DNA from: Alphaproteobacteria bacterium
Lineage (GTDB): Bacteria > Pseudomonadota > Alphaproteobacteria > Micropepsales > Micropepsaceae
Length of the DNA: 64,000 nt
Reading direction: 5' to 3'
NCBI GenBank assembly: GCA_017983635.1
Contig: JAGOBA010000008.1
Coordinates: forward strand, 62,001-126,000
The translations under genes were made by a program, and so were the position numbers. Below, piece after piece: positions 1 through 64,000 of the stretch (within the stretch, counting starts at the first letter, position 1; every line of letters begins with the position of its first letter). The notes under the pieces are model-generated. The model saw nothing but the letters and a program-made list of their open reading frames with translations, did no database searches and was not told where the DNA came from.

Positions 1-206
1 GATCCCGTCACCAGGATTTCCTTGACGCCGGCCAGCGCATCGCAAACCTCGCCGAAAAACTCGTGTACCGCGCGCACGTCGCTGCCGTGCTGGCGCGTAT
101 AGTGGGTGTGATCCTTGACGGTCTGGGCCTTCACGTCCGTTCCGTTGAACTGCTGGATCTTCGCGTTGTGATGGTCGATCCAGAGGACCGCGTGGAATAG
201 TGTCAT
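1..206 (-). CDS. baeRF-type release-factor-like protein, copy 1 (3' end outside window)
   Basis: Reading from the ATG at 206 the frame stays open to base 1, so the C-terminal half lies outside the window. The product begins MTLFHAVLWIDHHNAKIQQF and is almost the same as the complete copy at 2454-2840; the DNA match begins at base 1 against base 2635 with a constant offset of 2634. Proteins of this type are often annotated 'translational machinery protein' or 'host attachment protein' and resemble the central domain of eRF1/Pelota (bacterial archaeo-eukaryotic release factor families). Their exact role is not established; ribosome rescue under stress is a proposal for the wider family. A Crp/Fnr-type palindrome lies 95 bp upstream (294-307). 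Family assignment rests on remembered sequence similarity. Confidence 0.75.
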   Translation of the reverse strand, partial: MTLFHAVLWIDHHNAKIQQFNGTDVKAQTVKDHTHYTRQHGSDVRAVHEFFGEVCDALAGVKEILVTG

Positions 207-519
207 GATCAAGCTCCTTCGCTGCGCACCGGTTCTGGGGTTGCGCGTTGCAACTCTTGGCCGCCACAGAACGCGCAACGCACAGCATCGGTCTTGATCT
301 AGGTCAGGCCACTAGGGCGCTCAAAAGGTGGCGTCGTATCTGCCTCCTCGTTGAACGGCCGCCCTGTCGTGCCCGTTTCTCCCCTGCCGGCTTTACCGGC
401 AGCTCCCGGGTGCAACCGGTGGGGGCGCTCTGACGATGCCGTGATGTGGGGCGACCTGGACCGAAACTCCCGTTCGGGCCTAGCATCACGCCGACCTTTG
501 AGGAACGGGTGGGTTTGCA
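207..519. other. Divergent intergenic region between baeRF copy 1 and the DUF885 peptidase
   Basis: About 310 bases without a convincing gene; short frames here lack coding character. It holds the leader of the baeRF gene, whose first 100 bases match the leader of the second copy, an FNR-like palindrome at 294-307, and a perfect 7-bp stem hairpin CTGCCGG-CTTTA-CCGGCAG at 384-402 of unknown role. GGAACGGG-like purines about 10 bases before 520 can serve as the ribosome binding site of the peptidase gene. Confidence 0.6.
294..307 (-). promoter_or_regulatory. FNR/DNR-type palindrome upstream of baeRF copy 1
   Basis: Plus-strand TTGATCTAGGTCAG; on the gene's strand CTGAC-CTAG-ATCAA, one base from the TTGAC-N4-ATCAA form. 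Its centre is 95 bp before the ATG at 206. The same element sits at the same relative place before the second copy (2915-2928), and a -10-like TTCTGT/CTCTAT follows both at the spacing of a class II Crp/Fnr promoter. Regulator identity is inferred. Confidence 0.5.
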
Positions 520-2361
520 ATGATCAGACGGACTTTGCGCGTATTTCTGTGGCTGCTCGCTATCGCAGTGGTCATTGGCGGCTATGCGGGCTACCGGCTT
601 GTGTGGGGCACACCCTTTACGATTACGCAGCTTGCCGACCGGCAGGCCATTTTCTTCTTATTGGATTCACCGGAACTGCTGACGTCGATCGGCCTCGTCG
701 ACGGCACGATGCTCGATTTCCACTCCGGCAAGTTCTCAGATTATGGCGTCGCCGAACGCGATCGCAATTTCGCCGTCGCCGAGCGAAACCTCGCCGAGCT
801 GAAAGCCTTCGACCGCGCGTCGCTGAGTCTTCAGGATCAAATCACATACGACGTCCTGCAGTTTCAGTACGCAAGCATACTTGACGACCGGAAGTTCGCT
901 TGGACCTCCTCAGGCGGCCTGTACGCGATCAGCCCCATGTGGGGCGGCCAGATCGGCGTCATCAATTTCATGATCCAAGGCCACACGATCAAGAACCGTC
1001 TGACTGCGGAAAACTACGTCAAACGAGTCGGCCTTATTGCCGAGCGGCTCGATAAGGTGACGGCGGAAGCCCAACGCCAGTACAAGCTCGGCGTCGTCCT
1101 GCCGGTATCCTTGCTCGATAAGTCACTGGCGATCATCAAAGATAACGTGGCGCCGAAACCGTCGGAGCATCCGCTTGTGCAGACGCTGGCCGAGAAGATC
1201 GACAAGGCGAAGCCGGCCGACATCGACGCGGACCTGAAGGCAAGTCTGATGAAACAGGCGGCAAGCTCGATCGAGTCGACGATGTATCCCGCCTACGCGC
1301 GGATGACGGCGGTGCTGGAAAGCATGCGCCCCGCGGCCGAGAAACAGAGCGACGGCGTCGACCGTCTGCCCGGCGGCGCGGCATACTACGCGCTCGCCTT
1401 GCGGCGCAACACAACGACGGACTACACGGCGGATCAGATCCATCAGTTGGGTCTGGATGAAGCGGCGCGGATCACACGCGAGATGGACGCGATCCTGGTC
1501 TCGCAAGGCTTGGCACAAGGCACCGTCGCCGAGCGAACCAAACAGCTCGGCGAAGACCCAAAATACTTATACGCCAACACCGACGAAGGCCGGGCGCAGA
1601 TCTTGGCGGAGTACGACCGTCTGTTGAAAGAAGTGCTGGCCGTGACGCCGCAATACTTCTCGACCATCCCATCCACAAAGCTCGAAGTCCGCCGCGATCC
1701 GCCGGCCTCCGAGAAAGGCGGCTCAGGCGCCCACTACAATGCCGCCGCACTCGATGGTTCCAGGCCCGGCGTGTTTTACGCGAACCTGCGCGACACGAAA
1801 GAAACGCCGAAGTGGTCGATGAAGACCCTCGCCTATCATGAGGGAATCCCCGGGCATCACTTCCAGATCGCTACTGCGCAAAACCTCAAGGGCCTGCCCT
1901 TCATCCGGCAACAGACGCTGTTCACGGCCTATGCCGAAGGCTGGGCGCTCTATGCCGAACGCCTCGCCAAGGAAATGGGAATGTACAATGACGACCCGCT
2001 CGGCGACCTGGGTCGCCTGCAGGCGGAGATCTTTCGCGCGGCGCGCTTGGTCGTCGACACCGGCATTCATGCCAAGGGGTGGTCGCGCGAACAAGCGATC
2101 GACTACATGGTCGGCGTCACTGGGATGACAGTCACGGACGTCACCACGGAGGTCGAACGTTACATGGCGCGCCCCGGACAGGCCTGCGCCTACAAAGTCG
2201 GCCAATTGAAGATTCTGGAGCTGCGCGAAAAGGCGCGCCAGGCGCTCGGCAACCGGTTCGATCCCAAGGCGTTCCACAGAGTCGTGCTCGAAAACGGCGC
2301 CGTTCCGCTGAGCGTCCTAGAGCGGCTCATCGACGACTGGATCGCAAGTGCGAAATCCTGA
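520..2361 (+). CDS. Membrane-anchored DUF885 family zinc metallopeptidase
   Basis: 613 residues. An N-terminal hydrophobic helix (about 5-25, WLLAIAVVIGGYAGY) should anchor the protein with its bulk in the periplasm. The DUF885 hallmark HEGIPGHH is at 440-447 and is followed by EGWALYAE at about 473-480; by family knowledge these give the zinc ligands and catalytic glutamate of an M32/M3-like gluzincin fold. Substrate is unknown, probably peptides. The ATG at 520 keeps the anchor and has purine-rich sequence upstream. It stands alone between two divergent or convergent baeRF copies, so an operon is unlikely. Length fits the family (about 580-620). Confidence 0.85.
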   Translation: MIRRTLRVFLWLLAIAVVIGGYAGYRLVWGTPFTITQLADRQAIFFLLDSPELLTSIGLVDGTMLDFHSGKFSDYGVAERDRNFAVAERNLAELKAFDRASLSLQDQITYDVLQFQYASILDDRKFAWTSSGGLYAISPMWGGQIGVINFMIQGHTIKNRLTAENYVKRVGLIAERLDKVTAEAQRQYKLGVVLPVSLLDKSLAIIKDNVAPKPSEHPLVQTLAEKIDKAKPADIDADLKASLMKQAASSIESTMYPAYARMTAVLESMRPAAEKQSDGVDRLPGGAAYYALALRRNTTTDYTADQIHQLGLDEAARITREMDAILVSQGLAQGTVAERTKQLGEDPKYLYANTDEGRAQILAEYDRLLKEVLAVTPQYFSTIPSTKLEVRRDPPASEKGGSGAHYNAAALDGSRPGVFYANLRDTKETPKWSMKTLAYHEGIPGHHFQIATAQNLKGLPFIRQQTLFTAYAEGWALYAERLAKEMGMYNDDPLGDLGRLQAEIFRAARLVVDTGIHAKGWSREQAIDYMVGVTGMTVTDVTTEVERYMARPGQACAYKVGQLKILELREKARQALGNRFDPKAFHRVVLENGAVPLSVLERLIDDWIASAKS

Positions 2362-2453
2362 CCCACAACGTTGACTTGCGGCGACTTCATGCCGGTTGGT
2401 GCGGCGGTCTTGAATTGAGTGAACTGTCACCGCAATTCCGGCAACAGGGCGTA

Positions 2454-2840
2454 CTATCCGCCGGCCGCCGACTTTGGCGGGGGCATGCGGTCGGTCTTGT
2501 CGAAGAACTTGCGGCCCAGTGCCACCAGCTGTCCGTCGCTGAGGTGATCAACGGTCTCCCAACCCGCGATTTGGGGTGCTAGCGCCGCGCGGTGCTTTTC
2601 CACGTAGTGCCTGAAGTCTGCCTGCGACTGGCGCGATCCCGTCACCAGAATCTCTTTCACGTCGGCCAGCGCGTCGCAAACCTCGGCATAGAATTCATGC
2701 ACCGCGCGCACATCGCTGCCGTGCTGGCGCGTGTAATGGGTGTGATCCTTAACGGTCTGCGCCTTCACGTCGGTTGCGTTGAACTGCTGGATTTTCGCGT
2801 TGTGATGGTCGATCCAGAGGACCGCGTGGAAAAGCGTCAT
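2454..2840 (-). CDS. baeRF-type release-factor-like protein, copy 2
   Basis: 128 residues from the ATG at 2840; an upstream ATG in frame at 2888 would add 16 residues with no counterpart in copy 1, so I reject it. Sequence runs from MTLFHAVLWIDHHNAKIQQF to a C-terminal section with ETVDHLSDGQLVALGRKFFD, a pattern seen in alphaproteobacterial 'translational machinery' proteins related to the eRF1 middle domain (baeRF). There is no signal peptide, so it should be cytosolic. It is a recent duplicate of the partial gene at 1-206. An FNR-like palindrome lies 82 bp before the start. It converges on the DUF885 gene. Function is inferred by family only. Confidence 0.75.
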   Translation of the reverse strand: MTLFHAVLWIDHHNAKIQQFNATDVKAQTVKDHTHYTRQHGSDVRAVHEFYAEVCDALADVKEILVTGSRQSQADFRHYVEKHRAALAPQIAGWETVDHLSDGQLVALGRKFFDKTDRMPPPKSAAGG

Positions 2841-2914
2841 AACCAGTCTCCTCACCTTGCGCAGGGGCCTGCAGCTCTTAGCCACCATAGAGCGCGCAAA
2901 TGCCGGGATCGGCT

Positions 2915-2928
2915 TTGATCTAAGTCAG
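2915..2928 (-). promoter_or_regulatory. FNR/DNR-type palindrome upstream of baeRF copy 2
   Basis: Plus-strand TTGATCTAAGTCAG. Read on the gene's strand it is CTGAC-TTAG-ATCAA, with a CTCTAT -10 candidate about 30 bases downstream of the centre. Conserved with the site at 294-307, which argues for function because the surrounding leader has diverged more. Confidence 0.5.
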
Positions 2929-2951
2929 GTCTTCGCCGACGCGGATCGCGT

Positions 2952-3821
2952 CTACGTTGTGTTTTCGACGACAACCTGTTTGCCGCGGATCGCCAAGATC
3001 CCCACGCCGAGGAAAGCGACAGCGGCGCCGAGGACGATGCGGGTGGTCATGGGCTCGCCGAGGATGGCGATACCGAAGACGACGCCCAAGATCGGCGAGA
3101 GCAGCGAGAGCGGCGCGATGAGGGAGACTTCGTAGCGCTGCAGCAGATAGTAATAGCCGTTGTGGCCGACGAGGCTGGCGCCGAAGGCGGTGAAGAGGAG
3201 CGCGCCCCAGCCGAGGGCGCTCGAACTCTCGATCGCTTGAAGCTGACCGGTCTCGAAGATCAGACTTGCCAGCAAAAGCAGCGGCGCGGTGGTGGCGGCC
3301 GTCCAGGACTGCAGTTGGAAGACGCCGACATTCGTGAGCTTGCGCATGAAGATCGCGGCAATGGCGCCGGAGAAGGCCGCGGCCGCGCCGAAGAGCACAC
3401 CGGTCAGCGAGTCGAACACGTGCGGGTCGAAGCTCACGATGATGACGCCCATGAACGTCATGGCGATACCGAACCAGCGGCGCCACTTCACCGTCTCGCC
3501 CAAGAAGACGATCGAGAGGATGGTCGCGAAGGGGACGTTGAGTTGCACGATCACGGCCATGACGGAGGCCGCGGTGAGCGCCACGCCGATGAACATCAGG
3601 CCGAAGTGGAGAGCGCCGTTGAACATTGCGATCACGAAGATGTCGCGCATGCGGCCCGGCGCGACCTTCAAGAACGGAACAAGGACCACAAACAGCACGG
3701 CGAAACGCAGGCCGGAGAACAGGAGCGGCGGCATTTGCCCCACGCCCACTTTTGCGGCGACGAAATTGAAACCCCAGATCGTGCAGATCAGGAGCATGAA
3801 AAGAAGGTGCTGTGGCGCCAT
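2952..3821 (-). CDS. EamA/DMT-family transporter
   Basis: 289 residues from the ATG at 3821 (MAPQHLLFMLLICTIWGFNF). The frame is open upstream to 3935, but those extra 38 residues are polar and would displace the first membrane helix from the N-terminus. The protein is built of about ten hydrophobic helices in two related halves, the EamA repeat of drug/metabolite transporters; the first helix carries the usual TIWGFNFVAAK signature. It acts in the inner membrane as an exporter of small metabolites; substrate cannot be told. It is monocistronic and divergent from the small gene at 3959. Confidence 0.85.
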   Translation of the reverse strand: MAPQHLLFMLLICTIWGFNFVAAKVGVGQMPPLLFSGLRFAVLFVVLVPFLKVAPGRMRDIFVIAMFNGALHFGLMFIGVALTAASVMAVIVQLNVPFATILSIVFLGETVKWRRWFGIAMTFMGVIIVSFDPHVFDSLTGVLFGAAAAFSGAIAAIFMRKLTNVGVFQLQSWTAATTAPLLLLASLIFETGQLQAIESSSALGWGALLFTAFGASLVGHNGYYYLLQRYEVSLIAPLSLLSPILGVVFGIAILGEPMTTRIVLGAAVAFLGVGILAIRGKQVVVENTT

Positions 3822-3958
3822 TGCGCGGGCTGAATTTCTGGGTTTTCGTGAATTGCGGTCTTGCGGAGAAAAGCGGATTGGCGGCAATTGTGCCAGTGCC
3901 TTTCGCGCAATGCTGGTATGCTCCGGCACTCTCAAGGTGAATCAGTGAGGATACGACC

Positions 3959-4213
3959 ATGCCTAAAGCGCCGATGATCCGTGTGCGGCTGAGCGACGAC
4001 ACGTCGCTCGACCTGCCCGAGAACGAGGTCGTGCAGGTCGTCACCGCGGGGCCGAGCGACCAAGCCGGCGAAGGGTTCGTGCGGCTGAACCCGAACGACA
4101 AAAAGCCGTCCTTCGGCAAAATGGCCAAGGTGCGCGCGGCGGCGCTGGTGCAGGGCCAGCACATCGTGACCTATCGCGGGATCTTGCAGATCGAGGGTGC
4201 GAAGCGGGTGTAG
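3959..4213 (+). CDS. Small conserved-looking hypothetical protein
   Basis: 84 residues, MPKAPMIRVRLSDDTSLDLP to QIEGAKRV. GAGG lies about 9 bases before the ATG. It is soluble with no signal peptide or helix-turn-helix, and is rich in beta-prone stretches (IRVRLSDDTSLDLP, HIVTYRGILQIEG), suggesting a small beta-sheet fold. I do not recognise the family. It is divergent from the DMT transporter and is followed directly by the inverted-repeat element at 4244-4460. Confidence 0.6.
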   Translation: MPKAPMIRVRLSDDTSLDLPENEVVQVVTAGPSDQAGEGFVRLNPNDKKPSFGKMAKVRAAALVQGQHIVTYRGILQIEGAKRV

Positions 4214-4243
4214 GTTTTCGCTGGTTGTGCGGTGGAAATTTCG

Positions 4244-4460
4244 TTTTTCACCACCAAGGGCACCAAGAAGCACCACGGCTCACCAAGAAGAAAGAAAATC
4301 GCACACAATGAAACAATGACACAATGGGTGCCTCATCCGCGCGCGCTGCGCGCAGCTGGACGATTGAATGGCGCTTCGCGCCGAAAGAGGTGCTCCCCAT
4401 TGTGTCATTGTTTCATTGTGTGAGTTCGTTTTCTTCTTGGTGTCCTTGGTAGTGAAAGTC
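4244..4460. repeat. Long inverted-repeat element (27-bp perfect arms plus CACCAAG outer arms)
   Basis: The inner arms are perfect complements: 4302-4328 (CACACAATGAAACAATGACA...) and 4396-4422. Outer arms also pair imperfectly: TTTCACCACCAAGGGCACCA at 4247-4266 against a complement ending near 4458; the left outer arm carries an internal repeat of CACCAAGAAG. The 67-bp middle contains GC-rich palindromes (GCGCGCTGCGCGC, GCGCTTCGCGCC). The element fills the space between two convergent genes and ends 1 bp before the monooxygenase stop codon, so its transcript would fold into a long hairpin that could end transcription from both sides. It resembles non-autonomous palindromic repeats and has no ORF of its own. 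Confidence 0.75.
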
Positions 4461-4461
4461 T

Positions 4462-5649
4462 CTAGCCGCCAGCGGTGACGTCGACGCCGTAGAGCCAGTC
4501 GTTGCGGGTGTGGACGATGGCGGGGGTGAGGCGGGCTGCGAGCCACATGGGGCCGTAGGTGGCGAGTTGCGCTGCGAGACCGCGCTTGTGATAGAGGCCC
4601 ATTTGACGGCGGGCGCCGTGCTGGGCGCGCGAGGTGCGTGGTTTGCGGGCGGCTTCGTAGGCTTTGAGTGCGGCGGGGACATCGGCGGCGCCTTTGAGGT
4701 GGCGCGCGAGAACCCAGGCGTCTTCGATGCTCATCACCGCGCCTTGGGCGAGGAATGGGAGCATCGGATGGCAGGCGTCGCCCAAGAGCGTGACGCGGCC
4801 CCGGCACCATTCTTCGAGCGGTTCGCGATCGAATAAGGCCCAGCGGTAGCAATTCGCGGCTTGCTCTATGATGCTCGTGATGGGTTTTGCAAAGCCTTGG
4901 AAGTCGGCGGCGAGATCGGCTTTGTGGCCAAGTTCCGTCCAGCTTTCGTTTTGCCAACCCTCGCGCTCGACGACGCCGACGAAGTTCACAAGTTCGCCGC
5001 GGCGCAAGTAGTACGTGACCGCGTGGCGGCCAGGGCCGACCCAGACGCAGGCGGTCGGCGGCACGAGGTTCGGCGGCAGACTTGCAGCTGGGACGACGAC
5101 ACGCCAGGCAACGTTGCCGGTGAAGCGCGCGGGCATGGCGCCCAGCATCTGCGTGCGAACGGCGGAGTGAATGCCGTCGGCGCCGATGGCGACGTCGCCC
5201 TGCGCGCGCGATCCGTCGGTGAAGGTGAACGTCACGCTGCGGGCGCTTTGCGTGTAGCCTTGCACGTCCTTGTCCATGTGCACGGCGTTGGGTGCGCGGG
5301 TGCGCAAGGCCTTGCTCAGGATCGACATCAGATCGGCGCGATGGACGTGATAGTACGGCGCGCCGAAGCGGCGGATGGCTTCCTCGCGCATCGGGATCGA
5401 AAAGATGCGTGCGCCGGACTTGCCATGGCGCATTTCCAGCGCCTCCGGCCGGAAAGCCAAAGCGTCGAGCGCGGACTTTAGGCCCAGGCGCTCCAACACC
5501 TTCACGCCGTTCGGGCTGATTTGGATGCCCGCGCCGACTTCGCCGAACACGCTCGTGCGTTCGTAGAGTTCGACGTCGATGCCGGCGTCGAGCAGTGAGA
5601 GCGCCGCTGTGACGCCGCCGATGCCGCCGCCGGCGATGAGTGCCTTCAT
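4462..5649 (-). CDS. FAD-dependent monooxygenase, salicylate-hydroxylase-like
   Basis: 395 residues, group A flavoprotein monooxygenase. Visible FAD/NAD(P)H motifs: GGGIGG at 7-12 followed by an acidic beta-strand end (ELYE), DG at 158-159 in ADGIHSAVR, and GDACHPM at 290-296. These enzymes hydroxylate aromatic rings using NAD(P)H and O2. Its ATG at 5649 overlaps the stop of the VOC gene by 4 bp (ATGA), so the two are translationally coupled and probably act on one aromatic substrate, which I cannot name. Closest type is salicylate or hydroxynicotinate hydroxylase. The stop abuts the inverted-repeat element. Confidence 0.85.
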   Translation of the reverse strand: MKALIAGGGIGGVTAALSLLDAGIDVELYERTSVFGEVGAGIQISPNGVKVLERLGLKSALDALAFRPEALEMRHGKSGARIFSIPMREEAIRRFGAPYYHVHRADLMSILSKALRTRAPNAVHMDKDVQGYTQSARSVTFTFTDGSRAQGDVAIGADGIHSAVRTQMLGAMPARFTGNVAWRVVVPAASLPPNLVPPTACVWVGPGRHAVTYYLRRGELVNFVGVVEREGWQNESWTELGHKADLAADFQGFAKPITSIIEQAANCYRWALFDREPLEEWCRGRVTLLGDACHPMLPFLAQGAVMSIEDAWVLARHLKGAADVPAALKAYEAARKPRTSRAQHGARRQMGLYHKRGLAAQLATYGPMWLAARLTPAIVHTRNDWLYGVDVTAGG

Positions 5650-6341
5650 TCAGCGGCCGCCACGCGGACCGGCGGTTCGGGGACGCTGAAGCGCTTCGTC
5701 ACCTCTTCGTCGGGCATCGCCAGCATGTGCTTGTAGACCTCGGGCGGATAGGCCTGGTGCGGCTTTGCGGGGTCCATCGGCGGTTGCTTCAGCTTGCCGC
5801 CTTCGCCCTTGTAGGCGGCGGGGCGTTTGAAGCGGGCGAGTTCTTCGTCCTTGATGCCGGCGAGGGCTTGCACTTCCGGATCGATCCAGGCACGCGCGTC
5901 GATCGCCGCGGCCGAGGTTGCGATCTCGAGCGAGAGGCCTTCGGGGCCGGCGAAATAAATCGACTTACACATGCCGTGATCGAGCGGGCCGATCACATTG
6001 ACGCCGCGCGATCGGATTCGATCGCGCATGTTCAGAAGCTCCGCGTCGCTGTCGACGTTGAAGGCCACGTGCTGCATCGTGCCGGGCGCGGACGGCAGGC
6101 CGGGATTGCCCGCATGGCTCACGCCGATTTGCGCTTTCGTCGCTTTGATTTTGTCGTTCTGCACGAAGGCGACGGAGGCGGTATCGTTCAGGCGCAGGAA
6201 ACCGTGCCAGGTGCCTTCAACACCGTGCATCCAATAGAGCGCGACAAGTTCCATGCCGAGAACGTCGGAGAAGAACTCGATCTGCGCCTTCATGTTGCCG
6301 GTCGAGATCGCGAGGTGGTGCAGTCCGTTGGCGCGGGTCAT
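5646..6341 (-). CDS. VOC-family protein (glyoxalase/extradiol dioxygenase fold)
   Basis: 231 residues from the ATG at 6341 (MTRANGLHHLAISTGNM); an upstream ATG at 6380 would add 13 residues before the first beta-strand of the fold. The pattern of two beta-alpha-beta-beta-beta modules is visible: HHLAIS...FFSDVLGMELV, then MQHVAFNV...FAGPEGLSLEIAT. Metal ligands of the family fit the histidines near residues 9 and about 115 and the glutamate in LSLEI. A long C-terminal tail after about 165 is not part of the VOC core and mentions proline-rich segments. It is translated just ahead of the monooxygenase. Could be a ring-cleavage or isomerase enzyme of the same pathway. Confidence 0.75.
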   Translation of the reverse strand: MTRANGLHHLAISTGNMKAQIEFFSDVLGMELVALYWMHGVEGTWHGFLRLNDTASVAFVQNDKIKATKAQIGVSHAGNPGLPSAPGTMQHVAFNVDSDAELLNMRDRIRSRGVNVIGPLDHGMCKSIYFAGPEGLSLEIATSAAAIDARAWIDPEVQALAGIKDEELARFKRPAAYKGEGGKLKQPPMDPAKPHQAYPPEVYKHMLAMPDEEVTKRFSVPEPPVRVAAAE

Positions 6342-6416
6342 AAGGTATCGCTCCACTTGTGTCGCGGGGCATTCATACATGGCGGCGGCACCGAAGAAAA
6401 TGCACCGGCACAGAGG

Positions 6417-7511
6417 TTATGCCGACTGACCGAACTCTTTGCGATAGCGCGGGATGAAGAGTTGCTTGCCCTTGACGGCGGAGGTGAGGAATGGGCCCAC
6501 GACCATGCCTTTCTTCGTGACCGGCAGGACGCTGGCGCCTTTTTTGGCGCCCAGCGGAATGAGGATCGCCGGCGTCGGCCAAGGTGTATAGGGGGCCAAC
6601 GACTCCAGCTTCTTGCCGGCAAGCAGCGCCTTGATCGCCTTGGCGAGCCAGGGCTCCTGGCGGGTGATGGCGACGATCGTCATGGCATCGCCAGCTGCGG
6701 CCGCATCGCCGAGGGCGAATAGCGTGGCGCTTGCGGTTGGACGAAGCCACGCGTCGACTTTGGCGCGGCCGAGCGTGTCGCGTGTTACGCCGGGGACCAC
6801 CGCCAAGAGATCGGTCACCGGCTTCGCACCGATCACGGGGAAGATTAGATCGGCGTCGATCGGATCGCCCGAAGTCATGTCGAGGCGGCCCGCGAACGGC
6901 GCATGGGTTTGCTTCAACGTACGAGCTGACGTGGCGAGGCGGTGGGTGACGCCCATGGCGGTGAGTTGCGCTGCGAGTTTGCGGCCCAGGTTTTCGGGAT
7001 AACCGGGAAACAGAGTCGGCGTAGAGGAAATCAGGGTGATCTTCTTTCCCCGCATGCCGGTTGCGATTTCACCGGCGAGTTCTGTGCCGACGGCGCCGGC
7101 GCCCACGATTGCGATCGATTTGGCCTGGCGCAGTTGCTCGTGGGTGGCGCGGCTTTCGGCGATGAGCGCCGCGACGGAGTCGGTTTGCGGTTTGAACGGG
7201 CTGGCGTAGCGCGAGCCTGTCGCCGCAACCACGATGTCGCCGTCGATGACATCGCCGTTCGAGAGTTTCACCGACCGGTCCGTGAGCGCCACGGCGCCGC
7301 CGCGCACGACCCTGCCCTTCTTCAAGAGCCGGTCGTAGGGGAGCGCGATCCGCTCCAGCAGCGCCGGTTCGACGACGCCGCGAATGCCCGCGACATTGTG
7401 GAAGAATTTCTCCCGCGCTTCGACCAGAACGACCTCAGCCGCCGTGTCGAGTGCGCGGGCAAGGGCGGTCCCGGCATAGCCGCCGCCGACGATCACGACG
7501 CGTTTCATCAT
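6417..7511 (-). CDS. NAD(P)/FAD-dependent oxidoreductase (NDH-2/AIF-like)
   Basis: 364 residues from the ATG at 7511; a second ATG directly follows and either may be used, with GGGG just upstream. Begins MMKRVVIVGGGYAGTALARA, an FAD Rossmann motif (GGGYAG), and has a second dinucleotide fold at AIVGAGAVGTELAGEIATG and the ATG-like VVAATGSRY of pyridine-nucleotide-disulphide oxidoreductases. No redox-active CxxxxC pair is seen, which points to the NDH-2/AIF/FSP1 branch, likely a quinone or small-molecule reductase. It is transcribed divergently from a TetR regulator, with twin operators between them beginning 10 bp from this start codon, so it is the likely regulated target. Confidence 0.8.
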   Translation of the reverse strand: MMKRVVIVGGGYAGTALARALDTAAEVVLVEAREKFFHNVAGIRGVVEPALLERIALPYDRLLKKGRVVRGGAVALTDRSVKLSNGDVIDGDIVVAATGSRYASPFKPQTDSVAALIAESRATHEQLRQAKSIAIVGAGAVGTELAGEIATGMRGKKITLISSTPTLFPGYPENLGRKLAAQLTAMGVTHRLATSARTLKQTHAPFAGRLDMTSGDPIDADLIFPVIGAKPVTDLLAVVPGVTRDTLGRAKVDAWLRPTASATLFALGDAAAAGDAMTIVAITRQEPWLAKAIKALLAGKKLESLAPYTPWPTPAILIPLGAKKGASVLPVTKKGMVVGPFLTSAVKGKQLFIPRYRKEFGQSA

Positions 7512-7521
7512 TGACCCCGGT

Positions 7522-7562
7522 ACTTTCCAAATGGACAGTCTAGACTTTCCAGATGGAAAGTC
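7522..7562. promoter_or_regulatory. Two tandem TetR-type operators
   Basis: Site A 7522-7539 ACTTTCCAAATGGACAGT and site B 7544-7561 ACTTTCCAGATGGAAAGT; B is a perfect palindrome of 7-bp arms (8 bp with the flanking G/C), A has one mismatch. Starts are 22 bp apart, about two turns of the helix. They lie between the divergent oxidoreductase and TetR genes, so the TetR protein probably represses both promoters. Confidence 0.75.
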
Positions 7563-7593
7563 AATAGAGTGCGACTCGGGAGGACCGAACGAC

Positions 7594-8250
7594 ATGGCGG
7601 CAAAGGCGCACGTCAAGGACCTGGGCGATGGGCGGCGGCGGATACTTGAGGCGGCGCTCGAAGAGTTCGCGACATTTGGCGTCGACGGGACGACGCTTAG
7701 GCAGGTCGCCGAACGGGCGGGCACCCAGCATCAACTCATCGTCTATCACTTCAAGTCGAAGGACGCCTTGTGGAAGGCCGTCGTTGCGGACATCTGCGTG
7801 ATTGGCCGCACGATGATGCTCACGCTTGAACGCGACGCCAAGGCGCTGGGGCCGGCCGCGGCCTTGCGCCAACTTGTGCGCGAAATGGTGCACTTGACCG
7901 CCAGGCAACCGCAACTTCATCGCATGCTGACGTTCGAGGGGCGTAGCGACAACGAAAGACTGCGCTGGTGGATTTTCGAGTACGTGCGGGATTTCTATGC
8001 CTTGTCGACGCGGTTGATTCGCGAGGCACAGAAGGCAGGCGTCGCGCGACCCGGCAACCCCGGGCGGCTACACTATGCGCTGATCGGGATCGCAACAACG
8101 AGCTTCGTGTTCGAGCCCGAATACCGCGCGATGACCAAGATCGACCCGTTCAGTCCGCGCGAGATCGAGGCTGTGACGGACCTGGCGTGCGATTTCTTGG
8201 GACTTCCGCCGCACGCCCCTGCGGATCAGCCGCGCCGCAGGCCCAGATAG
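7594..8250 (+). CDS. TetR/AcrR-family transcriptional regulator
   Basis: 218 residues from the ATG at 7594, preceded by GGGAGG at the right distance; an in-frame upstream ATG at 7531 lies inside the operator region and is rejected. The N-terminal helix-turn-helix covers about residues 12-58 (ILEAALEEFATFGVDGTTLR, then QLIVYHFKSKDALW). The C-terminal ligand domain has the WWIFEYVRDFY and FEPEYRAM features of CerR/YbiH-like TetR proteins (TetR_C_33 type). Likely controls the divergent oxidoreductase and itself. Its last 25 bp overlap the end of the convergent small membrane protein gene. Confidence 0.9.
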   Translation: MAAKAHVKDLGDGRRRILEAALEEFATFGVDGTTLRQVAERAGTQHQLIVYHFKSKDALWKAVVADICVIGRTMMLTLERDAKALGPAAALRQLVREMVHLTARQPQLHRMLTFEGRSDNERLRWWIFEYVRDFYALSTRLIREAQKAGVARPGNPGRLHYALIGIATTSFVFEPEYRAMTKIDPFSPREIEAVTDLACDFLGLPPHAPADQPRRRPR

Positions 8251-8468
8251 ACGGCGAGCGCCGCCGCTATCGCGGTGGCCGCTCCCATGCCGACGCCGAA
8301 GAGTGTGCCGGTCAGAAACACGAACACGGCGGCGGCGATGAGCATCGACGTGAGACGTAACGCGCGGCTCCATCTGACGGGCGCTAACCAGGCGAGCGCC
8401 ACGAGTGCGACGCCGGAGGTGATCCACGCGACGAACATCACGGCGACGATTTGGGCGAGGTCTTCCAT
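8226..8468 (-). CDS. Small membrane protein, two to three helices
   Basis: 80 residues from the ATG at 8468 (MEDLAQIVAVMFVAWITSGV). Hydrophobic stretches at about 6-29, 37-57 and 60-76 predict an inner membrane protein. It begins 5 bp after the glutamine-synthetase-like gene's stop and is read in the same direction, so it is probably the last gene of that operon. The 3' end overlaps the tetR 3' end by 25 bp in the opposite strand. Family and role are unknown. Confidence 0.6.
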   Translation of the reverse strand: MEDLAQIVAVMFVAWITSGVALVALAWLAPVRWSRALRLTSMLIAAAVFVFLTGTLFGVGMGAATAIAAALAVYLGLRRG

Positions 8469-8473
8469 TCGCC

Positions 8474-9850
8474 CTACGCCGTCCTTAGGTGCCAGCGGTA
8501 GTCGAAGTCCGTCACGAGGGCGAAGAAGCGTTCGCATTCGGCGCGTTTGACGGCCGAGAAGATTTTGACGAAGTCGGCGCCGAAGTAGTCCTTGATGAAC
8601 TTCGAGTCCTCGAAGCTGTCGAGGGCGTCGAACCAGTTCAGCATTAGGCCTTCGGTTTTTGTCAGGTAGCCGTTGCCGGTGGTGGCGGGGCCCGGGTCGA
8701 TCTTGTTCTTGATGCCGTGATGCATGCCGGCGAGGACGGCGGCGGCTGCGAGGTAAGGGTTTGCGTCGGCGCCGGAGATGCGGTGTTCGACGTGGCGGCT
8801 CTTCGGCGGGCCTGAGGGGATGCGCAGCGAGACGGTTCTGTTGTTCACGCCCCAGGTGGGTGCGACCGGCGCGTAGGTGTTGCGGCGGAACCGGCGGTAG
8901 GAGTTCGCGTTCGGGGCGAAAATCGCCATGCTGTCGTTGATGGTCGCCGCCATACCGCCGATGGCGTGGCGCAGCAGATCGTTGCCTTCGGGCTTCTCGC
9001 TGGTGAAGTGGTTCGCACCGTTGTTGTCGTTCAGGCTCAAGTGGATGTGCATGCCGGAGCCTGCCGTTTCTGAAAACGGTTTGGCCATGAAGCAGGCGAT
9101 CATGCCGTGCTTTTCGGCGATGCCTTTGACAAGGCGCTTGTACTGCATTGCTTCGTCGACGGCCTGCAGCGCGTCGGCGCGGTGGGTCAACGTGATTTCC
9201 ATTTGGCCGGGCGCGTATTCGCTGATCACGCTTTCGGCGGGCAGGTTCTGCGCGTCGCAGGCGGCGTAGAGATCGCGCAGGAACGGATCGAAGTCGTCGA
9301 GCTCCTGGATCGAATAGACCTGGATCTGATCGTTGTAGAGACCGCCCGGCGCCATGGCCGGCGTGATCTTGCCTTCTTTCGCGGCTGCTTTGTCGAGCAG
9401 GTAGAACTCAAGCTCGATCGCGATGACGGGGTGGAAACCGTCTTTCTTCATTCGCTCTGAGATATCGGCAAGGCGCAGGCGCGGATCGGCGGCGGCGGCG
9501 GGGCCGCTGTCGTGGTTGAAGCCCAGCAGGACTTGGCCGGTCTTTTCCAACCACGGCGTGCGCTTCAAGGTGCCGGGGATCGGGTGGGCGAAGCAATCGC
9601 GGTCGCCGATGTCCCAAAGCAGGCCCGCTTCTTCGACGTCTTCGCCGATGACGGTGAGCGCGAACATCGAGGAGGGAAACGCGCGGCCGTTCTCATAGAC
9701 GGATTTGAGCTCGTGCGGGCGCAGGCCCTTGCCGCGTTGAATGCCGACGGGATCGGTGATGATGACGTGGACGAGTTCGATGTCGGGGTGCTTCTTCAGG
9801 AACGTCTCAAGTTCCGTCATCGGGTCGTTCTGCTTCTTCGGATCAAGCAT
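8474..9850 (-). CDS. Glutamine-synthetase-family ligase (PuuA-like)
   Basis: 458 residues from the ATG at 9850, which overlaps the aminotransferase stop by 8 bp; a later ATG at 9820 is possible. Glutamine synthetase fold: N-terminal beta-grasp (IELVHVIITDPVGIQRGKGL) then the catalytic barrel with AIELEFYLLD, GSGMHIHLSL, NRTVSLRIPSG and HVEHRISGADANPYLA. These match gamma-glutamylpolyamine synthetases (PuuA/GlnA3 type) better than housekeeping GlnA. The expected reaction is ATP-dependent joining of glutamate to an amine. Its coupling to a class III aminotransferase supports amine use as a nitrogen source; the amine is not known. Confidence 0.85.
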   Translation of the reverse strand: MLDPKKQNDPMTELETFLKKHPDIELVHVIITDPVGIQRGKGLRPHELKSVYENGRAFPSSMFALTVIGEDVEEAGLLWDIGDRDCFAHPIPGTLKRTPWLEKTGQVLLGFNHDSGPAAAADPRLRLADISERMKKDGFHPVIAIELEFYLLDKAAAKEGKITPAMAPGGLYNDQIQVYSIQELDDFDPFLRDLYAACDAQNLPAESVISEYAPGQMEITLTHRADALQAVDEAMQYKRLVKGIAEKHGMIACFMAKPFSETAGSGMHIHLSLNDNNGANHFTSEKPEGNDLLRHAIGGMAATINDSMAIFAPNANSYRRFRRNTYAPVAPTWGVNNRTVSLRIPSGPPKSRHVEHRISGADANPYLAAAAVLAGMHHGIKNKIDPGPATTGNGYLTKTEGLMLNWFDALDSFEDSKFIKDYFGADFVKIFSAVKRAECERFFALVTDFDYRWHLRTA

Positions 9851-11213
9851 TTCGTAACTCGCCAATCGTTTCGTCCAACGCGCGCAGCAAACGGTCGACA
9901 TCATCGGCCGTGGTTTGCGGGCAGACCAGGATCATATTGTGAAACGGGGTGATCATTACGCCCCGGTTAAGAAGTGCGAGATGGATGCACTTTTCCAGCT
10001 CGTCATGGAAGGCCGCTTCTGCTTCGCGGCCGGTTCGCGGCGGTTTTGCGCAGAACTGGAACTCCGTACGGGCGCCGATTTGCGTCGTTACCCAAGGAAG
10101 CTGGTGTTTCGTGATTAGGGAATGGAGGTTGGCGCTTAGGTGTTCGGCCAGCGAGGTCATGTGCGCGTAGGCAGCATCCGTCATCACGTGCGCGAGGTTT
10201 GCGCGCATGGCGTGCATGGCGAAGGCGTTGGCGGAGAGCGTTGTGCCCATGCCGGAATGGCCGTGGCCGCCGGCGCTTGCTGCGGTTCGTGCCGCTTCCA
10301 TGCGCGTGGCGACGTCGGCGGTGAAGCCGAAGACAGCGCAGGGGATGCCGCCCGCCACCGGCTTGCCGAGAACGAACATATCTGGCTTAAGGTCGAATGC
10401 TTTTGTGTAGCCGCCGGGGCCGGTTGAGATCGTGTGCGTCTCGTCGATGATGAGAAGCGTGCCGTACTTGCGCGTGAGCGTCCTTAACGCGTCGTGGAAG
10501 CCGGGATCGGGCAGCACCATGCCGATGTTCGTCATTGCGGGTTCGGCGAGCACGGCGGCGATTTCGCCTGGCGCGAGCGTCTTCTCAAGTGCAGCGAGGT
10601 CGTTGAACTCGACGACGCGCGTGGTGCGGGCGACGTCGGCGATGTTTCCCAGTTGGCCGGGGCGCGGGACGGTCTTGCCGTCCTGCAGGCGCACCATCGT
10701 TTCCTCGACCGTGCCGTGATAGCAGCCGTCGAACACGAGGATTTTTTCGCGGCCGGTTACGGCACGCGCCCAGCGCAAGGCGTAGCGGTTGGCGTCGGTG
10801 GCCGTCGCCGCCACCTGCCAGAACGGCAGGCCGAAGCGGCGGGCGAGTTCGTCGCCGACCCAGACCGCGTCTTCGCTGGGGAGCATGGTGGTATAGCCCC
10901 TGCCCGCCTGTTCGCGGATGGCGTCAGCCACGGCGGGCGGCGAATGGCCGAACATGGTGCCGGTGTCGCCCAAGCAAAAGTCGACGTACTCGTTACCGTC
11001 GACATCCTTGAAGCGGGCGCCGTTCGCCCGCGCGACGAAGAGCGGGAACGGCGTCGGCCAGTCGGCCATCCAATGCATCGGCACGCCGTCAAACAGCGAG
11101 GCTTTCGCCCGTTCGGCCAGCGCCTTCGATTTCGGATGCGCGGCGGCGAAGCGGTCGCGCGCGCGTTCCGTCACGCGCGCGATCGCGTCTTCGGGGATCG
11201 TCCAGTTCTTCAC
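9843..11213 (-). CDS. Class III pyridoxal-phosphate aminotransferase
   Basis: 456 residues. Fold type I, class III: the cofactor aspartate is D257 in LLIIDETHTIST and the Schiff-base lysine K284 in MFVLGKPVAGGIPCAV. The stretch FCLGDTGTMFGHSPPAV resembles glutamate-1-semialdehyde aminomutase-like aminotransferases. It moves an amino group between an omega-amine or beta-amino acid and a keto acid; the substrate is unclear. It starts 2 bp before the MFS stop (reading in the same direction) and its stop overlaps the ligase start, so uptake, transamination and ligation are co-expressed. Confidence 0.85.
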   Translation of the reverse strand: MKNWTIPEDAIARVTERARDRFAAAHPKSKALAERAKASLFDGVPMHWMADWPTPFPLFVARANGARFKDVDGNEYVDFCLGDTGTMFGHSPPAVADAIREQAGRGYTTMLPSEDAVWVGDELARRFGLPFWQVAATATDANRYALRWARAVTGREKILVFDGCYHGTVEETMVRLQDGKTVPRPGQLGNIADVARTTRVVEFNDLAALEKTLAPGEIAAVLAEPAMTNIGMVLPDPGFHDALRTLTRKYGTLLIIDETHTISTGPGGYTKAFDLKPDMFVLGKPVAGGIPCAVFGFTADVATRMEAARTAASAGGHGHSGMGTTLSANAFAMHAMRANLAHVMTDAAYAHMTSLAEHLSANLHSLITKHQLPWVTTQIGARTEFQFCAKPPRTGREAEAAFHDELEKCIHLALLNRGVMITPFHNMILVCPQTTADDVDRLLRALDETIGELRNA

Positions 11214-11214
11214 G

Positions 11215-12537
11215 TCAGCCCTTTGCCGATGCGGCGGCGGCGGTCTTCAGGTCGGCTTCGATGAAGCGGCCGGCGCGCCAATAGTGAAAGATCGCCCAGA
11301 TGTTGAAGACGGTGACGGTGAGAAGCGCGTACCGCAGCGCATCGTCGCCGTAGGCCGGCTTCAATCCGTCGCTGAGGCCGCCGATCAACAGCGAGCCGAG
11401 GCCCATGCCGATCAGGTTGATGATGAAGAGGAAGAGCGCCGAGGCGACCGTGCGCATGCGCACGGCGACAAGGCTTTGCACCATCGCGATGCTCGGGCCC
11501 AGATACATGCCGCCGGCGGCCGCCGGTATGCCGATGAGCAAGAACACGAGCGTCGAATCGTCAACGATGTAGAGCGCCAGGCCGAACGGAATACCGATCG
11601 TAATCGCGACCGCGACGACGCGCGGCATCAGCTTCACGTCGCGGCGGCCGAAATAGTCGGAAAGGTAGCCGCCGAGGAAAATGCCGAAGCCCGAACCCAG
11701 GCCGAAGACGAGCGCCAGGAACGCGCTCATATCGGCGGGACTGAGTCCGTGGGAGCGCATGATGAACGAGGGCCACCACAGGACGCCGGAATAGCCTACG
11801 AGCGTCGCCAGCGTCGAGCCGATCAAGATGTGCACGAGCGAGCGCTGCGAGCCGATGAAGCGCAGTGTCGACACGAACGACGGCGGCGCGCCCGAAAAGC
11901 TATGCCCATCGGAGGCGCCACGGCGCGGCTCGACCAGCGTCAGCAGCACGAGAAGCGCGATCGCCAGTCCCGGCAAGCCCAACGTAAAGAACGCGACGCG
12001 CCAGCCATAGGCCTCAGCCACCTGCGCGCCGCCATAGAGACCGACGACGATGCCGAGCGAGACGCCCTGAGAGAAGATCGCGAGCGCCGTGCCGCGATAT
12101 TTCAGCGTGAAGAGGTCCGAGATGATCGAGTGCGACGGCGGATTGGAGCCGGCCTCGCCGACGCCAACGCCGATCCGCGCGCCGACAAGTTGCCAATAGC
12201 TCTGCGCCATGCCGCAGAGCGCGGTCATCGCCGACCACGTTGCGGTCGCGGCCACGATCACGAGTTTTCGGTTGCCGCGGTCGGCGTAGATCGCAATCGG
12301 CACACCCAAGGTCGCGTAGAAGATCGCGAACGACGTGCCGTGGAGAAAGCCCAGTTCGGTGTCGGTGAGGCCGAACTCGGCCTTGATGGCAGGCAGCAGG
12401 ATGCCGAGCAGGATGCGGTCGGCGTAGTTCGAAATGTAGACCAGCACCAAGAGCGCCAGGACGTAAACCTTGTAAGGCGTCGAGAGATCGCCCGGCTGCG
12501 CCGCGGCGGAAGGCACTGCGACGCTTTCTGCGCTCAT
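11215..12537 (-). CDS. MFS transporter, spinster-like
   Basis: 440 residues, 12 predicted helices. Typical of the spinster-type MFS group: YISNYADRILLGILLPAIKA in helix 1, then the loop 2-3 motif YADRGNRK, and GVGVGEAGSNPPSHSIISD in helix 4-5. The second half has the motif SDYFGRRDVK. It is the first gene of a four-gene operon with the aminotransferase, the ligase and a small membrane protein, so it probably imports their substrate. An inverted repeat in the divergent promoter (12537-12590) begins at the start codon. Confidence 0.85.
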   Translation of the reverse strand: MSAESVAVPSAAAQPGDLSTPYKVYVLALLVLVYISNYADRILLGILLPAIKAEFGLTDTELGFLHGTSFAIFYATLGVPIAIYADRGNRKLVIVAATATWSAMTALCGMAQSYWQLVGARIGVGVGEAGSNPPSHSIISDLFTLKYRGTALAIFSQGVSLGIVVGLYGGAQVAEAYGWRVAFFTLGLPGLAIALLVLLTLVEPRRGASDGHSFSGAPPSFVSTLRFIGSQRSLVHILIGSTLATLVGYSGVLWWPSFIMRSHGLSPADMSAFLALVFGLGSGFGIFLGGYLSDYFGRRDVKLMPRVVAVAITIGIPFGLALYIVDDSTLVFLLIGIPAAAGGMYLGPSIAMVQSLVAVRMRTVASALFLFIINLIGMGLGSLLIGGLSDGLKPAYGDDALRYALLTVTVFNIWAIFHYWRAGRFIEADLKTAAAASAKG

Positions 12538-12590
12538 GATCGGTCAGCCTCGGTTTCTTGCGTTTCCTCAAGAGGGAGATTGACCGATCA
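12537..12590. promoter_or_regulatory. Inverted repeat in the MFS / flavin-oxidase divergent promoter
   Basis: TGATCGGTCA at 12537-12546 and its exact complement TGACCGATCA at 12581-12590, 44 bp apart, about four helical turns. This spacing suits a regulator that binds both halves or loops DNA. No regulator gene adjoins, so the binding protein is unknown; chance occurrence is possible. Confidence 0.4.
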
Positions 12591-12631
12591 CATCGGGCTA
12601 AGCAATCTCGCGGCGCAGCATGAGGATGGCC

Positions 12632-14272
12632 ATGACAGCGCGGCGGAAGTTCTACGGTTGGGGCACGGAAGATCAGGTCGTCGGTGAGGAGGAGGCTGTC
12701 TTCCTGGCGCGGCTGTTCGGGCAAAAGTTCGGCGTGACGTTGAAGCCGCCACCGGCGGCGCCGCAGGTCGAGGATTTCAGCTTGCGCGCGCCGCGCCTTC
12801 AGCCCAAGGGCGCCGTCGCGCGGCTGTGCACGAGCGATCCACACGAGCGGTTGGTGCACGCGTACGGCAAGTCGTTTCCCGACTATGTGCGGATGTTTCA
12901 GCGAGAGGTCCCCTGCCCGCCCGATGTCGTCGCCTATCCGGAGAGCGATGCGGATGTGACGGCGGTGCTGGCGTGGGCCGGCGATGCGAAGGCGGCCGTG
13001 ATTCCGTTTGGCGGCGGGTCGAGCGTGTGCGGCGGGGTCGAGTGCGATGTGGGCGATGCGTATGCGGGCGTCGTGTCGCTCGATATGGCGCGCATGGGAA
13101 AGGTTTTGGAGATCGATCGTGCCAGCCGGGCGGCGCGGATTCAGGGGGGCGCGTTTGGGCCCGCGATTGAGGCGCAGCTGAAACCGCACAAGCTGACGCT
13201 TCGGCACTTTCCGCAGAGTTTTGAGTATTCGACCCTGGGTGGATGGATCGCGACGCGATCGGGCGGGCACTTTGCGAGCCTCTATACACATATCGACGAC
13301 TTCGTGGAGGCGATGCGCGTGGTGACGCCCAAGGGGACCATGGAGACGCGGCGCTTGCCGGGCTCCGGTGCGGGACCACAGCCGGAGCGGTTGTTCCTGG
13401 GCTCCGAGGGCATTTTAGGCGTCATCACCGAGGCGTGGATGCGGTTGCAGGATGCGCCGACGTTCCGGGCGTCGGCGTCGGTGAAGTTCGCGGACTTCTT
13501 GAAGGCCGCGGAGGCGGTGCGGGCGCTTTCGCAATCGGGGCTCAATCCGTCGAACTGCCGCTTGATCGATGCAGAAGAGGCGCTGGGCACGATGGCTGGC
13601 GACGGATCGGCGGCGCTGCTGGTGCTGGCGTTCGAGAGTGCGGATCATCCTCAGGATGCGAAGCTGGCGCGCGCGTTGGAGTTGGTGCGAGATCACGGTG
13701 GCGTGGCGGATGCGCCGAAAGCCGCTTCCGGCGCGGAGCATCGCGAGGGGGCGGCGGGCGCTTGGCGCAATGCGTTCTTGCGCGCGCCGTTCTATCGCGA
13801 GGTGCTGACGCCGCTGGGGCTCATCGTCGATACGTTCGAGACGGCGACGACATGGGATCGCTTCCCGGCGTTCCATGCCGAGGTGAAGGCGAAGATGCAC
13901 GATGTGCTGAAGCGGGTGACAGGCAAGCCCGGCCACGTGACGTGCCGGTTCACGCATGTCTATCCGGATGGACCGGCGCCCTATTTCAGTTTCCAGGCAT
14001 TGGGGCGAACGAGCGCGCTGCTGGAGCAGTGGCAGGAGATCAAGGCGGTCGCGAACGACGTCGTGGTGAGGGCGGGCGGGACGATCACGCACCATCACGC
14101 GGTCGGCCGCGATCATCGGCCAGGCTATTCGCGCGAGTGTCCGCCGCTGTTCGCAGAGGCGTTGCGCGCGGCGAAGGCGGCGGTGGATCCGGATGGGATT
14201 TTGAATCCGGGCGTGCTGATCGACCCCGTTGGGCGCTCGGTCGGCGTGCGCGGAGCGATGGCTGGGGTTTGA
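12632..14272 (+). CDS. FAD-binding oxidase, alkyl-DHAP-synthase-like
   Basis: 546 residues from the ATG at 12632, which has GAGG 8 bases upstream; in-frame ATGs at 12620 and 12626 are less well placed. N-terminal RRKFYGWG is typical of alkyldihydroxyacetonephosphate synthase-like flavoproteins. PCMH-type FAD domain: IPFGGGSSVCGGVE near 125, then SFEYSTLGGWIATRSGGHFA. The C-terminal ITHHHAVGRDHRPGY holds the three-histidine stretch needed in AGPS. Whether it makes ether lipids or oxidises another substrate is open; bacterial homologues are often plain FAD-linked oxidases. Divergent from the amine-cluster operon, with which it may share control. Confidence 0.8.
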   Translation: MTARRKFYGWGTEDQVVGEEEAVFLARLFGQKFGVTLKPPPAAPQVEDFSLRAPRLQPKGAVARLCTSDPHERLVHAYGKSFPDYVRMFQREVPCPPDVVAYPESDADVTAVLAWAGDAKAAVIPFGGGSSVCGGVECDVGDAYAGVVSLDMARMGKVLEIDRASRAARIQGGAFGPAIEAQLKPHKLTLRHFPQSFEYSTLGGWIATRSGGHFASLYTHIDDFVEAMRVVTPKGTMETRRLPGSGAGPQPERLFLGSEGILGVITEAWMRLQDAPTFRASASVKFADFLKAAEAVRALSQSGLNPSNCRLIDAEEALGTMAGDGSAALLVLAFESADHPQDAKLARALELVRDHGGVADAPKAASGAEHREGAAGAWRNAFLRAPFYREVLTPLGLIVDTFETATTWDRFPAFHAEVKAKMHDVLKRVTGKPGHVTCRFTHVYPDGPAPYFSFQALGRTSALLEQWQEIKAVANDVVVRAGGTITHHHAVGRDHRPGYSRECPPLFAEALRAAKAAVDPDGILNPGVLIDPVGRSVGVRGAMAGV

Positions 14273-14293
14273 GGGACGATACTTGGGCAAGGA

Positions 14294-15442
14294 TCAGTAG
14301 AATTCCGGCAGGTCATATCCGTATTGATCGGCCCAAGCGCGCCGAACATCTTCCATGGCACTCCGCGCGTTGGCGCTATTGGCCATCATAACCAACCCGC
14401 GGCCGGTGTTAGGTGCCACAATAAAGTACGCGATGAATCCCGGGTTTCCACCGCTGTGATATAGAAGCAGCTCTTGACGTTTTGTAATATGGACGCCGTG
14501 ACCCAAGCCGTACTTGGCGCCGCCGAACACCTTGGGATCGACGCCGGCATATCGAACCGGCACCGTGTTCGCACTAATTTGTAGAAGCTGTTCTGGCGAG
14601 ATGACGTTGTCGCGATCGCTTCCCGATGGCATGTACAAATGCACAACGTGTGCGAAATCCGCTGCTGAGCTATATAATCCGCCTGCAGCGGATCCTACGA
14701 TCTCGTAATGGCCGATTGGCTTGCCATCTTCATCATAGCCCACTGCCCGTTTGACATCAGCCTTCTGGTCAAACGTCGTAACGGACATTCCAAGTGGCTT
14801 GAAAATCCGCGAGCGCATATAGGCGTCAAATGACTCGCCCGTGAGTTGCTCAACGAGCAACTGCAGCATCGCATAACCGCCGCCCGAATAGTTGAATTCA
14901 TTCGCGGGGTACTTAATGTACAACCGCTCAACGTCGGCCGAACCGTCTTTCAAGATTTCAGTAAGAGACGGGACACGTGCAGGAGGAAAAAACCACGGCA
15001 CCGACGGCATTGACAAACCTGCCCGGTGGCCGAGCACTCGGCGGAACGTCACTTGGGACGTGTCGGCGTTCGGATCGGGAAACTGCCACTTGGGAAACAC
15101 TGGCAAAACGGCGCCATCCAGTGAAATACCTCTCTCGTGGATGAGTCGAAGTACTCCAAGAGCGGAAACCGCCTTCGATACAGATGCCATGTTGAAGATC
15201 GTATCTGCCGTGACAGGTGTGCCAGCTTCTTTGTTTGCGAAGCCAAAGCCGCCCAAATAGACGGTCTTGCCATCCTCCACGGTCGCCACCGCAAGGCCGG
15301 CTGCGCCCTCTTTGGCTAATAGCGTTGGCACATGAGATTCAACGTGCGCCACGAACTGTCCCAGCGACCGCGAACCTGCATTCGCGGCGACACCAAACAG
15401 CCCGAAATGAATCGCAACGCAAAGAGAAATGGTAGCGCGCAT
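14294..15442 (-). CDS. Secreted class C beta-lactamase-fold serine hydrolase
   Basis: 382 residues from the ATG at 15442, with AGGAG 9 bases upstream; a TTG two codons earlier is less likely. A signal peptide (about 1-22, LCVAIHFGLFGVAANA) directs export. Catalytic motifs of serine hydrolase/esterase group VIII: SVSK at 87-90, the YSG motif in EFNYSGGGYAM, and HSGGN in place of KTG near the C-terminus. The missing KTG means ordinary beta-lactam cleavage is unlikely; esterase or peptidase activity is more probable. Convergent with the flavin oxidase gene, whose stop is 21 bp away. Confidence 0.85.
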   Translation of the reverse strand: MRATISLCVAIHFGLFGVAANAGSRSLGQFVAHVESHVPTLLAKEGAAGLAVATVEDGKTVYLGGFGFANKEAGTPVTADTIFNMASVSKAVSALGVLRLIHERGISLDGAVLPVFPKWQFPDPNADTSQVTFRRVLGHRAGLSMPSVPWFFPPARVPSLTEILKDGSADVERLYIKYPANEFNYSGGGYAMLQLLVEQLTGESFDAYMRSRIFKPLGMSVTTFDQKADVKRAVGYDEDGKPIGHYEIVGSAAGGLYSSAADFAHVVHLYMPSGSDRDNVISPEQLLQISANTVPVRYAGVDPKVFGGAKYGLGHGVHITKRQELLLYHSGGNPGFIAYFIVAPNTGRGLVMMANSANARSAMEDVRRAWADQYGYDLPEFY

Positions 15443-15527
15443 GATCAAAGGCTCCTGTTGTCGCGCGTCTCGTGAACTACCGACTAAATCGACCAGATCG
15501 GGCTCTCGGGGGCTTTGCCAAGCCCAC

Positions 15528-16127
15528 TCACTTCTTCCGCTTGGTTACGATCCGAGCACGAAGTGCATCGAGAGCCGCGTCTATTGCGTGCGCATCGGTG
15601 CAAGCCCCAACCGGAGCAATAAGTTCGATCGACGCTTCGTGCCGGCGATCGGGCGCGACAAGCAATGCTGCCTCAAATGCAAACGCTCCATTAGGAATGA
15701 AGCCGGCCTCAACAATCCATCGCATTCCGCTCGCTTCGGGCATTTTGGCGGCTTGTTCAACGGTAAGAGTTGCACACCCCTTCGCTCGGGAGAGAAAGCC
15801 AGCGTCTGGCCAAGACGCTGCGGATAGCTCGTCGTAGTTCAGCGCCTTGTCTTCGACAAGTCGTTCGGCCGCCACGGACACAACCTCATGGGGCGCTACA
15901 AAGCTCACTAGCGATACTTCGAAGTGATAGCCATTATCTTCTTGCTTAGTGAAGTTGTGAGGTTCGGTGACCCGAAACCCACGACCCACCTCGACGGTCA
16001 GCTGAGATGGATTTTGCACGTGCACGGTTTGATCGCGAACGACCAAGTGCTGAAATTTGACCGGCTCTCCCAATGCATCAGCGCTGAAGAGGCCGATCAT
16101 GAATACGGATGTCGCAGCCAATCTCAT
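15528..16127 (-). CDS. Exported hypothetical protein
   Basis: 199 residues from the ATG at 16127, with GGAGAGAG upstream; the frame is open earlier but without coding character. Begins MRLAATSVFMIGLFSADALG, a signal peptide cleaved near residue 20. The mature part is about 180 residues with mixed beta content (VKFQHLVVRDQTVHVQNP) and two cysteines near CATL and GACTD. No family recognised. It lies 85 bp upstream of the serine hydrolase in the same direction and may be co-transcribed. Confidence 0.55.
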   Translation of the reverse strand: MRLAATSVFMIGLFSADALGEPVKFQHLVVRDQTVHVQNPSQLTVEVGRGFRVTEPHNFTKQEDNGYHFEVSLVSFVAPHEVVSVAAERLVEDKALNYDELSAASWPDAGFLSRAKGCATLTVEQAAKMPEASGMRWIVEAGFIPNGAFAFEAALLVAPDRRHEASIELIAPVGACTDAHAIDAALDALRARIVTKRKK

Positions 16128-16344
16128 GTGTGTTCTCTCTCCATTGCGCCAAACGAGTTTCAGACGCCGCTCACACGCATGGCTCCGAACCATTGCAACC
16201 CGACGGGTCTCACATTGAACCTTATGCGTCAAACAAAACTCCGGATGCTGGAGTGGACGCCGATGCTGTGCGCAATCAGCAGTGGGCGTCAAGCCCTCAA
16301 GAGATTGCACTCTGCGCTCGCCCGACCGGTGTTTGGGAACGCAC

Positions 16345-17307
16345 TCAACGCAAGCGTGCGGCGAGTTTCGTAAAAAGCGGGTTCTCCGGCGTGAAGACGT
16401 AGTCGGCGCGGTCGGAGGTGACTGTGCCTTGGGCGCCGGTGCCTCTTAGCACTGTGATCGCCGTCGAGAGGTTGGCGGCGGGGATGAGGATGACGGCTTC
16501 GCCGCCTGCGGTGCGCGATAACACCTTGGCGCCGAGGCTGCGTTCGAGCGCCGGCAAGGCTGCTTCGACGCCGGTGTCCATGCGGACGCGGACGACCTGT
16601 GCGGTCTTGGCGAGAGCGCGGGCGGCGATGCGCTCCAGCATCACGCGTGCTGATTGCTTCGCGTCGTTGTTCCAGTTCGCGCCGAGGCCCGCCGCGAGCA
16701 CGGCTTGGCTTTCGAGGATCAGGCCGTCGTTCAAAATTTTCAGATCGTTCGCGGCGAGCGTCGCGCCGGTCGTCGTGATGTCGACGATCGCTTCCGCGGT
16801 GCCGGCCGCGGGCGCGCCTTCGGTCGCGCCGAGGCTTTCGACGATCCGGTAGTCGGCGATGCCGTGACTGGCAAAGAAGTTGCGCGTCAGGTTCATGTAT
16901 TTGGTCGCGACGCGCAGGCGGCGGTGGTGGCGGGCGTGGAAGAGCGAGGCCACGTCGTCGAGGTCCGACATGGTGGCGACGTCGATCCAGGCGCGCGGCA
17001 CGGCGACCACGACGTTCGCCTTGCCGAAGCCGAGCTTTTCGACGACGAGCGTGCGGTCGGTGCCTTGGCCGTGTTCGCGCAACAGGTCTTCGCCACTGAT
17101 GCCGAGGTGGACGCGGCCGGCGTTCAGTTCGTCGGCGATTTCGGACGCGGAGAGCAGCGAGACCGTGACGTTGTCGACGCCGGCGAGCTTTGCCGCATAG
17201 TCGCGGTTGCCGCGCGACTGGCTGGGCGTCAGGCCGGCATCGGCGAGGAACGCGAGCGCCTGTTCCTGCAGGCGGCCCTTCGACGGGATGGCGAGGATCA
17301 AGCTCAT
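16345..17307 (-). CDS. hisG: ATP phosphoribosyltransferase catalytic subunit
   Basis: 320 residues; first enzyme of histidine synthesis, joining ATP and PRPP to give phosphoribosyl-ATP in the cytosol. Begins [20 protein letters not shown] with the conserved SKGRL; GISGEDLL and the PRPP-binding segment AIVDITTTGATLAANDLKIL follow. Needing HisZ is the mark of short-form HisG; this alphaproteobacterial form is longer than the usual 210-230 but still sits beside hisZ. Its ATG overlaps the hisZ stop by 4 bp. Histidine feedback therefore probably acts through the HisGZ complex. Confidence 0.9.
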   Translation of the reverse strand: MSLILAIPSKGRLQEQALAFLADAGLTPSQSRGNRDYAAKLAGVDNVTVSLLSASEIADELNAGRVHLGISGEDLLREHGQGTDRTLVVEKLGFGKANVVVAVPRAWIDVATMSDLDDVASLFHARHHRRLRVATKYMNLTRNFFASHGIADYRIVESLGATEGAPAAGTAEAIVDITTTGATLAANDLKILNDGLILESQAVLAAGLGANWNNDAKQSARVMLERIAARALAKTAQVVRVRMDTGVEAALPALERSLGAKVLSRTAGGEAVILIPAANLSTAITVLRGTGAQGTVTSDRADYVFTPENPLFTKLAARLR

Positions 17308-18470
17308 GCGCCACCGCCTTGTGCAGCGCGCGCGGCGAGGACGCGTTCGCCATAGATGGCGAGGCCGACGGCCGGCGCGGGCCTGGGCGCGCCGAGTGCC
17401 GTTAGGAGATTGTCATAGCGGCCGCCTCCGGCGATCGGCGGGTTACCTGCCGCAGCGCGGAACTCGAACACGAAACCGGTGTAGTATTCCATGTTGCGGC
17501 CGAACTGCGCGGCGAACGTGGCGCGCGCGAGGTTGAAGCCGTGACGTTCGAGCAAGCCGAAGCGGCGCTCGAGCGCGGCGATCGCCGCGTCGAGCGGGAC
17601 GGCGGCGGTGCGCGCAAGCTTGCGCAGCGTTTCAACGGCTTGGTTCGCGGGGACCTTCACGTTGAGGTATGCCGTGATCGCGTCGGCGACGGCACGGGGC
17701 ATGCGCGCGGCGGACGCATCGGCTGCCTGCGCCAAAAACCTATCGGTGATTTCTTCGATCGTGCGGGTGCCGATCGGCTTGATGCCGCCGAGGCTGAGCG
17801 CATCGCGCAGGACGGCGCGCGCTTCTTCCGGCGGTAGCGTGCCGACATGGGCCAAGAACGCGTTGCCGCTTTCGGCTTCACCGGTCAGACGCTTCAGCAG
17901 TTCGTTCATGTAGGCCGGGCGCCAGACGTGACGGCGCAGGCGCTCCGCCCATTGCGGCGCGAGACCGAGCGCCTCGAGGAGGCTTGAGAAGATCGAGAGA
18001 TCGCCGAGCGTGACGTCGACGTTCTTCAAGCCGGTGCGTGCGAGCGCGTTGTCGGTGAGGATCAACGCTTCGGCGTCGGCTGCGGCCGGGTTCGCGGCGT
18101 TGATGTTTTCGAGGCCCGCATGCGTGCTTTGGCCCGGCTTCGTTGGATCGGCCGGGTTGTGGCGGAAGACGGGGCCTGCGTAGCAGAGTTTTGCCGGGCG
18201 GTCGGCCGCCGGGGTGCGCGCGAGATAGGCTTGGCAGGTCGGGATCGTGAGGTCTGGGCGCAGGCAGAGTTCGCGACCGTCGGGACCGCTGAAGACATAG
18301 GTGCGGCGGCGCAAGTCTTCGCCCATCCGATCGAGAAAAGCGTCAGCGGGCTGGGCGATGGCGGGCTCGATACGCTCGGCGCCGTAGGTCTTGAACACGT
18401 CGAGCAACGCCGCCGTCTGCGCTTCGAGCGCGGCAATCGTGTCGGCGTCATATGGCGGGGCAGCGATCAT
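17304..18470 (-). CDS. hisZ: ATP phosphoribosyltransferase regulatory subunit
   Basis: 388 residues from the ATG at 18470, which overlaps the hisS stop (ATGA); the open frame further upstream is inside hisS. It is a histidyl-tRNA-synthetase-like protein without the anticodon-binding domain: motif 2-like [10 protein letters not shown] and motif 3-like [13 protein letters not shown] remain. HisZ cannot charge tRNA; it binds HisG and transmits histidine inhibition. Middle gene of hisS-hisZ-hisG. Confidence 0.9.
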
Positions 18471-19948
18471 GCGGAGGCTTGCGCGGCCAAGATCTTCTTC
18501 ACCGCCGTGACGAGTTCGCTGCGCGGCACGGTGACTTGCGCTTGCGAACCGGTCGCCCATTGCGCGCGGTCCTTGATCTCTTTCGCTTGTTCCGCGCCGA
18601 GGATCAGGTCTTTGAGCGTGATCACGCCTTTCGCGCGTTCGTCGCTGCCTTCGATGACGGCGACGGGGCTCATACGCTTATCGGCGTATTTCAGTTGCGC
18701 CTTCATGCCGGAGGTGCCGGTGTAAACCTCGGCGCGAATGCCGGCGGCGCGCAGCTCACGGGCCATGGCGACGTAGCTTGCGACGGCGTCCTTATCCATC
18801 GCAAGCACGACGACGGGCCCGAACGTTGCTTCCTTCGTGCCGCGCGCGGCGAGCGCCGCGAGCAGGCGGCTGACGCCGATCGAGATGCCGGTCGCCGGGA
18901 CTTGCACGCCCTTGAAGCGGGTGACGAGATCGTCGTAGCGGCCGCCGCCGGCGACGGAGCCGACGCGCACGACTTGGCCGTCTTCGTTTTTGATCTCGAA
19001 CGTGAGTTCCGCCTCGATCACGGGGCCAGTGTAATAGGCAAGACCGCGCACGACGGAAGGATCGAAGCGCACGCGCTTGCCGTCGTAACCAGCGCCGCTC
19101 AACGCGGCATCGATCTGGCGGAGTTCGGCGACACCCGCTTGGCCGTCGGCGCTGTCGCCGACGAGTCGTTCGAGTTCGCCGAGGAACGAGCCGCGATCGG
19201 TCGAGCCCGCTTCGGTAAAAGCCAGCACGCGGGCGATGGCGTTCGGTGAGAGGTTCGCGCCCTTGGTGAAGTCGCCGGAGTCGTCTTTACGGCCGGGACC
19301 CAACAGTTGGCGCACGGCGTCCGGTCCCAGACGGTCGAGCTTGTCGATGGCCCGCAGCACGGCGAGGCGTTGGCCTTCGCCGTCCTTGCCCTGCGGGATG
19401 CCAACCGCTTCAAGTACACCGTTCAGAATCTTGCGGTTGTTGACCTTGACGATGTAGTCGCCGCCGAGGCCGAGTTTCTCCAGCGTGTCGCACGTCATCA
19501 TGCAAAGTTCGGCGTCGGCCAGCATGCTCGCTGTGCCGACCGTGTCGGCGTCGAACTGGGTGAATTCGCGATAGCGGCCGGGGCCGGGCTTTTCGTTCCG
19601 GAAGACTTGGCCGACTTGATAGCGACGGAACGGCTTCGGGAGCGCGTCGAAATTCTCGGCAACGAAGCGAGCGAGCGGCGCGGTCAGATCGTAGCGCAGC
19701 GAGAGCCACTGCTCATCGTCGTCGCGGAACGCGAAGACGCCTTCGTTCGGGCGGTCTTGATCCGGCAGAAACTTGCCCAGCGCGTCGGCGTATTCGATAA
19801 CCGGCGTTTCGAGCGGGTCGAAGCCGTAGGACTCATAGACGCCGCGGATGACGTCGAGCATGTGGCGCTCGGCCAAAAGCTCCGCCCCAAGCCGGTCGCG
19901 GAAGCCGCGCGGCTTTTCGGCACTGGTATTGGTCGGCTTTTCGCTCAT
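18467..19948 (-). CDS. hisS: Histidyl-tRNA synthetase
   Basis: 493 residues, class II synthetase charging tRNA-His. Visible: motif 2 [20 protein letters not shown], the histidine-specific [16 protein letters not shown], motif 3 region [15 protein letters not shown], and a C-terminal anticodon-binding domain with [15 protein letters not shown] and GVITLKDL. Placed first in an operon with hisZ and hisG by 4-bp overlaps, so tRNA charging and histidine synthesis are made together. Upstream sequence up to 20068 contains the left REP copy but no recognised leader attenuator. Confidence 0.95.
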
Positions 19949-20017
19949 AAGGCCGCGTTGGTACCCCGGCGGCGTGGCGGCAGCAAGGCGGGAGAGATTA
20001 ATAAGGTTTGGGATTGG

Positions 20018-20047
20018 CGTCCCTGGGACCGCGGGCGTCCCGCCCGC
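20018..20047. repeat. Left REP copy of the RAYT element
   Basis: A 30-base sequence starting CGTCCCTGGGACCGCGGGCG whose exact reverse complement lies at 20716-20745. It contains its own hairpin GCGGGCG-TCC-CGCCCGC. The two copies frame the transposase gene as inverted repeats about 670 bp apart. Confidence 0.85.
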
Positions 20048-20068
20048 CCTTTTCCTTACGGTGTTGGT

Positions 20069-20713
20069 TCAATCGCTTGGGGAGATTCGTCCACCCCAAG
20101 CACTGCCGTAACGCCATTCTTCCGGAACTCGACACAGCCCCGCAACGACCGGATTCATCTCGATGTAATGCAACGCGTTAGCGTAGTGCAGATCGTCGCG
20201 AATTGCGCGGTCGAAGTATTCGGGCGCCCAGAACATGCCTTCGCGCTTCAGGATGGCGTTCGCCTTCTTCGCTGTGAACGACTTCCAAGCGTGGGTAATC
20301 GACGAAAGCGTCCAATCGGCGAGTGGCGTCGCGAGGACGTGGACGTGGGTCGGCATGATCGACCATGCATGTAGCCGATAACGCACCGCGTCGAAATGCA
20401 GAAGGGCTCGTTCGACGAGGTCGGCGATCTCAGGTTTCGACAACGCTCTCGAGCCGTGACCTTGATCGAGCGCAACCTCCATACGACGGCGACGCTCAAG
20501 GTCAATTTTATCGGCAGCCACGCTGGCGAGTTCCATGCGCCATTGTTCTAGAACTGACATCGGCAAGCTGTCGCCAAGGCGAAACGTGATTGCCTGCGCG
20601 AATTCGCCCGCTTCCCAATGCGGGACGTAGCCGCGCGAGTGCCATGTTGGTGTGGGCAATGGGATTGTTCCTAGACCGCGGAGGTTTTTTGCCCGCTCTT
20701 GCGTTGTGAACAA
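20069..20713 (-). mobile_element. REP-associated tyrosine transposase (RAYT, Y1/HUH family)
   Basis: Up to 214 residues. HUH nuclease motif in MPTHVHVLATPL (His-x-His) and a downstream Tyr in EYFDRAIRDDLHYANALHYI are typical of IS200-like Y1 transposases; WHSRGYVPHWEAGEFAQAIT at the N-terminus is typical of the RAYT branch. No ATG is available at the 5' end: the frame opens with TTG at 20713, 3 bases from the right REP, with a second TTG at 20659, so the start is uncertain. RAYTs are usually single-copy, domesticated, and nick REP sequences. Here the gene is framed by perfect REP inverted repeats and sits between hisS and the PQQ dehydrogenase. Confidence 0.85.
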
Positions 20714-20715
20714 GA

Positions 20716-20745
20716 GCGGGCGGGACGCCCGCGGTCCCAGGGACG
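20716..20745. repeat. Right REP copy, abutting the PQQ dehydrogenase stop
   Basis: Exact reverse complement of 20018-20047. It ends directly before the stop codon (20746-20748) of the PQQ dehydrogenase, so it lies in the 3' untranslated region of that mRNA, where its GC-rich hairpin could stabilise or end the transcript. Confidence 0.85.
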
Positions 20746-23007
20746 TCAGTTCGGCGGCGGCGAGGGGGCTGGCGGCGGCGCGGCCGCCGCTTTCTGTTCC
20801 GCGTCGTAGGCGGCGTTTGCGAGCGAGAGGATGTAGGCCTTGATCGCGTCGACGTCCTCTATCTTGATCTGGTCGGCGAAGGAGGCCATGCCGTTATCCT
20901 TGCGCTCGCCGTCGAGGACGATTTCCTTGTAGCGGTCGAACGTCTCGGGTGCGGAATATCGCAAGTCCGGGACAACGCCGCTCGCCATGGCGAAGAAGCC
21001 GTGGCAGACGCTGCAGTAACGGTGGTAAGTCGCGTCACCCTTTGCGACGACCGCAGCGCTTGCGGTTTGCGTCGGCGGCTTCGCCATCGGTGCGCGCGGG
21101 TTGGGCTCGGCCTCGATCGTCTTTTGACCGCCGAGCTTGAAGGCAAAGATCTTGCCTTCATTTCCGTATTTGAGGATCGCGTTGGCGGGTTCAGGCGAGA
21201 GCGTAAGGCCGACGCCGCCCCAGCCGGCGAGGACGACAACGTATTGTTCGCCATCGACGCTGTAGGTCACGGGCGGCGCGATGATGCCGGTCTTGGCGTC
21301 CATCTTCCAAAGCTCCTCGCCCGTCTCGGCCTTCCAGGCGCGGAACAAGCCATCGCCCGCGCCTTGGAAGACAAGGTTGCCCGCGGTCGTCAGCGTGCCG
21401 CCGTTCCAGAACGTGGCGTGCTTGACGCGCCAAACTTCCTTTTGATTGATGGGATCCCAGGCGATCAGCGAGCCTTCGATCGGCGGCAAGGGCTGACCGG
21501 CGGCCAGCGCCTTCATCGTCAGCGTCGAAATCGCGCCGAAATCGAGACCGGTGTTCCAGACGCCGGGCTTCACGTCGCGCGCCTTGTCGTAGACGAACAT
21601 CTGCGGCGTCAGCTGCGAGGGGATGTAAACGAGCTTCGTCTGCGGATTGAACGACATCGGTTGCCAGTTATGGCCACCGTGCGGCGAGGGCTGCACCATC
21701 TTCGGCGCGTCGCGGTACGACGACATCGCGGGGTTCTCGATCGGGCGGCCCTTCTCATCGAGGCCCTTGGCCCAGGTCACTGGAACGTAGTTCTTGCCCG
21801 ATATGAACTCGCCAGTCGCGCGGTCAAGCACGTAGAAAAAGCCGTTCTTCGGCGCATGCATCAGCGCCTTGCGGATCTGACCATTGATCTCGAGGTCGGC
21901 CAGAATGATGTGCTGGGTCGCGGTGAAGTCCCAGGTGTCGCCGGGCGTTTCTTGGAAGTGCCAAGCCATCTCGCCGGTATCGGGTTTGATGGCGACAATC
22001 GAAGAAAGATAGAGATTGTCGCCACCGCCTGGCGACCGCAGATAGCGGCTCCACGGGCTGCCATTGCCGGTGCCGATATAGAGCAGGTCGAGATCGGGGT
22101 CGTAGGCCATCGAATCCCAGACGGTGCCGCCACCACCGACTTCCCAGTACTTCCAGCCTTGCGGGTCTGCCTTCCAGGTCGGCAGTGCCGCTTTCAAGTG
22201 TTCGTTCTCGACCGGCACACGCGGGTCGCCGGGCACGGTGTAGAAGCGCCAGAGCTGCTTGCCCGTGTCGGCGTCATAAGCGGTAATGTAGCCGCGCACG
22301 CCGAGTTCGGCGCCGCCATTGCCGATGATCACCTTGCCGCGAATGATGCGCGGCGCGCCCGTGACCGTGTAGGGCTTGGTGCGGTCGACGGTTTGGATGT
22401 CCCAGACGGGCTTGCCGGTCTTCGCATCGAGCGCGACCAGGCGGCCGTCGAGCGTGCCGACATAGACGCGGCCCTTCCACACAGCGACACCGCGGTTGAC
22501 GACGTCGCAGCAGGGTTTGCGCGCCGTCTCGCCGGGGACTTCGGGATCATAGGTCCAAAGTTCCTCACCGGTCTTGGCGTCGAGCGCATAGACTTTGCTC
22601 CACGAGCCGGTCGCAAACATCACACCGTCGACGACGATGGGCGAGGCTTCAAGACCGCGGATCGTGCCGGTCTCGTATGTCCAAGCCAGCCCCAAGTCCT
22701 TCACGTTGTCGGCTTTGATCTTGTCGAGCGGCGAGAAGCGTTGCTCGCCGTAGGTGCGGCCATGGGCAAGCCAATTCTCGGGCTCGCTGTCGGCACCGAC
22801 AATGCGCGCAGCGTCGATGCCGGAAGTGGCGGAGCCGATGCGCTTAGCAATCGCTTGTGCTTTCGAGACGTCGACGGGTTCGGTGCCCTCGACGACGTTC
22901 GTGACTGTGGTCGGCGCGCCGCCGAAGCGCGAACCCAGCAACGGGATTGCCAACACGAGCGCGACCGCCGCCGCGACCAAACCGAGACGTGAGTTCTCTG
23001 ATGTCAT
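20746..23007 (-). CDS. PQQ-dependent alcohol dehydrogenase with C-terminal cytochrome c domain
   Basis: 753 residues from the ATG at 23007 (MTSENSRLGLVAAAVALVLA), giving an N-terminal signal/anchor helix at about 8-26. Eight-bladed quinoprotein propeller with repeated YALDAKTGEELWTY tryptophan-docking motifs, the vicinal cysteine pair ARKPCCDVVNRG found at the PQQ site, and a C-terminal haem domain CSVCH with NGMASF as probable axial methionine. It is a periplasmic quinohaemoprotein oxidising alcohols or aldehydes and passing electrons to the respiratory chain. No PQQ synthesis genes or partner subunits are nearby. Confidence 0.9.
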   Translation of the reverse strand: MTSENSRLGLVAAAVALVLAIPLLGSRFGGAPTTVTNVVEGTEPVDVSKAQAIAKRIGSATSGIDAARIVGADSEPENWLAHGRTYGEQRFSPLDKIKADNVKDLGLAWTYETGTIRGLEASPIVVDGVMFATGSWSKVYALDAKTGEELWTYDPEVPGETARKPCCDVVNRGVAVWKGRVYVGTLDGRLVALDAKTGKPVWDIQTVDRTKPYTVTGAPRIIRGKVIIGNGGAELGVRGYITAYDADTGKQLWRFYTVPGDPRVPVENEHLKAALPTWKADPQGWKYWEVGGGGTVWDSMAYDPDLDLLYIGTGNGSPWSRYLRSPGGGDNLYLSSIVAIKPDTGEMAWHFQETPGDTWDFTATQHIILADLEINGQIRKALMHAPKNGFFYVLDRATGEFISGKNYVPVTWAKGLDEKGRPIENPAMSSYRDAPKMVQPSPHGGHNWQPMSFNPQTKLVYIPSQLTPQMFVYDKARDVKPGVWNTGLDFGAISTLTMKALAAGQPLPPIEGSLIAWDPINQKEVWRVKHATFWNGGTLTTAGNLVFQGAGDGLFRAWKAETGEELWKMDAKTGIIAPPVTYSVDGEQYVVVLAGWGGVGLTLSPEPANAILKYGNEGKIFAFKLGGQKTIEAEPNPRAPMAKPPTQTASAAVVAKGDATYHRYCSVCHGFFAMASGVVPDLRYSAPETFDRYKEIVLDGERKDNGMASFADQIKIEDVDAIKAYILSLANAAYDAEQKAAAAPPPAPSPPPN

Positions 23008-23124
23008 GAAGTTTCCAGCCCTTTTTGAATGGCGACGGCGCGTTTGGAGCGCCTTGTTGGGTGGCACGGTAGCCATCCCTTGATACGGCCGCAACAGCAG
23101 GCGGGTTGCGGGCCGACGTTCTTC

Positions 23125-24375
23125 CTAGATCGGCTGGGGAAGGGCGACCATGAAAGTTGCACCTTCCACCGTCGCTTCGCCGCCATGGCGGCGGGCGATT
23201 TGGCGCACGAGGGCGAGGCCCAGGCCGGTGCCTTGCGCGGTCCCCGCAGTCGAGCGGAAGAACGGTTCGAAGATGCGTTCGCGGTCGGCTTCGGCGACGC
23301 CCGGGCCCTTGTCGGCGACGGTGAGTTTGGCTTTCGTGCCGTCTTCACCGACGCTGACTTCGACCGGCCGGGCGCCGTGGCGGTTCGCGTTTTCTAAAAG
23401 GTTGCGCAACAGGCGGCGCAGGAGGCGGGCGTCGCCGCGGACGGTGACCGGCTGGCCGGTGACAGCGACGCCGTCGTAGTGCGCGGCTTCTTCGGCGGCG
23501 AGCGCGAGAAGGTCGACGTCCTCCAGCGTGTCGAGGCGCTGCATCGCGTCGAGGCGGCTTGAGAGCAGGATTTCGTCGATCAGGTGATTGAGTTCGGCGA
23601 TGTCTTGTTCGAGTTCGGCGCGCCGGGCGGGGTCGGCCTTTTCCTTCAGCAGTTCGACGCTCATGCGCAGACGGGTGAGTGGTGTGCGCAGTTCGTGCGA
23701 AGCGTTGGCGAGCAGCATTTTGTGCGCCTTCACCAAATCTTCGATGCGTTCGGCGGCGCGGTTGAAGCTGGCGGCCACGCCCGCAACTTCATCCTTACCT
23801 TCGACTTTCACGCGCGCGGTGAGGTCGCCGGCGCCGAGCGACTCCACGCCTTGCTGCAGACGTTCGAGGCGGCGGGTGAGGCCGCGCACGATCGGGTAGG
23901 AGCCGAGCGCAAGGAGCAACGCCACGAGAGCGAGGTGGCCGAAGAAGCCGATGCCGCCGCGGAAGTGACGCTCGAATGGCGGACGCACGACAATCTGGCG
24001 GCCGTCAGCGAGTGGGAACGACCAGACCGGCGGGCGGTGACGATCGAACCAGCGTTTCTCGCGATCTTCGAGCTCGCTGGGCGTTGGCAATGCCCTGCCG
24101 GAGGCGCCGAGCGGTTTGCCGTCGGAAGAATAGAGCGCGAGGTCGGCCTTCAGCAGGCGAGCGAGACGCTCGACAGCTTTTTGCTGCTCGGCTGCCGGGG
24201 CGTTCGGATCGGCGAGGGCTGCGGTCGCGACGCCGCTCGCCATCGAGAATGCGTCTCGTGCGGTTTCGAGTTCGGGGCCGGTGCGCCAAACAAGAATGGA
24301 GACAATGATCACGAGCGCGAGGGTTGCTACGATCGTGAGATAGACTTTCAAATAGAGCCGATTGAAGATGCCCAT
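23125..24375 (-). CDS. Membrane sensor histidine kinase
   Basis: 416 residues. TM1 at about 10-30, a periplasmic loop to about 142, TM2 at 143-163, a HAMP domain to about 215, and the H-box ASHELRTPLTRLR with phospho-accepting H227. ATP-binding motifs NLLENANRHG (N), DKGPGV (G1) and GTGLGLALVRQI (G2) are intact. Overall it resembles CpxA/RstB-type kinases. Its start is 3 bp after the response regulator stop, so the pair is co-expressed. The periplasmic loop, rich in charged residues, should sense an envelope signal. Confidence 0.9.
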   Translation of the reverse strand: MGIFNRLYLKVYLTIVATLALVIIVSILVWRTGPELETARDAFSMASGVATAALADPNAPAAEQQKAVERLARLLKADLALYSSDGKPLGASGRALPTPSELEDREKRWFDRHRPPVWSFPLADGRQIVVRPPFERHFRGGIGFFGHLALVALLLALGSYPIVRGLTRRLERLQQGVESLGAGDLTARVKVEGKDEVAGVAASFNRAAERIEDLVKAHKMLLANASHELRTPLTRLRMSVELLKEKADPARRAELEQDIAELNHLIDEILLSSRLDAMQRLDTLEDVDLLALAAEEAAHYDGVAVTGQPVTVRGDARLLRRLLRNLLENANRHGARPVEVSVGEDGTKAKLTVADKGPGVAEADRERIFEPFFRSTAGTAQGTGLGLALVRQIARRHGGEATVEGATFMVALPQPI

Positions 24376-24378
24376 CGC

Positions 24379-25065
24379 TTAGTCCTGCGCCTTCGCGAAG
24401 ACGTAGCCGGCGCCGCGCACGGTGAGAACGCGATGCGGCTTCTTGGGATCGTCTTCGATGGCGGCGCGAATGCGGGAAATGTGGACGTCGATCGAGCGGT
24501 CGAACGCTTCGATCGTTTCACCCTTCACGACGTCGAACAGCGCGTCGCGGGAGAGCACGCGCCCTGCCCGTTCGGCGAGCGCGAGCAGCACCGCGAACTG
24601 ATAGCTGGTGAGCGGGCGCGCAGTTCCATCAACGCGGACTTCGCGGGCGTCCTTGTCGATTTCGAGGCGGCCGAAGCGCAGCGTGCTGGCAGTTGCGCCC
24701 GCGTGCGCGCGGCGTAGGATCGAGCGCAGCCGGGCCAAAAGCTCGCGCGGTTCGAAGGGCTTCGGCAGATAGTCATCGGCACCGAGTTCGAGGCCGACGA
24801 CGCGGTCCATGGCATCGCCGCGGGCGGTCAGCATCAGGATCGGCGTTTGGCTTTCGGCGCGCACTTGCTTGCAGACCTCAAGGCCATCCATGTCCGGGAG
24901 CATGAGGTCGAGAACCAGGGCGTCGAAGCTCTCGCGCTTGTTCAACGTCAGACCGGCATTGCCGGTTGCGGCGTGGGTCACGCGAAAGCCCGCCCCGTTC
25001 AGATAGTCTTCGACCATCCGAGCGAGGCGGGGATCGTCTTCGATCAAGAGAATGCGGTCGGCCAC
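24379..25065 (-). CDS. OmpR-family response regulator
   Basis: 228 residues from the GTG at 25065 (VADRILLIEDDPRL), with GAGG upstream; earlier in-frame starts lie before the conserved fold. Receiver domain: acidic pair D10-D11, phosphoacceptor D53 in LVLDLMLP, T80 and K102 in PKPFEP. C-terminal winged helix with RSIDVHISRIRAAIE and TVRGAGYVF. Partner of the kinase that follows. Because a Spy/CpxP-like gene precedes it, the trio looks like a CpxRA-CpxP-type envelope stress module. Confidence 0.92.
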   Translation of the reverse strand: MADRILLIEDDPRLARMVEDYLNGAGFRVTHAATGNAGLTLNKRESFDALVLDLMLPDMDGLEVCKQVRAESQTPILMLTARGDAMDRVVGLELGADDYLPKPFEPRELLARLRSILRRAHAGATASTLRFGRLEIDKDAREVRVDGTARPLTSYQFAVLLALAERAGRVLSRDALFDVVKGETIEAFDRSIDVHISRIRAAIEDDPKKPHRVLTVRGAGYVFAKAQD

Positions 25066-25096
25066 GCGTGCTTTATCCTCGTGACCGGCCACGCAA

Positions 25097-25606
25097 TCAG
25101 AACGCCCAGTGCTCCGCAAGCTTCGCACGCTGCGCCGGCGTTAACACGTCGGCCGCGTCCGCCATGCCTTGCGTCAGGCGCTTGGAGACGTCGTCGGCGA
25201 GCGCCAGGTGTTCGGCGCGCAGCGCTTCGAGTGCGGCACGGTCGGTCTTGGGCTGACGCAGGAGTTCGACGATCCGGCCTTTCGCCCCACGCATCTTGCC
25301 GTGCACGGGGACAAGGTCCGTTGCCATACCCTCCGCGATCACCGTTAACTTTTGCTTCTGATCGGCCGTAGCATCGATTGCCCAAGCGAGATGGCCAACC
25401 ATGCGCGCCGCATGCTCCTTCGCTTTGGCTGGATCAATCGGCCCACGCTCGTGATGACCGCCGCCCCAGTGGCGACCCATGCCGGGACCCATGCCGTGAC
25501 CGAACGCAGTCGTGGCCATGCCCCCGCCTACAACGCCGATGAGCGCTGCGGCCGCAAGTGCCGCAAAGCCAAAGCGGCGGCGGGATGAATTCGTTTGTTC
25601 AGACAT
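25097..25606 (-). CDS. Spy/CpxP-like periplasmic protein
   Basis: 169 residues from the ATG at 25606, with GGAG 8 bases upstream; the much longer open frame upstream has no coding signal. An N-terminal export signal (about 10-36, FAALAAAALIGVVGGGMATT) is followed by a histidine/glycine-rich stretch (HGMGPGMGRHWGGGHHERG) that could bind metal. The rest is helical with an LTPAQ motif near the C-terminus, as in Spy and CpxP, which act as periplasmic chaperones and, for CpxP, inhibit CpxA. It is 31 bp before the response regulator and probably starts the operon. Confidence 0.8.
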   Translation of the reverse strand: MSEQTNSSRRRFGFAALAAAALIGVVGGGMATTAFGHGMGPGMGRHWGGGHHERGPIDPAKAKEHAARMVGHLAWAIDATADQKQKLTVIAEGMATDLVPVHGKMRGAKGRIVELLRQPKTDRAALEALRAEHLALADDVSKRLTQGMADAADVLTPAQRAKLAEHWAF

Positions 25607-25831
25607 TGATGTGCTCCATGAGGGGGGCGTTTCTTCGCCCTGCCGTAGATAAAGATCGGGGTGAGCCGTTTCGCGCGGTTCTCGGCAAAGTAAAGTAATG
25701 TTGCCGCATACGAGATGTTCTTGGGGTGTTCCTGCGTCAGTTGGCGCAAAATTCAGATTGTATGGGGCGGTGCTTGCGGCTCTAATCCGCCGCCTTTCGG
25801 CCCCTCCCGACCTTACGACAAACGGATTCCC
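25607..25831. promoter_or_regulatory. Divergent promoter region between Spy-like gene and secF
   Basis: About 225 bases. It holds AAAGTAAAGTAATG at 25687-25700, a tandem GTAA repeat that could be bound by the OmpR-family regulator encoded downstream but does not match the GTAAA-N5-GTAAA CpxR spacing. Otherwise no clear signal is visible. Confidence 0.3.
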
Positions 25832-26761
25832 ATGGCGCGTCTTTCCCTGATTCCCGACAATACCAAGTTCGACTTCGTCGGGCGGCGCTACTTGGCGTTT
25901 GCGGTGGACGGGTTTCTGGTCGTGGCGACGATTCTGTCGCTTTGGTTTCAAGGGCTCAATCTGGGCATCGACTTCACCGGCGGCGTGGTGATCGAGGCGG
26001 CCAGCGACACGAAGATCGACATCGGTGCACTACGCGGAAAGCTCGGCACCCTGGGGTTCGGCGAAGTCGCCATTCAGAATTTCGGCAGCGACAAGGACGT
26101 GCTCATTCGCGTGCAGCCGTCGGCGCAGATCACCGGTCAGGAACAGGTGGTCGCGAACAAGATCAAGGCCGCGCTTGGGTCCGGGCTTCGCATTCTGCGG
26201 CAAGAGGCGGTCGGGCCCAAGGTTTCGGGCGAGCTCTTCCAGTCGGGCGTGATCGCGACGTTGCTCGCGATCGTGATGATCGGCGTCTATGTCGCGTTCC
26301 GCTTCGAGTGGCAGTTCGGCGTGTCGGGTTTGATCGCGACAGGCCACGACGTGTTGGTCGCGGTCGGCATGTATTCGCTGTTCCAGTTCGATTTCAATTT
26401 GACCTCGGTCGCGGCGCTTCTGTTGCTCGCTGGTTATTCGATCAACGACACGGTCGTGGTGTTCGACCGAATTCGCGAGAACCGGCGCAAGTACAAGCAG
26501 ATGGGATTGGGCGACCTGATCAATCTGTCGACGAACCAGACGCTGTCCCGCACGTTCCTGACCAGCTTCACGACCGCGCTGTCGGTCGTGCCGCTTATCC
26601 TGTTCGGCGGCGAGGCGTTGTTCGGGTTTGCGGCCACGATCCTGTGGGGCATCGTGATCGGCACGTACTCATCGGTGTTCGTGGCGTCGTGCCTCTTGCT
26701 CTATATGCCCACGATCACTATGGGCCAACCGCGCGCGGAACCGAAAGGTGCGCAGGTTTGA
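25832..26761 (+). CDS. secF: Protein-export membrane protein SecF
   Basis: 309 residues from the ATG at 25832 (MARLSLIPDNTKFDFVGRRY); upstream frame is non-coding. Six helices with the SecF signature LGIDFTGGVVIEAAS after TM1, a periplasmic P4-like domain, then VSGLIATGHDVLVAVGMYSL, AGYSINDTVVVFDRIRENRR and SRTFLTSFTTALSVVPLILF. SecDF uses the proton gradient to pull proteins through SecYEG. SecD is not next to it, which is unusual because secD and secF are normally adjacent; the upstream neighbour is the divergent Spy-like gene. Confidence 0.92.
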   Translation: MARLSLIPDNTKFDFVGRRYLAFAVDGFLVVATILSLWFQGLNLGIDFTGGVVIEAASDTKIDIGALRGKLGTLGFGEVAIQNFGSDKDVLIRVQPSAQITGQEQVVANKIKAALGSGLRILRQEAVGPKVSGELFQSGVIATLLAIVMIGVYVAFRFEWQFGVSGLIATGHDVLVAVGMYSLFQFDFNLTSVAALLLLAGYSINDTVVVFDRIRENRRKYKQMGLGDLINLSTNQTLSRTFLTSFTTALSVVPLILFGGEALFGFAATILWGIVIGTYSSVFVASCLLLYMPTITMGQPRAEPKGAQV

Positions 26762-26918
26762 GACGACGATCGGTGACGCGGATCACAGAGCCAGTCGCGT
26801 AATCTCCCGGAAAAGCGGCTGCTGAGCGCTCCACCGACCGATCGCGGTGCGACGGAAATCGCTCGCGCCGCGCGTTTGAGGTCGCGGGGCCTTGATGGCT
26901 TGCGACAGGAGATTTCTC

Positions 26919-27362
26919 ATGAGGAAGACGATGAGCGCGGCGCTTGTTGCGCTGTTGGTGGCGTCCACGTTGGGCGCGAGCATGGCGGAGGCGCGGCATC
27001 GCAATCACAATCCGCCCGGGCCGCGTGGCGGGCCCGGAACCGATTGGCACAATCCGCCGGGACCGCGCGGCGGACCGGGCGCGTCACCGCATCGCTGGTG
27101 GCTCGGCAATCCGCCTGGCCCGGTGGGCGGACCGGGACGTGGACCGCTTTGGCGGCATCGCGCGATCCCAAGCAATTGGGTCTATTGGGGTTTGTTCGGC
27201 GGCTTGCATTGGTACAAGCATCCGCACGGCTATTGGTGCCGGTTCGACAATGACGGTAACCCGCCCGGGCCCGCGGGAGGGCCCGGCACGAACTGGGAGA
27301 ACCCACCCGGTCCGATCGGCGGGCCAGGCGCTTCGCCGAACAGTCCTTATCGTCCGTGCTGA
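26919..27362 (+). CDS. Exported NPPGPxGGPG-repeat protein
   Basis: 147 residues from the ATG at 26919, with AGGAG upstream. A signal peptide (1 to about 25, ALVALLVASTLGASMAEA) precedes five copies of the decapeptide NPPGPxGGPG at residues 31, 45, 64, 114 and 128. The copies are linked by TDWH/TNWE or ASP spacers. A central aromatic segment (about 84-110, rich in Trp/Tyr/His) and two cysteines (107 and the last residue) break the repeats. The repeats predict an extended or polyproline-like chain. I know of no function; a cell-envelope or matrix protein is a guess. It is monocistronic with a terminator at 27368. Confidence 0.75.
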   Translation: MRKTMSAALVALLVASTLGASMAEARHRNHNPPGPRGGPGTDWHNPPGPRGGPGASPHRWWLGNPPGPVGGPGRGPLWRHRAIPSNWVYWGLFGGLHWYKHPHGYWCRFDNDGNPPGPAGGPGTNWENPPGPIGGPGASPNSPYRPC

Positions 27363-27367
27363 ACGTT

Positions 27368-27402
27368 AGGGGCCGGCAAATTACGTCGGCCCTTTCCTTT
27401 CC
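27368..27402 (+). terminator. Intrinsic terminator after the NPPGP repeat gene
   Basis: Hairpin GGGCCG (27370-27375) with CGGCCC (27387-27392), 11-base loop, extended by G-T and A-T pairs, followed by TTTCCTTTCC. It begins 6 bases after the stop codon. It may also help end katG transcripts coming from the other side, but there the T tract is poor. Confidence 0.6.
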
Positions 27403-27418
27403 GGTGCCGCGCGATAGC

Positions 27419-29623
<2,205 letters not shown>

Positions 29624-29633
29624 TTATCGTGGG

Positions 29634-29675
29634 ATAATTTAGAATCATTCTAAATTATGACTCGCCGAGTGTCAA
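29634..29675 (-). promoter_or_regulatory. katG promoter with overlapping Irr (ICE)/Fur-family box
   Basis: On the minus strand TTGACA (29675-29670), 17-bp spacer, TAGAAT (29652-29647). A perfect palindrome with 12-bp arms around one base covers 29634-29658. Its core TTTAGAATCATTCTAAA (29638-29654) fits the ICE consensus TTTAGAANNNTTCTAAA of Irr and is also close to PerR-type boxes. It covers the -10, which suits repression. Confidence 0.8.
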
Positions 29676-29872
29676 TGGGCTTTGCGTGTCGAGACTCCTT
29701 TGCCGCTCGCGATCGTCGACACGCACGGCGGGGGCCGATCCCTGAACGGTGGTTAGCGCTGCTGAGCCTGCCCCTCGCTGAGGCGCGAACAGGTATGGAA
29801 GCCGACAGGCACCCGCCAACTCGGTTGGTTAGCTAACTTCAGCGGCGTTTGTGGGCTCGCCGAGAGGGTCGC
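29676..29872. other. Intergenic region upstream of katG
   Basis: About 200 bases between the katG promoter and the end of the next minus-strand gene. A frame on the minus strand (29829-30341) is a shadow of the gene at 29873. I see no tRNA, riboswitch or further ORF. Confidence 0.5.
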
Positions 29873-30433
29873 TCAATGGCGGACAATGACCTCGGTGCTG
29901 TTGCGCTTGGCGTCCCAGACGTAGCAAGCGAATGTTTCGTGGGCGTCGCGCAGGCAGAGCATGTTGGGCTTTGCGGCGCGTAGTTCTTCGTACCAGTCGC
30001 GCGGGAGCGGGCTGGTGAGTTCTTGGCCTTGGTCGAAACCCGGGGTTGGCGCATCGGCGGTCCAAACGGGAAGAGTGCCGGCGGCGACATCCAGCTGGGC
30101 TTCGGCGATGTAGGTCCTCAGGTATCCGTTCAGCGCGGCGCGCGTCATCGGTTTTGCCGGATCGATTTCGCGCAGCCAAGCGAACGGCACCGCAAAAGCG
30201 GCGACCGGCACGCCGTTCGCGCGCCGGATCGAGACCGTGACGACCGCCTTCGCGCAGTCGACGCCGGCGGCGCTCACTTCCAACACGTCGTGTGCGTGCG
30301 CTTCGGTGAAAGCGATCGTGCGCGTGACGGTGCTCGCGCAACGCGCCGACGATGGCGCGGCGGACACAACTGCCGGCTCTCCGAGGGCGAGCGAAGCCAG
30401 TGTCAGGGCAACGATCCAGTCGACTCTCATCAT
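29873..30433 (-). CDS. Exported hypothetical protein
   Basis: 186 residues from the first of two adjacent ATGs (30433, 30430); GGGTGAG overlaps, so the second may be used. Signal peptide about 1-25 (VDWIVALTLASLALGEPAVV). The mature domain has four cysteines (SARCAS, GVDCAK, NMLCLR, TFACYV), probably two disulphides, and no recognised family. It is divergent from the TIKI/ChaN-like gene with about 95 bp between starts; both products are exported, so shared control is possible. Confidence 0.6.
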   Translation of the reverse strand: MMRVDWIVALTLASLALGEPAVVSAAPSSARCASTVTRTIAFTEAHAHDVLEVSAAGVDCAKAVVTVSIRRANGVPVAAFAVPFAWLREIDPAKPMTRAALNGYLRTYIAEAQLDVAAGTLPVWTADAPTPGFDQGQELTSPLPRDWYEELRAAKPNMLCLRDAHETFACYVWDAKRNSTEVIVRH

Positions 30434-30528
30434 CTCACCCGGTGACCATGCAGATGCGCCGGCCCAATGGTCTACCGCAGCTAAGCCTGGGACGCTATGA
30501 TGAGATGACGGTTTGGAATGGAACCCCA

Positions 30529-31389
30529 ATGCGACGGCACCTTGTCACGGCATCGGCGATCATGTTGGCCACATGTTCGGCTATTGCATCATCGCCTTTG
30601 AGCAGCGGCGGCAATGCTTGCCGCGAGGTGGATGGCTTCGCTGCGCTGAACGCGCCGGGTAAGATCGTCTTGCTGGGCGAGATGCACGGCACGAAGGAGA
30701 TTCCGGCGTTTGTTGCAAATATCACCTGCCTGGCGCTGAGGGCAGGCCGGCCGGTCACCGTTGCACTGGAAGTTCCGCGCGATGAACAAACTCGCATCGG
30801 TACTTTCATCAAGTCCGCCGGTGACGATGACGACCGTGCCGCGCTGTTGAAGGGTCCGTTTTGGAACGCCGCGTTTCAAGATGGGCGCCGGAGCGGCGCC
30901 ATGCTTGCACTCCTCGATCGGGTCCGGCAGATGCGTGCGCACGGCTTACCGGTCGAGATCGCCCTGATCGACCGTCAAGCGCCGCCCAGCACTTCCGCCG
31001 AGCGCGATCGCTGGATGGCGGAGGCGCTGGCGGCGGCAGCGGATGCATCTCCGCAATCGCTGATCGTTGCACTGATCGGCAATGTCCATACGCGCGTAAC
31101 TCGAGGCGTGCCGTGGGACGGCGCCTATGAACCCGCGGGCTACGTCCTGCGCCAACTGCGGCCGGGTCTTAGCGTCACGGCTCTGAACGTCGCCTATACC
31201 GGTGGCACCGTTTGGACTTGCCCGACGCCCGACCCCTTGGCGTGCGGCTCACGCCAGATCACGGGACGCGCAAACGCGCCAACGGGCGTCGTACTTCACG
31301 ATCAAATCGTCGACGGGCACATGGGCGCCTACGGCGTCGGCGAACTGACGGCATCCGTGCCGGCCATTCGAGGCGAGCCGCCGCAGTAG
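30529..31389 (+). CDS. Exported ChaN/TIKI-superfamily-like protein
   Basis: 286 residues from the ATG at 30529 (MRRHLVTASAIMLATCSAIA), giving a signal peptide; the open frame upstream is non-coding. The core begins with GKIVLLGEMHGTKEIPAFV: the GExH motif (E51, H53) followed by a second acidic strand VALEVP (E81) and a later GNVHTRV are the pattern of the EreA/ChaN/TIKI fold, whose members bind haem or act as metal-dependent hydrolases. Which activity applies here is not clear. Convergent with gspD, 15 bp apart. Confidence 0.65.
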   Translation: MRRHLVTASAIMLATCSAIASSPLSSGGNACREVDGFAALNAPGKIVLLGEMHGTKEIPAFVANITCLALRAGRPVTVALEVPRDEQTRIGTFIKSAGDDDDRAALLKGPFWNAAFQDGRRSGAMLALLDRVRQMRAHGLPVEIALIDRQAPPSTSAERDRWMAEALAAAADASPQSLIVALIGNVHTRVTRGVPWDGAYEPAGYVLRQLRPGLSVTALNVAYTGGTVWTCPTPDPLACGSRQITGRANAPTGVVLHDQIVDGHMGAYGVGELTASVPAIRGEPPQ

Positions 31390-31404
31390 AAACGCTGCGA
31401 TGAC

Positions 31405-33498
31405 TTATTTCCGCCGCCGCTTCTGACGCCTCTGCTCGCGCTCGTCGGCGTTCTGCATCATCGTGTCGAGGCCGGTGAGGCCTTGGCGAAGGCTGTCGGT
31501 GACTTCGCGCGCGGCGGCGGGGCTACGGATGATGCGGGGTTTGAGGAAGATCAAAAGTTCGGTCCGGTCGCTGGTCTGCGACGTGTTCGAAAAAGCCTTT
31601 CCGAGCAGCGGAATATCCTTCAGCAGCGGCACGCCGCCTTCGCCTTGCGTCTCGCTCTGCCGCATGAGACCGCCGAGGGCGATCGCGTCGCCGTCTTGGA
31701 CCGCGACAGTGCTGGACAGCTTTCGCTGTTGAATTGTCGGCGAGTCGATGCCCGAGGTCGTCGTCGGGATCGCCGAACTCACTTCCTGGTTCACGTCCAC
31801 GAATACGGCTCCGCTCTTGCCGATCCGGGGCGTCACTTTCAGTACGATACCCGTGTCGCGGAACTGCACCGAGTTCACGATCGTGGGGTCGTTTGCGTCG
31901 CGCACGCCGGTCGCCGATTGCGTGATGACCGGCACCTGATCGCCGACCTGCAGCGTCGCGGTCTTGTTGTCGAGCGTCAGCAGCTTCGGCGCCGAGATCA
32001 CACGCACATCCGTCACATTGTCGAGCGCGTTCACGACCACGTCGATATCGGGGACGGTATAGGTAAACGAGAACCCCGGAAACGACGACGACGGGTTCGC
32101 GCTGCGTCCGAAGTTGTAGGTTTGGTCCGCGTTCCGGAAGAACCACTCAACGCCATAACGCAAACTGTCATTGAGCGTCACTTCCGCAATCGTGACCTCG
32201 ATCAAGACTTGATCCGGCGCGATGTCGATCTCTTTCAAGAAACGTTCCAGCCCGGCGTAGTCGGCGGCGCCTGCCCGAATGATCAACGCGTTGTTCGCCG
32301 CGTCGAGCGCAATCTGCATGCCGCTGCCGTTGCCCGAGGGGCGTGAGAAGTTCGGCGCCGAGGGCACGGCCGGTGGCGGTTGAGACGGATCGTTCGCGCC
32401 GTCGGGCGGCGGCACATCGCCGGACGTCCCTTCGGACGCGCCCAGATTCACCGCCCCGCCATAGACGGCCGCCAGCGAGCGCGCCACGTCCTCTGCCTTC
32501 GCGTTCTGCATGCGGTAGAAATAGACCCCGCGCGCCGGCCCGCGCTGCGGTACGTCGAGACGATCGACCCACTTCGTCACTTCGCTCAAGTACGACGCTC
32601 GCGGCGACACCACCAGCAACGTGTTCAACCGCGCCAGCGGGACGAAGCGCAGCAGTGATGCATTCGCCCCCGCCGTCGTGTCGAACACGCGCTTCAACTC
32701 GTCGGCCAGCGCCTGCGCCTCCAAATGCTCCGGGCGCACCAGCGCGTAGGACATGCCCTTCATGTAATCGAGGTCGAACAACCGAATCGTGTCCAGCATC
32801 GACGCGCGCTCTTGCCGTGTGCCAGCCAAGAAGACGAGATTGCGTGCCGTGTCGACCGAGAGCACGCCGCCCGCCGGCGCCACCGGCTGCAGCAGTTTCT
32901 GCATCTCCCCCGCCGCGATGTAGCGCAGCGGCACGATCTCGACGCCATAACCCGGCAAGCGCGAACGCGGCGAGCCCGAAAGCTCGAACCCGTCGACCCG
33001 CTTTTGCGCATCGGCGGCCGGCACGACGTTATAGATGTTGTCGGCAAGCACGATCACGGCGTTGTTCACCTTCAACGCCGTTTCCAGCGCCGCGATCACA
33101 TCGACACGCCGCAGCGGCCGGTTTGTGCGCAACGTGACTTTGCCTTGCACTTGCGGGTCTATGGTGTAGGGCACCTTCAACATCTCGCCCAGCACAGTGC
33201 GGATGACGTCCTTCACATCAGCGTCCGCAAAGTCGAGCGAGATATCACCCCCGCCACCACCCGGCCGCTTCGGCGGCGTCGCCACGAACTTCTCGTTACC
33301 TTCGAAGACTTCCGTTTTGGGCTGATCGGCGTTCTCGGCCGACTGATCGTCGATCACGACCGTCGAGGACGGCGGCGGCGTGGCGGGCGCGGTGGGTTGG
33401 CTCGGCGCCGCAGCATCCGGTCCATCGCTCGCGCATCCGCTGAGCGCGATCGCGCAAGCGACCGCAAAAACCCGAAACACACTCCGCCTGAACAGCAT
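31405..33498 (-). CDS. gspD: Type II secretion system secretin
   Basis: 697 residues from the ATG at 33498; a lipobox LSGC places lipidated Cys22, so the secretin may target itself to the outer membrane without a pilotin. A Pro/Ser-rich linker leads to the N0 domain (ISLDFADADVKDVIRTVLGE), N1-N3 repeats and the C-terminal secretin domain (SVQFRDTGIVLKVTPRIG, VPLLKDIPLLGKAF, TELLIFLKPRII). It forms the outer membrane pore of the T2SS. Last gene of the gsp operon, 111 bp after gspC. Confidence 0.95.
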   Translation of the reverse strand: MLFRRSVFRVFAVACAIALSGCASDGPDAAAPSQPTAPATPPPSSTVVIDDQSAENADQPKTEVFEGNEKFVATPPKRPGGGGGDISLDFADADVKDVIRTVLGEMLKVPYTIDPQVQGKVTLRTNRPLRRVDVIAALETALKVNNAVIVLADNIYNVVPAADAQKRVDGFELSGSPRSRLPGYGVEIVPLRYIAAGEMQKLLQPVAPAGGVLSVDTARNLVFLAGTRQERASMLDTIRLFDLDYMKGMSYALVRPEHLEAQALADELKRVFDTTAGANASLLRFVPLARLNTLLVVSPRASYLSEVTKWVDRLDVPQRGPARGVYFYRMQNAKAEDVARSLAAVYGGAVNLGASEGTSGDVPPPDGANDPSQPPPAVPSAPNFSRPSGNGSGMQIALDAANNALIIRAGAADYAGLERFLKEIDIAPDQVLIEVTIAEVTLNDSLRYGVEWFFRNADQTYNFGRSANPSSSFPGFSFTYTVPDIDVVVNALDNVTDVRVISAPKLLTLDNKTATLQVGDQVPVITQSATGVRDANDPTIVNSVQFRDTGIVLKVTPRIGKSGAVFVDVNQEVSSAIPTTTSGIDSPTIQQRKLSSTVAVQDGDAIALGGLMRQSETQGEGGVPLLKDIPLLGKAFSNTSQTSDRTELLIFLKPRIIRSPAAAREVTDSLRQGLTGLDTMMQNADEREQRRQKRRRK

Positions 33499-33609
33499 TG
33501 CGGCGAACCCAAACACGACCAGAACCCAGGCGCGCACGAAAGGTGAAATCAGTGGCGCGCGCAAGTGAATTACGGTCTATCTCAAGTCGCGTCAGAGTTA
33601 AGTTCGCCT

Positions 33610-34116
33610 TCAAGGCGATTTCGCTGCGTTGTTCGCTTTGGGGATTGCAAGAACTTCTTTGCGCTCGCCACCAGAGATTGAAACGCCGCCGCCATCGATC
33701 CGATCGACCGTCCAGCCTTCGAAACTGTCTCCGGGCTTCAATGTCAAAACCGACCCGCCGGACCTCTGCACCAACGCCAACTGCATGTCGCCGCCACGGA
33801 CCGTGCCGAGCACACGGTACTGCGAGAGATCGCCGAGCGTGATGGCGGCTGCTGGCGCCTCGGGCGGGGGCGGCACGGGATCGGGCTTGCGGTCGGCATT
33901 GAACAACGGCCGCGCCGCGACTTCGTCGAACGTGGCGAGCGGCGGCGTTGGGGCCAGTCTAACGGGCGGCGGCGTTTTCACCTCCAACACTGTCGGCCGC
34001 GCGAAGAGATCGATCACGCTAAACGGGGACGGCACGAACGCGATCAGCGCCGTCGCGCCGCCCGCCGCCGCGATCATCGCGAACACCTTGCGTGCCGTCG
34101 TCATCGCCCCGAACAT
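33610..34116 (-). CDS. gspC: Type II secretion protein GspC (HR domain)
   Basis: 168 residues; the ATG at 34116 shares one base with the gspM stop (TGATG). One membrane helix near the N-terminus (about 12-30), a proline-rich linker, then a small HR-type domain (YRVLGTVRGGDMQLALVQRS, LKPGDSFEGWTVDRIDGGGV). GspC links the inner-membrane platform to the secretin. No PDZ or coiled-coil extension is present, so it is a minimal form; GspN/GspP naming is possible. Confidence 0.75.
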   Translation of the reverse strand: MFGAMTTARKVFAMIAAAGGATALIAFVPSPFSVIDLFARPTVLEVKTPPPVRLAPTPPLATFDEVAARPLFNADRKPDPVPPPPEAPAAAITLGDLSQYRVLGTVRGGDMQLALVQRSGGSVLTLKPGDSFEGWTVDRIDGGGVSISGGERKEVLAIPKANNAAKSP

Positions 34117-34694
34117 CACGGCACCCGCATGTAGGCGGAGACGATCAGCTCGACCTGCAGCTTGTTCGGCACGTTCGTTTGCGGCGTCGCCGCCCATTCG
34201 CCGTCCGGATCGCGGACCACGATCTTGTCGATATGCAGAAGCGGCCGTGCCCCATCGATCGCGTACAGCGATGCGACCAACGCCTTGACGTCGGCTTCAA
34301 TCGTAGACTGTACGGTGATCTTTGTCAGCGCGCCGGAGCGTTCCTCGGGCATAGGCTGGCTCGTGGTAACAACGGCCTGCGCAGTCGAGAAAATTTGGCT
34401 GAGTTGTCCTTGCAACTGCGCGACAGCCAACGTCGGTTGCGGCGCCGCGTAGGTCAGCTGTTGGAGCTCCGGGTTCCCGGCCAACGCCTTTGCGACTTGT
34501 TCGAACTTGGGCGCCGCGTCGGCCAGACTGCGCATTGCCGAGACTTGGCGCTTCAACAGTGTCACTTGTTCCGCGTGCAGCGACGATGATCGCCACATCG
34601 GCACAGCGATGAAGAAGACGAGCACAAGCAACAGCAATCCCGCGGCGCCGAGAGCGATCCAGCGTTGCAGCCGTGGCGTGAGCGCAACCGTCAT
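34116..34694 (-). CDS. gspM: Type II secretion protein GspM
   Basis: 192 residues. One N-terminal membrane helix (about 14-33, ALGAAGLLLLVLVFFIAVPM), a coiled coil (about 40-75) and a ferredoxin-like periplasmic domain (LTKITVQSTIEADVKALVAS, LLHIDKIVVRDPD). It is an inner-membrane assembly platform protein pairing with GspL. Start overlaps the gspL stop by 4 bp. Confidence 0.85.
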   Translation of the reverse strand: MTVALTPRLQRWIALGAAGLLLLVLVFFIAVPMWRSSSLHAEQVTLLKRQVSAMRSLADAAPKFEQVAKALAGNPELQQLTYAAPQPTLAVAQLQGQLSQIFSTAQAVVTTSQPMPEERSGALTKITVQSTIEADVKALVASLYAIDGARPLLHIDKIVVRDPDGEWAATPQTNVPNKLQVELIVSAYMRVP

Positions 34695-35794
34695 TTCGCG
34701 CCACCCTCGAGCTTCATCGAAAGCTCAAACCGATCGCGGCCCAGATCCGGCCGCCGCACGACAGGCGAGCGAAACTTCACGTCTTTGAATTGCTTCGACG
34801 CCTCGAGCTTAGCGATCAGCCCTGGCGGATCGACGGCGAGCCCGGTGAACTCGATGCCGTCGCCTGTCATCCGATATTCGCTGAGCCGCACCGTGTCCGG
34901 CAGCAGCTTGGTGAGTTCCAACAACGGATTGAGAGCGTAGCCCGGCACATGCGCCCGTGCCACCGCCTGGGGCTCGATCAAGCCGTCGAGTTCGCGCCGG
35001 AGAGCGGCGCTACGCGCGGCCACCGGACGCAGCGCCTCCACCGTCGAGCGCCAGCCAGCGATCTCGCGCTCCCGCGCTGCACCCCAGGCATAGGCCGCGA
35101 CGTACCAGGCCAGCAAAGCCGCTGCCGCAAAGCTCGCGGTGACAAGCCGTGCGCGCGAGCCCTGGTTGGGCTGGGGCGGCGCACGTAAATCGAACCCGGC
35201 GGGGTCGCCATCGGGTGCGTCGATGTCGATAGCCGCGGGCTTCAGTCCCAACGCGCTCAAGCGCTGCTCCAACGCCTCGACCGGTGCGCGCGGCACGATG
35301 ACGATATCGATCAACATCGTGCCCTCGACCGCATCGCGGCTGAAAGCGCGGGCGTCAAAGCGTATTGCGTCGTGCTGAAAGGGCGACAGGCGGTCGATCT
35401 GAAGCTCGACCGCCGCGCGTAGATTGGCATCCGACATCAACGGCAGCGTCACCCGCCGCCGCAGCGCGGTTTCGGCCGGCAACAACACCGTCAAACGTGA
35501 GAGCCCAAACCCAGGCGCCGCTCCAAGAATGCGATCGGCTATCTCTTTGTCCGATGCGTTCGAGACGAGTTCAAGCGATGCACCGCCACCGCTGCCGGAG
35601 ATAACCCGCCAACTCTGCCCGCGTACGAAAAGCCGCGCCGTTGGCGCCGCCCTCGGCAATCGCGCCTGTAGCCACGTCGGCATCATCTCGCCAAGTTCGC
35701 CGAGCCACCACAGGCTCACCTCGCGCGCGAGCCGCGGTATGTCGGCCAACCCCACCGAGGCATTCAAATCGATCGTGATGGTACGCTCGGACAA
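34691..35794 (-). CDS. gspL: Type II secretion protein GspL (PilN-like)
   Basis: 367 residues. The frame opens with TTG at 35794 and no ATG fits before the conserved region, so a TTG start is likely. N-terminal actin-like cytoplasmic part (LTVLLPAETALRRRVTLPLM, VELQIDRLSPF), one membrane helix at about 219-238 (ASFAAAALLAWYVAAYAWGA) and a PilN-like periplasmic domain. It normally recruits the GspE ATPase, which is not encoded here. 73 bp separate it from gspK. Confidence 0.8.
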   Translation of the reverse strand: MSERTITIDLNASVGLADIPRLAREVSLWWLGELGEMMPTWLQARLPRAAPTARLFVRGQSWRVISGSGGGASLELVSNASDKEIADRILGAAPGFGLSRLTVLLPAETALRRRVTLPLMSDANLRAAVELQIDRLSPFQHDAIRFDARAFSRDAVEGTMLIDIVIVPRAPVEALEQRLSALGLKPAAIDIDAPDGDPAGFDLRAPPQPNQGSRARLVTASFAAAALLAWYVAAYAWGAAREREIAGWRSTVEALRPVAARSAALRRELDGLIEPQAVARAHVPGYALNPLLELTKLLPDTVRLSEYRMTGDGIEFTGLAVDPPGLIAKLEASKQFKDVKFRSPVVRRPDLGRDRFELSMKLEGGAK

Positions 35795-35867
35795 AGGAAC
35801 CGATACCTATACTGAGACCTAGCCGTTCTTTCTAGCGGTGCGGGGCGATGCGTTCAAATGCCAAGAG

Positions 35868-36737
35868 CTAACGCGAACCCTCGCATTGACTGTTAACGTT
35901 GGTTGCATGGCCCACCGCCATCGTCCAATACGGATCGCGAGAATTGCCGGTGATGCGCACGACCACGCGCTGCGAGCGGCGCAGGCCAAGCTTCTCATTC
36001 GTCGCGGTCGAGGTGATCTCGTAGACCTCGCCGGGCGAGACGGTTCGCCCGGAGATGACGCTGTAGCCGGGCTGTTGCTTGCCTTGCGGCGTCTCGGTCG
36101 TCACGCCGGCAGCGCGGCGCACCAGAGGTGAGGCGTGGTCGAGGTCCACGCTGGCACTCTGCGCGAGCACGGTGACGTCGCCCTTCAGGCACGCGAACAT
36201 TGCTTCGCTGACGCCTAGTACCAGCTGCAACTCGTTCACGCTTTCGAAGAGCTTGTTCGCGGGCCCATAGTTCAAGCCTGCGGCGGCGTATTCCCTTTCC
36301 TCCGCGCCGTTCAAATGCAGAAGGTCGTCCGCGTCGCGCCAGTCTTCCACCGCGCCGGCGAGCGCCGCCGCTTGCTTGTCGTCGGCGCCGACGGCGCGGA
36401 ACATGCCGGTGATCAGTGCCACGTCGACGAAGTTCAGATCGATCTTGGCGCTCTCCGATCGTGCGCTGACCATGACTTTGAACCCGCCGACTTCAAGCTC
36501 TTGCGGCTCTCTCAACACCGGCTGTGCCACCGCCTGCACGGCGATCAGTTGCGCTATGGCGAGGTCGATTCCGCTGTCGACGGCGGCCTGGGCCTGCACC
36601 CGAGCGAGGTGCCGCGCACTGGCGTTGATCGAGCCGCGCGATGCGCCGACGACGCCGATCACGAGCACCGACATCACGGTCAGAAAGCCGAGCACGGCGA
36701 TGAGCGCGATCCCGCGTTGGCCATTTCGCTCAGCCAC
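35868..36737 (-). CDS. gspK: Type II secretion minor pseudopilin GspK
   Basis: 289 residues from the GTG at 36737, which overlaps the gspJ stop by 8 bp; a TTG at 36764 is the alternative. Prepilin cleavage site QRG-IALIAVLGFLTV lacks Glu at +5, as is usual for GspK. The large globular head includes KIDLNFVDVALITGMFRAVG and a VEDWRDADDLLHLNGAE region typical of the family. It caps the pseudopilus tip with GspI and GspJ. Confidence 0.9.
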   Translation of the reverse strand: MAERNGQRGIALIAVLGFLTVMSVLVIGVVGASRGSINASARHLARVQAQAAVDSGIDLAIAQLIAVQAVAQPVLREPQELEVGGFKVMVSARSESAKIDLNFVDVALITGMFRAVGADDKQAAALAGAVEDWRDADDLLHLNGAEEREYAAAGLNYGPANKLFESVNELQLVLGVSEAMFACLKGDVTVLAQSASVDLDHASPLVRRAAGVTTETPQGKQQPGYSVISGRTVSPGEVYEITSTATNEKLGLRRSQRVVVRITGNSRDPYWTMAVGHATNVNSQCEGSR

Positions 36738-37377
36738 GGCGGCACTCGAACGATACGGGGTCAAAGATGCAGTTCGCGGCGCGGTCGATTGCAGGGCGCA
36801 CGATCAAATCGGGCCAGGTGCCGCCACCGGGCGGAAAGATCACGCGAACGCGAATAAGCGCGGGCAAGGTGGTCTCGCCGCTCCACGTATCTGTCCAGTT
36901 CACGGCGCCGTCCTTGACCTCCGCGAACGCGAACACGATTTGCTTGGCGCCGGTGAGCAACACCTCTTCGCGCGCCGCCACGGGCCCGTGCTCGCTCCGC
37001 TGCAGGAGCGTCAGCGCGGCGCCGTCCTTTCCCCGTTCGACCGAGAGCGTGTAGCGCCACACGCCGCGCGCGGGAAACGGTGCCGACGCGTCCGCCAGGA
37101 AGGCGATCCGCTCCGCAGTCGCCTCAAATGACTGTGGCTCCGTGCCGAGTGCGTCGCGCGCGCGGGGATAGATATGGCCGAGCAGTGCGCTGAGCGCGGC
37201 GTGTCCGCCGCGCGCGGTTTCGCCAGCGCCGATCGCGCTTTCAGTGCGCTCCCACGCGCGCGCGCCAAAGCGGAACCCTCCCGCGATCGCCAGCGAAATC
37301 AGCCCGAGCAGCGCGAGCACAATCAGAAGCTCGATCAGCGTATAGCCTGCTTGTGCGCGCGCCGAGGTCTTCGTCAT
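36730..37377 (-). CDS. gspJ: Type II secretion minor pseudopilin GspJ
   Basis: 215 residues from the ATG at 37377, overlapping the gspI stop by 4 bp. Prepilin motif AQAG-YTLIELLIVLALLGL with Glu at +5. The C-terminal head carries REEVLLTGAKQIVFAFAEVK and PALIRVRVIFPPG. Minor pseudopilin of the tip complex; needs a prepilin peptidase (GspO/PilD) from elsewhere in the genome. Confidence 0.9.
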   Translation of the reverse strand: MTKTSARAQAGYTLIELLIVLALLGLISLAIAGGFRFGARAWERTESAIGAGETARGGHAALSALLGHIYPRARDALGTEPQSFEATAERIAFLADASAPFPARGVWRYTLSVERGKDGAALTLLQRSEHGPVAAREEVLLTGAKQIVFAFAEVKDGAVNWTDTWSGETTLPALIRVRVIFPPGGGTWPDLIVRPAIDRAANCIFDPVSFECRRG

Positions 37378-37769
37378 CCGCCGCTCCCGCGCCACACCAG
37401 CAACCGCCGCTCCACCGCGATGCTGCGCGTGGTGCCGTTCTCGCGCCAGCGGATCGTCAGCTTCAAACGCTGCGTGCGTAGCGGTGTGCCGGCGTATTCC
37501 GGCCCCTCCGGTTGCGCTTCGGCGATCGGCTCTACGCGCCAACGAAAGTCCGTCCCTTCGACGGCGCCTTCAGCCGCGGACGGCAGCGCGCGTAGTACCG
37601 CAAGCTCCGCAAGCTTCGAAGACGCGATCAGCACGGCCTCATCGTTCTTCGTCGAGCGCGCGATGCCAGCGAGGCTGGTGCCCAGCGCGCCATAGAGTGC
37701 GGTCAGCGTCAGCGCCAGGATCGCGAACGCGACGAGAGCTTCCACCAAGGTGAACCCGCGTGCGTTCAT
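37374..37769 (-). CDS. gspI: Type II secretion minor pseudopilin GspI
   Basis: 131 residues. Prepilin motif NARG-FTLVEALVAFAILALT with Glu at +5, followed by a short head (KLAELAVLRALPSAAEG). Size and order agree with GspI. Start overlaps the gspH stop by 4 bp. Confidence 0.9.
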   Translation of the reverse strand: MNARGFTLVEALVAFAILALTLTALYGALGTSLAGIARSTKNDEAVLIASSKLAELAVLRALPSAAEGAVEGTDFRWRVEPIAEAQPEGPEYAGTPLRTQRLKLTIRWRENGTTRSIAVERRLLVWRGSGG

Positions 37770-38149
37770 GGCAGTGTTTCGATCGTGACGCGGCCGGTGA
37801 GCCGGTTCATCACCACGCGCACCGACGAGCCGCCGCGCGTCAGGCGAATGTCGGCGCCCGCCGTGCCGTCTTGCCCGATCACCAGCGTCTTGGCCGGCAT
37901 TGTCGCTTCCGTGCCGGCCGAGAGGGCGAGGTCGTTCACCGTGACCGGGATTTCCTTCTGCTCGTCGAGTGCCGCGTCGCGCCAGGTTCGCAGCTGGGTG
38001 GCGAGCGAGCGCGCATCGGCGGAGAGCGTCATCCGCTCGACCCCGCCGGTCAGAACCGGCACGCCGACGGTCACGATCAGCGCCATGATCGCGAGCACGA
38101 CCAATAGCTCGAGCATCGAATAGCCGGCGTTGCGCGTGGTTGGTTTCAT
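37766..38149 (-). CDS. gspH: Type II secretion minor pseudopilin GspH
   Basis: 127 residues from the ATG at 38149. Prepilin motif NAG-YSMLELLVVLAIMALIVT with Glu at +5, then an H-type head (SLATQLRTWRDAALDEQKEI). It lacks the calcium-binding C-terminus expected in the major pseudopilin GspG, so I call it GspH. It starts 1 bp after the gspF stop. Confidence 0.85.
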   Translation of the reverse strand: MKPTTRNAGYSMLELLVVLAIMALIVTVGVPVLTGGVERMTLSADARSLATQLRTWRDAALDEQKEIPVTVNDLALSAGTEATMPAKTLVIGQDGTAGADIRLTRGGSSVRVVMNRLTGRVTIETLP

Positions 38150-38150
38150 C

Positions 38151-39368
38151 TCAGAGCGCCAAATCGTTGGCGGCAAGAATGCCGCTCACGACGCCCGCCA
38201 TGATCGCCGCGACGATCGCGCCGAGCACGATGGTCACCGCCGGCAGCAAGAGCGCGGACAAGCGGTCAAGCTGCGTCTGCACATCGCGATCGAGCACGTC
38301 GGCAGCCTCGTTCATCATGGGGCCAAGCCGCCCCGTCTCCTCACCAACCGCCGCGAATTCGACCGTCAGCCGCGGGAACACGCCCGATGCCTCCAGCGCC
38401 GATTTCAGCGTCCGCCCTTGCCGCACGTCGTCGGTGACCTTGCCCATGAACGAGCGCATGTAGCGATTACCCATCGCCGCCTGCGCACTTTCAAGAGCGC
38501 TGTTTAGCGTCATGCCGCCGTCGAGCAGCATCGCGAGGTTGCGGCAGAACTGCGCCGCCTGATAGCGCCGCGGCAGGTCGAGCAACAACCTCGAATTCAC
38601 TGCCCAGCGGTCGAGTAGCAGCTGCACTGCGGGCTGGCGCAGCGCGTAAAGTGCATAGATGAGCCCGCCGATCAGCGCGAGCAGAAACCACCACCCGAAC
38701 GCATTGAAGAAATGCGACAGCGCCAGCAACAGCGCCGTCGCCCATGGGAGCGCACCGCGCGACTGTTCGAACAGCGGTTCGAGCCGGGGCAGCACGACGG
38801 TGAAAATCATCACCAGCACCGCGATCATCACGACAGCGAGCAGCAGTGGATAGATCAGCGCCGAAAGCGCGCGGTCGGCGAGCTCCTTCGTGCGTGCGTG
38901 CGCCTCCGCAAGGCGGCCCATCGTTTCGGCAAGCCGCCCGCTCGCCTCGCCCGCGGCGACGAGCCTGCGCATCGTCTCCGGGAATAGCGGCCCGGCGCGC
39001 GCCATCGCGGTCGAAAGCGCCTCGCCGCCACGCAAGCCATCGAGCATATTCGAGAGCGTCGCCTTGACGCGCGCTTTCTTCGTGAGCCCCTGCATCGCGA
39101 CCAACGCGCGCTCAACACTGAGTCCCGCGCGGAGCAGCAGACTGAGGTCGCGCAGGATCGAAAGCCGGTCTGCGCCAAGGCCCCATTGCGGCGCGAAGCG
39201 CGAAGCCGAGAGAGTCAGGGCGGCGCCCGCTTTCTGCTCAACAAGCCGCACCGGCGTCTGCCCCAATGCCAGAATGCGCTCAACCGCGGCGCTACGCGAC
39301 GGCGCCTCGATCACGCCCCGCGTGGCGCCACCCTGCGCACTCGTCGCTTCATAGGCAAAACTGGGCAA
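38151..39368 (-). CDS. gspF: Type II secretion inner membrane platform protein GspF
   Basis: 405 residues with a TTG start at 39368 backed by GAGGG 7-8 bases upstream. Two homologous cytoplasmic domains (ILRDLSLLLRAGLSVERALV and FCRNLAMLLDGGMTLNSALE) and three membrane helices (about 170-192, 215-240, 372-395) define GspF/PilC. First gene of the operon. In most systems gspE precedes it; here no gene does. Confidence 0.92.
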   Translation of the reverse strand: MPSFAYEATSAQGGATRGVIEAPSRSAAVERILALGQTPVRLVEQKAGAALTLSASRFAPQWGLGADRLSILRDLSLLLRAGLSVERALVAMQGLTKKARVKATLSNMLDGLRGGEALSTAMARAGPLFPETMRRLVAAGEASGRLAETMGRLAEAHARTKELADRALSALIYPLLLAVVMIAVLVMIFTVVLPRLEPLFEQSRGALPWATALLLALSHFFNAFGWWFLLALIGGLIYALYALRQPAVQLLLDRWAVNSRLLLDLPRRYQAAQFCRNLAMLLDGGMTLNSALESAQAAMGNRYMRSFMGKVTDDVRQGRTLKSALEASGVFPRLTVEFAAVGEETGRLGPMMNEAADVLDRDVQTQLDRLSALLLPAVTIVLGAIVAAIMAGVVSGILAANDLAL

Positions 39369-39620
39369 GGGACGACCCTCGAGCCGTTATTCCGCGGGGA
39401 GCTTAGGACAAGCGTACCACGCCGGAGAACCCCCCAACGACCTTTCACCACGAGCGGCTTTAGTCGCGGCACGCAAGGCGGCTTGTGGCCCGCAGTTGTC
39501 AGTCACGATCAGACCGCTCGTTGGGCAGAGCTGGCGCTTCTTTGATAGCCTTCGCAACACCTGACTCGCGTCCCGGGGTGACCTGTGTTAAACTACACAG
39601 AATACAGCTGGGCAAGCTAA
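39369..39620. other. Intergenic region between gspF and the aspartyl protease gene
   Basis: About 250 bases, divergent. It must hold the gsp operon promoter and that of the protease. No gspE or gspG remnant is visible in any frame. No clear operator found. Confidence 0.4.
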
Positions 39621-40601
39621 ATGCGTATTCCTGTATTGGTAATCGCCACGTTGTTGATAGTTGGGTCTTCCACCTCAGCAATGGCTGAACAACAGTGCAC
39701 GCTGCAGCGATACGGCGTCGTCCCCTTTGAAACTGATCAACGGGGGCACATTTTCATACCTGTAACGATTGCCGGCCGCGCGACTCGCTTGCTTCTGGAT
39801 ACCGGCTCTTACTGGAGTGTCATTCGCCGAGGGCTTGTGAAACAGTTGGGCCTCAAGGAACGATCAGCATTTTACGTTGAACTTCGGGATGTCAACGGCG
39901 ACCGGATCGATAAGACGGTCGGTGTAGCCAGTTTGCAGGTTGGCGGGCTATCTTACGGTGAAACGACGTTCTATGTCGCAAACGACATCGAAGGGCTGTC
40001 TGTCGAACAAGAAGGAGGTCTGTTTGGCCACAATCTGCTCTCCGAGATCGACCTCGAAATCGACAACAAGAACAAATCCATTTCGCTCTTCAGCCAGGAT
40101 CATTGTCCTGGCTACGGAGTCTACTGGGCCGATGAAGCAGTCACCCTAAAGTACAAGAAGCAACCGACGGGCCAACGGGTCGCCTCCCGCCTAAAAGGTC
40201 CGAGCCGCGAGAATCAAATCGATCTGCCCATCGTCTTGGCGGACCTCGAGGGCGAGGAAGTAGCGGTGCTCTTCGACACCGGCGCGACCTTTACTACAAT
40301 TGACATCGAAAGCGCAAAACGTCGTTTCGGCATCGGCCCCGGCTCGCCCGGCGTGGAGCCGGCCGGACTGAGCTACGCGGCGAACGGCGACGCCATGGAG
40401 ACATACAGTTACACGTTCAAGTCGCTTTCGATCGCCGGCATCACGTTCGAAAATGTCCCCGTGCGCTTGGCGAAATTCAACGGCGTCGCGCAAATCCTTC
40501 TGGGAATGAACGAGATAAAGCACCTCCGGCTCTACTTCTCCTTCAAGGAGGGATTGATCCACATCACCGCCGCCGACGCGGGCAGTGCGCCCGCACAGTA
40601 G
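39621..40601 (+). CDS. Exported retropepsin-like aspartyl protease with two DTG sites
   Basis: 326 residues. Signal peptide about 1-22 (VLVIATLLIVGSSTSAMA). Two DTG motifs, D60 in LLLDTGSYWSV and D219 in VLFDTGATFTT, each opening a retropepsin-type half. Single-chain duplication allows both catalytic aspartates to come from one molecule, as in pepsins. Expected to be periplasmic or secreted. It sits just beyond the T2SS operon, so it could be a substrate; that is only suggested by position. Ribosome binding site is weak. Confidence 0.75.
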   Translation: MRIPVLVIATLLIVGSSTSAMAEQQCTLQRYGVVPFETDQRGHIFIPVTIAGRATRLLLDTGSYWSVIRRGLVKQLGLKERSAFYVELRDVNGDRIDKTVGVASLQVGGLSYGETTFYVANDIEGLSVEQEGGLFGHNLLSEIDLEIDNKNKSISLFSQDHCPGYGVYWADEAVTLKYKKQPTGQRVASRLKGPSRENQIDLPIVLADLEGEEVAVLFDTGATFTTIDIESAKRRFGIGPGSPGVEPAGLSYAANGDAMETYSYTFKSLSIAGITFENVPVRLAKFNGVAQILLGMNEIKHLRLYFSFKEGLIHITAADAGSAPAQ

Positions 40602-40626
40602 GAGCCGCCGATTGTCGGCCCCGCTG

Positions 40627-42408
40627 CTATCGCGGGGCGTGGCGTCCGGGGCGCTGGCGCCCGAACCGCTCGCCGAAGAAGTCGTTCGGCCTCCATTCGA
40701 CTCGTCCCGCATCGTTGGCGACGATCAATGTGAACATTAAGCCGGTCCGGATGAAGGTCTCCGCGCCGCGCGCGCTGAAGGGCTGGGAAAGATCGTCGCC
40801 GGGCTGATGATAGCGGTCGGCCAGAAAGGCTTCGGTCATCGCCGCGCCATCGATCGACGGTTCGGCGGAGATGGAGCCGGGCTTAAGGTTCACACCCGGC
40901 GCGCCCCGCTTGACGAACGAGAACTGATCCGACCGGATGAGACGCACGAGTTCCGGCTTTTGGTCGGGCGTCACCTTCACGCCCACCGTCGCGGCCGCGA
41001 GATTTAGCGCGTCTTCGAGCGTAGAGTGCGCGATGCCGTAACCCTCGACATCGGCGATGGGGAAACCAAGATAGGGCATGTCGAAATTGAGGTTGGCGAC
41101 AATCGCGTCGATCGGCACCGGAGGATGTTGCGCGAGGTAATCGGACCCCCGGAGACCCTGTTCCTCGGCGGTCACGGCCGCAAACATGATCGACCTGCGA
41201 GGCCTCTTTGTTGCTGCGGCCACCGCGCGCGCGATCTCAAGAACCACGGCCACACCGGCGGCGTTGTCATAGGCGCCGTTGTAGATGGCGTCGCCCTTCG
41301 CGTTAGACAGCACCCCCAGGTGATCTAGGTGGGCCGTCACGAGCACGAATTCATCGCGCAGAAGCGGATCAGATCCGCGCAGCACGCCGATGACGTTCGG
41401 CGACGACACACGACTCTGCAGCGACCGGCGGGTGAGCGTTACGGTGGCACCGGGATCGAAACCCCGAATCTTGCCGGCGAAGAATTCGTCAAAGAGACGA
41501 TCGAGATCGTGTCCCAGAAAGCGAAACAGTTTGGTCGCGCCTTGGGGGCTTAGTGCCGCGTTGCCTTTCATTTCCGCGAAACCGTCATGCGCAGAGCCGT
41601 CGGTTTCGCGCCAGCGGAGGCCGGGATGGTCGGCGGTGTCGAGGATGCGTTGCCACGGCGTGCGCTTCCGGTCGACGGGGGTTTGCACGGTGACGATGCC
41701 CACGGCTCCACGTTCGCGAGCCAGCCGGTACTTCTCGCCGATCGACGAGTAGAACGCACGCTCGCTTGTTCCAAATTCGGGCGGCGCGCCGGTGAAGACC
41801 AGAAGAATCTTACCTTTGACGTCGATGCCGGCGAAGTCGTCGTAGTTTCTTTCGGGCGCACGAATGCCATAGCCCGCAAACACAACAGGTGCCGTCACAG
41901 CTTCGTCCGCTGCGCCGTAGCCGCCGTTGACGATAAAATCCTCGCCGCGTGTCAATGCCAGGTCGCGTTCCCGATAGCGCGACGTCATCGCGCCCGAGCC
42001 GGATGCCAAGCGCGTCTCGATGAACTCGACTTCTTGCAGATAAGTTCCATTGTCCCCAAGGGGTTCCAACCCGATGCCGCGGAACTGTTTGGCGACAAGG
42101 GCGGCAGCCCGCCTATAGTCGTCGGACCCGGCCTCTCGCCCGCGCATGTGGTCCGCCGCAAGCTCTTCCATGTCTGCCCGCACGCGGCTCGCCGATACGT
42201 TGTGCAGCAAGGCCTTTGCGGCCTCCAAATTTCGGTCAACGGGCGGCGCGCATGCGGCCGCCCAAGACGTTGCAGCCATGCATAAGGCGAGGGTGAAGGG
42301 CGCCAGCTTCCCGCGTCGACGGGCGCCGCGCGCCCGCTTCGAAACGCGCCGCGCCGGGCTGGCGAAAAACAGCCCGCGGCAATCCTGCTTATCTGTTGAA
42401 ACGCTCAT
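40627..42408 (-). CDS. M28-family zinc aminopeptidase, exported
   Basis: 593 residues from the ATG at 42408, with AAGGAG upstream. A long basic N-terminus (about 40 residues) precedes a hydrophobic signal (LAPFTLALCMAATSWAAAC), so the true start could be later or the signal is unusual. A PA insert domain comes before the peptidase core. Zinc/catalytic residues: VTAHLDHLG (His), GAYDNAAGVA (Asp), AVTAEEQGLRGS (Glu pair) and DRYHQPGDD (His). It should release N-terminal amino acids from peptides in the periplasm or outside. Convergent with the aspartyl protease gene. Confidence 0.85.
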   Translation of the reverse strand: MSVSTDKQDCRGLFFASPARRVSKRARGARRRGKLAPFTLALCMAATSWAAACAPPVDRNLEAAKALLHNVSASRVRADMEELAADHMRGREAGSDDYRRAAALVAKQFRGIGLEPLGDNGTYLQEVEFIETRLASGSGAMTSRYRERDLALTRGEDFIVNGGYGAADEAVTAPVVFAGYGIRAPERNYDDFAGIDVKGKILLVFTGAPPEFGTSERAFYSSIGEKYRLARERGAVGIVTVQTPVDRKRTPWQRILDTADHPGLRWRETDGSAHDGFAEMKGNAALSPQGATKLFRFLGHDLDRLFDEFFAGKIRGFDPGATVTLTRRSLQSRVSSPNVIGVLRGSDPLLRDEFVLVTAHLDHLGVLSNAKGDAIYNGAYDNAAGVAVVLEIARAVAAATKRPRRSIMFAAVTAEEQGLRGSDYLAQHPPVPIDAIVANLNFDMPYLGFPIADVEGYGIAHSTLEDALNLAAATVGVKVTPDQKPELVRLIRSDQFSFVKRGAPGVNLKPGSISAEPSIDGAAMTEAFLADRYHQPGDDLSQPFSARGAETFIRTGLMFTLIVANDAGRVEWRPNDFFGERFGRQRPGRHAPR

Positions 42409-42583
42409 CTCAAGTCGCTCCTTGCCAAACGAGGCTGGAGCGGAACTTGGACGAACAATCGTCTCTTCAGGCGCCCGCATTGCCCGATGTTCCAATGCTG
42501 ACGATGGTGCCGCCGCGTGTCAAGACGCAGGTTGCCGTTACCCGAAAGGTAATTGAGAGCGGCGCCGTCGCCGGGTAAGGCTG

Positions 42584-43069
42584 GTGGTTTCTTGCGAGAG
42601 GAAGACTCTGAGCGAAGTCGTCATCAACACCCGCACAGGTGCGCGCGGTACCATCGCCGACTGGATGGCCGCCTTCATCGATCTATGGTCGGCACCCGCG
42701 CAAAATGTCGAGCGCTTTACCGACCTGCTGGACCCGCATGTTCGCCTCATTGCGCCCGGCGTGCCGACGACCACCGGCGACGCGGCCGCACGATTGGCCT
42801 TCCGGCGGCTCTTCAAAGCGCTCCCCGACATGCGCGGCGACGTCACGCGCTGGAGCGCCACGGGGAACGCACTCTTCATCGAAATGACCTTCACCGCCAC
42901 CGTGGGCAGCCGGCGCATCACGTGGTCCAACGTCGACCGCATAACATTCGAGGGCGGTGCCGCCATCGAGCGCGTGGCTTACTTCGATCCGACGCCCGTG
43001 CGCCTCGCATTCCTGGGCAGCGCGCGCGGCTGGCGCCAGTTCGCGATCATTCTGTGGGGGCGGGTATAG
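42584..43069 (+). CDS. SnoaL/NTF2-like small protein
   Basis: 161 residues from a GTG at 42584; the true start is uncertain, since AGAGGA at 42597-42602 could instead serve an in-frame CTG at 42608. The pattern of a helix with WMAAFIDLWSAP, then LDPHVRLIAPG, ALPDMRGDVTRWSATGNALF and GGAAIERVAYFDPTPV fits the SnoaL/ketosteroid-isomerase-like cone fold. Catalysis is not predictable. Soluble. Stands alone between the M28 peptidase (divergent) and the ABC operon. Confidence 0.65.
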   Translation: MVSCERKTLSEVVINTRTGARGTIADWMAAFIDLWSAPAQNVERFTDLLDPHVRLIAPGVPTTTGDAAARLAFRRLFKALPDMRGDVTRWSATGNALFIEMTFTATVGSRRITWSNVDRITFEGGAAIERVAYFDPTPVRLAFLGSARGWRQFAIILWGRV

Positions 43070-43229
43070 ACCGGAGCGCGTCCGCTGAAACGAGGGCGGC
43101 GAGGGATGCGCGCGTTTCGAACTCACCGCGTAGTGGCGGGTGCCGACGGTGCGCGCACGGCCAAGACCTCGTCTAGAAACGTTTGCATTGACCGCCACGA
43201 TCGGGCGTCGGCGCGCGCATCGTATCTCC

Positions 43230-43243
43230 TTGATCTGGGTCAT
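43230..43243 (+). promoter_or_regulatory. FNR/DNR-type site 1 upstream of ABC operon
   Basis: TTGATCTGGGTCAT; 4 of 5 arm bases match the inverted complement. Its centre is 54 bp before the ATG at 43291. A TTCAAT -10 candidate follows at class II spacing. Confidence 0.5.
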
Positions 43244-43270
43244 ACTTGTTCCGGGCGAAACCGGCTTCAA

Positions 43271-43284
43271 TTGATCTTTGTCAG
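43271..43284 (+). promoter_or_regulatory. FNR/DNR-type site 2 upstream of ABC operon
   Basis: TTGATCTTTGTCAG, 41 bp centre-to-centre from site 1 (four helical turns) and only 6 bases before the start codon, where a bound protein would block rather than activate. It shares its first seven bases with the sites at 294, 2915 and 43230. Confidence 0.4.
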
Positions 43285-43290
43285 GTCCCT

Positions 43291-44037
43291 ATGGGTGCAC
43301 AGGTCAAGCCAGAACCGGAAACCGGTCCCGCGCGGGCTGCGGCCTTTCGCGCGATCGCGCTCACCAAAACCTATCAAATGGGCGAGACGCTCGTGCATGC
43401 GCTACGCGGCGCCGATCTTGATGTATACAAGGGGGAAATCGCGGTCCTGCTCGGACCCTCGGGGAGCGGAAAGTCGACGCTGCTCAACATCTTGGGCGGG
43501 CTCGACCGCGCATCCGGCGGGCAGCTCTTGTTCGGCGACAGTGATCTGACGGCGGCAAGCGATCGGGAACTCACGGAGTTCCGCCGCCGCCGCGTCGGAT
43601 TCATCTTCCAATTCTACAACCTGATTCCAAGCCTGACCGCGCGCGAGAACGTCACGCTTGTCACCGACCTGGTGGCGAAACCTATGCCGGCGGACGAGGC
43701 GCTGGACCTCGTCGGACTGAGGGATCGTGCTGACCACTTTCCCGCGCAACTCTCGGGGGGCGAGCAACAGCGCGTGGCGGTTGCGCGCGCCGTCGCGAAA
43801 CGGCCGGAAGTTCTGCTCTGCGACGAGCCCACGGGCGCGCTCGATAGCGCCACCGGCATCCGCGTCCTGCAGGCGTTGGCCGACGTCAACGCGCGCATCG
43901 GTACGACAACGGTTCTGATCACCCACAATGTGGCCATCGGCGCGATGGGCGACCGGGTCGTTCACTTCGCCAACGGTCGCGTTGCGCAGATCGAAACGAA
44001 CGCCAAGCGCGCCGACCCGGCGCAATTGAGCTGGTAA
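43291..44037 (+). CDS. ABC transporter ATP-binding protein (LolD/MacB type)
   Basis: 248 residues from the ATG at 43291; an earlier in-frame start at 43246 overlaps the regulatory sites. Walker [10 protein letters not shown] (55-63), Q-loop [11 protein letters not shown], signature LSGGEQQR, Walker [13 protein letters not shown] and switch THN where most have THD/THH. It drives the FtsX-type permease encoded 3 bp downstream. Type VII (MacB-like) transporters are mechanical exporters or lipoprotein extractors rather than channels. Confidence 0.9.
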
Positions 44038-44040
44038 CCG

Positions 44041-46407
44041 ATGCTGACCTCGCTCAATCGAAAACTGCTGCGCGACGTCTGGCGGATGAGAGGCCAGGTC
44101 CTGGCGATCGCGTCGGTCGTCGCGGCCGCAGTCGCCACGTTCGTGTTGGCGCTGACGGCGATGCGATCGCTCACGGACGCGCGCGACATCTACTATGAGC
44201 GCTATCGCTTTGCGAACGTGTTCGCGCAGCTCAAACGCGCGCCCGAACCCGTGGCCGAACGACTGCGTGCGATCCAGGGCGTGGCGCGCGTCGAGACGCG
44301 GATCCAGCAGTTCATCACCATCGATATGCCGGACACGATCGAGCCCGTGCGGGGCCTGTTCACGTCGCTGCCCGCCACGGGCGAGCCGGTCTTGAACACG
44401 CTTTTTCTGCGCTCAGGCCGGCTGCCCTCGCCCGACCGGCCGGACGAAATGGTGCTGCACGAGGGGTTTGCCGAAGCTCATGGACTTGAGCCCGGCGCTT
44501 CGATTATCGCTATCCTCAACGGCAAACGGCGCAAGCTGACGGTCGTGGGCATCGCGCTCTCGCCCGAGTTCATTTACGTGATCGGCCCCGGCGAACTCGT
44601 GCCCGACAATCGCCGCTTTGGCGTCGGCTGGATGACACGCGAGGCATTGGCCGCCGCCTACGACTTCAAGCGTGCCTTCAACAGCGTCACACTCCAGACC
44701 TTGCACGGCGCTTCGGAGCCCGACGTGACGACGCGCGTCGACCGGGTTCTGACACCCTTCGGCGGCAGCGGCGCGTACGGGCGCAGCGATCATATTTCGC
44801 ATGCGTTCATCGACAGCGAACTCAATCAACTCTCGACGATGGCCAGCGTCATCCCGCCGATCTTCTTTCTGGTGTCGGCCTTTCTGCTGCACATCGTGAT
44901 CTCACGGCTGATCCAAACCGAACGCGAGCAGATCGGGTTGCTCAAGGCGTTCGGCTATTCCGACCGCGAGGTCGGCTGGCATTACATCAAGTTTGCGCTG
45001 GTCGTCCTCGCGGTCGGCGTAGCGTTCGGCTGGGGCTTGGGCGCCTGGTTCGGCCGCGCGATCACAACGATGTACTCAGAGTATTTTCGCTTTCCGGTGC
45101 TCACCTATTCCGCCTCGCCCGATGTGTTTCTTCTGGCGGCGTTCCTTGGTTCGGCCACCGCGATCTCTGGGACGCTTGCCGCCACCGTCGCGGCTATTCG
45201 CCTGGCACCGGCGGTTGCGATGTCGCCGCCCGCACCTACCGTTTATCGCGAGACCTTGCTGGAGCGCTTCGGCCTCGGCGCGGGACTGAGCGCCGTCGGC
45301 TTTATGATCGTGCGCCATATCGCGCGTTGGCCGGCGCGATCGCTGGCCACCGTCATCGGAGTGGCCTTAGCCATAGGGCTGTTGATTTCAACGCTGCAGT
45401 TCTTCGATTCGATCGATGTCATGATCGATTCGTTCTTCTTCCGGACCCAGAAGCAGGATGCGACGATCCAGTTCACGGAGCCTCGGCGCGACGAAGTACG
45501 GTACGAACTCGAGCGATTGCCCGGTGTACTGCGCGCGGAGCTGCGGCGCGTGGCGATTGTGCGTCTGCGCAACGGGCACCTGTCGCAACGCACCGCCATC
45601 ATCGCTACGGACGGCGACGGCACCTTGACCCAACAGGTGAGCGAAGGCGGCCGCACGCTAGGTCTGCCGCCGGAGGGTTTGGTGCTGAGCGACTATCTCG
45701 CCCGCCAACTTGCGGTCAACGAGGGAGACAGCGTCCGTATTGAGTTCCTCGAAGGACGTCGCATTGAGACCGCCTTGCCGGTCGTTCACATCGCTTCGGA
45801 ATTCGTCAGCTCGGCAGCCTATATGAATCGTGCCGCTCTCAATCGACTCTTGCAAACGCCGGACGTCGCGGACAGCGCGTTGCTCAAGACCGACGCGGCC
45901 GGCGAGGCATCCTTGTTCCGCGCGATTAAAGATGCGCCCGCCGTGCTGGGGACGGTGGCGAACAAGGAGACGGTCACGATGTTTCGACAGCTGATCGACG
46001 AACACATCGGCACCACGCTATCGATCTACGTCCTGTTTGCCTCGATCATCGCGGTCGGCGTCACGTACAACAGCGGACGCATCACATTCTCTGAACGTGC
46101 CAACGAACTCGCGACGCTGCGGGTGTTGGGGCGCCACAAGCGCGAAGTGGCGGCGATCCTCATCGGCGAAATTGCGTTGCTGACCGCGGTCGCGATCCCA
46201 CTCGGCTGTTTGATCGGCTACGCGCTCTCCTGGACGATCATCCAGATGTTCACGACCGACCTCTATCGCATGCCGTTCGGTCTGCAACCCCGAACCTACG
46301 CCAACGCGTCGATCGCGATCGCGGTAGCAACAGCGCTCAGTTGCGGGATGGTGGCTTGGCGCGTGCACCGGTTGGACTTGGTTCGTGTCTTGAAAGCGAG
46401 GGACTGA
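44041..46407 (+). CDS. FtsX-family ABC permease with two FtsX domains
   Basis: 788 residues. N-terminal helix (about 18-40), large periplasmic domain, a three-helix FtsX bundle at about 270-385, another helix and periplasmic domain, then a second FtsX bundle at about 660-785 ending KARD. This is the LolCE/MacB-like 'double FtsX' type (DevC-like exporter permeases are smaller). With the ATPase before and HlyD adaptor after it, it should form a tripartite export or envelope machine. Substrate unknown. Confidence 0.88.
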   Translation: MLTSLNRKLLRDVWRMRGQVLAIASVVAAAVATFVLALTAMRSLTDARDIYYERYRFANVFAQLKRAPEPVAERLRAIQGVARVETRIQQFITIDMPDTIEPVRGLFTSLPATGEPVLNTLFLRSGRLPSPDRPDEMVLHEGFAEAHGLEPGASIIAILNGKRRKLTVVGIALSPEFIYVIGPGELVPDNRRFGVGWMTREALAAAYDFKRAFNSVTLQTLHGASEPDVTTRVDRVLTPFGGSGAYGRSDHISHAFIDSELNQLSTMASVIPPIFFLVSAFLLHIVISRLIQTEREQIGLLKAFGYSDREVGWHYIKFALVVLAVGVAFGWGLGAWFGRAITTMYSEYFRFPVLTYSASPDVFLLAAFLGSATAISGTLAATVAAIRLAPAVAMSPPAPTVYRETLLERFGLGAGLSAVGFMIVRHIARWPARSLATVIGVALAIGLLISTLQFFDSIDVMIDSFFFRTQKQDATIQFTEPRRDEVRYELERLPGVLRAELRRVAIVRLRNGHLSQRTAIIATDGDGTLTQQVSEGGRTLGLPPEGLVLSDYLARQLAVNEGDSVRIEFLEGRRIETALPVVHIASEFVSSAAYMNRAALNRLLQTPDVADSALLKTDAAGEASLFRAIKDAPAVLGTVANKETVTMFRQLIDEHIGTTLSIYVLFASIIAVGVTYNSGRITFSERANELATLRVLGRHKREVAAILIGEIALLTAVAIPLGCLIGYALSWTIIQMFTTDLYRMPFGLQPRTYANASIAIAVATALSCGMVAWRVHRLDLVRVLKARD

Positions 46408-46408
46408 C

Positions 46409-47614
46409 ATGATTGCATGGCAACGACTGCTATGGCCCGCCGCAATCGGCATCGTGCTCATTCTCGCACTCGCCTACGCCTATTGGCCCCGTCCGATCCC
46501 CGTCGACATCGTCAAGGTCACAAAGGGCGAAATGTTGGTCGCCGTAGAAGACGACGGTGTGACCCGCGTGAAGGAGGCTTATGTCATCTCAGCGCCGATT
46601 GCCGGGCGCGTGTTGCGAATCGAGACCCATGTCGGCGACGACATCGAAGCGGGAAAGACGGTGATCGCTCAGATGCTTCCGGCAGATCCCGTCCTCTGGG
46701 ACGCTCGGACGCGCCGAGAGCTCGAGTTCACGGCCTCCGCCGCGCGTGCCGCGCGCGACTTGGCGGCAGCCGCCATCACCGCGAGCGTCGCGCGAGCGAC
46801 CGAGGCGCGTCAGGAACTGGCACGCACACGCCAACTGTTTGCCAAGGGGCACGTCGCCCAGGCCCGTCTGGACCGCGCCGAAACGCAACTGCAGACCGCA
46901 GACGCCGACGTCGCCACGGCGCAGGCCGCACTGCGCCAACGGGAGTTCGACGTGAAAACGGCCGAAGCGGCACTCATGGCGCCAACGGCGTTTGCCCGCC
47001 AGCCCGCGGCCAAGCGTTACTATGACGTGCGCTCCGCCGTCAGCGGCAAGGTCCTTCGACTGATCCACGAGAACGAAGCCGTCGTTCAGCCCGGCCAGCC
47101 GCTCGTTGAGATCGGCAACCCCGCCAATCTCGAAGTCGTGGTCGACCTGCTCTCGACGGATGCCGTCAAGGCAAACGTCGGCGACGCCGTGCAGATCAAA
47201 CGCTGGGGCGGCGACGGCTACCTGAACGGCCGCGTTCGCCGCATCGAGCCGTCCGGCGCGCTGAAGATCTCTTCACTGGGGATCGAAGAACAGCGCGTGA
47301 AAGTTCTGGTCGACATCACCGATCCGCCCGAGCGCTGGTCGCGCCTCGGCCACGGCTACCAGGTAGATGCCGCGATTGTGCTTTGGCGTGCATCGGAGGC
47401 CGTGCAGGTTCCCATCGGCGCTCTCTTTCGCGACGGCGCGAAGTGGGCAGTGTTCCGCTTACGCGATGGGCGGGCGACCCTCCAAGACGTCGAGATCGGC
47501 CATATCAACGACACCGCCGCCGAAGTGCTACGCGGCCTCGACGCCGGCGACATAATCGTCACCCACCCGAGCGACCGCGTTCAAGCGGGGGTATTGGTCG
47601 TGGCGCGCGAGTGA
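46409..47614 (+). CDS. HlyD-family periplasmic adaptor
   Basis: 401 residues, starting 1 base after the permease stop with GAGGGA upstream. N-terminal membrane helix (about 8-25), a biotinyl-lipoyl half (VISAPIAGRVLRIETHVGDD), a long helical hairpin (about 100-190, RLDRAETQLQTADADVATAQ), the second lipoyl half (YDVRSAVSGKVLRLIHENEA) and beta-barrel/MPD domains. It links the ABC permease to an outer membrane factor, which is not encoded nearby. Confidence 0.88.
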   Translation: MIAWQRLLWPAAIGIVLILALAYAYWPRPIPVDIVKVTKGEMLVAVEDDGVTRVKEAYVISAPIAGRVLRIETHVGDDIEAGKTVIAQMLPADPVLWDARTRRELEFTASAARAARDLAAAAITASVARATEARQELARTRQLFAKGHVAQARLDRAETQLQTADADVATAQAALRQREFDVKTAEAALMAPTAFARQPAAKRYYDVRSAVSGKVLRLIHENEAVVQPGQPLVEIGNPANLEVVVDLLSTDAVKANVGDAVQIKRWGGDGYLNGRVRRIEPSGALKISSLGIEEQRVKVLVDITDPPERWSRLGHGYQVDAAIVLWRASEAVQVPIGALFRDGAKWAVFRLRDGRATLQDVEIGHINDTAAEVLRGLDAGDIIVTHPSDRVQAGVLVVARE

Positions 47615-47651
47615 ACGTGTTCGCGCGCTTCTTCATTGGTTGATCTCCATC

Positions 47652-47669
47652 GCGGGCACGAAAGCCCGC
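47652..47669 (+). terminator. Candidate hairpin after the ABC-HlyD operon
   Basis: GCGGGC (47652-47657), loop ACGAAA, GCCCGC (47664-47669), followed by CATAATT without a real T tract. It is 38 bases after the adaptor stop. A weak or factor-dependent terminator at best. Confidence 0.35.
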
Positions 47670-47772
47670 CATAATTGCAGTTTCGCGCTGCGGGGCGGCC
47701 TATGCCTTGCGCCACATCAAGGACGGGCGACAACTCCCGTCGAACACTGCCGGCGTTTCGGAGCCCGCCGCT

Positions 47773-47997
47773 ATGCCTTATGCGACCGATAACGATCTTC
47801 CGCTGCGCATACGCCACAGCCTTCCTGCGCACGCGCGCGACATCTTCCGAGCCTCGTTCAACGCGGCGTTCAAATCGTACGGGAAGAGCCCGCGCCGAGA
47901 GGAAATTGCCCACCGCGTCGCTTGGGCCGCCGTGAAGAAGCGCTACGTCAAACGCGGCGACGAATGGACAGAGCGACCCAAGCCGACAGCGCATTGA
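47773..47997 (+). CDS. ChaB-family protein
   Basis: 74 residues from the ATG at 47773, with GGAG upstream. Matches ChaB: DNDLPLRIRHSLPAHARDIF, then FNAAFKSYG and VAWAAVKKRYVKRGDEW. ChaB is a small helical protein named from the E. coli cha locus; its biochemical role is unclear, and homologues are widespread beside stress or redox genes. A degenerate FNR-like sequence TTGCGCCACATCAA lies at 47707-47720. It is 7 bp before the alcohol dehydrogenase gene, so they form a small operon. Confidence 0.85.
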   Translation: MPYATDNDLPLRIRHSLPAHARDIFRASFNAAFKSYGKSPRREEIAHRVAWAAVKKRYVKRGDEWTERPKPTAH

Positions 47998-48004
47998 GGC
48001 CCGT

Positions 48005-48991
48005 ATGCGCGCGATGACTTTGGATGCCCCGCGCACAGCGCTCAAGCTTGAGACGAGGCCAAACCCGAAACCTGAACACGGTGAAATCCTTGTCCGGGTG
48101 TCGGCGTGCGCAGTTTGCCGGACCGACCTTCATGTCGTCGATGGTGATCTGCCGCAATCCAAGATGCCGATCGTGCCCGGGCATGAAATCGTCGGCCGTG
48201 TGGAGGCGTGTGGTCCGGGCGTCAGCATGTTCGCCGTTGGCGCGCGCGTCGGCATCCCCTGGCTTGGCGGCACCTGCGGCGCTTGCGGGTTCTGCGACAT
48301 GGGGCACGAGAACCTCTGCGACCGCCCGACATTCACGGGCTACACCCGCGACGGCGGCTTTGCCTCGCATGTCGTCGCGAATGCGAACTACGCCTTTGCG
48401 TTGCCGGACGGTTTAGGCTCCGACGTCGAGGCCGCGCCATTGTTGTGCGCAGGACTAATCGGCTGGCGCTGCCTGACAAAGGTCCCGGAAGGGCGTGCGC
48501 TCGGGCTCTACGGTTTTGGCGCCGCCGGACACATCATTGCTCAGGTGGCGCGCTTTCAAAACCGACAGGTCTACGCGTTTACACGGCCGGGCGATCACGC
48601 CGCACAGAGTCTCGCGCGCTCGTTGGGCTGTGTGTGGGCGGGCGGATCGGACGAGGCTGCTCCCGAGACTTTGGATGCGGCAATCATCTTTGCGCCGGTC
48701 GGGACGCTTGTGCCCGTGGCGCTACGCGCCGTGAGGAAAGGCGGACGGGTCGTTTGTGGCGGCATCCAGATGACGGACATTCCCGCATTTCCCTATAGCC
48801 TGCTCTGGGGCGAGCGAGAGCTTATCTCGGTCGCCAACCTGACGCGAGTTGACGCGCGCAATTTTTTAGCGGTCGCTATGCAGACGCGGCTTGCGATGCA
48901 CACAACTTCATATCCCTTGGAACAAGCAAACGAAGCGCTCGCCAATTTGCGCGACGGGTCAATCGTTGGAGCCGCCGTGTTGGTGCCCTAG
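48005..48991 (+). CDS. Zinc-dependent alcohol dehydrogenase
   Basis: 328 residues, medium-chain dehydrogenase family. Catalytic zinc: Cys in SACAVCRTDLHVVDGDL and His-Glu in VPGHEIVG; structural zinc: CGACGFCDMGHENLC. NAD(P) fold: GLYGFGAAGHIIAQVA. It is the AdhP-like type often seen in alphaproteobacterial low-oxygen regulons. Reduces or oxidises small alcohols/aldehydes in the cytosol. Second gene after chaB; converges with the small membrane protein gene. Confidence 0.9.
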   Translation: MRAMTLDAPRTALKLETRPNPKPEHGEILVRVSACAVCRTDLHVVDGDLPQSKMPIVPGHEIVGRVEACGPGVSMFAVGARVGIPWLGGTCGACGFCDMGHENLCDRPTFTGYTRDGGFASHVVANANYAFALPDGLGSDVEAAPLLCAGLIGWRCLTKVPEGRALGLYGFGAAGHIIAQVARFQNRQVYAFTRPGDHAAQSLARSLGCVWAGGSDEAAPETLDAAIIFAPVGTLVPVALRAVRKGGRVVCGGIQMTDIPAFPYSLLWGERELISVANLTRVDARNFLAVAMQTRLAMHTTSYPLEQANEALANLRDGSIVGAAVLVP

Positions 48992-48995
48992 ACTC

Positions 48996-49394
48996 TCATC
49001 GCCGCAGAGCCGCTTGGGCGATCGGCATCAGTGCGAACAGAACCTGCGCGGCGAGCCCCAACTGCGCACCCAAGGTGCGGTAGCTTGCGACATGGTCAGC
49101 TGCGGTGCGCCCAAATCCGTACATCGACACCGAGAGTTCACCCAGCATCAGCAAGGCGAACGCTACGACGCCCATTGCCAGGCGATCTCGCAGCGCGGTT
49201 GAAACAGCGAAGCGGCGGACCAACCAAATGCAAGCGATCCACGAAGCAGCAAGCATGACAGGAAGCTCGACCAAGATCGCGTTCGTTTCCCCGAAGCGTG
49301 GGATCACGAACAGCGTCCGGATCGTGCCAAGCACGAACCCGATCGCAAATACGACCAAGAAGTAGGCGCCACCCGCGCGCATAGCTCTTTCCAT
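48996..49394 (-). CDS. Four-helix inner membrane protein, hypothetical
   Basis: 132 residues from the ATG at 49394, with GGAG 7 bases upstream. Four hydrophobic segments (about 9-27, 42-60, 72-91, 106-125) and short loops. No recognised family. The ATG is 25 bp after the metallo-hydrolase stop, in the same direction, so it may close the nar operon. Its end is 4 bp from the convergent adh gene. Confidence 0.6.
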   Translation of the reverse strand: MERAMRAGGAYFLVVFAIGFVLGTIRTLFVIPRFGETNAILVELPVMLAASWIACIWLVRRFAVSTALRDRLAMGVVAFALLMLGELSVSMYGFGRTAADHVASYRTLGAQLGLAAQVLFALMPIAQAALRR

Positions 49395-49419
49395 CGCACG
49401 CTCCAAGCTCGCTTGAGGG

Positions 49420-50790
49420 TCAGCGTCTGAGTTCGACTTTTTCCAGGTGCTCCGGCACATGCACGTCCCAGCCGAGTTCGTCTTGGACGCGCAGGCGCAG
49501 TGCGTCCGCGGCCGGTGGCTCGCCGTGGGTGACGAACGTTTGGCGTGGCGGCGTCTCGAAGCCTTTGAGCCACTGCATAATCTCGTCGACGTCCGCGTGG
49601 GCGGAGAGATTGCCGAGAGCGACGACCTCGGCGCGGATTGGCACGTAGTTGCCGTGGATCTTCACTTCCTTGGCGCCGGCCAGCAACGCCGCGCCGCGGG
49701 TGCCGCCCGCTTGGAAGCCCGCGAAGACGATCGCGTTCTGGGGGTGCGGGCCGAACGCCGCAATGTGATGCACGACCCGCCCGCCGGTCGCCATGCCACT
49801 GCCGGCGACGATGATCTTTGGCTCGCGCGATAGATTCAGCTTCTTCGACTCCTCGATTGAATTGACGATCTTCGCCGCATGGCACATCGCCTCGCACTCG
49901 TTGACGTTCAGGCGGTGTTCGGCGCGATGGTGGTGATAGATGTCGGTCGCATCCACCGCCATCGGGCTGTTGAGGAAGACCGGCAGGTCTGCGGCTATCT
50001 TCTTCTTGGCTTTGAGCCGCGCGATCGCGAACAACAGCGTCTGTGTGCGTCCGACTGCGAACGCCGGAATGACGACGGTGCCGCCGCGTTGTACGGTGCG
50101 TACGATCACCGCGGCGAGATCAGCATCGGGATCGTTGTTCTCGTGGCGGCGATCGCCGTACGTCGACTCGACGACCAGGAAGTCTGCCCGCGCCATCGGC
50201 TCGGGCGGACGCATGATGCTGTCGTGATAGCGGCCAAGATCCCCGCTGAAGGCCAACGTCATTCGTCCGTCCGACAAGCGCACGGTCGAGGCGCCGAGGA
50301 TATGCCCGGCATGCGCCAAGCTTGCCCGCAAGCCCTGCATCGGCTCGAAGTCGTGGTCGAACGGCACGGTCACCAAATGGCGGAGCGCGGCCTCCGCGTC
50401 GCGTTCCGTGTAGAGCGGCAGCGCCGGATGGTGCTTCGAATAGCCAACGCGGTTTGCACGTTCGGCGTCTTCTTCCGCGAGCCGGGCGCTGTCCGGCAAC
50501 AGGATCCGGCAGAGATCGGCCGTGGCCTCGCTACAATAAATGCGGCCGCGGAAGCCCCTCTTGATCAGAAGCGGTAGGTAGCCGGAATGATCGATATGGG
50601 CGTGCGTCAGCACGACGGCGGAAATCGCCTTCGGATCGAATGGCGGCTCCGCCCAGTTGCGCAGGCGGAGCGGCTTAAAACCTTGGAACAGCCCGCAGTC
50701 GACCAGCAGGCGGCTGTCGCCGGCGCGCACCAGATACTTCGAGCCAGTGACCGTGCCGGCCGCGCCGAGAAATTGGATGTCCATGGTCAT
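49420..50790 (-). CDS. MBL-fold beta-CASP metallo-hydrolase (RNase-like)
   Basis: 456 residues (a second ATG two codons later). Metallo-beta-lactamase motif THAHIDHSGY gives the zinc ligands; further ligands in SLAHAGHILGASTV, FSGDLGRYHD and the late THGEP. The beta-CASP insert (about 180-370) and the C-terminal 'RNA specificity' domain (IVAGSGMATGGRVVHHIAAF, LSAHADVDEIMQWL) mark it as a CPSF73-like exonuclease/endonuclease relative, usually RNA-processing. It is only 3 bp after the isomerase gene of the nar operon, an unexpected partner for nitrate reductase. Confidence 0.88.
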   Translation of the reverse strand: MTMDIQFLGAAGTVTGSKYLVRAGDSRLLVDCGLFQGFKPLRLRNWAEPPFDPKAISAVVLTHAHIDHSGYLPLLIKRGFRGRIYCSEATADLCRILLPDSARLAEEDAERANRVGYSKHHPALPLYTERDAEAALRHLVTVPFDHDFEPMQGLRASLAHAGHILGASTVRLSDGRMTLAFSGDLGRYHDSIMRPPEPMARADFLVVESTYGDRRHENNDPDADLAAVIVRTVQRGGTVVIPAFAVGRTQTLLFAIARLKAKKKIAADLPVFLNSPMAVDATDIYHHHRAEHRLNVNECEAMCHAAKIVNSIEESKKLNLSREPKIIVAGSGMATGGRVVHHIAAFGPHPQNAIVFAGFQAGGTRGAALLAGAKEVKIHGNYVPIRAEVVALGNLSAHADVDEIMQWLKGFETPPRQTFVTHGEPPAADALRLRVQDELGWDVHVPEHLEKVELRR

Positions 50791-50793
50791 GTT

Positions 50794-51564
50794 CTACTGG
50801 ACCAGCGGCGAAGATGCCCTCTTAATCTCGACGCCGCGTACCTCAGCGCTCGCCGCGAGCAGGGACAGATATCCGGCGACCGCGCGGCGCCAAACCGCGG
50901 CTTGCAGTTCGCGTGCGATCACGGGTTCGACATCTTCGAATGCGAACGTTTTCGCGGGAATGCGGCGGTGCAGTTGCAACACGTGGACGCCGTAATCGGT
51001 TTCGATTGAGACAGGGCAGAGTTGGCCGTCTTCGAGGTTGTGCAGGAAGGTGTCGATCTTGGGCGCCGTCTCTCCGGCCGCGACTTGGCCGAGATGGCCG
51101 CCCTCACCCGACGAGGAGCAGCTCGACTCGGCCTTTGCGATTTCGGCGAAGCGGCCGGGCTCTATCTTCAAGATCGCGAGCGTGCGCTCTGCGGCGGTAC
51201 GGGCTGCGGCGCGAGCCTGAGCGTCCTCTCGCGGCGCGAGATAGAGGATGTGCGAGGCTTCGAATAGGTCCTGCGCTTTGAACTTGTCGCGGTTGTTGTC
51301 GTAATAACGGCGGTGAGCGGCCGGATCGGGCGCCGGTAGTTTGAGTTCCCGGCGGAGGAGTTCGTCGATCGCGCTTTCTTCAGACTGTGCGTCGTCCGCG
51401 GTCCAGACGATACCGGCGGCCGCCGCGCGTTGCAGGAGGAGTTCGCGCACGACGAGTGCTTCCGCTGCTTCGGCGAACGCTTCGTCGCGCGAGGCGGCGG
51501 GGTGATATTGCATCTCGGCGAGGATCGCCGCTTCGCCGATTTCCTGACCGTTGACGCTGATCAT
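50794..51564 (-). CDS. Parvulin-type peptidyl-prolyl isomerase (nar-linked)
   Basis: 256 residues from the ATG at 51564, overlapping the narI stop (ATGA). No signal peptide, so probably cytosolic, unlike SurA/PpiC relatives in the periplasm. Parvulin domain around 105-205: ASHILYLAP, AKAESSCSSSGEGGHLGQVA, PVSIETDYGVHVLQLHRRIP. Similar genes follow narI in other bacteria, suggesting help in folding or maturing the nitrate reductase (as NifM does for nitrogenase). Direct evidence is lacking. Confidence 0.85.
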   Translation of the reverse strand: MISVNGQEIGEAAILAEMQYHPAASRDEAFAEAAEALVVRELLLQRAAAAGIVWTADDAQSEESAIDELLRRELKLPAPDPAAHRRYYDNNRDKFKAQDLFEASHILYLAPREDAQARAAARTAAERTLAILKIEPGRFAEIAKAESSCSSSGEGGHLGQVAAGETAPKIDTFLHNLEDGQLCPVSIETDYGVHVLQLHRRIPAKTFAFEDVEPVIARELQAAVWRRAVAGYLSLLAASAEVRGVEIKRASSPLVQ

Positions 51565-52277
51565 GACAGGGGTTTCCGTACGCCGGAGGACGGATTGCGC
51601 GTGCGCACGATCTGATAGCCACGACGGAAGATGTACCAGACGGGCGCGCTCCAAATGTGCACGAGGCGGCTGAACGGGAAGACCATGAACATGATCAGGC
51701 CCATGACGATGTGGAGCTTGTAGGAGAGGCTGACGTCGGTGACGAGTTCGCTGGCGCCGGAGCGGAAGGTGACGATGCGCTGCGCCCATTCAGAAAGCAC
51801 CAGCATCACCGATCCGTCCATGTGCTGCAGCGAGAACGGGATCGTGAGGAGGCCCAGCGTCAGCTGAACCCAAAGCAGGCAGAGAATGAAGATGTCCATC
51901 GGCGCGCTCGTGCCGCGGATGCGTGGGTCCACGAGGCGGCGATGCAGCAAGATCGTCAAACCGATGAAACAGATGATCCCGAAGATGCCACCGGCGGCGA
52001 CGGCGAGCGCTTGCTTCGCCGGCACGGTGACGCCCAGCGCTTCGTACACTTCGTGCGGCGTCAAGAGGCCGACGAAATGACCCATGAACAGCAACAGGAT
52101 GCCGACATGGAAGAGCACGCTGCCGATCACAAGCTGCCGTTTGCGCAACAGCTGGCTCGAGCCCGAGCGCCACGAGTATTGTTCCCGGTCGAAGCGGATC
52201 AGGCTGCCCGCGAAGAAGACGGCAAGCGCCACATAGGGAAAGATGCCGAAGAGGAAGTGGTGCAGATAATCGAACAT
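51561..52277 (-). CDS. narI: Respiratory nitrate reductase gamma subunit
   Basis: 238 residues, five membrane helices. b-type haem ligand histidines fit HVGILLLFMGHFVGLL in the second helix and the later SYKLHIVMGLIMF / RLVHIWSAP. It oxidises quinol at the periplasmic side and passes electrons to NarH. 5 bp after narJ; overlaps the isomerase start. Confidence 0.95.
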   Translation of the reverse strand: MFDYLHHFLFGIFPYVALAVFFAGSLIRFDREQYSWRSGSSQLLRKRQLVIGSVLFHVGILLLFMGHFVGLLTPHEVYEALGVTVPAKQALAVAAGGIFGIICFIGLTILLHRRLVDPRIRGTSAPMDIFILCLLWVQLTLGLLTIPFSLQHMDGSVMLVLSEWAQRIVTFRSGASELVTDVSLSYKLHIVMGLIMFMVFPFSRLVHIWSAPVWYIFRRGYQIVRTRNPSSGVRKPLS

Positions 52278-52282
52278 GAGCT

Positions 52283-52939
52283 CTATCCTATGGGCTGCAT
52301 CGGTTCGAGGGACTTTGCGGCATCGCCTTCGCCGAAGGTGACGGGGGCTTCTTCCCAGGCGCGGTCGAGCGCGTCCAGACTGTCGTCTTCCGCGCCGCCG
52401 CCGCGCATGATTTCGGCGAGTAACGCGCGGTCGACTTGCTTCGTTGCGAGCGACACGAGCGCGGCGAAAACCGCGGCGTAAGGCGCCTCCCTCTTCGCCG
52501 CGCGCTGGTGCAGGGCCTCGATCGTAGCCGCGGCGTCGGAGAGGATCGTGCGCGCCGTGCGATCCGGCATCAGCGACAGGAACTCCGCGAACAGCGGCAG
52601 ATAGTCGGGCAGTTCGCTTGAGGCATGCGTGAAGCCGTGAAACTTGTAGAGCGTCTGCAGGCGCACCATCGCCTGGCCCCGCTCGCGCGCCTCGCCGTAG
52701 AGGTGCTCGTAGAGGTGCAGCGACAGCGAGCGCATGCGGTCGAATAGACGGACGTACTCGTCCTGCAGGTCCATCAAGTCGGTTGCGCTCAAATGCGCTA
52801 GAAGGCGGTCGATGGCGGCGAGATGCTCGGTGGCGACGAGGCGCTCGTCTGCCAGAGCGGCGCGGATTTCCGGGAGCGCCTCGATCAGCTCTTGCGTCGG
52901 GTAGGTGAGAAGTGCGCCCAGTGCTCGATAGGTCTTCAT
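52283..52939 (-). CDS. narJ: Nitrate reductase molybdenum cofactor assembly chaperone
   Basis: 218 residues from the ATG at 52939, which shares one base with the narH stop (TGATG). All-helical NarJ/TorD-type chaperone: MKTYRALGALLTYPTQELIE, SLHLYEHLYGEARERGQAM, SELPDYLPLFAEFLS. Binds NarG and helps insert the molybdenum cofactor before membrane attachment. Confidence 0.92.
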   Translation of the reverse strand: MKTYRALGALLTYPTQELIEALPEIRAALADERLVATEHLAAIDRLLAHLSATDLMDLQDEYVRLFDRMRSLSLHLYEHLYGEARERGQAMVRLQTLYKFHGFTHASSELPDYLPLFAEFLSLMPDRTARTILSDAAATIEALHQRAAKREAPYAAVFAALVSLATKQVDRALLAEIMRGGGAEDDSLDALDRAWEEAPVTFGEGDAAKSLEPMQPIG

Positions 52940-54462
52940 CACATCGTCTCCGTCGGCGTGTTTTCGCGCCATTTCTTCATGCCGAACAGCGAGGCTTCGC
53001 TCGACCCATCGGAGCAGTTGTTGCCGAACGAGAAGCCGCAGGCGCCGCGCAGGTCGTAGGCGTTCTCCGCGTACTCGCGGTGGGTCGAGGGGATGACAAA
53101 GCGGTCATCGTAGGCCGCAAGCGCCATCGTCTTGTACATGTCTTCGATTTGCAGCTTCGTCAGGCAGACTTCGCGCAGAACAGCGTCGTTCTCCTTCCGC
53201 TCGACATGGCGCGAGCGCATGAAGATGCGCATGGCGAACATGCGCCGGATCGCAGCCTCGACGGGCTTCGTATCGCCGGCGGTCAGCAGGTTTGCGAGGT
53301 AGCGCATCGGAATGCGCAGCTTCGACAAGTCCGGCAGGCCACCGTCAAAACCGATGTGTTCGCTCTCGACCGCCGACTGGATCGGCGACAGGGGCGGCAC
53401 GTACCAGACCATCGGCAGCGTGCGGTATTCTGGGTGCAACGGGAATGCCACCTTCCACTCCATTGCCATCTTGTAGACGGGTGAGCTTCGAGCGGCATCC
53501 AACCACGCGTCGGGAATACCCGCCGCTCGCGCCGCCTCGATCACCTTCAGATCGTGCGGATCGAGGAAGATGTCGAGCTGCGCTTTGTAGAGGTCCTTCT
53601 CGTCGGCAACGCTCGCCGCCTTCTCGATCTTATCGGCGTCGTAGAGCAACACGCCCAAGTAGCGGATGCGACCAACGCACGTCTCCGAGCACACCGTTGG
53701 CTGGCCCGCTTCGATGCGCGGATAGCAGAAGATGCACTTCTCGGACTTACCGGAGACGTAGTTGTAGTAGATCTTCTTGTAGGGGCAGGCGCTCACGCAC
53801 ATGCGCCAGCCGCGGCACTTGTCTTGGTCGATGAGGACGATGCCGTCTTCCTCGCGCTTGTAGATCGCACCGGACGGGCACGCCGCGACGCAGGCTGGAT
53901 TGAGGCAGTGCTCGCACAGGCGCGGCAGGTACATCATGAACGTCTTTTCGAACTGGCCGTACATCTCCTTCTGGATGCCTTCGAAGTTCGCATCCTTGGA
54001 GCGCTTCGCGAACTCGCCGCCCAGGATTTCTTCCCAGTTCGGGCCCCATTCGATCTTTTCCATGCGCTGACCCGTGATCAGCGACAGCGGCCGCGCCACC
54101 GGCACGGCCTTCGATTCACCTGCGGTTTGCAGGTGTTCGTAGTCAAACGTGAACGGCTCGTAGTAATCGTCGATTTCCGGCATGTCGGGGTTGGCGAAGA
54201 TCTTCGCCAGGATGCGGAACTTGCCACCCATGCGGGGCTCGATCTTGCCGGAGGTTTTGCGAACCCACCCGCCCTTCCATTTTTTCTGGTTCTCCCACTC
54301 CTTGGGGTAACCGATGCCGGGCTTTGTTTCGACGTTGTTGAACCAGGCGTACTGCACGCCGTCGCGGTTCGTCCAGACGTTCTTACACGTGACCGAGCAG
54401 GTGTGGCAGCCGATGCATTTGTCGAGATTGAGGACCATCCCGATTTGCGCGCGAACTTTCAT
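52939..54462 (-). CDS. narH: Respiratory nitrate reductase beta subunit
   Basis: 507 residues. Four cysteine clusters for iron-sulphur centres: CIGCHTCSVTCKNVW near the N-terminus, CEHCLNPACVAACPSGAIY, CRGWRMCVSACPYKK (Trp where a fourth ligand would be, giving the 3Fe-4S centre) and CIFCYPRIEAGQPTVCSETC. Carries electrons from NarI haems to NarG on the cytoplasmic face. 12 bp after narG. Confidence 0.97.
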   Translation of the reverse strand: MKVRAQIGMVLNLDKCIGCHTCSVTCKNVWTNRDGVQYAWFNNVETKPGIGYPKEWENQKKWKGGWVRKTSGKIEPRMGGKFRILAKIFANPDMPEIDDYYEPFTFDYEHLQTAGESKAVPVARPLSLITGQRMEKIEWGPNWEEILGGEFAKRSKDANFEGIQKEMYGQFEKTFMMYLPRLCEHCLNPACVAACPSGAIYKREEDGIVLIDQDKCRGWRMCVSACPYKKIYYNYVSGKSEKCIFCYPRIEAGQPTVCSETCVGRIRYLGVLLYDADKIEKAASVADEKDLYKAQLDIFLDPHDLKVIEAARAAGIPDAWLDAARSSPVYKMAMEWKVAFPLHPEYRTLPMVWYVPPLSPIQSAVESEHIGFDGGLPDLSKLRIPMRYLANLLTAGDTKPVEAAIRRMFAMRIFMRSRHVERKENDAVLREVCLTKLQIEDMYKTMALAAYDDRFVIPSTHREYAENAYDLRGACGFSFGNNCSDGSSEASLFGMKKWRENTPTETM

Positions 54463-54474
54463 GGGTGATCTCTC

Positions 54475-57400
54475 CTATTCCGCCGCCGCGAGTTCGTGCG
54501 GCTCTTCCATCCAGTCCACGTTCGACATCTTTCTGAGCACCACGAACTCGTCTCGGTTCGATCCGACCGTGCCGTAGTAGTTGAAGCCGTAGGAAAGCTG
54601 GGCGTAGCCGCCGATCATGTGCGTCGGCTTTGTGATCGCGCGCGTGACGGAGTTGTGAATGCCGCGCGTCTTCGTCGTCTCGGAGCCCGGCACGTTCACG
54701 ATCTTCTCCTGCGCGTGATACATGAGGCACATGCCGGATTTGACGCGTTGGCTCACCACCGCGCGCGCCGACAGCGCACCGTTCGCGTTGAAGAGCTCGA
54801 TCCAGTCGTTGTCCTCGATACCCGCGACCTTCGCATCCACCTCGCTGATCCACACGATCGGTCCGCCGCGCGAAAGCGTGAGCTGCAGAAGGTTGTCGGT
54901 GTAGGTCGAGTGAATGCCCCATTTCTGGTGCGGGGTAATGAAGTTCAGCACGATTTCCTTGTTGCCGTTCTCCTTCTGGCCGAGCAGAGGTTTGACCGTC
55001 TTCAGATCGACCGGCGGCTTGTAAGTGACGAAACCCTCGCCGAAGGCACGCATCCACGGATGGTCGACATAGAGCTGCTGGCGGCCGGTCAGCGTGCGCC
55101 ACGGGATAAGTTCGTGTACGTTGGTGTAGCCGGCGTTGTAGGACACTTCCTCGGACTCGATGCCGGACCAAGTCGGCGACGAGATGATCTTGCGCGGTTG
55201 GGCCACCACATCGCGAAAGCGGATCTTGTCGTCCTGCCGTGCGCGGGCAAGATGCGTGTGCTCGCGGCCCGTTGCCTTCGACAACGCGTCCCACGACTTC
55301 ACCGCAACCTCGCCGTTCGTCTCCGGCGCCAGCGTCAGGATGACCTCCGATGCATCGATGTCGCTGTAGATCCGCGGCATACCCTTGGTGACGCCTTCGT
55401 CGGTGACGACGCCGTTCAGCTTCCTCAGGAACTCGACTTCATGCGTGGTATTCCAGGCAATGCCTTTGCCGCCGTTGCCGATCTTCTCCATCAACGGGCC
55501 GAGAGCGGTGAAGCGTTTATAGACATTGGGATAGTCGCGTTCGACGACGACGACGGCCGGCATCGTCTTGCCGGGGATCGGCTCGCATTCGCCCTTCCTC
55601 CATTCCTTGGGTTCGAAGGGCTGACCGAGTTCGGCCGGTGTGTCGTGCTGAAGCGGCACGAGCACGGTGTCCTTCTCGACACCCAGATGTCCCGGTGCGA
55701 GTTCGGAGAACTTCCTGGCGAAGCCTTTGAAAATGTCCCAGTCGCTCCGGCACTCCCACAACGGGTCCACCGCCTTTGTCAGCGGATGGATAAACGGGTG
55801 CATGTCGGACGTGTTGAGGTCGTTCTTCTCGTACCAAGTTGCGGTCGGCAGGACGATGTCCGAGTACATGCACGTCGACGACATGCGGAAGTCGATCGTC
55901 ACCAGCAGGTCGAGCTTTCCTTCCGGCGCTTCGTCATGCCACGCCACTTCGCGCGGGCGTTGCTCGCCCATATCGCCCAAGTCCTTGCCCTGAACGCCGT
56001 GCGTCGTGCCGATCAGGTGCTTGAGGAAATATTCATGTCCTTTGCCGCTTGAACCCAGCAGGTTCGAACGCCAAACGAACAGGTTGCGCGGAAAATTCTT
56101 CGGATCGTCCGGGTCCTCGCAAGACATTTGCAGCGTTCCGGACTTCAAGCTTTCCGCAACGTATTGAGGCACGGGCTGTCCGGCCTTGTCCGCAGATGCG
56201 GCTATGGTCAACGGGTTCGTCTTCAACTGCGGCGCGGAGGGCAGCCAGCCCATTCGTTCCGAGCGGACGTTGAAATCGATCAAACTGCAGTCCCAATCGC
56301 CCGGCTCGGCGGTCGGCGAGAGGATTTCGGAGACCTTTAGTTTCTCGTAGCGCCACTGATCGGTGTGCGCGTAGAAAAAGCTCGTCGAGTTCATCTGTCG
56401 TGGCGGACGGGCCCAATCGAGCGCGAAGGCGAGAGCCGTCCACCCCGGTTGGGGACGCAGCTTTTCCTGCCCGACATAATGCGCCCAACCGCCGCCGGAT
56501 TGGCCGACGCAACCGCACATCGTCAGCATCGCAATGATGCCGCGATAGATCATGTCCATGTGGTACCAATGGTTGATCCCGGCGCCCAGGATCACCATCG
56601 ACTTGCCTTTGGTCTTCGACGCGTTGTCGGCGAATTCGCGCGCGGTGAGAATGATATCCTTGTGCCGCACACCGGTGACGCGCTCCGCCCACAGCGGCGT
56701 GTACGGAACGTCGTCGTCGTACGACTTCGCGACGTTCGCGCCGCCGAAGCCGCGGTCAACGCCGTAGTTCGCAAGGAAGAGGTCGTAGACGGTCGCGACC
56801 ATCACCTCGCCGTCGGCGAGCTTCAACTTCTTCACCGGCACGTTCTTGACCAATACGTCGTCGTGATGCGTCTTCGTGAAGTGCTCGGTCGCATGACCGC
56901 CAAAGTAGGGGAACGCAACGCCGGCAATTTCGTCATGTTGATCCTTGAGCGTCAGACGAAGTTTCGTTGCCGCGCCGTTTGCGGCCTTTTCTTCCAGGTT
57001 CCACTTGCCTTGCTCGCCCCAACGAAACCCGATCGACCCGAGCGGCGCCACGATCGCGCCCGACGTCTCATCGTAGGCAACGGTCTTCCATTCCGGATTG
57101 TTCGTCTCGCCGAGCTTGTCGGCAAAGTCGCTCGTGCGCACGAAGCGCTCTGGCACCCAATTGCCGTTCACCTTTTTCAGTCGAACGAGCAGCGGGAAGT
57201 CCGTGTATTTGCGCGCGTAGTCGAGGAAGTACGGATCCTGCTTCTTGACGTGGAATTCGCTCAAGATCACGTGGCCGAACGCCATGGTGAGCGCCGAGTC
57301 GGTGCCTTGCTTCACCGAGAGCCAGAGATCGGAGAATTTCGACGCTTCGCTGTAGTCGGGGGAGATGACGACGCTCTTGATGCCCTTGTAACGGCCCTCC

Positions 57401-58203
57401 GCGTAGAAGTGCGCGTCGGGCGAACGCGTCTGCGGCACGTTCGATCCCCAGAGAATCAGGAAGCCCGAGTTGTACCAGTCGGCGCTTTCGGGAACGTCGG
57501 TCTGTTCGCCCCAAGTTTGCGGCGATGAGGCCGGCAGGTCGCAATACCAGTCGTAGAACGACATGCATGTGCCGCCGATGAGAGAAAGGTAGCGCGACCC
57601 GGCCGCGTAGGAGACCATCGACATTGCCGGGATCGGCGAGAAACCGATGATGCGATCGGGGCCGTAGGTCTTGGCCGTATAAATGTTGGAGGCCGCAACG
57701 ATTTCGTTGATTTCGTCCCACGACGCGCGCACGAAGCCGCCCTTGCCCCGCATTTGACGAAAGTCTGTCAGCTTCGATCTGTCCTCGACGATCGATGTCC
57801 AGGCTTCGACCGGCGTCTTCGTCGTGCGCGCTTGGCGCCACTGCTTCAACAGGCGTTTGCGGATCAACGGATACTTGATGCGGTTACCGCTGTAGAGATA
57901 CCAGCTGGCGCTCGCACCCCTTTGACAGCCGCGCGGCTCATGATCGGGCAGATCGGGGCGCGTACGGGGGTAGTCTGTCTGCTGTGTCTCCCACGTGACG
58001 ATGCCGCCTTTGACGTAGATCTTCCATGAGCACGAGCCCGTGCAGTTCGCGCCATGCGTGGAGCGCACCACTTTGTCGTGGCTCCAGCGGTTGCGGTAGG
58101 CGTCTTCCCACGTGCGGTCCTCGCTGGTGACGAGCCCGTGGCCGTCCGCGAATGTGCCCACGTCCTTCTTGAAGAACATCAGGCGGTCGAGAAAGTGGCT
58201 CAT
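54475..58203 (-). CDS. narG: Respiratory nitrate reductase alpha subunit
   Basis: 1242 residues, catalytic subunit that reduces nitrate to nitrite at a molybdo-bis-MGD centre. FS0 cluster ligands H50, C54, C58 in HGANCTGSCSWK and a further Cys near 93. The Mo-ligand aspartate lies in FYDWYCDLPASSP. Length matches NarG (about 1240) and no twin-arginine signal is present, so it faces the cytoplasm. 10 bp after the narK fusion; probably one transcript narK-G-H-J-I. Confidence 0.98.
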   Translation of the reverse strand: MSHFLDRLMFFKKDVGTFADGHGLVTSEDRTWEDAYRNRWSHDKVVRSTHGANCTGSCSWKIYVKGGIVTWETQQTDYPRTRPDLPDHEPRGCQRGASASWYLYSGNRIKYPLIRKRLLKQWRQARTTKTPVEAWTSIVEDRSKLTDFRQMRGKGGFVRASWDEINEIVAASNIYTAKTYGPDRIIGFSPIPAMSMVSYAAGSRYLSLIGGTCMSFYDWYCDLPASSPQTWGEQTDVPESADWYNSGFLILWGSNVPQTRSPDAHFYAEGRYKGIKSVVISPDYSEASKFSDLWLSVKQGTDSALTMAFGHVILSEFHVKKQDPYFLDYARKYTDFPLLVRLKKVNGNWVPERFVRTSDFADKLGETNNPEWKTVAYDETSGAIVAPLGSIGFRWGEQGKWNLEEKAANGAATKLRLTLKDQHDEIAGVAFPYFGGHATEHFTKTHHDDVLVKNVPVKKLKLADGEVMVATVYDLFLANYGVDRGFGGANVAKSYDDDVPYTPLWAERVTGVRHKDIILTAREFADNASKTKGKSMVILGAGINHWYHMDMIYRGIIAMLTMCGCVGQSGGGWAHYVGQEKLRPQPGWTALAFALDWARPPRQMNSTSFFYAHTDQWRYEKLKVSEILSPTAEPGDWDCSLIDFNVRSERMGWLPSAPQLKTNPLTIAASADKAGQPVPQYVAESLKSGTLQMSCEDPDDPKNFPRNLFVWRSNLLGSSGKGHEYFLKHLIGTTHGVQGKDLGDMGEQRPREVAWHDEAPEGKLDLLVTIDFRMSSTCMYSDIVLPTATWYEKNDLNTSDMHPFIHPLTKAVDPLWECRSDWDIFKGFARKFSELAPGHLGVEKDTVLVPLQHDTPAELGQPFEPKEWRKGECEPIPGKTMPAVVVVERDYPNVYKRFTALGPLMEKIGNGGKGIAWNTTHEVEFLRKLNGVVTDEGVTKGMPRIYSDIDASEVILTLAPETNGEVAVKSWDALSKATGREHTHLARARQDDKIRFRDVVAQPRKIISSPTWSGIESEEVSYNAGYTNVHELIPWRTLTGRQQLYVDHPWMRAFGEGFVTYKPPVDLKTVKPLLGQKENGNKEIVLNFITPHQKWGIHSTYTDNLLQLTLSRGGPIVWISEVDAKVAGIEDNDWIELFNANGALSARAVVSQRVKSGMCLMYHAQEKIVNVPGSETTKTRGIHNSVTRAITKPTHMIGGYAQLSYGFNYYGTVGSNRDEFVVLRKMSNVDWMEEPHELAAAE

Positions 58204-58213
58204 TGATGTCGCC

Positions 58214-60967
58214 TCAAGCGGTTGCGGGTTTCATGCTGGGCTCGCTGGCGGATCCACCGCCGCGTTCGACGTCGAACAGCAGGCCGCCTTTGCGGGTGTA
58301 GACTTGCCAGGTGATGACGAGGCAAGAGACGTAGAAGACAAGGAACGCCCAGAGCGCCGCCTCCGGCCCGCCGGTCGTCGCGATCGACGAGCCGTAGGCC
58401 TTCGGAATGAAGAACGCGCCGTAGGCAGCGATCGCGGAGGTGAAGCCGATGATGGCGGCGGACTCCTTGTCGCCCTGGCGCAGGCGCGCGTCGGAATCGG
58501 CGTTCGGCATCAGCCGCACCATTTCCTGGCGCATGATCGCGGGGATCATCTGGAAGGTCGACGCGTTGCCCACCCCGGTCACGAAGAACAGGAACAGGAA
58601 GCTGCCGAAGAAACCCCAAAACGCGCCGGGCTGATCCTTGATGCCAACGAAGAAGAGAACGGCGGCCACGCCCGCGATAAGGCCTGCGAACACCCAAAGC
58701 GTCACGCGGCCACCGCCGAACTTGTCGGACACCCATCCGGTCATCGAACGCGAGAGCGCGCCGACAAGCGGACCCAAGAACGCGTACTTCAACGCGTTCA
58801 CGTCCGGGAATAACAGCTTCGACAGCAGCGGGAAGCCCGCGGAATAGCCGATGAATGAGCCGAACGTGCCGGTGTAGAGCCAGCACATGATCCAATTGTG
58901 CTTGCGCTGGAAGATCACCGATTGCTCGGCGAACGAGGCTCTGGCCGAGGCGATATCGTTCATGCCGAACCAGGCTGCGAACGCCGAGGCCACGATGAAG
59001 GGCACCCAAACGAAGCCCGCGTTCTGCAGCCAGAGTTGCGTCTCGGCGCCGTCGACCGTCGCGGCTTGCGGATCGCCGCCGAGCCAGCCGAACACGCCCG
59101 TCGTGATGATGATCGGTACGACGAACTGCATGACGCTGACGCCGAGATTGCCGAGACCGGCGTTGAGCGCCAGGGCATTGCCTTTTTCCGCCTTCGGGAA
59201 GAAGAACGAGATGTTCGACATCGAGGAGGCGAAGTTACCGCCACCGAAGCCGCAGAGCAGCGCAAGCCCCAAGAACACGGCATAGGGCGTGTTCGGATCC
59301 TGCACGGCATAGCCGATACCGAGGGCCGGTATGATCAGCGACCAGGTCGCGATCGTGGTCCAGAGTCTGCCGCCAAAGACCGGTACCATGAACGAGTAGA
59401 AGATGCGCAGCGTGGCACCGGAGAGCCCCGGCAGCGCTGCGAGCCAGAACAGTTGATCGGTCGAGTAATCGAAACCAACCGCCGGCAGCTTCGCCACGAC
59501 AATCGACCACACCATCCACACCGCAAACGAAAGCAGCAGTGCGGGGATCGATATCCATAGATTGCGGTTCGCGATCGGCTTACCGGTGTACTGCCAGAAG
59601 GTTCTATCTTCCGGCCGCCAGTCGGTCAGGGTGTGGGAGGCGAGCGCTTTTTCGTGTTGCGGCTTGTGGATGGGCTGCATCTCAGGCAACTGCGGCAGCT
59701 TGGACAGAACCTCGCCGGCCGCTTCGTGTTCCATCTGCCGAATCGCAAGATGCATCCACAAAAGCGCGACCGCCGTGATGGCGAAAAGAAGCATGAAGCA
59801 GCTCTGCCAAATGCCGGTCAGGTCGTTCATCACGCCGAACAGAATCGGCAGGATGAACCCCCCTAACCCGCCGATCATGCCGACGAGACCGCCGACGGAG
59901 CCGACATTGTTCGGATAGTAGACGGGAATGTGCTTGTAGACCGCGGCTTTGCCCAGGCTCATGAAGAAGCCGAGGACGAACACGATCACGGTGAAGGCCG
60001 TCAGGCCCGTTGCCATTCGGAAGGTGATCTGCCCGCTGATGCCATCGACCGTGTACGTTGTGGGCGGATACGAAAGGACAAACAGAGCGACGACCGAGAC
60101 GATGAACGTCCAGTACATCACGGTGCGTGCGCCATAGCGATCGGAGAGTACGCCTCCGTAGATCCGGAACAACGATCCGGGGATCGAGTATGCGGCGGCG
60201 AGCAGGCCTGCGGTCTGGATGTCGAGGCTGTAGACGCCGACAAGGTAGCGGGGTAGCCACAGCGCCAGCGCGACGAACGCGCCGAAGACGAAGAAGTAGT
60301 AGAGCGAAAACCGCCATACCTGGATGTTCTTCAACGGCTCAAGCTGCGACCAGAAGCTGACCGGCGGGCGATTTTCTTTGCGCCGCGCGGCAAGGTCGGG
60401 ATCATCGCCGGCGAGCAGGAAGAAGAGCACGCCCATGCCGCCGATCGCTGCGGCCCAGATCAGCGCAACCGTGTGCCAGCCGTAGGTCACCATGATCGTC
60501 GGCGCGGCGAGCTTGGTGACCGCCGAGCCGATATTGCCGGCGCCAAAAACGCCGAGCGCTGTGCCTTGGCGTTCCTTCGGGAAGAAGCGCGAGACGTAGG
60601 CGACGCCGACCGAGAAAGCACCGCCCGCGATGCCGACGCCAAGAGCTGCGAGCAGATAGGTCGGGTAGTCGTAGGCAAAGGTCAGAAGCGCGGTCGCGAC
60701 AGCGGCACTGATCATGACGAGGCTCAAGACGAGACGCCCACCGTATTGATCGGTCCAAATGCCGAGGGCGAGCCGGATCAACGAGCCGGTAAGGATCGGC
60801 GTGCCGACGAGCAGGCCGAACTGCGTTTCGTTCAGCCCGAGATCTTGCTTAATCTGAACGCCGATAATCGAGAAGATCGTCCAAACCGCAAAGCAGATCG
60901 TGAAGGAAAGCGTAGAGAGCGAAAGTGCTTGGGTCTGAGCGGTGGACGAAACGGTGGTGGTGGTCAT
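58214..60967 (-). CDS. narK: Fused NarK1-NarK2 nitrate/nitrite transporter
   Basis: 917 residues made of two complete MFS modules joined by a linker at about 425-465. Module 1 (about 15-420) carries GGAFSVGVAYVSRFFPKERQ; module 2 (about 470-890) carries the nitrate signature GGNFASSMSNISFFFPKAEK. Such fusions, known from Paracoccus and others, combine a proton-linked nitrate importer with a nitrate/nitrite exchanger. First gene of the operon; an FNR-type box is centred 66 bp before its start. Confidence 0.95.
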   Translation of the reverse strand: MTTTTVSSTAQTQALSLSTLSFTICFAVWTIFSIIGVQIKQDLGLNETQFGLLVGTPILTGSLIRLALGIWTDQYGGRLVLSLVMISAAVATALLTFAYDYPTYLLAALGVGIAGGAFSVGVAYVSRFFPKERQGTALGVFGAGNIGSAVTKLAAPTIMVTYGWHTVALIWAAAIGGMGVLFFLLAGDDPDLAARRKENRPPVSFWSQLEPLKNIQVWRFSLYYFFVFGAFVALALWLPRYLVGVYSLDIQTAGLLAAAYSIPGSLFRIYGGVLSDRYGARTVMYWTFIVSVVALFVLSYPPTTYTVDGISGQITFRMATGLTAFTVIVFVLGFFMSLGKAAVYKHIPVYYPNNVGSVGGLVGMIGGLGGFILPILFGVMNDLTGIWQSCFMLLFAITAVALLWMHLAIRQMEHEAAGEVLSKLPQLPEMQPIHKPQHEKALASHTLTDWRPEDRTFWQYTGKPIANRNLWISIPALLLSFAVWMVWSIVVAKLPAVGFDYSTDQLFWLAALPGLSGATLRIFYSFMVPVFGGRLWTTIATWSLIIPALGIGYAVQDPNTPYAVFLGLALLCGFGGGNFASSMSNISFFFPKAEKGNALALNAGLGNLGVSVMQFVVPIIITTGVFGWLGGDPQAATVDGAETQLWLQNAGFVWVPFIVASAFAAWFGMNDIASARASFAEQSVIFQRKHNWIMCWLYTGTFGSFIGYSAGFPLLSKLLFPDVNALKYAFLGPLVGALSRSMTGWVSDKFGGGRVTLWVFAGLIAGVAAVLFFVGIKDQPGAFWGFFGSFLFLFFVTGVGNASTFQMIPAIMRQEMVRLMPNADSDARLRQGDKESAAIIGFTSAIAAYGAFFIPKAYGSSIATTGGPEAALWAFLVFYVSCLVITWQVYTRKGGLLFDVERGGGSASEPSMKPATA

Positions 60968-61026
60968 AGCGCGCCCCGCATTTCTGGTTTCCGGCGCGAG
61001 AGTGTCCCTACCGACCGCCCCTGGCT

Positions 61027-61040
61027 TTGATCGAGATCAA
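61027..61040. promoter_or_regulatory. FNR/NarR-type box for narK
   Basis: TTGATCGAGATCAA, perfect 5-bp arms. Centre 66 bp before the narK ATG, a place suited to class II activation of the nar operon with a short leader of about 25 bases. Confidence 0.75.
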
Positions 61041-61100
61041 GGTGGGGCGCGACCGAAAGCAGCTACGGTGCAGAAATCGTCATCGTACCTTGGTCGTAAC

Positions 61101-61114
61101 TTGACCGAGATCAA
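61101..61114. promoter_or_regulatory. FNR/NarR-type box at the regulator gene
   Basis: TTGACCGAGATCAA, one mismatch. It ends 12 bases before the ATG of the Crp/Fnr gene, so bound protein would probably repress that gene, giving negative feedback, and could also act on narK from 140 bp away. Confidence 0.65.
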
Positions 61115-61126
61115 GTCGGAGGCTCC

Positions 61127-61825
61127 ATGAGCCACCCGCGACTGTCCTATCTGAAGAAGATCGACCTCTTCGCGCCGTTGCCGGAGGCAAGTCTCGCGCG
61201 GCTTGCAGAGGTTGCAGGACTGCAGCGTTTCTCAAACCACGGCTATCTTTTTCGTGAAGGCGAAGAGCCAGATTTCATCTACTCATTTGTCGAGGGTGGG
61301 ATCGTTCTTGTCGGTGGCGCTGACGGCCAAGAAGCCGTCATTGACTTCTTCGGTCCCGGGGAAAGCGTGTTGCTACCGGCCGCTCTGCTCGGCTTGCCCT
61401 ATCTGGTAAGCGCGCGCGCCACGTCGGACGGCCAGGCACTGTTGATCCCAGCGGGAAAGCTGCGACAGCTGATCGATGAAGACGTCGCGCTCGCAGCGCA
61501 ATGCGCACGCGTTCTGTCGCGGCATTGGCGCGGCTTGATCAGTCAGATCAAGGAAATCAAGACGCAGGGGGCCGCCGAACGGCTCGCCCATTTTCTGATC
61601 GCGCAAACCGCAAAGACGAAAGGACCGGCAACGCTCGTCCTCCCCGGGATGAAAAAGGAAGTCGCCACCCGTCTGGGCATCAAACCCGAGACATTGTCGC
61701 GCACGCTCAAGAAGTTGCGCGATTACGGCGTCGAAACGGAAGGGGACACGATTCGTATCGCGTCCCTTGAACGGCTGGCCGCCTTGATGAGTCCCGCCGT
61801 TGGACACGATCAAGCCGAGGCTTGA
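61127..61825 (+). CDS. Crp/Fnr-family regulator (DNR/NarR-like)
   Basis: 232 residues. Cyclic-nucleotide-binding beta-barrel (about 10-120), long dimer helix, and a C-terminal helix-turn-helix KKEVATRLGIKPETLSRTLK whose E-x-x-S-R recognition helix is the FNR type that reads TTGAT. No cysteines appear near the N-terminus, so it lacks the 4Fe-4S cluster of FNR and is more like DNR/NnrR/NarR proteins that sense NO, nitrite or haem state. Divergent from narK; likely activates nar and autoregulates through the boxes at 61027 and 61101. Confidence 0.9.
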   Translation: MSHPRLSYLKKIDLFAPLPEASLARLAEVAGLQRFSNHGYLFREGEEPDFIYSFVEGGIVLVGGADGQEAVIDFFGPGESVLLPAALLGLPYLVSARATSDGQALLIPAGKLRQLIDEDVALAAQCARVLSRHWRGLISQIKEIKTQGAAERLAHFLIAQTAKTKGPATLVLPGMKKEVATRLGIKPETLSRTLKKLRDYGVETEGDTIRIASLERLAALMSPAVGHDQAEA

Positions 61826-61901
61826 CCGTCTCGAAATTCGCATCAAGCGGGAGTGAACGAAGGACTTGCACTTAACGATTGGTTGAACACAAGGCGACAA
61901 C

Positions 61902-63194
61902 ATGCAGAACAACCTTGCCGATCTAGGATCTCTCATGCGTATGACGAAGAAAGTCCTCCTTGCCTCGACGTTGCCGACCGCGATTCTCTTCGCTGGCGTC
62001 TCGAGCATCGGCGCTATCGCCGCCAGAGCGGAGGGAACGTTCGCGGACTATTTCGAGCAGGGCAAGCTGCTCGTTGATGTTCGGTATCGCTACGAACACG
62101 TCGATCAAGACCTTATTGCGAACGACGCGAACGCGCACACTTTGCGCGCGCGCGTCGGATTTCAAACCGGCAAGGTGTGGGACCTGCAGGGGCTGATCGA
62201 GGGTGAAGGCATCGTTCATTTCAACGACGACTTCAACGATACGGTTCCGAACAATCCTGCGTTTCCGATCGTCGCGGATCCTGAGGACTTTCAGATCAAC
62301 CGGCTGCAATTGGAGTACTCCGGCCTGCCGCAAACTGTAATCACGGTGGGGCGACAGCGCATCAATTTGGACAATCAGCGCTTCGTCGGCGGCGTGGCAT
62401 TCCGGCAAAACGAGCAAACGTTTGACGCCGCGCGCATCACGAACACCAGCATCGAAAACCTCACGCTGACCTATATCTACCTGAATCAAGTCAACCGTGT
62501 GTTCGGCGAAGAGAGCACACAAGGCGCCTTCGAAGGCGACACGCACCTGTTCAACGCTGCCTACGACATCAAAGATTGGGGGAAACTGACCGGCTACGCT
62601 TACCTCATAGAATTAGAGGACGCGCCGCAGGCGACCATTCCCTCGACGCAGACGTTCGGCGCGCGCTTCGCCGGCAAGCACGGTTGGGGCAAAGACCTCA
62701 CCTTGCTCTATGCGGCCGAATACGCGCTGCAAAGCGATTACGCAAACAACACGCGCAACTACGACGTTGACTACTGGCTCTTGGAGGCCGGCTTGGCGAC
62801 ACAGGGGTTCAAGCTGCTCGGTGGCGTCGAGTCCCTCGAAGGCAATGGCACGGACAGGTTTCAAACGCCGCTCGCAACATTGCACAAATTCCAGGGCTAT
62901 GCCGATGTGTTCCTGGTTACCCCGGGAAATGGCATCGTCGACCTTTACGGTACCCTTGGATACGAAACGAAGATCGACGGCGCCGATCCCCTGACCGGTC
63001 TTAGCGCCGCAGTCACCTATCACGACTTCGACGCCGAACGCGGCGGCGCCGACCTTGGCAGCGAGGTGGACGTCGAACTCGCCGCCAAGTTCGGCGATCA
63101 TTGGACCGCCGGCGTGAAATATGCCGACTACGAGGGCGTTCCGGGCTTCGCCGATCGCAACAAGCTTTGGTTGTCGGTGGAGTTCACGTACTAA
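61902..63194 (+). CDS. Outer membrane porin, alginate-export (AlgE/OprD-like) family
   Basis: 430 residues from the ATG at 61902 (AAGG upstream); an ATG at 61935 with AGGA upstream gives a more ordinary signal peptide (TKKVLLASTLPTAILFAGVS, cleavage near ARA-EG). The mature part alternates polar and hydrophobic residues in many beta-strands and includes ITVGRQRINLDNQRFVGGVA, a hallmark of 'alginate export' porins, and ends with aromatic FTY, the outer membrane signal. Placed after the regulator and near nar, it may pass nitrate or another anion; not shown. Confidence 0.85.
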   Translation: MQNNLADLGSLMRMTKKVLLASTLPTAILFAGVSSIGAIAARAEGTFADYFEQGKLLVDVRYRYEHVDQDLIANDANAHTLRARVGFQTGKVWDLQGLIEGEGIVHFNDDFNDTVPNNPAFPIVADPEDFQINRLQLEYSGLPQTVITVGRQRINLDNQRFVGGVAFRQNEQTFDAARITNTSIENLTLTYIYLNQVNRVFGEESTQGAFEGDTHLFNAAYDIKDWGKLTGYAYLIELEDAPQATIPSTQTFGARFAGKHGWGKDLTLLYAAEYALQSDYANNTRNYDVDYWLLEAGLATQGFKLLGGVESLEGNGTDRFQTPLATLHKFQGYADVFLVTPGNGIVDLYGTLGYETKIDGADPLTGLSAAVTYHDFDAERGGADLGSEVDVELAAKFGDHWTAGVKYADYEGVPGFADRNKLWLSVEFTY

Positions 63195-63262
63195 CGCAGA
63201 CTGGCCAGCGCTTGATCGTGCCCGAGGGGGCGACGTGACTTGAGCGAGATAAGAACTTGTTC

Positions 63263-63276
63263 TTGACTCGGATCAA
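63263..63276 (+). promoter_or_regulatory. FNR-type box upstream of the kinase gene
   Basis: TTGACTCGGATCAA. Centre 53 bp before the ATG at 63323, placing a class II start about 12 bases before the gene. A second, weak half-site TTGAGCGAGATAA begins at 63240. Confidence 0.55.
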
Positions 63277-63322
63277 GGTCGTGCGCCGCTTCTAGGCTTC
63301 GCATGGTGCGAGAGTGAGCCCT

Positions 63323-64000
63323 ATGACCCATAGCGTCATCGACTGGCTGCGCGGCGGTGGCCCATGGGGTCATGCGCCCAAATCGATCGAGACGCACGCG
63401 GCGTTCGTCTTCCTAGCGGGCGAGCGCGCCTACAAGCTGAAGAAGCCCGTCGACCTCGGCTATCTCGACTTCAGCACATTGGAGAAGCGCCATGCGGCGC
63501 TCGCTCGCGAGCTTGAGTTGAACGCACGCACCGCGCCCTCGGTCTATCTTCGCCTGCTGCCGGTCGTCGAGCGTGGCGGCGTGTTGGCGCTGGGCGGGGA
63601 GGGAACCGTCGTGGACTGGCTGTTAGAGATGCGGCGCTTCCCCGACGACGCCCTGCTCGCCCACATCGCGGAGCGCGGGAGCTTGACGGAATCAATGGTT
63701 GAACGCCTTGCCGTGCACGCTGCCGCCTTCCACAACTTGGCCGAGGTCATACATGGCTACGACTGGCCCGCGGCGGCGGCGCGCATCGCGCGGGAGAACA
63801 GCGGCGATCTCAGAGCGCAAGCCACAGCGTTCGGACACGGCGCCGTCAAAGCCGGTATCGCCGCCCGGGAAATCGCGCATACTGCCTGCGCCGCAGCGGT
63901 CGCGCATCAGTCCGCCGACGTGCGCCGCTGTCACGGCGATATGCATTTGGGCAATGCCTTCCTCGATCACGGCGAACCGACGCTCTTCGACTGCATCGAG
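63323..64000 (+). CDS. Aminoglycoside-phosphotransferase-like kinase, N-terminal part
   Basis: 226 codons up to the window end; the frame stays open. Begins MTHSVIDWLRGGGPWGHAPK, then the phosphate-binding strand FVFLAGERAYKLKKPVDLGY, a catalytic loop HGDMHLGN (204-211) and FDCIE at the end, where D223 is the metal-binding aspartate. This matches the 'bifunctional aminoglycoside phosphotransferase/ATP-binding protein' family, which adds a P-loop kinase domain after this part; that half lies outside. The family is common in alphaproteobacterial low-oxygen/stress loci and is not an established resistance gene. Confidence 0.85.
   Translation, partial: MTHSVIDWLRGGGPWGHAPKSIETHAAFVFLAGERAYKLKKPVDLGYLDFSTLEKRHAALARELELNARTAPSVYLRLLPVVERGGVLALGGEGTVVDWLLEMRRFPDDALLAHIAERGSLTESMVERLAVHAAAFHNLAEVIHGYDWPAAAARIARENSGDLRAQATAFGHGAVKAGIAAREIAHTACAAAVAHQSADVRRCHGDMHLGNAFLDHGEPTLFDCIE

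Follow-up and report, generated by a model that had tools for sequence, protein, structure and literature searches.

The window analyzed here is a stretch of 64,000 nucleotides from an alphaproteobacterial contig, and the locus under study within it is a gene for an exported repeat protein preceded by a promoter-like element. Its features are listed below.

26851-26876, plus strand: promoter-like element of the cabp/SigV type, GACGGAAA-N14-GCGTT, its layout compared with the 5'RACE-mapped cabp promoter in the accessible text of PMC13171946
26919-27362, plus strand: coding sequence of the exported NPPGP-repeat protein, 147 amino acids
26919-26993, plus strand: signal sequence, residues 1-25, with AEA at the likely cleavage site (by eye and hydrophobic-core scan)
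27009-27095, plus strand: unit 1, diverged, with decapeptides at 27009-27038 and 27051-27080, spacer TDWH and tail ASPHR
27108-27137, plus strand: lone half-unit NPPGPVGGPG, present too in relatives L009 and L095
27138-27239, plus strand: aromatic core (RGPLWRHRAIPSNWVYWGLFGGLHWYKHPHGYWC), whose final residue is Cys107
27246-27344, plus strand: unit 2, canonical (DNDGN..TNWE..SPNS), with decapeptides at 27258-27287 and 27300-27329
27357-27359, plus strand: C-terminal Cys147; the Cys107-Cys147 spacing is seen again in relatives

The translation bears out what the first-pass annotation had described, namely a secreted protein with five NPPGPxGGPG decapeptides, regular TDWH/TNWE and ASP spacers, an aromatic stretch between copies 3 and 4, and a C-terminal cysteine. 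The N terminus, MRKTMSAALVALLVASTLGASMAEA, reads by eye as a typical Sec-type signal, and the hydrophobic-core scan agrees. The decapeptides start at residues 31, 45, 64, 114 and 128, leaving gaps of 4, 9, 40 and 4 residues; TDWH lies between copies 1 and 2, TNWE between copies 4 and 5, and ASP follows copies 2 and 5. At the DNA level, any two of the five copies are unlike at 6-10 of 30 bases, and 4-8 of these differences fall at third positions; Tandem Repeats Finder reports no array at these repeats, so they did not arise by recent DNA expansion. The silent differences had already been read as a sign of selection, and this holds, but better proof comes from the 93%-identical relative L009, against which the window gene has a dN of 0.049, a dS of 0.81 and a dN/dS of 0.06. 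It is a genuine gene subject to purifying selection.

Where the earlier description has to be revised is the repeat itself. The five decapeptides exist, but the decapeptide is half of the true unit, which in relatives spans about 32 residues: D-x-D-x-NPPGxxGGxGTNWE-NPPGxxGGPGASPDR. The unit thus joins two decapeptides with fixed but differing spacers, GTNWEN after the first and GASPDR after the second, behind a D-x-D-x lead-in. The relatives come from a scan of genome contigs that matched 197 stretches, 131 of which encode relatives; the best 80 of these 131 were kept, and the consensus was built from 184 units (165 distinct) at 80 loci, with none from L080 under the pattern used and with L001-L008 omitted as own-genome duplicates. 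Conservation of the GTNWEN-type letters is inflated because GPGTNWEN was part of the scan seed, whereas the D-x-D lead-in and GASPDR lie outside it. D-x-D-x-N opens 219 of 232 units, and the N, P, G, N and W positions are invariant across phyla, an unusually sharp conservation for a Gly/Pro-rich sequence.

These 131 relatives, obtained in one scan, settle in the affirmative whether homologues exist beyond close strains, and repeat number varies: family proteins carry 1-5 units, with one of 99 scoring zero under the unit pattern. A signal-type hydrophobic core is present in 96 of the 99 on a simple scale. In 47 of the 99, a cysteine about 40 residues ahead of a C-terminal cysteine brackets the last unit (probably by coincidence in L093), and the window protein has this pair as Cys107 and Cys147. 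It also has its lone half-unit in common with L095, a relative from another genus. The unit model A3 matches the two window units at E 1.1e-14 and 5.7e-14, values that are not independent because window unit 1 and a near-copy of unit 2 are among the 30 rows of A3. Together with the export-type N terminus, this match places the window protein in the NPPGP 32-residue repeat family.

Two curated family libraries, Pfam and NCBIfam, hold no name for the repeat, and the window protein has no match in either up to E 10, including no EF-hand and no collagen family, in keeping with the annotation's remark that it knew no function for such repeats. On this basis we rejected an EF-hand protein as the identity of the product. 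A collagen-like protein was rejected as well, since a long unbroken Gly-X-Y tract is absent (three triplets, then a break) and no Pfam family matches. A PDB sequence search returned chance-level matches (E 0.3 or worse), and a search of plasmid sequences returned none. AlphaFold2 gave no confident fold for the whole protein (45 rows, pLDDT 47) or for a single unit (102 rows, pLDDT 51); the low values are compatible with disorder or with a fold that requires a ligand and are evidence for neither. Within the window protein, unit 2 is canonical, and unit 1 has His and Arg where relatives have Asp (HRNHN..TDWH..SPHR), with loss of the acidic residues.

Record titles place relatives in Alpha-, Beta-, Gamma- and Deltaproteobacteria, Myxococcaceae, Desulfobacterales, Omnitrophota, Verrucomicrobia, Planctomycetota and one cyanobacterial assembly, a list in which binning errors are possible because many records are metagenome-assembled genomes. 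By the A3 profile, the repeat occurs in 8 of 96 genomes of the window's order and 3 of 398 of its phylum (the window's own genome included in both), in 18 of 117 Omnitrophota genomes (the phylum of L031, seed genome included), and in 6 of 119 genomes of the family of Caulobacter vibrioides T5M6 (seed included). The repeat is patchy across genomes and almost unchanged where found. The window's own genome also encodes a long paralogue on the minus strand of contig C21 (L089:6778-7917), which has 12 decapeptides and ends in a Trp/Tyr/Arg-rich stretch, and similar long forms are found in five further genomes of the genus (L090, L091, L093, L096 and L097). L089 and its genus relatives share a different upstream block, CTAAACGC(G/A/C)CCGTTCATGCACCATTCAG, in 5 of 5 cases with enough upstream sequence; a literature lead to ChvI for this block gave nothing useful.

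Shared neighbours, which the annotation had suggested looking for, are mostly lacking. The 80 loci form 47 flank groups, and 136 of their 169 neighbour ORFs, called by a home-made heuristic rather than a gene finder, were surveyed (33 were omitted, the longest and some short ones). The commonest families, histidine kinase domains (5) and glutaredoxin (3), are so few that there is no general operon partner. The exceptions are two lineages with a DUF1800-DUF1501 pair, two Omnitrophota with an ECF sigma gene, and the Thiobacillus-type loci, which have a two-component pair. In the last group (L023, L024, L036 and L063, of Thiobacillus and Sulfuricellaceae type), a histidine kinase and a response regulator are encoded immediately upstream of the repeat gene, on the other strand, and 3 of the 136 scanned neighbours have sensors of RisS_PPD type. 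The window itself contains an envelope-stress type cluster at 23125-25609, in which a histidine kinase, a response regulator and a Spy/CpxP-like Metal_resist/LTXXQ protein are adjacent, a KatG-type peroxidase gene at 27419-29623, downstream of and convergent with the repeat gene, and an IS200/Y1 transposase-like open frame at 20069-20713. KatG, SecF and the local kinase-regulator-Spy cluster were dropped as partners because none follows the repeat gene among relatives.

The upstream region was also compared across genomes. The window element reads GACGGAAA-N14-CGTTTG (GGAAA-N14-CGTTTG), with CGTT 46 nt before the ATG, and the repeat gene of C. vibrioides T5M6 has GACGGAAA-N13-CGTTTG (GGAAA-N13-CGTTTG in Caulobacter relatives). 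In many alphaproteobacterial relatives, GACGGA-N-CGTT recurs upstream, at about -58 to -72. Of 32 alphaproteobacterial repeat genes, 15 have the element in the 150 bp upstream, and these fall in five groups (the window genus, an Aquidulcibacter-like group, Caulobacter, Henriciella L068, and L079); the other 17 lack it at the pattern used. It precedes none of 197 other genes at repeat-gene loci (Fisher p 5e-15, a value inflated by close relatives). The pattern occurs once in the window, with 0.45 expected by chance, so its value rests on conservation rather than rarity. Genome-wide, there are 8 matches in G000 against 6 in a reversed control, and 6 in T5M6 against 0. Each genome has its repeat gene and a DUF1800 gene among these matches, and G000 has the ECF gene as well.

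Known sigma motifs (EcfG, RpoE, RpoH, sigma-54 and sigma-70) upstream of 96 family genes are for the most part near the shuffled level. Two exceed the largest of 50 shuffles: one EcfG form (4 matches; mean 1.0, largest 3) and a loose RpoE form (11 matches; mean 3.5, largest 8), the latter mostly in Lysobacteraceae genes. In that family, 18 of 20 repeat genes carry a different ECF-like element, AA[CT]-N-GTCA[AG], about 80 bp upstream (2.3% in shuffles). A search for it in six genomes recovered the repeat genes and no convincing further regulon member, the other matches lying mostly inside long frames.

The window element resembles a mapped promoter. According to the accessible text of PMC13171946, cabp of C. 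vibrioides is an exported EF-hand gene adjoining the ECF gene sigV (CCNA_02838/CCNA_02837), and its start, mapped by 5'RACE, has a -35 of GGAAA, a 13-nt spacer and a -10 of CGTTCA. The same text reports that calcium depletion by EGTA and acid induce cabp, that the cabp transcript is lower in a sigV deletion, that SigT acts above SigV, and that a cabp mutant makes more extracellular material (PMC13171946). In T5M6, a sigV-type locus (L154) contains an EF-hand gene, an ECF gene, a gene for a 143-residue protein and one for a Metal_resist-domain protein, with GACGGAAAA-N-CGTTGAAG 67 bp before the EF-hand gene; gene order and domains suggest that L154 is the published cabp-sigV. More broadly, 31 sigV-type loci yielded 24 EF-hand genes, and 21 of these have the element within 150 bp upstream; the scan covered both orientations and set starts by a signal-like rule, under which 7 of the loci have no EF-hand gene. 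An earlier, first scan had found the element at 19 of the 31.

The window genome has its own SigV-type gene (L151:6165-6806), with the element 70 bp upstream. Its product is 51% identical to the T5M6 ECF, and the two score 273 and 259 bits against NCBIfam NF004113 (cut-off 208), which qualifies the window genome's ECF as a SigV orthologue. The putative promoter of the window gene has the layout of a SigV-type ECF regulon, with a spacer of 14 instead of 13, and we consider it probable that the gene belongs to such a regulon. The repeat would be accessory at best, since sigV-type genes occur in 90 of 119 Caulobacter-family genomes and the repeat in 6. A sigV-type gene is present in 6 of 6 repeat-positive and 84 of 113 other genomes of this family, a difference that is not significant.

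The DUF1800-DUF1501 association was followed in the same genome sets. The two genes follow the repeat gene on the same strand in Stenotrophomonas maltophilia D457 (L048) and in a Sulfuricellaceae assembly (L063). DUF1800 occurs in 7 of 8 repeat-positive versus 47 of 88 repeat-negative genomes of the window's order (one-sided p 0.06) and in 6 of 6 versus 73 of 113 genomes of the Caulobacter family (one-sided p 0.08); pooled, the two sets give a one-sided p of 0.0096. The promoter element precedes DUF1800 at 6 of 30 Caulobacter-family loci, with about 0.7 expected, and the strict element at none of the 15 best DUF1800 loci of the window's order. We regard the link as suggestive only. The window genome's own DUF1800 gene (contig C21:413527-414848; L129, L152) is in two frames, an apparent frameshift that reflects a broken gene or an assembly error.

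EF-hand models are the commonest companion domain in the family (7 of 98 proteins at E 1e-4), and an EF-hand loop pattern marks 12 of 99. In two Omnitrophota loci, L257 and L258, a gene that encodes both repeat and EF hands adjoins a set of three genes, one of them an ECF gene (Sigma70_r2/r4). The two ECFs are 51% identical. The other members are an exported-looking protein and a protein with one hydrophobic stretch, which may be an anti-sigma factor. These loci were chosen from the 18 positive Omnitrophota genomes, and wide flanks were inspected in these two.

Taken together, these observations lead us to propose that the window gene encodes an extracytoplasmic accessory protein belonging to a calcium/acid-responsive regulon of the SigV type, and that its repeats probably bind cations, a combined account that we put somewhat short of probable. 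A drop in envelope calcium or acidification of the medium would lead the SigV-type sigma factor, or SigT, which reportedly acts upstream of SigV, to transcribe the repeat gene; an EF-hand gene, where there is one, and in some cases DUF1800-DUF1501 would be transcribed along with it. Once exported to the periplasm or the surface, the D-x-D-x-N...NWEN...SPDR units, probably disordered when free, would serve as binding sites for divalent cations (probably Ca2+), buffering or bridging them in the envelope or matrix. Cation binding, suggested by D-x-D-x-N and the gene associations, is the more tentative part, and by itself we rate it as less likely than not; with one acidic unit and one carrying His/Arg, the window protein may have a different cation preference. 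The annotation's idea of a metal receives indirect support by way of calcium. In favour of the proposal are the element counts, the cabp layout, the genome's own SigV-type ECF, the EF-hand fusions, the Omnitrophota ECF, D-x-D-x-N and the Lysobacteraceae ECF-like element. Against it are the non-acidic unit 1, a window protein lacking an EF hand and a confidently predicted fold, the G000 element count close to its reversed control, the 17 of 32 repeat genes lacking the element, and its presence at 6 of 30 DUF1800 loci.

A less likely account is that of a structural matrix or envelope protein, in which extended polyproline-/polyglycine-II-like segments would carry Trp/Tyr stickers (NWEN and the aromatic core) for cross-linking or for attachment to polysaccharide. 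Control by an ECF factor would then reflect general envelope stress, and specific cation binding would be unneeded. The PPG-PRG-GPG composition with its conserved W fits such a role, as do the Trp/Tyr-rich ends of some members (L089), the extracellular material of the cabp mutant (in the accessible part of PMC13171946) and the DUF1800-DUF1501 pair, contiguous in two loci and tied elsewhere to chitin synthase genes in the part of PMC5122149 available. This account leaves the fixed D-x-D-x-N lead-in, the SPDR tail and the EF-hand fusions unexplained. Extreme conservation alongside predicted disorder, and companions as different as EF hands, coiled coils and an aromatic core, could also mean that the unit serves as a recognition tag: a modifying enzyme, a protease or a sorting system would read it as a linear motif, and the remainder of the protein would be cargo. 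We think this unlikely, as no modifying enzyme or sortase recurs in the 136 neighbours and 47 flank groups, and the units number 1-5 and are internal as well as terminal. Finally, a peroxide- or transition-metal-stress protein tied to KatG or the Spy-like cluster, as the convergent KatG, the nearby Metal_resist/LTXXQ protein and the His for Asp in unit 1 might suggest, is very improbable, and the annotation's peroxide idea finds no support, because peroxidases do not recur among shared neighbours (they are outside the 25 commonest Pfam families in the 136 neighbours and outside the shared flank families listed) and in L009 the upstream gene encodes an M23 peptidase instead of SecF.

Returning to the cation-responsive regulon, a broader version of the proposal, on balance rather unlikely, is that the repeat is a new extracytoplasmic 32-residue module, disordered when free and ordered by Ca2+, that crosses phyla and has been wired repeatedly, by promoter, fusion or cluster, to ECF sigma factors and EF-hand proteins. 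If true, it would be the effector arm of a bacterial calcium/acid envelope response. A literature search, covering part of the literature, found no paper describing the repeat or tying it to an ECF; text matches to repeat strings came via 'NPPGP' only, one being a Salmonella YbjX peptide and the rest judged unrelated from the text available. Connecting it with an ECF promoter whose start has been mapped, and with a calcium/acid circuit already described, gives an orphan sequence its first testable role, and the repeat may offer a foothold on DUF1800/DUF1501, a widespread pair without known function.

How the repeat compares with known systems can be stated feature by feature. Like collagen-like Gly-X-Y sequences, it has three such triplets per decapeptide (PPG-PRG-GPG), but the NWEN/SPDR spacers break the repeat every nine residues and no collagen family matches. 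The calcium loops of EF-hand and dockerin type follow the pattern D-x-D-x-[DN]-G. The D-x-D-x-N opening of 219 of 232 units resembles them, whereas the repeat has no G at the sixth position, where PPG comes next, and the window protein has no Pfam EF-hand match. The DUF1800-DUF1501 pair directly adjoins the repeat gene in L048 and L063, and some DUF1800 genes carry the promoter element; yet the pair is spread far more widely (of the 96 genomes of the window's order, 54 have it and 8 have the repeat) and is absent from the window. Its link elsewhere to bacterial chitin synthase genes is taken from the accessible part of PMC5122149. Closest is the CaBP-SigV circuit. The window protein differs from CaBP in having no EF hand, an EF-hand gene was not observed next to the ECF gene of the window genome, regulation of the window gene by SigV is an inference, and the accessible text of PMC13171946 does not mention a repeat protein. 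What the two have in common is the promoter layout GGAAA-N13/14-CGTT, an exported product, a SigV-type ECF in the same genome and, for the repeat family, relatives elsewhere that are fused to EF hands.
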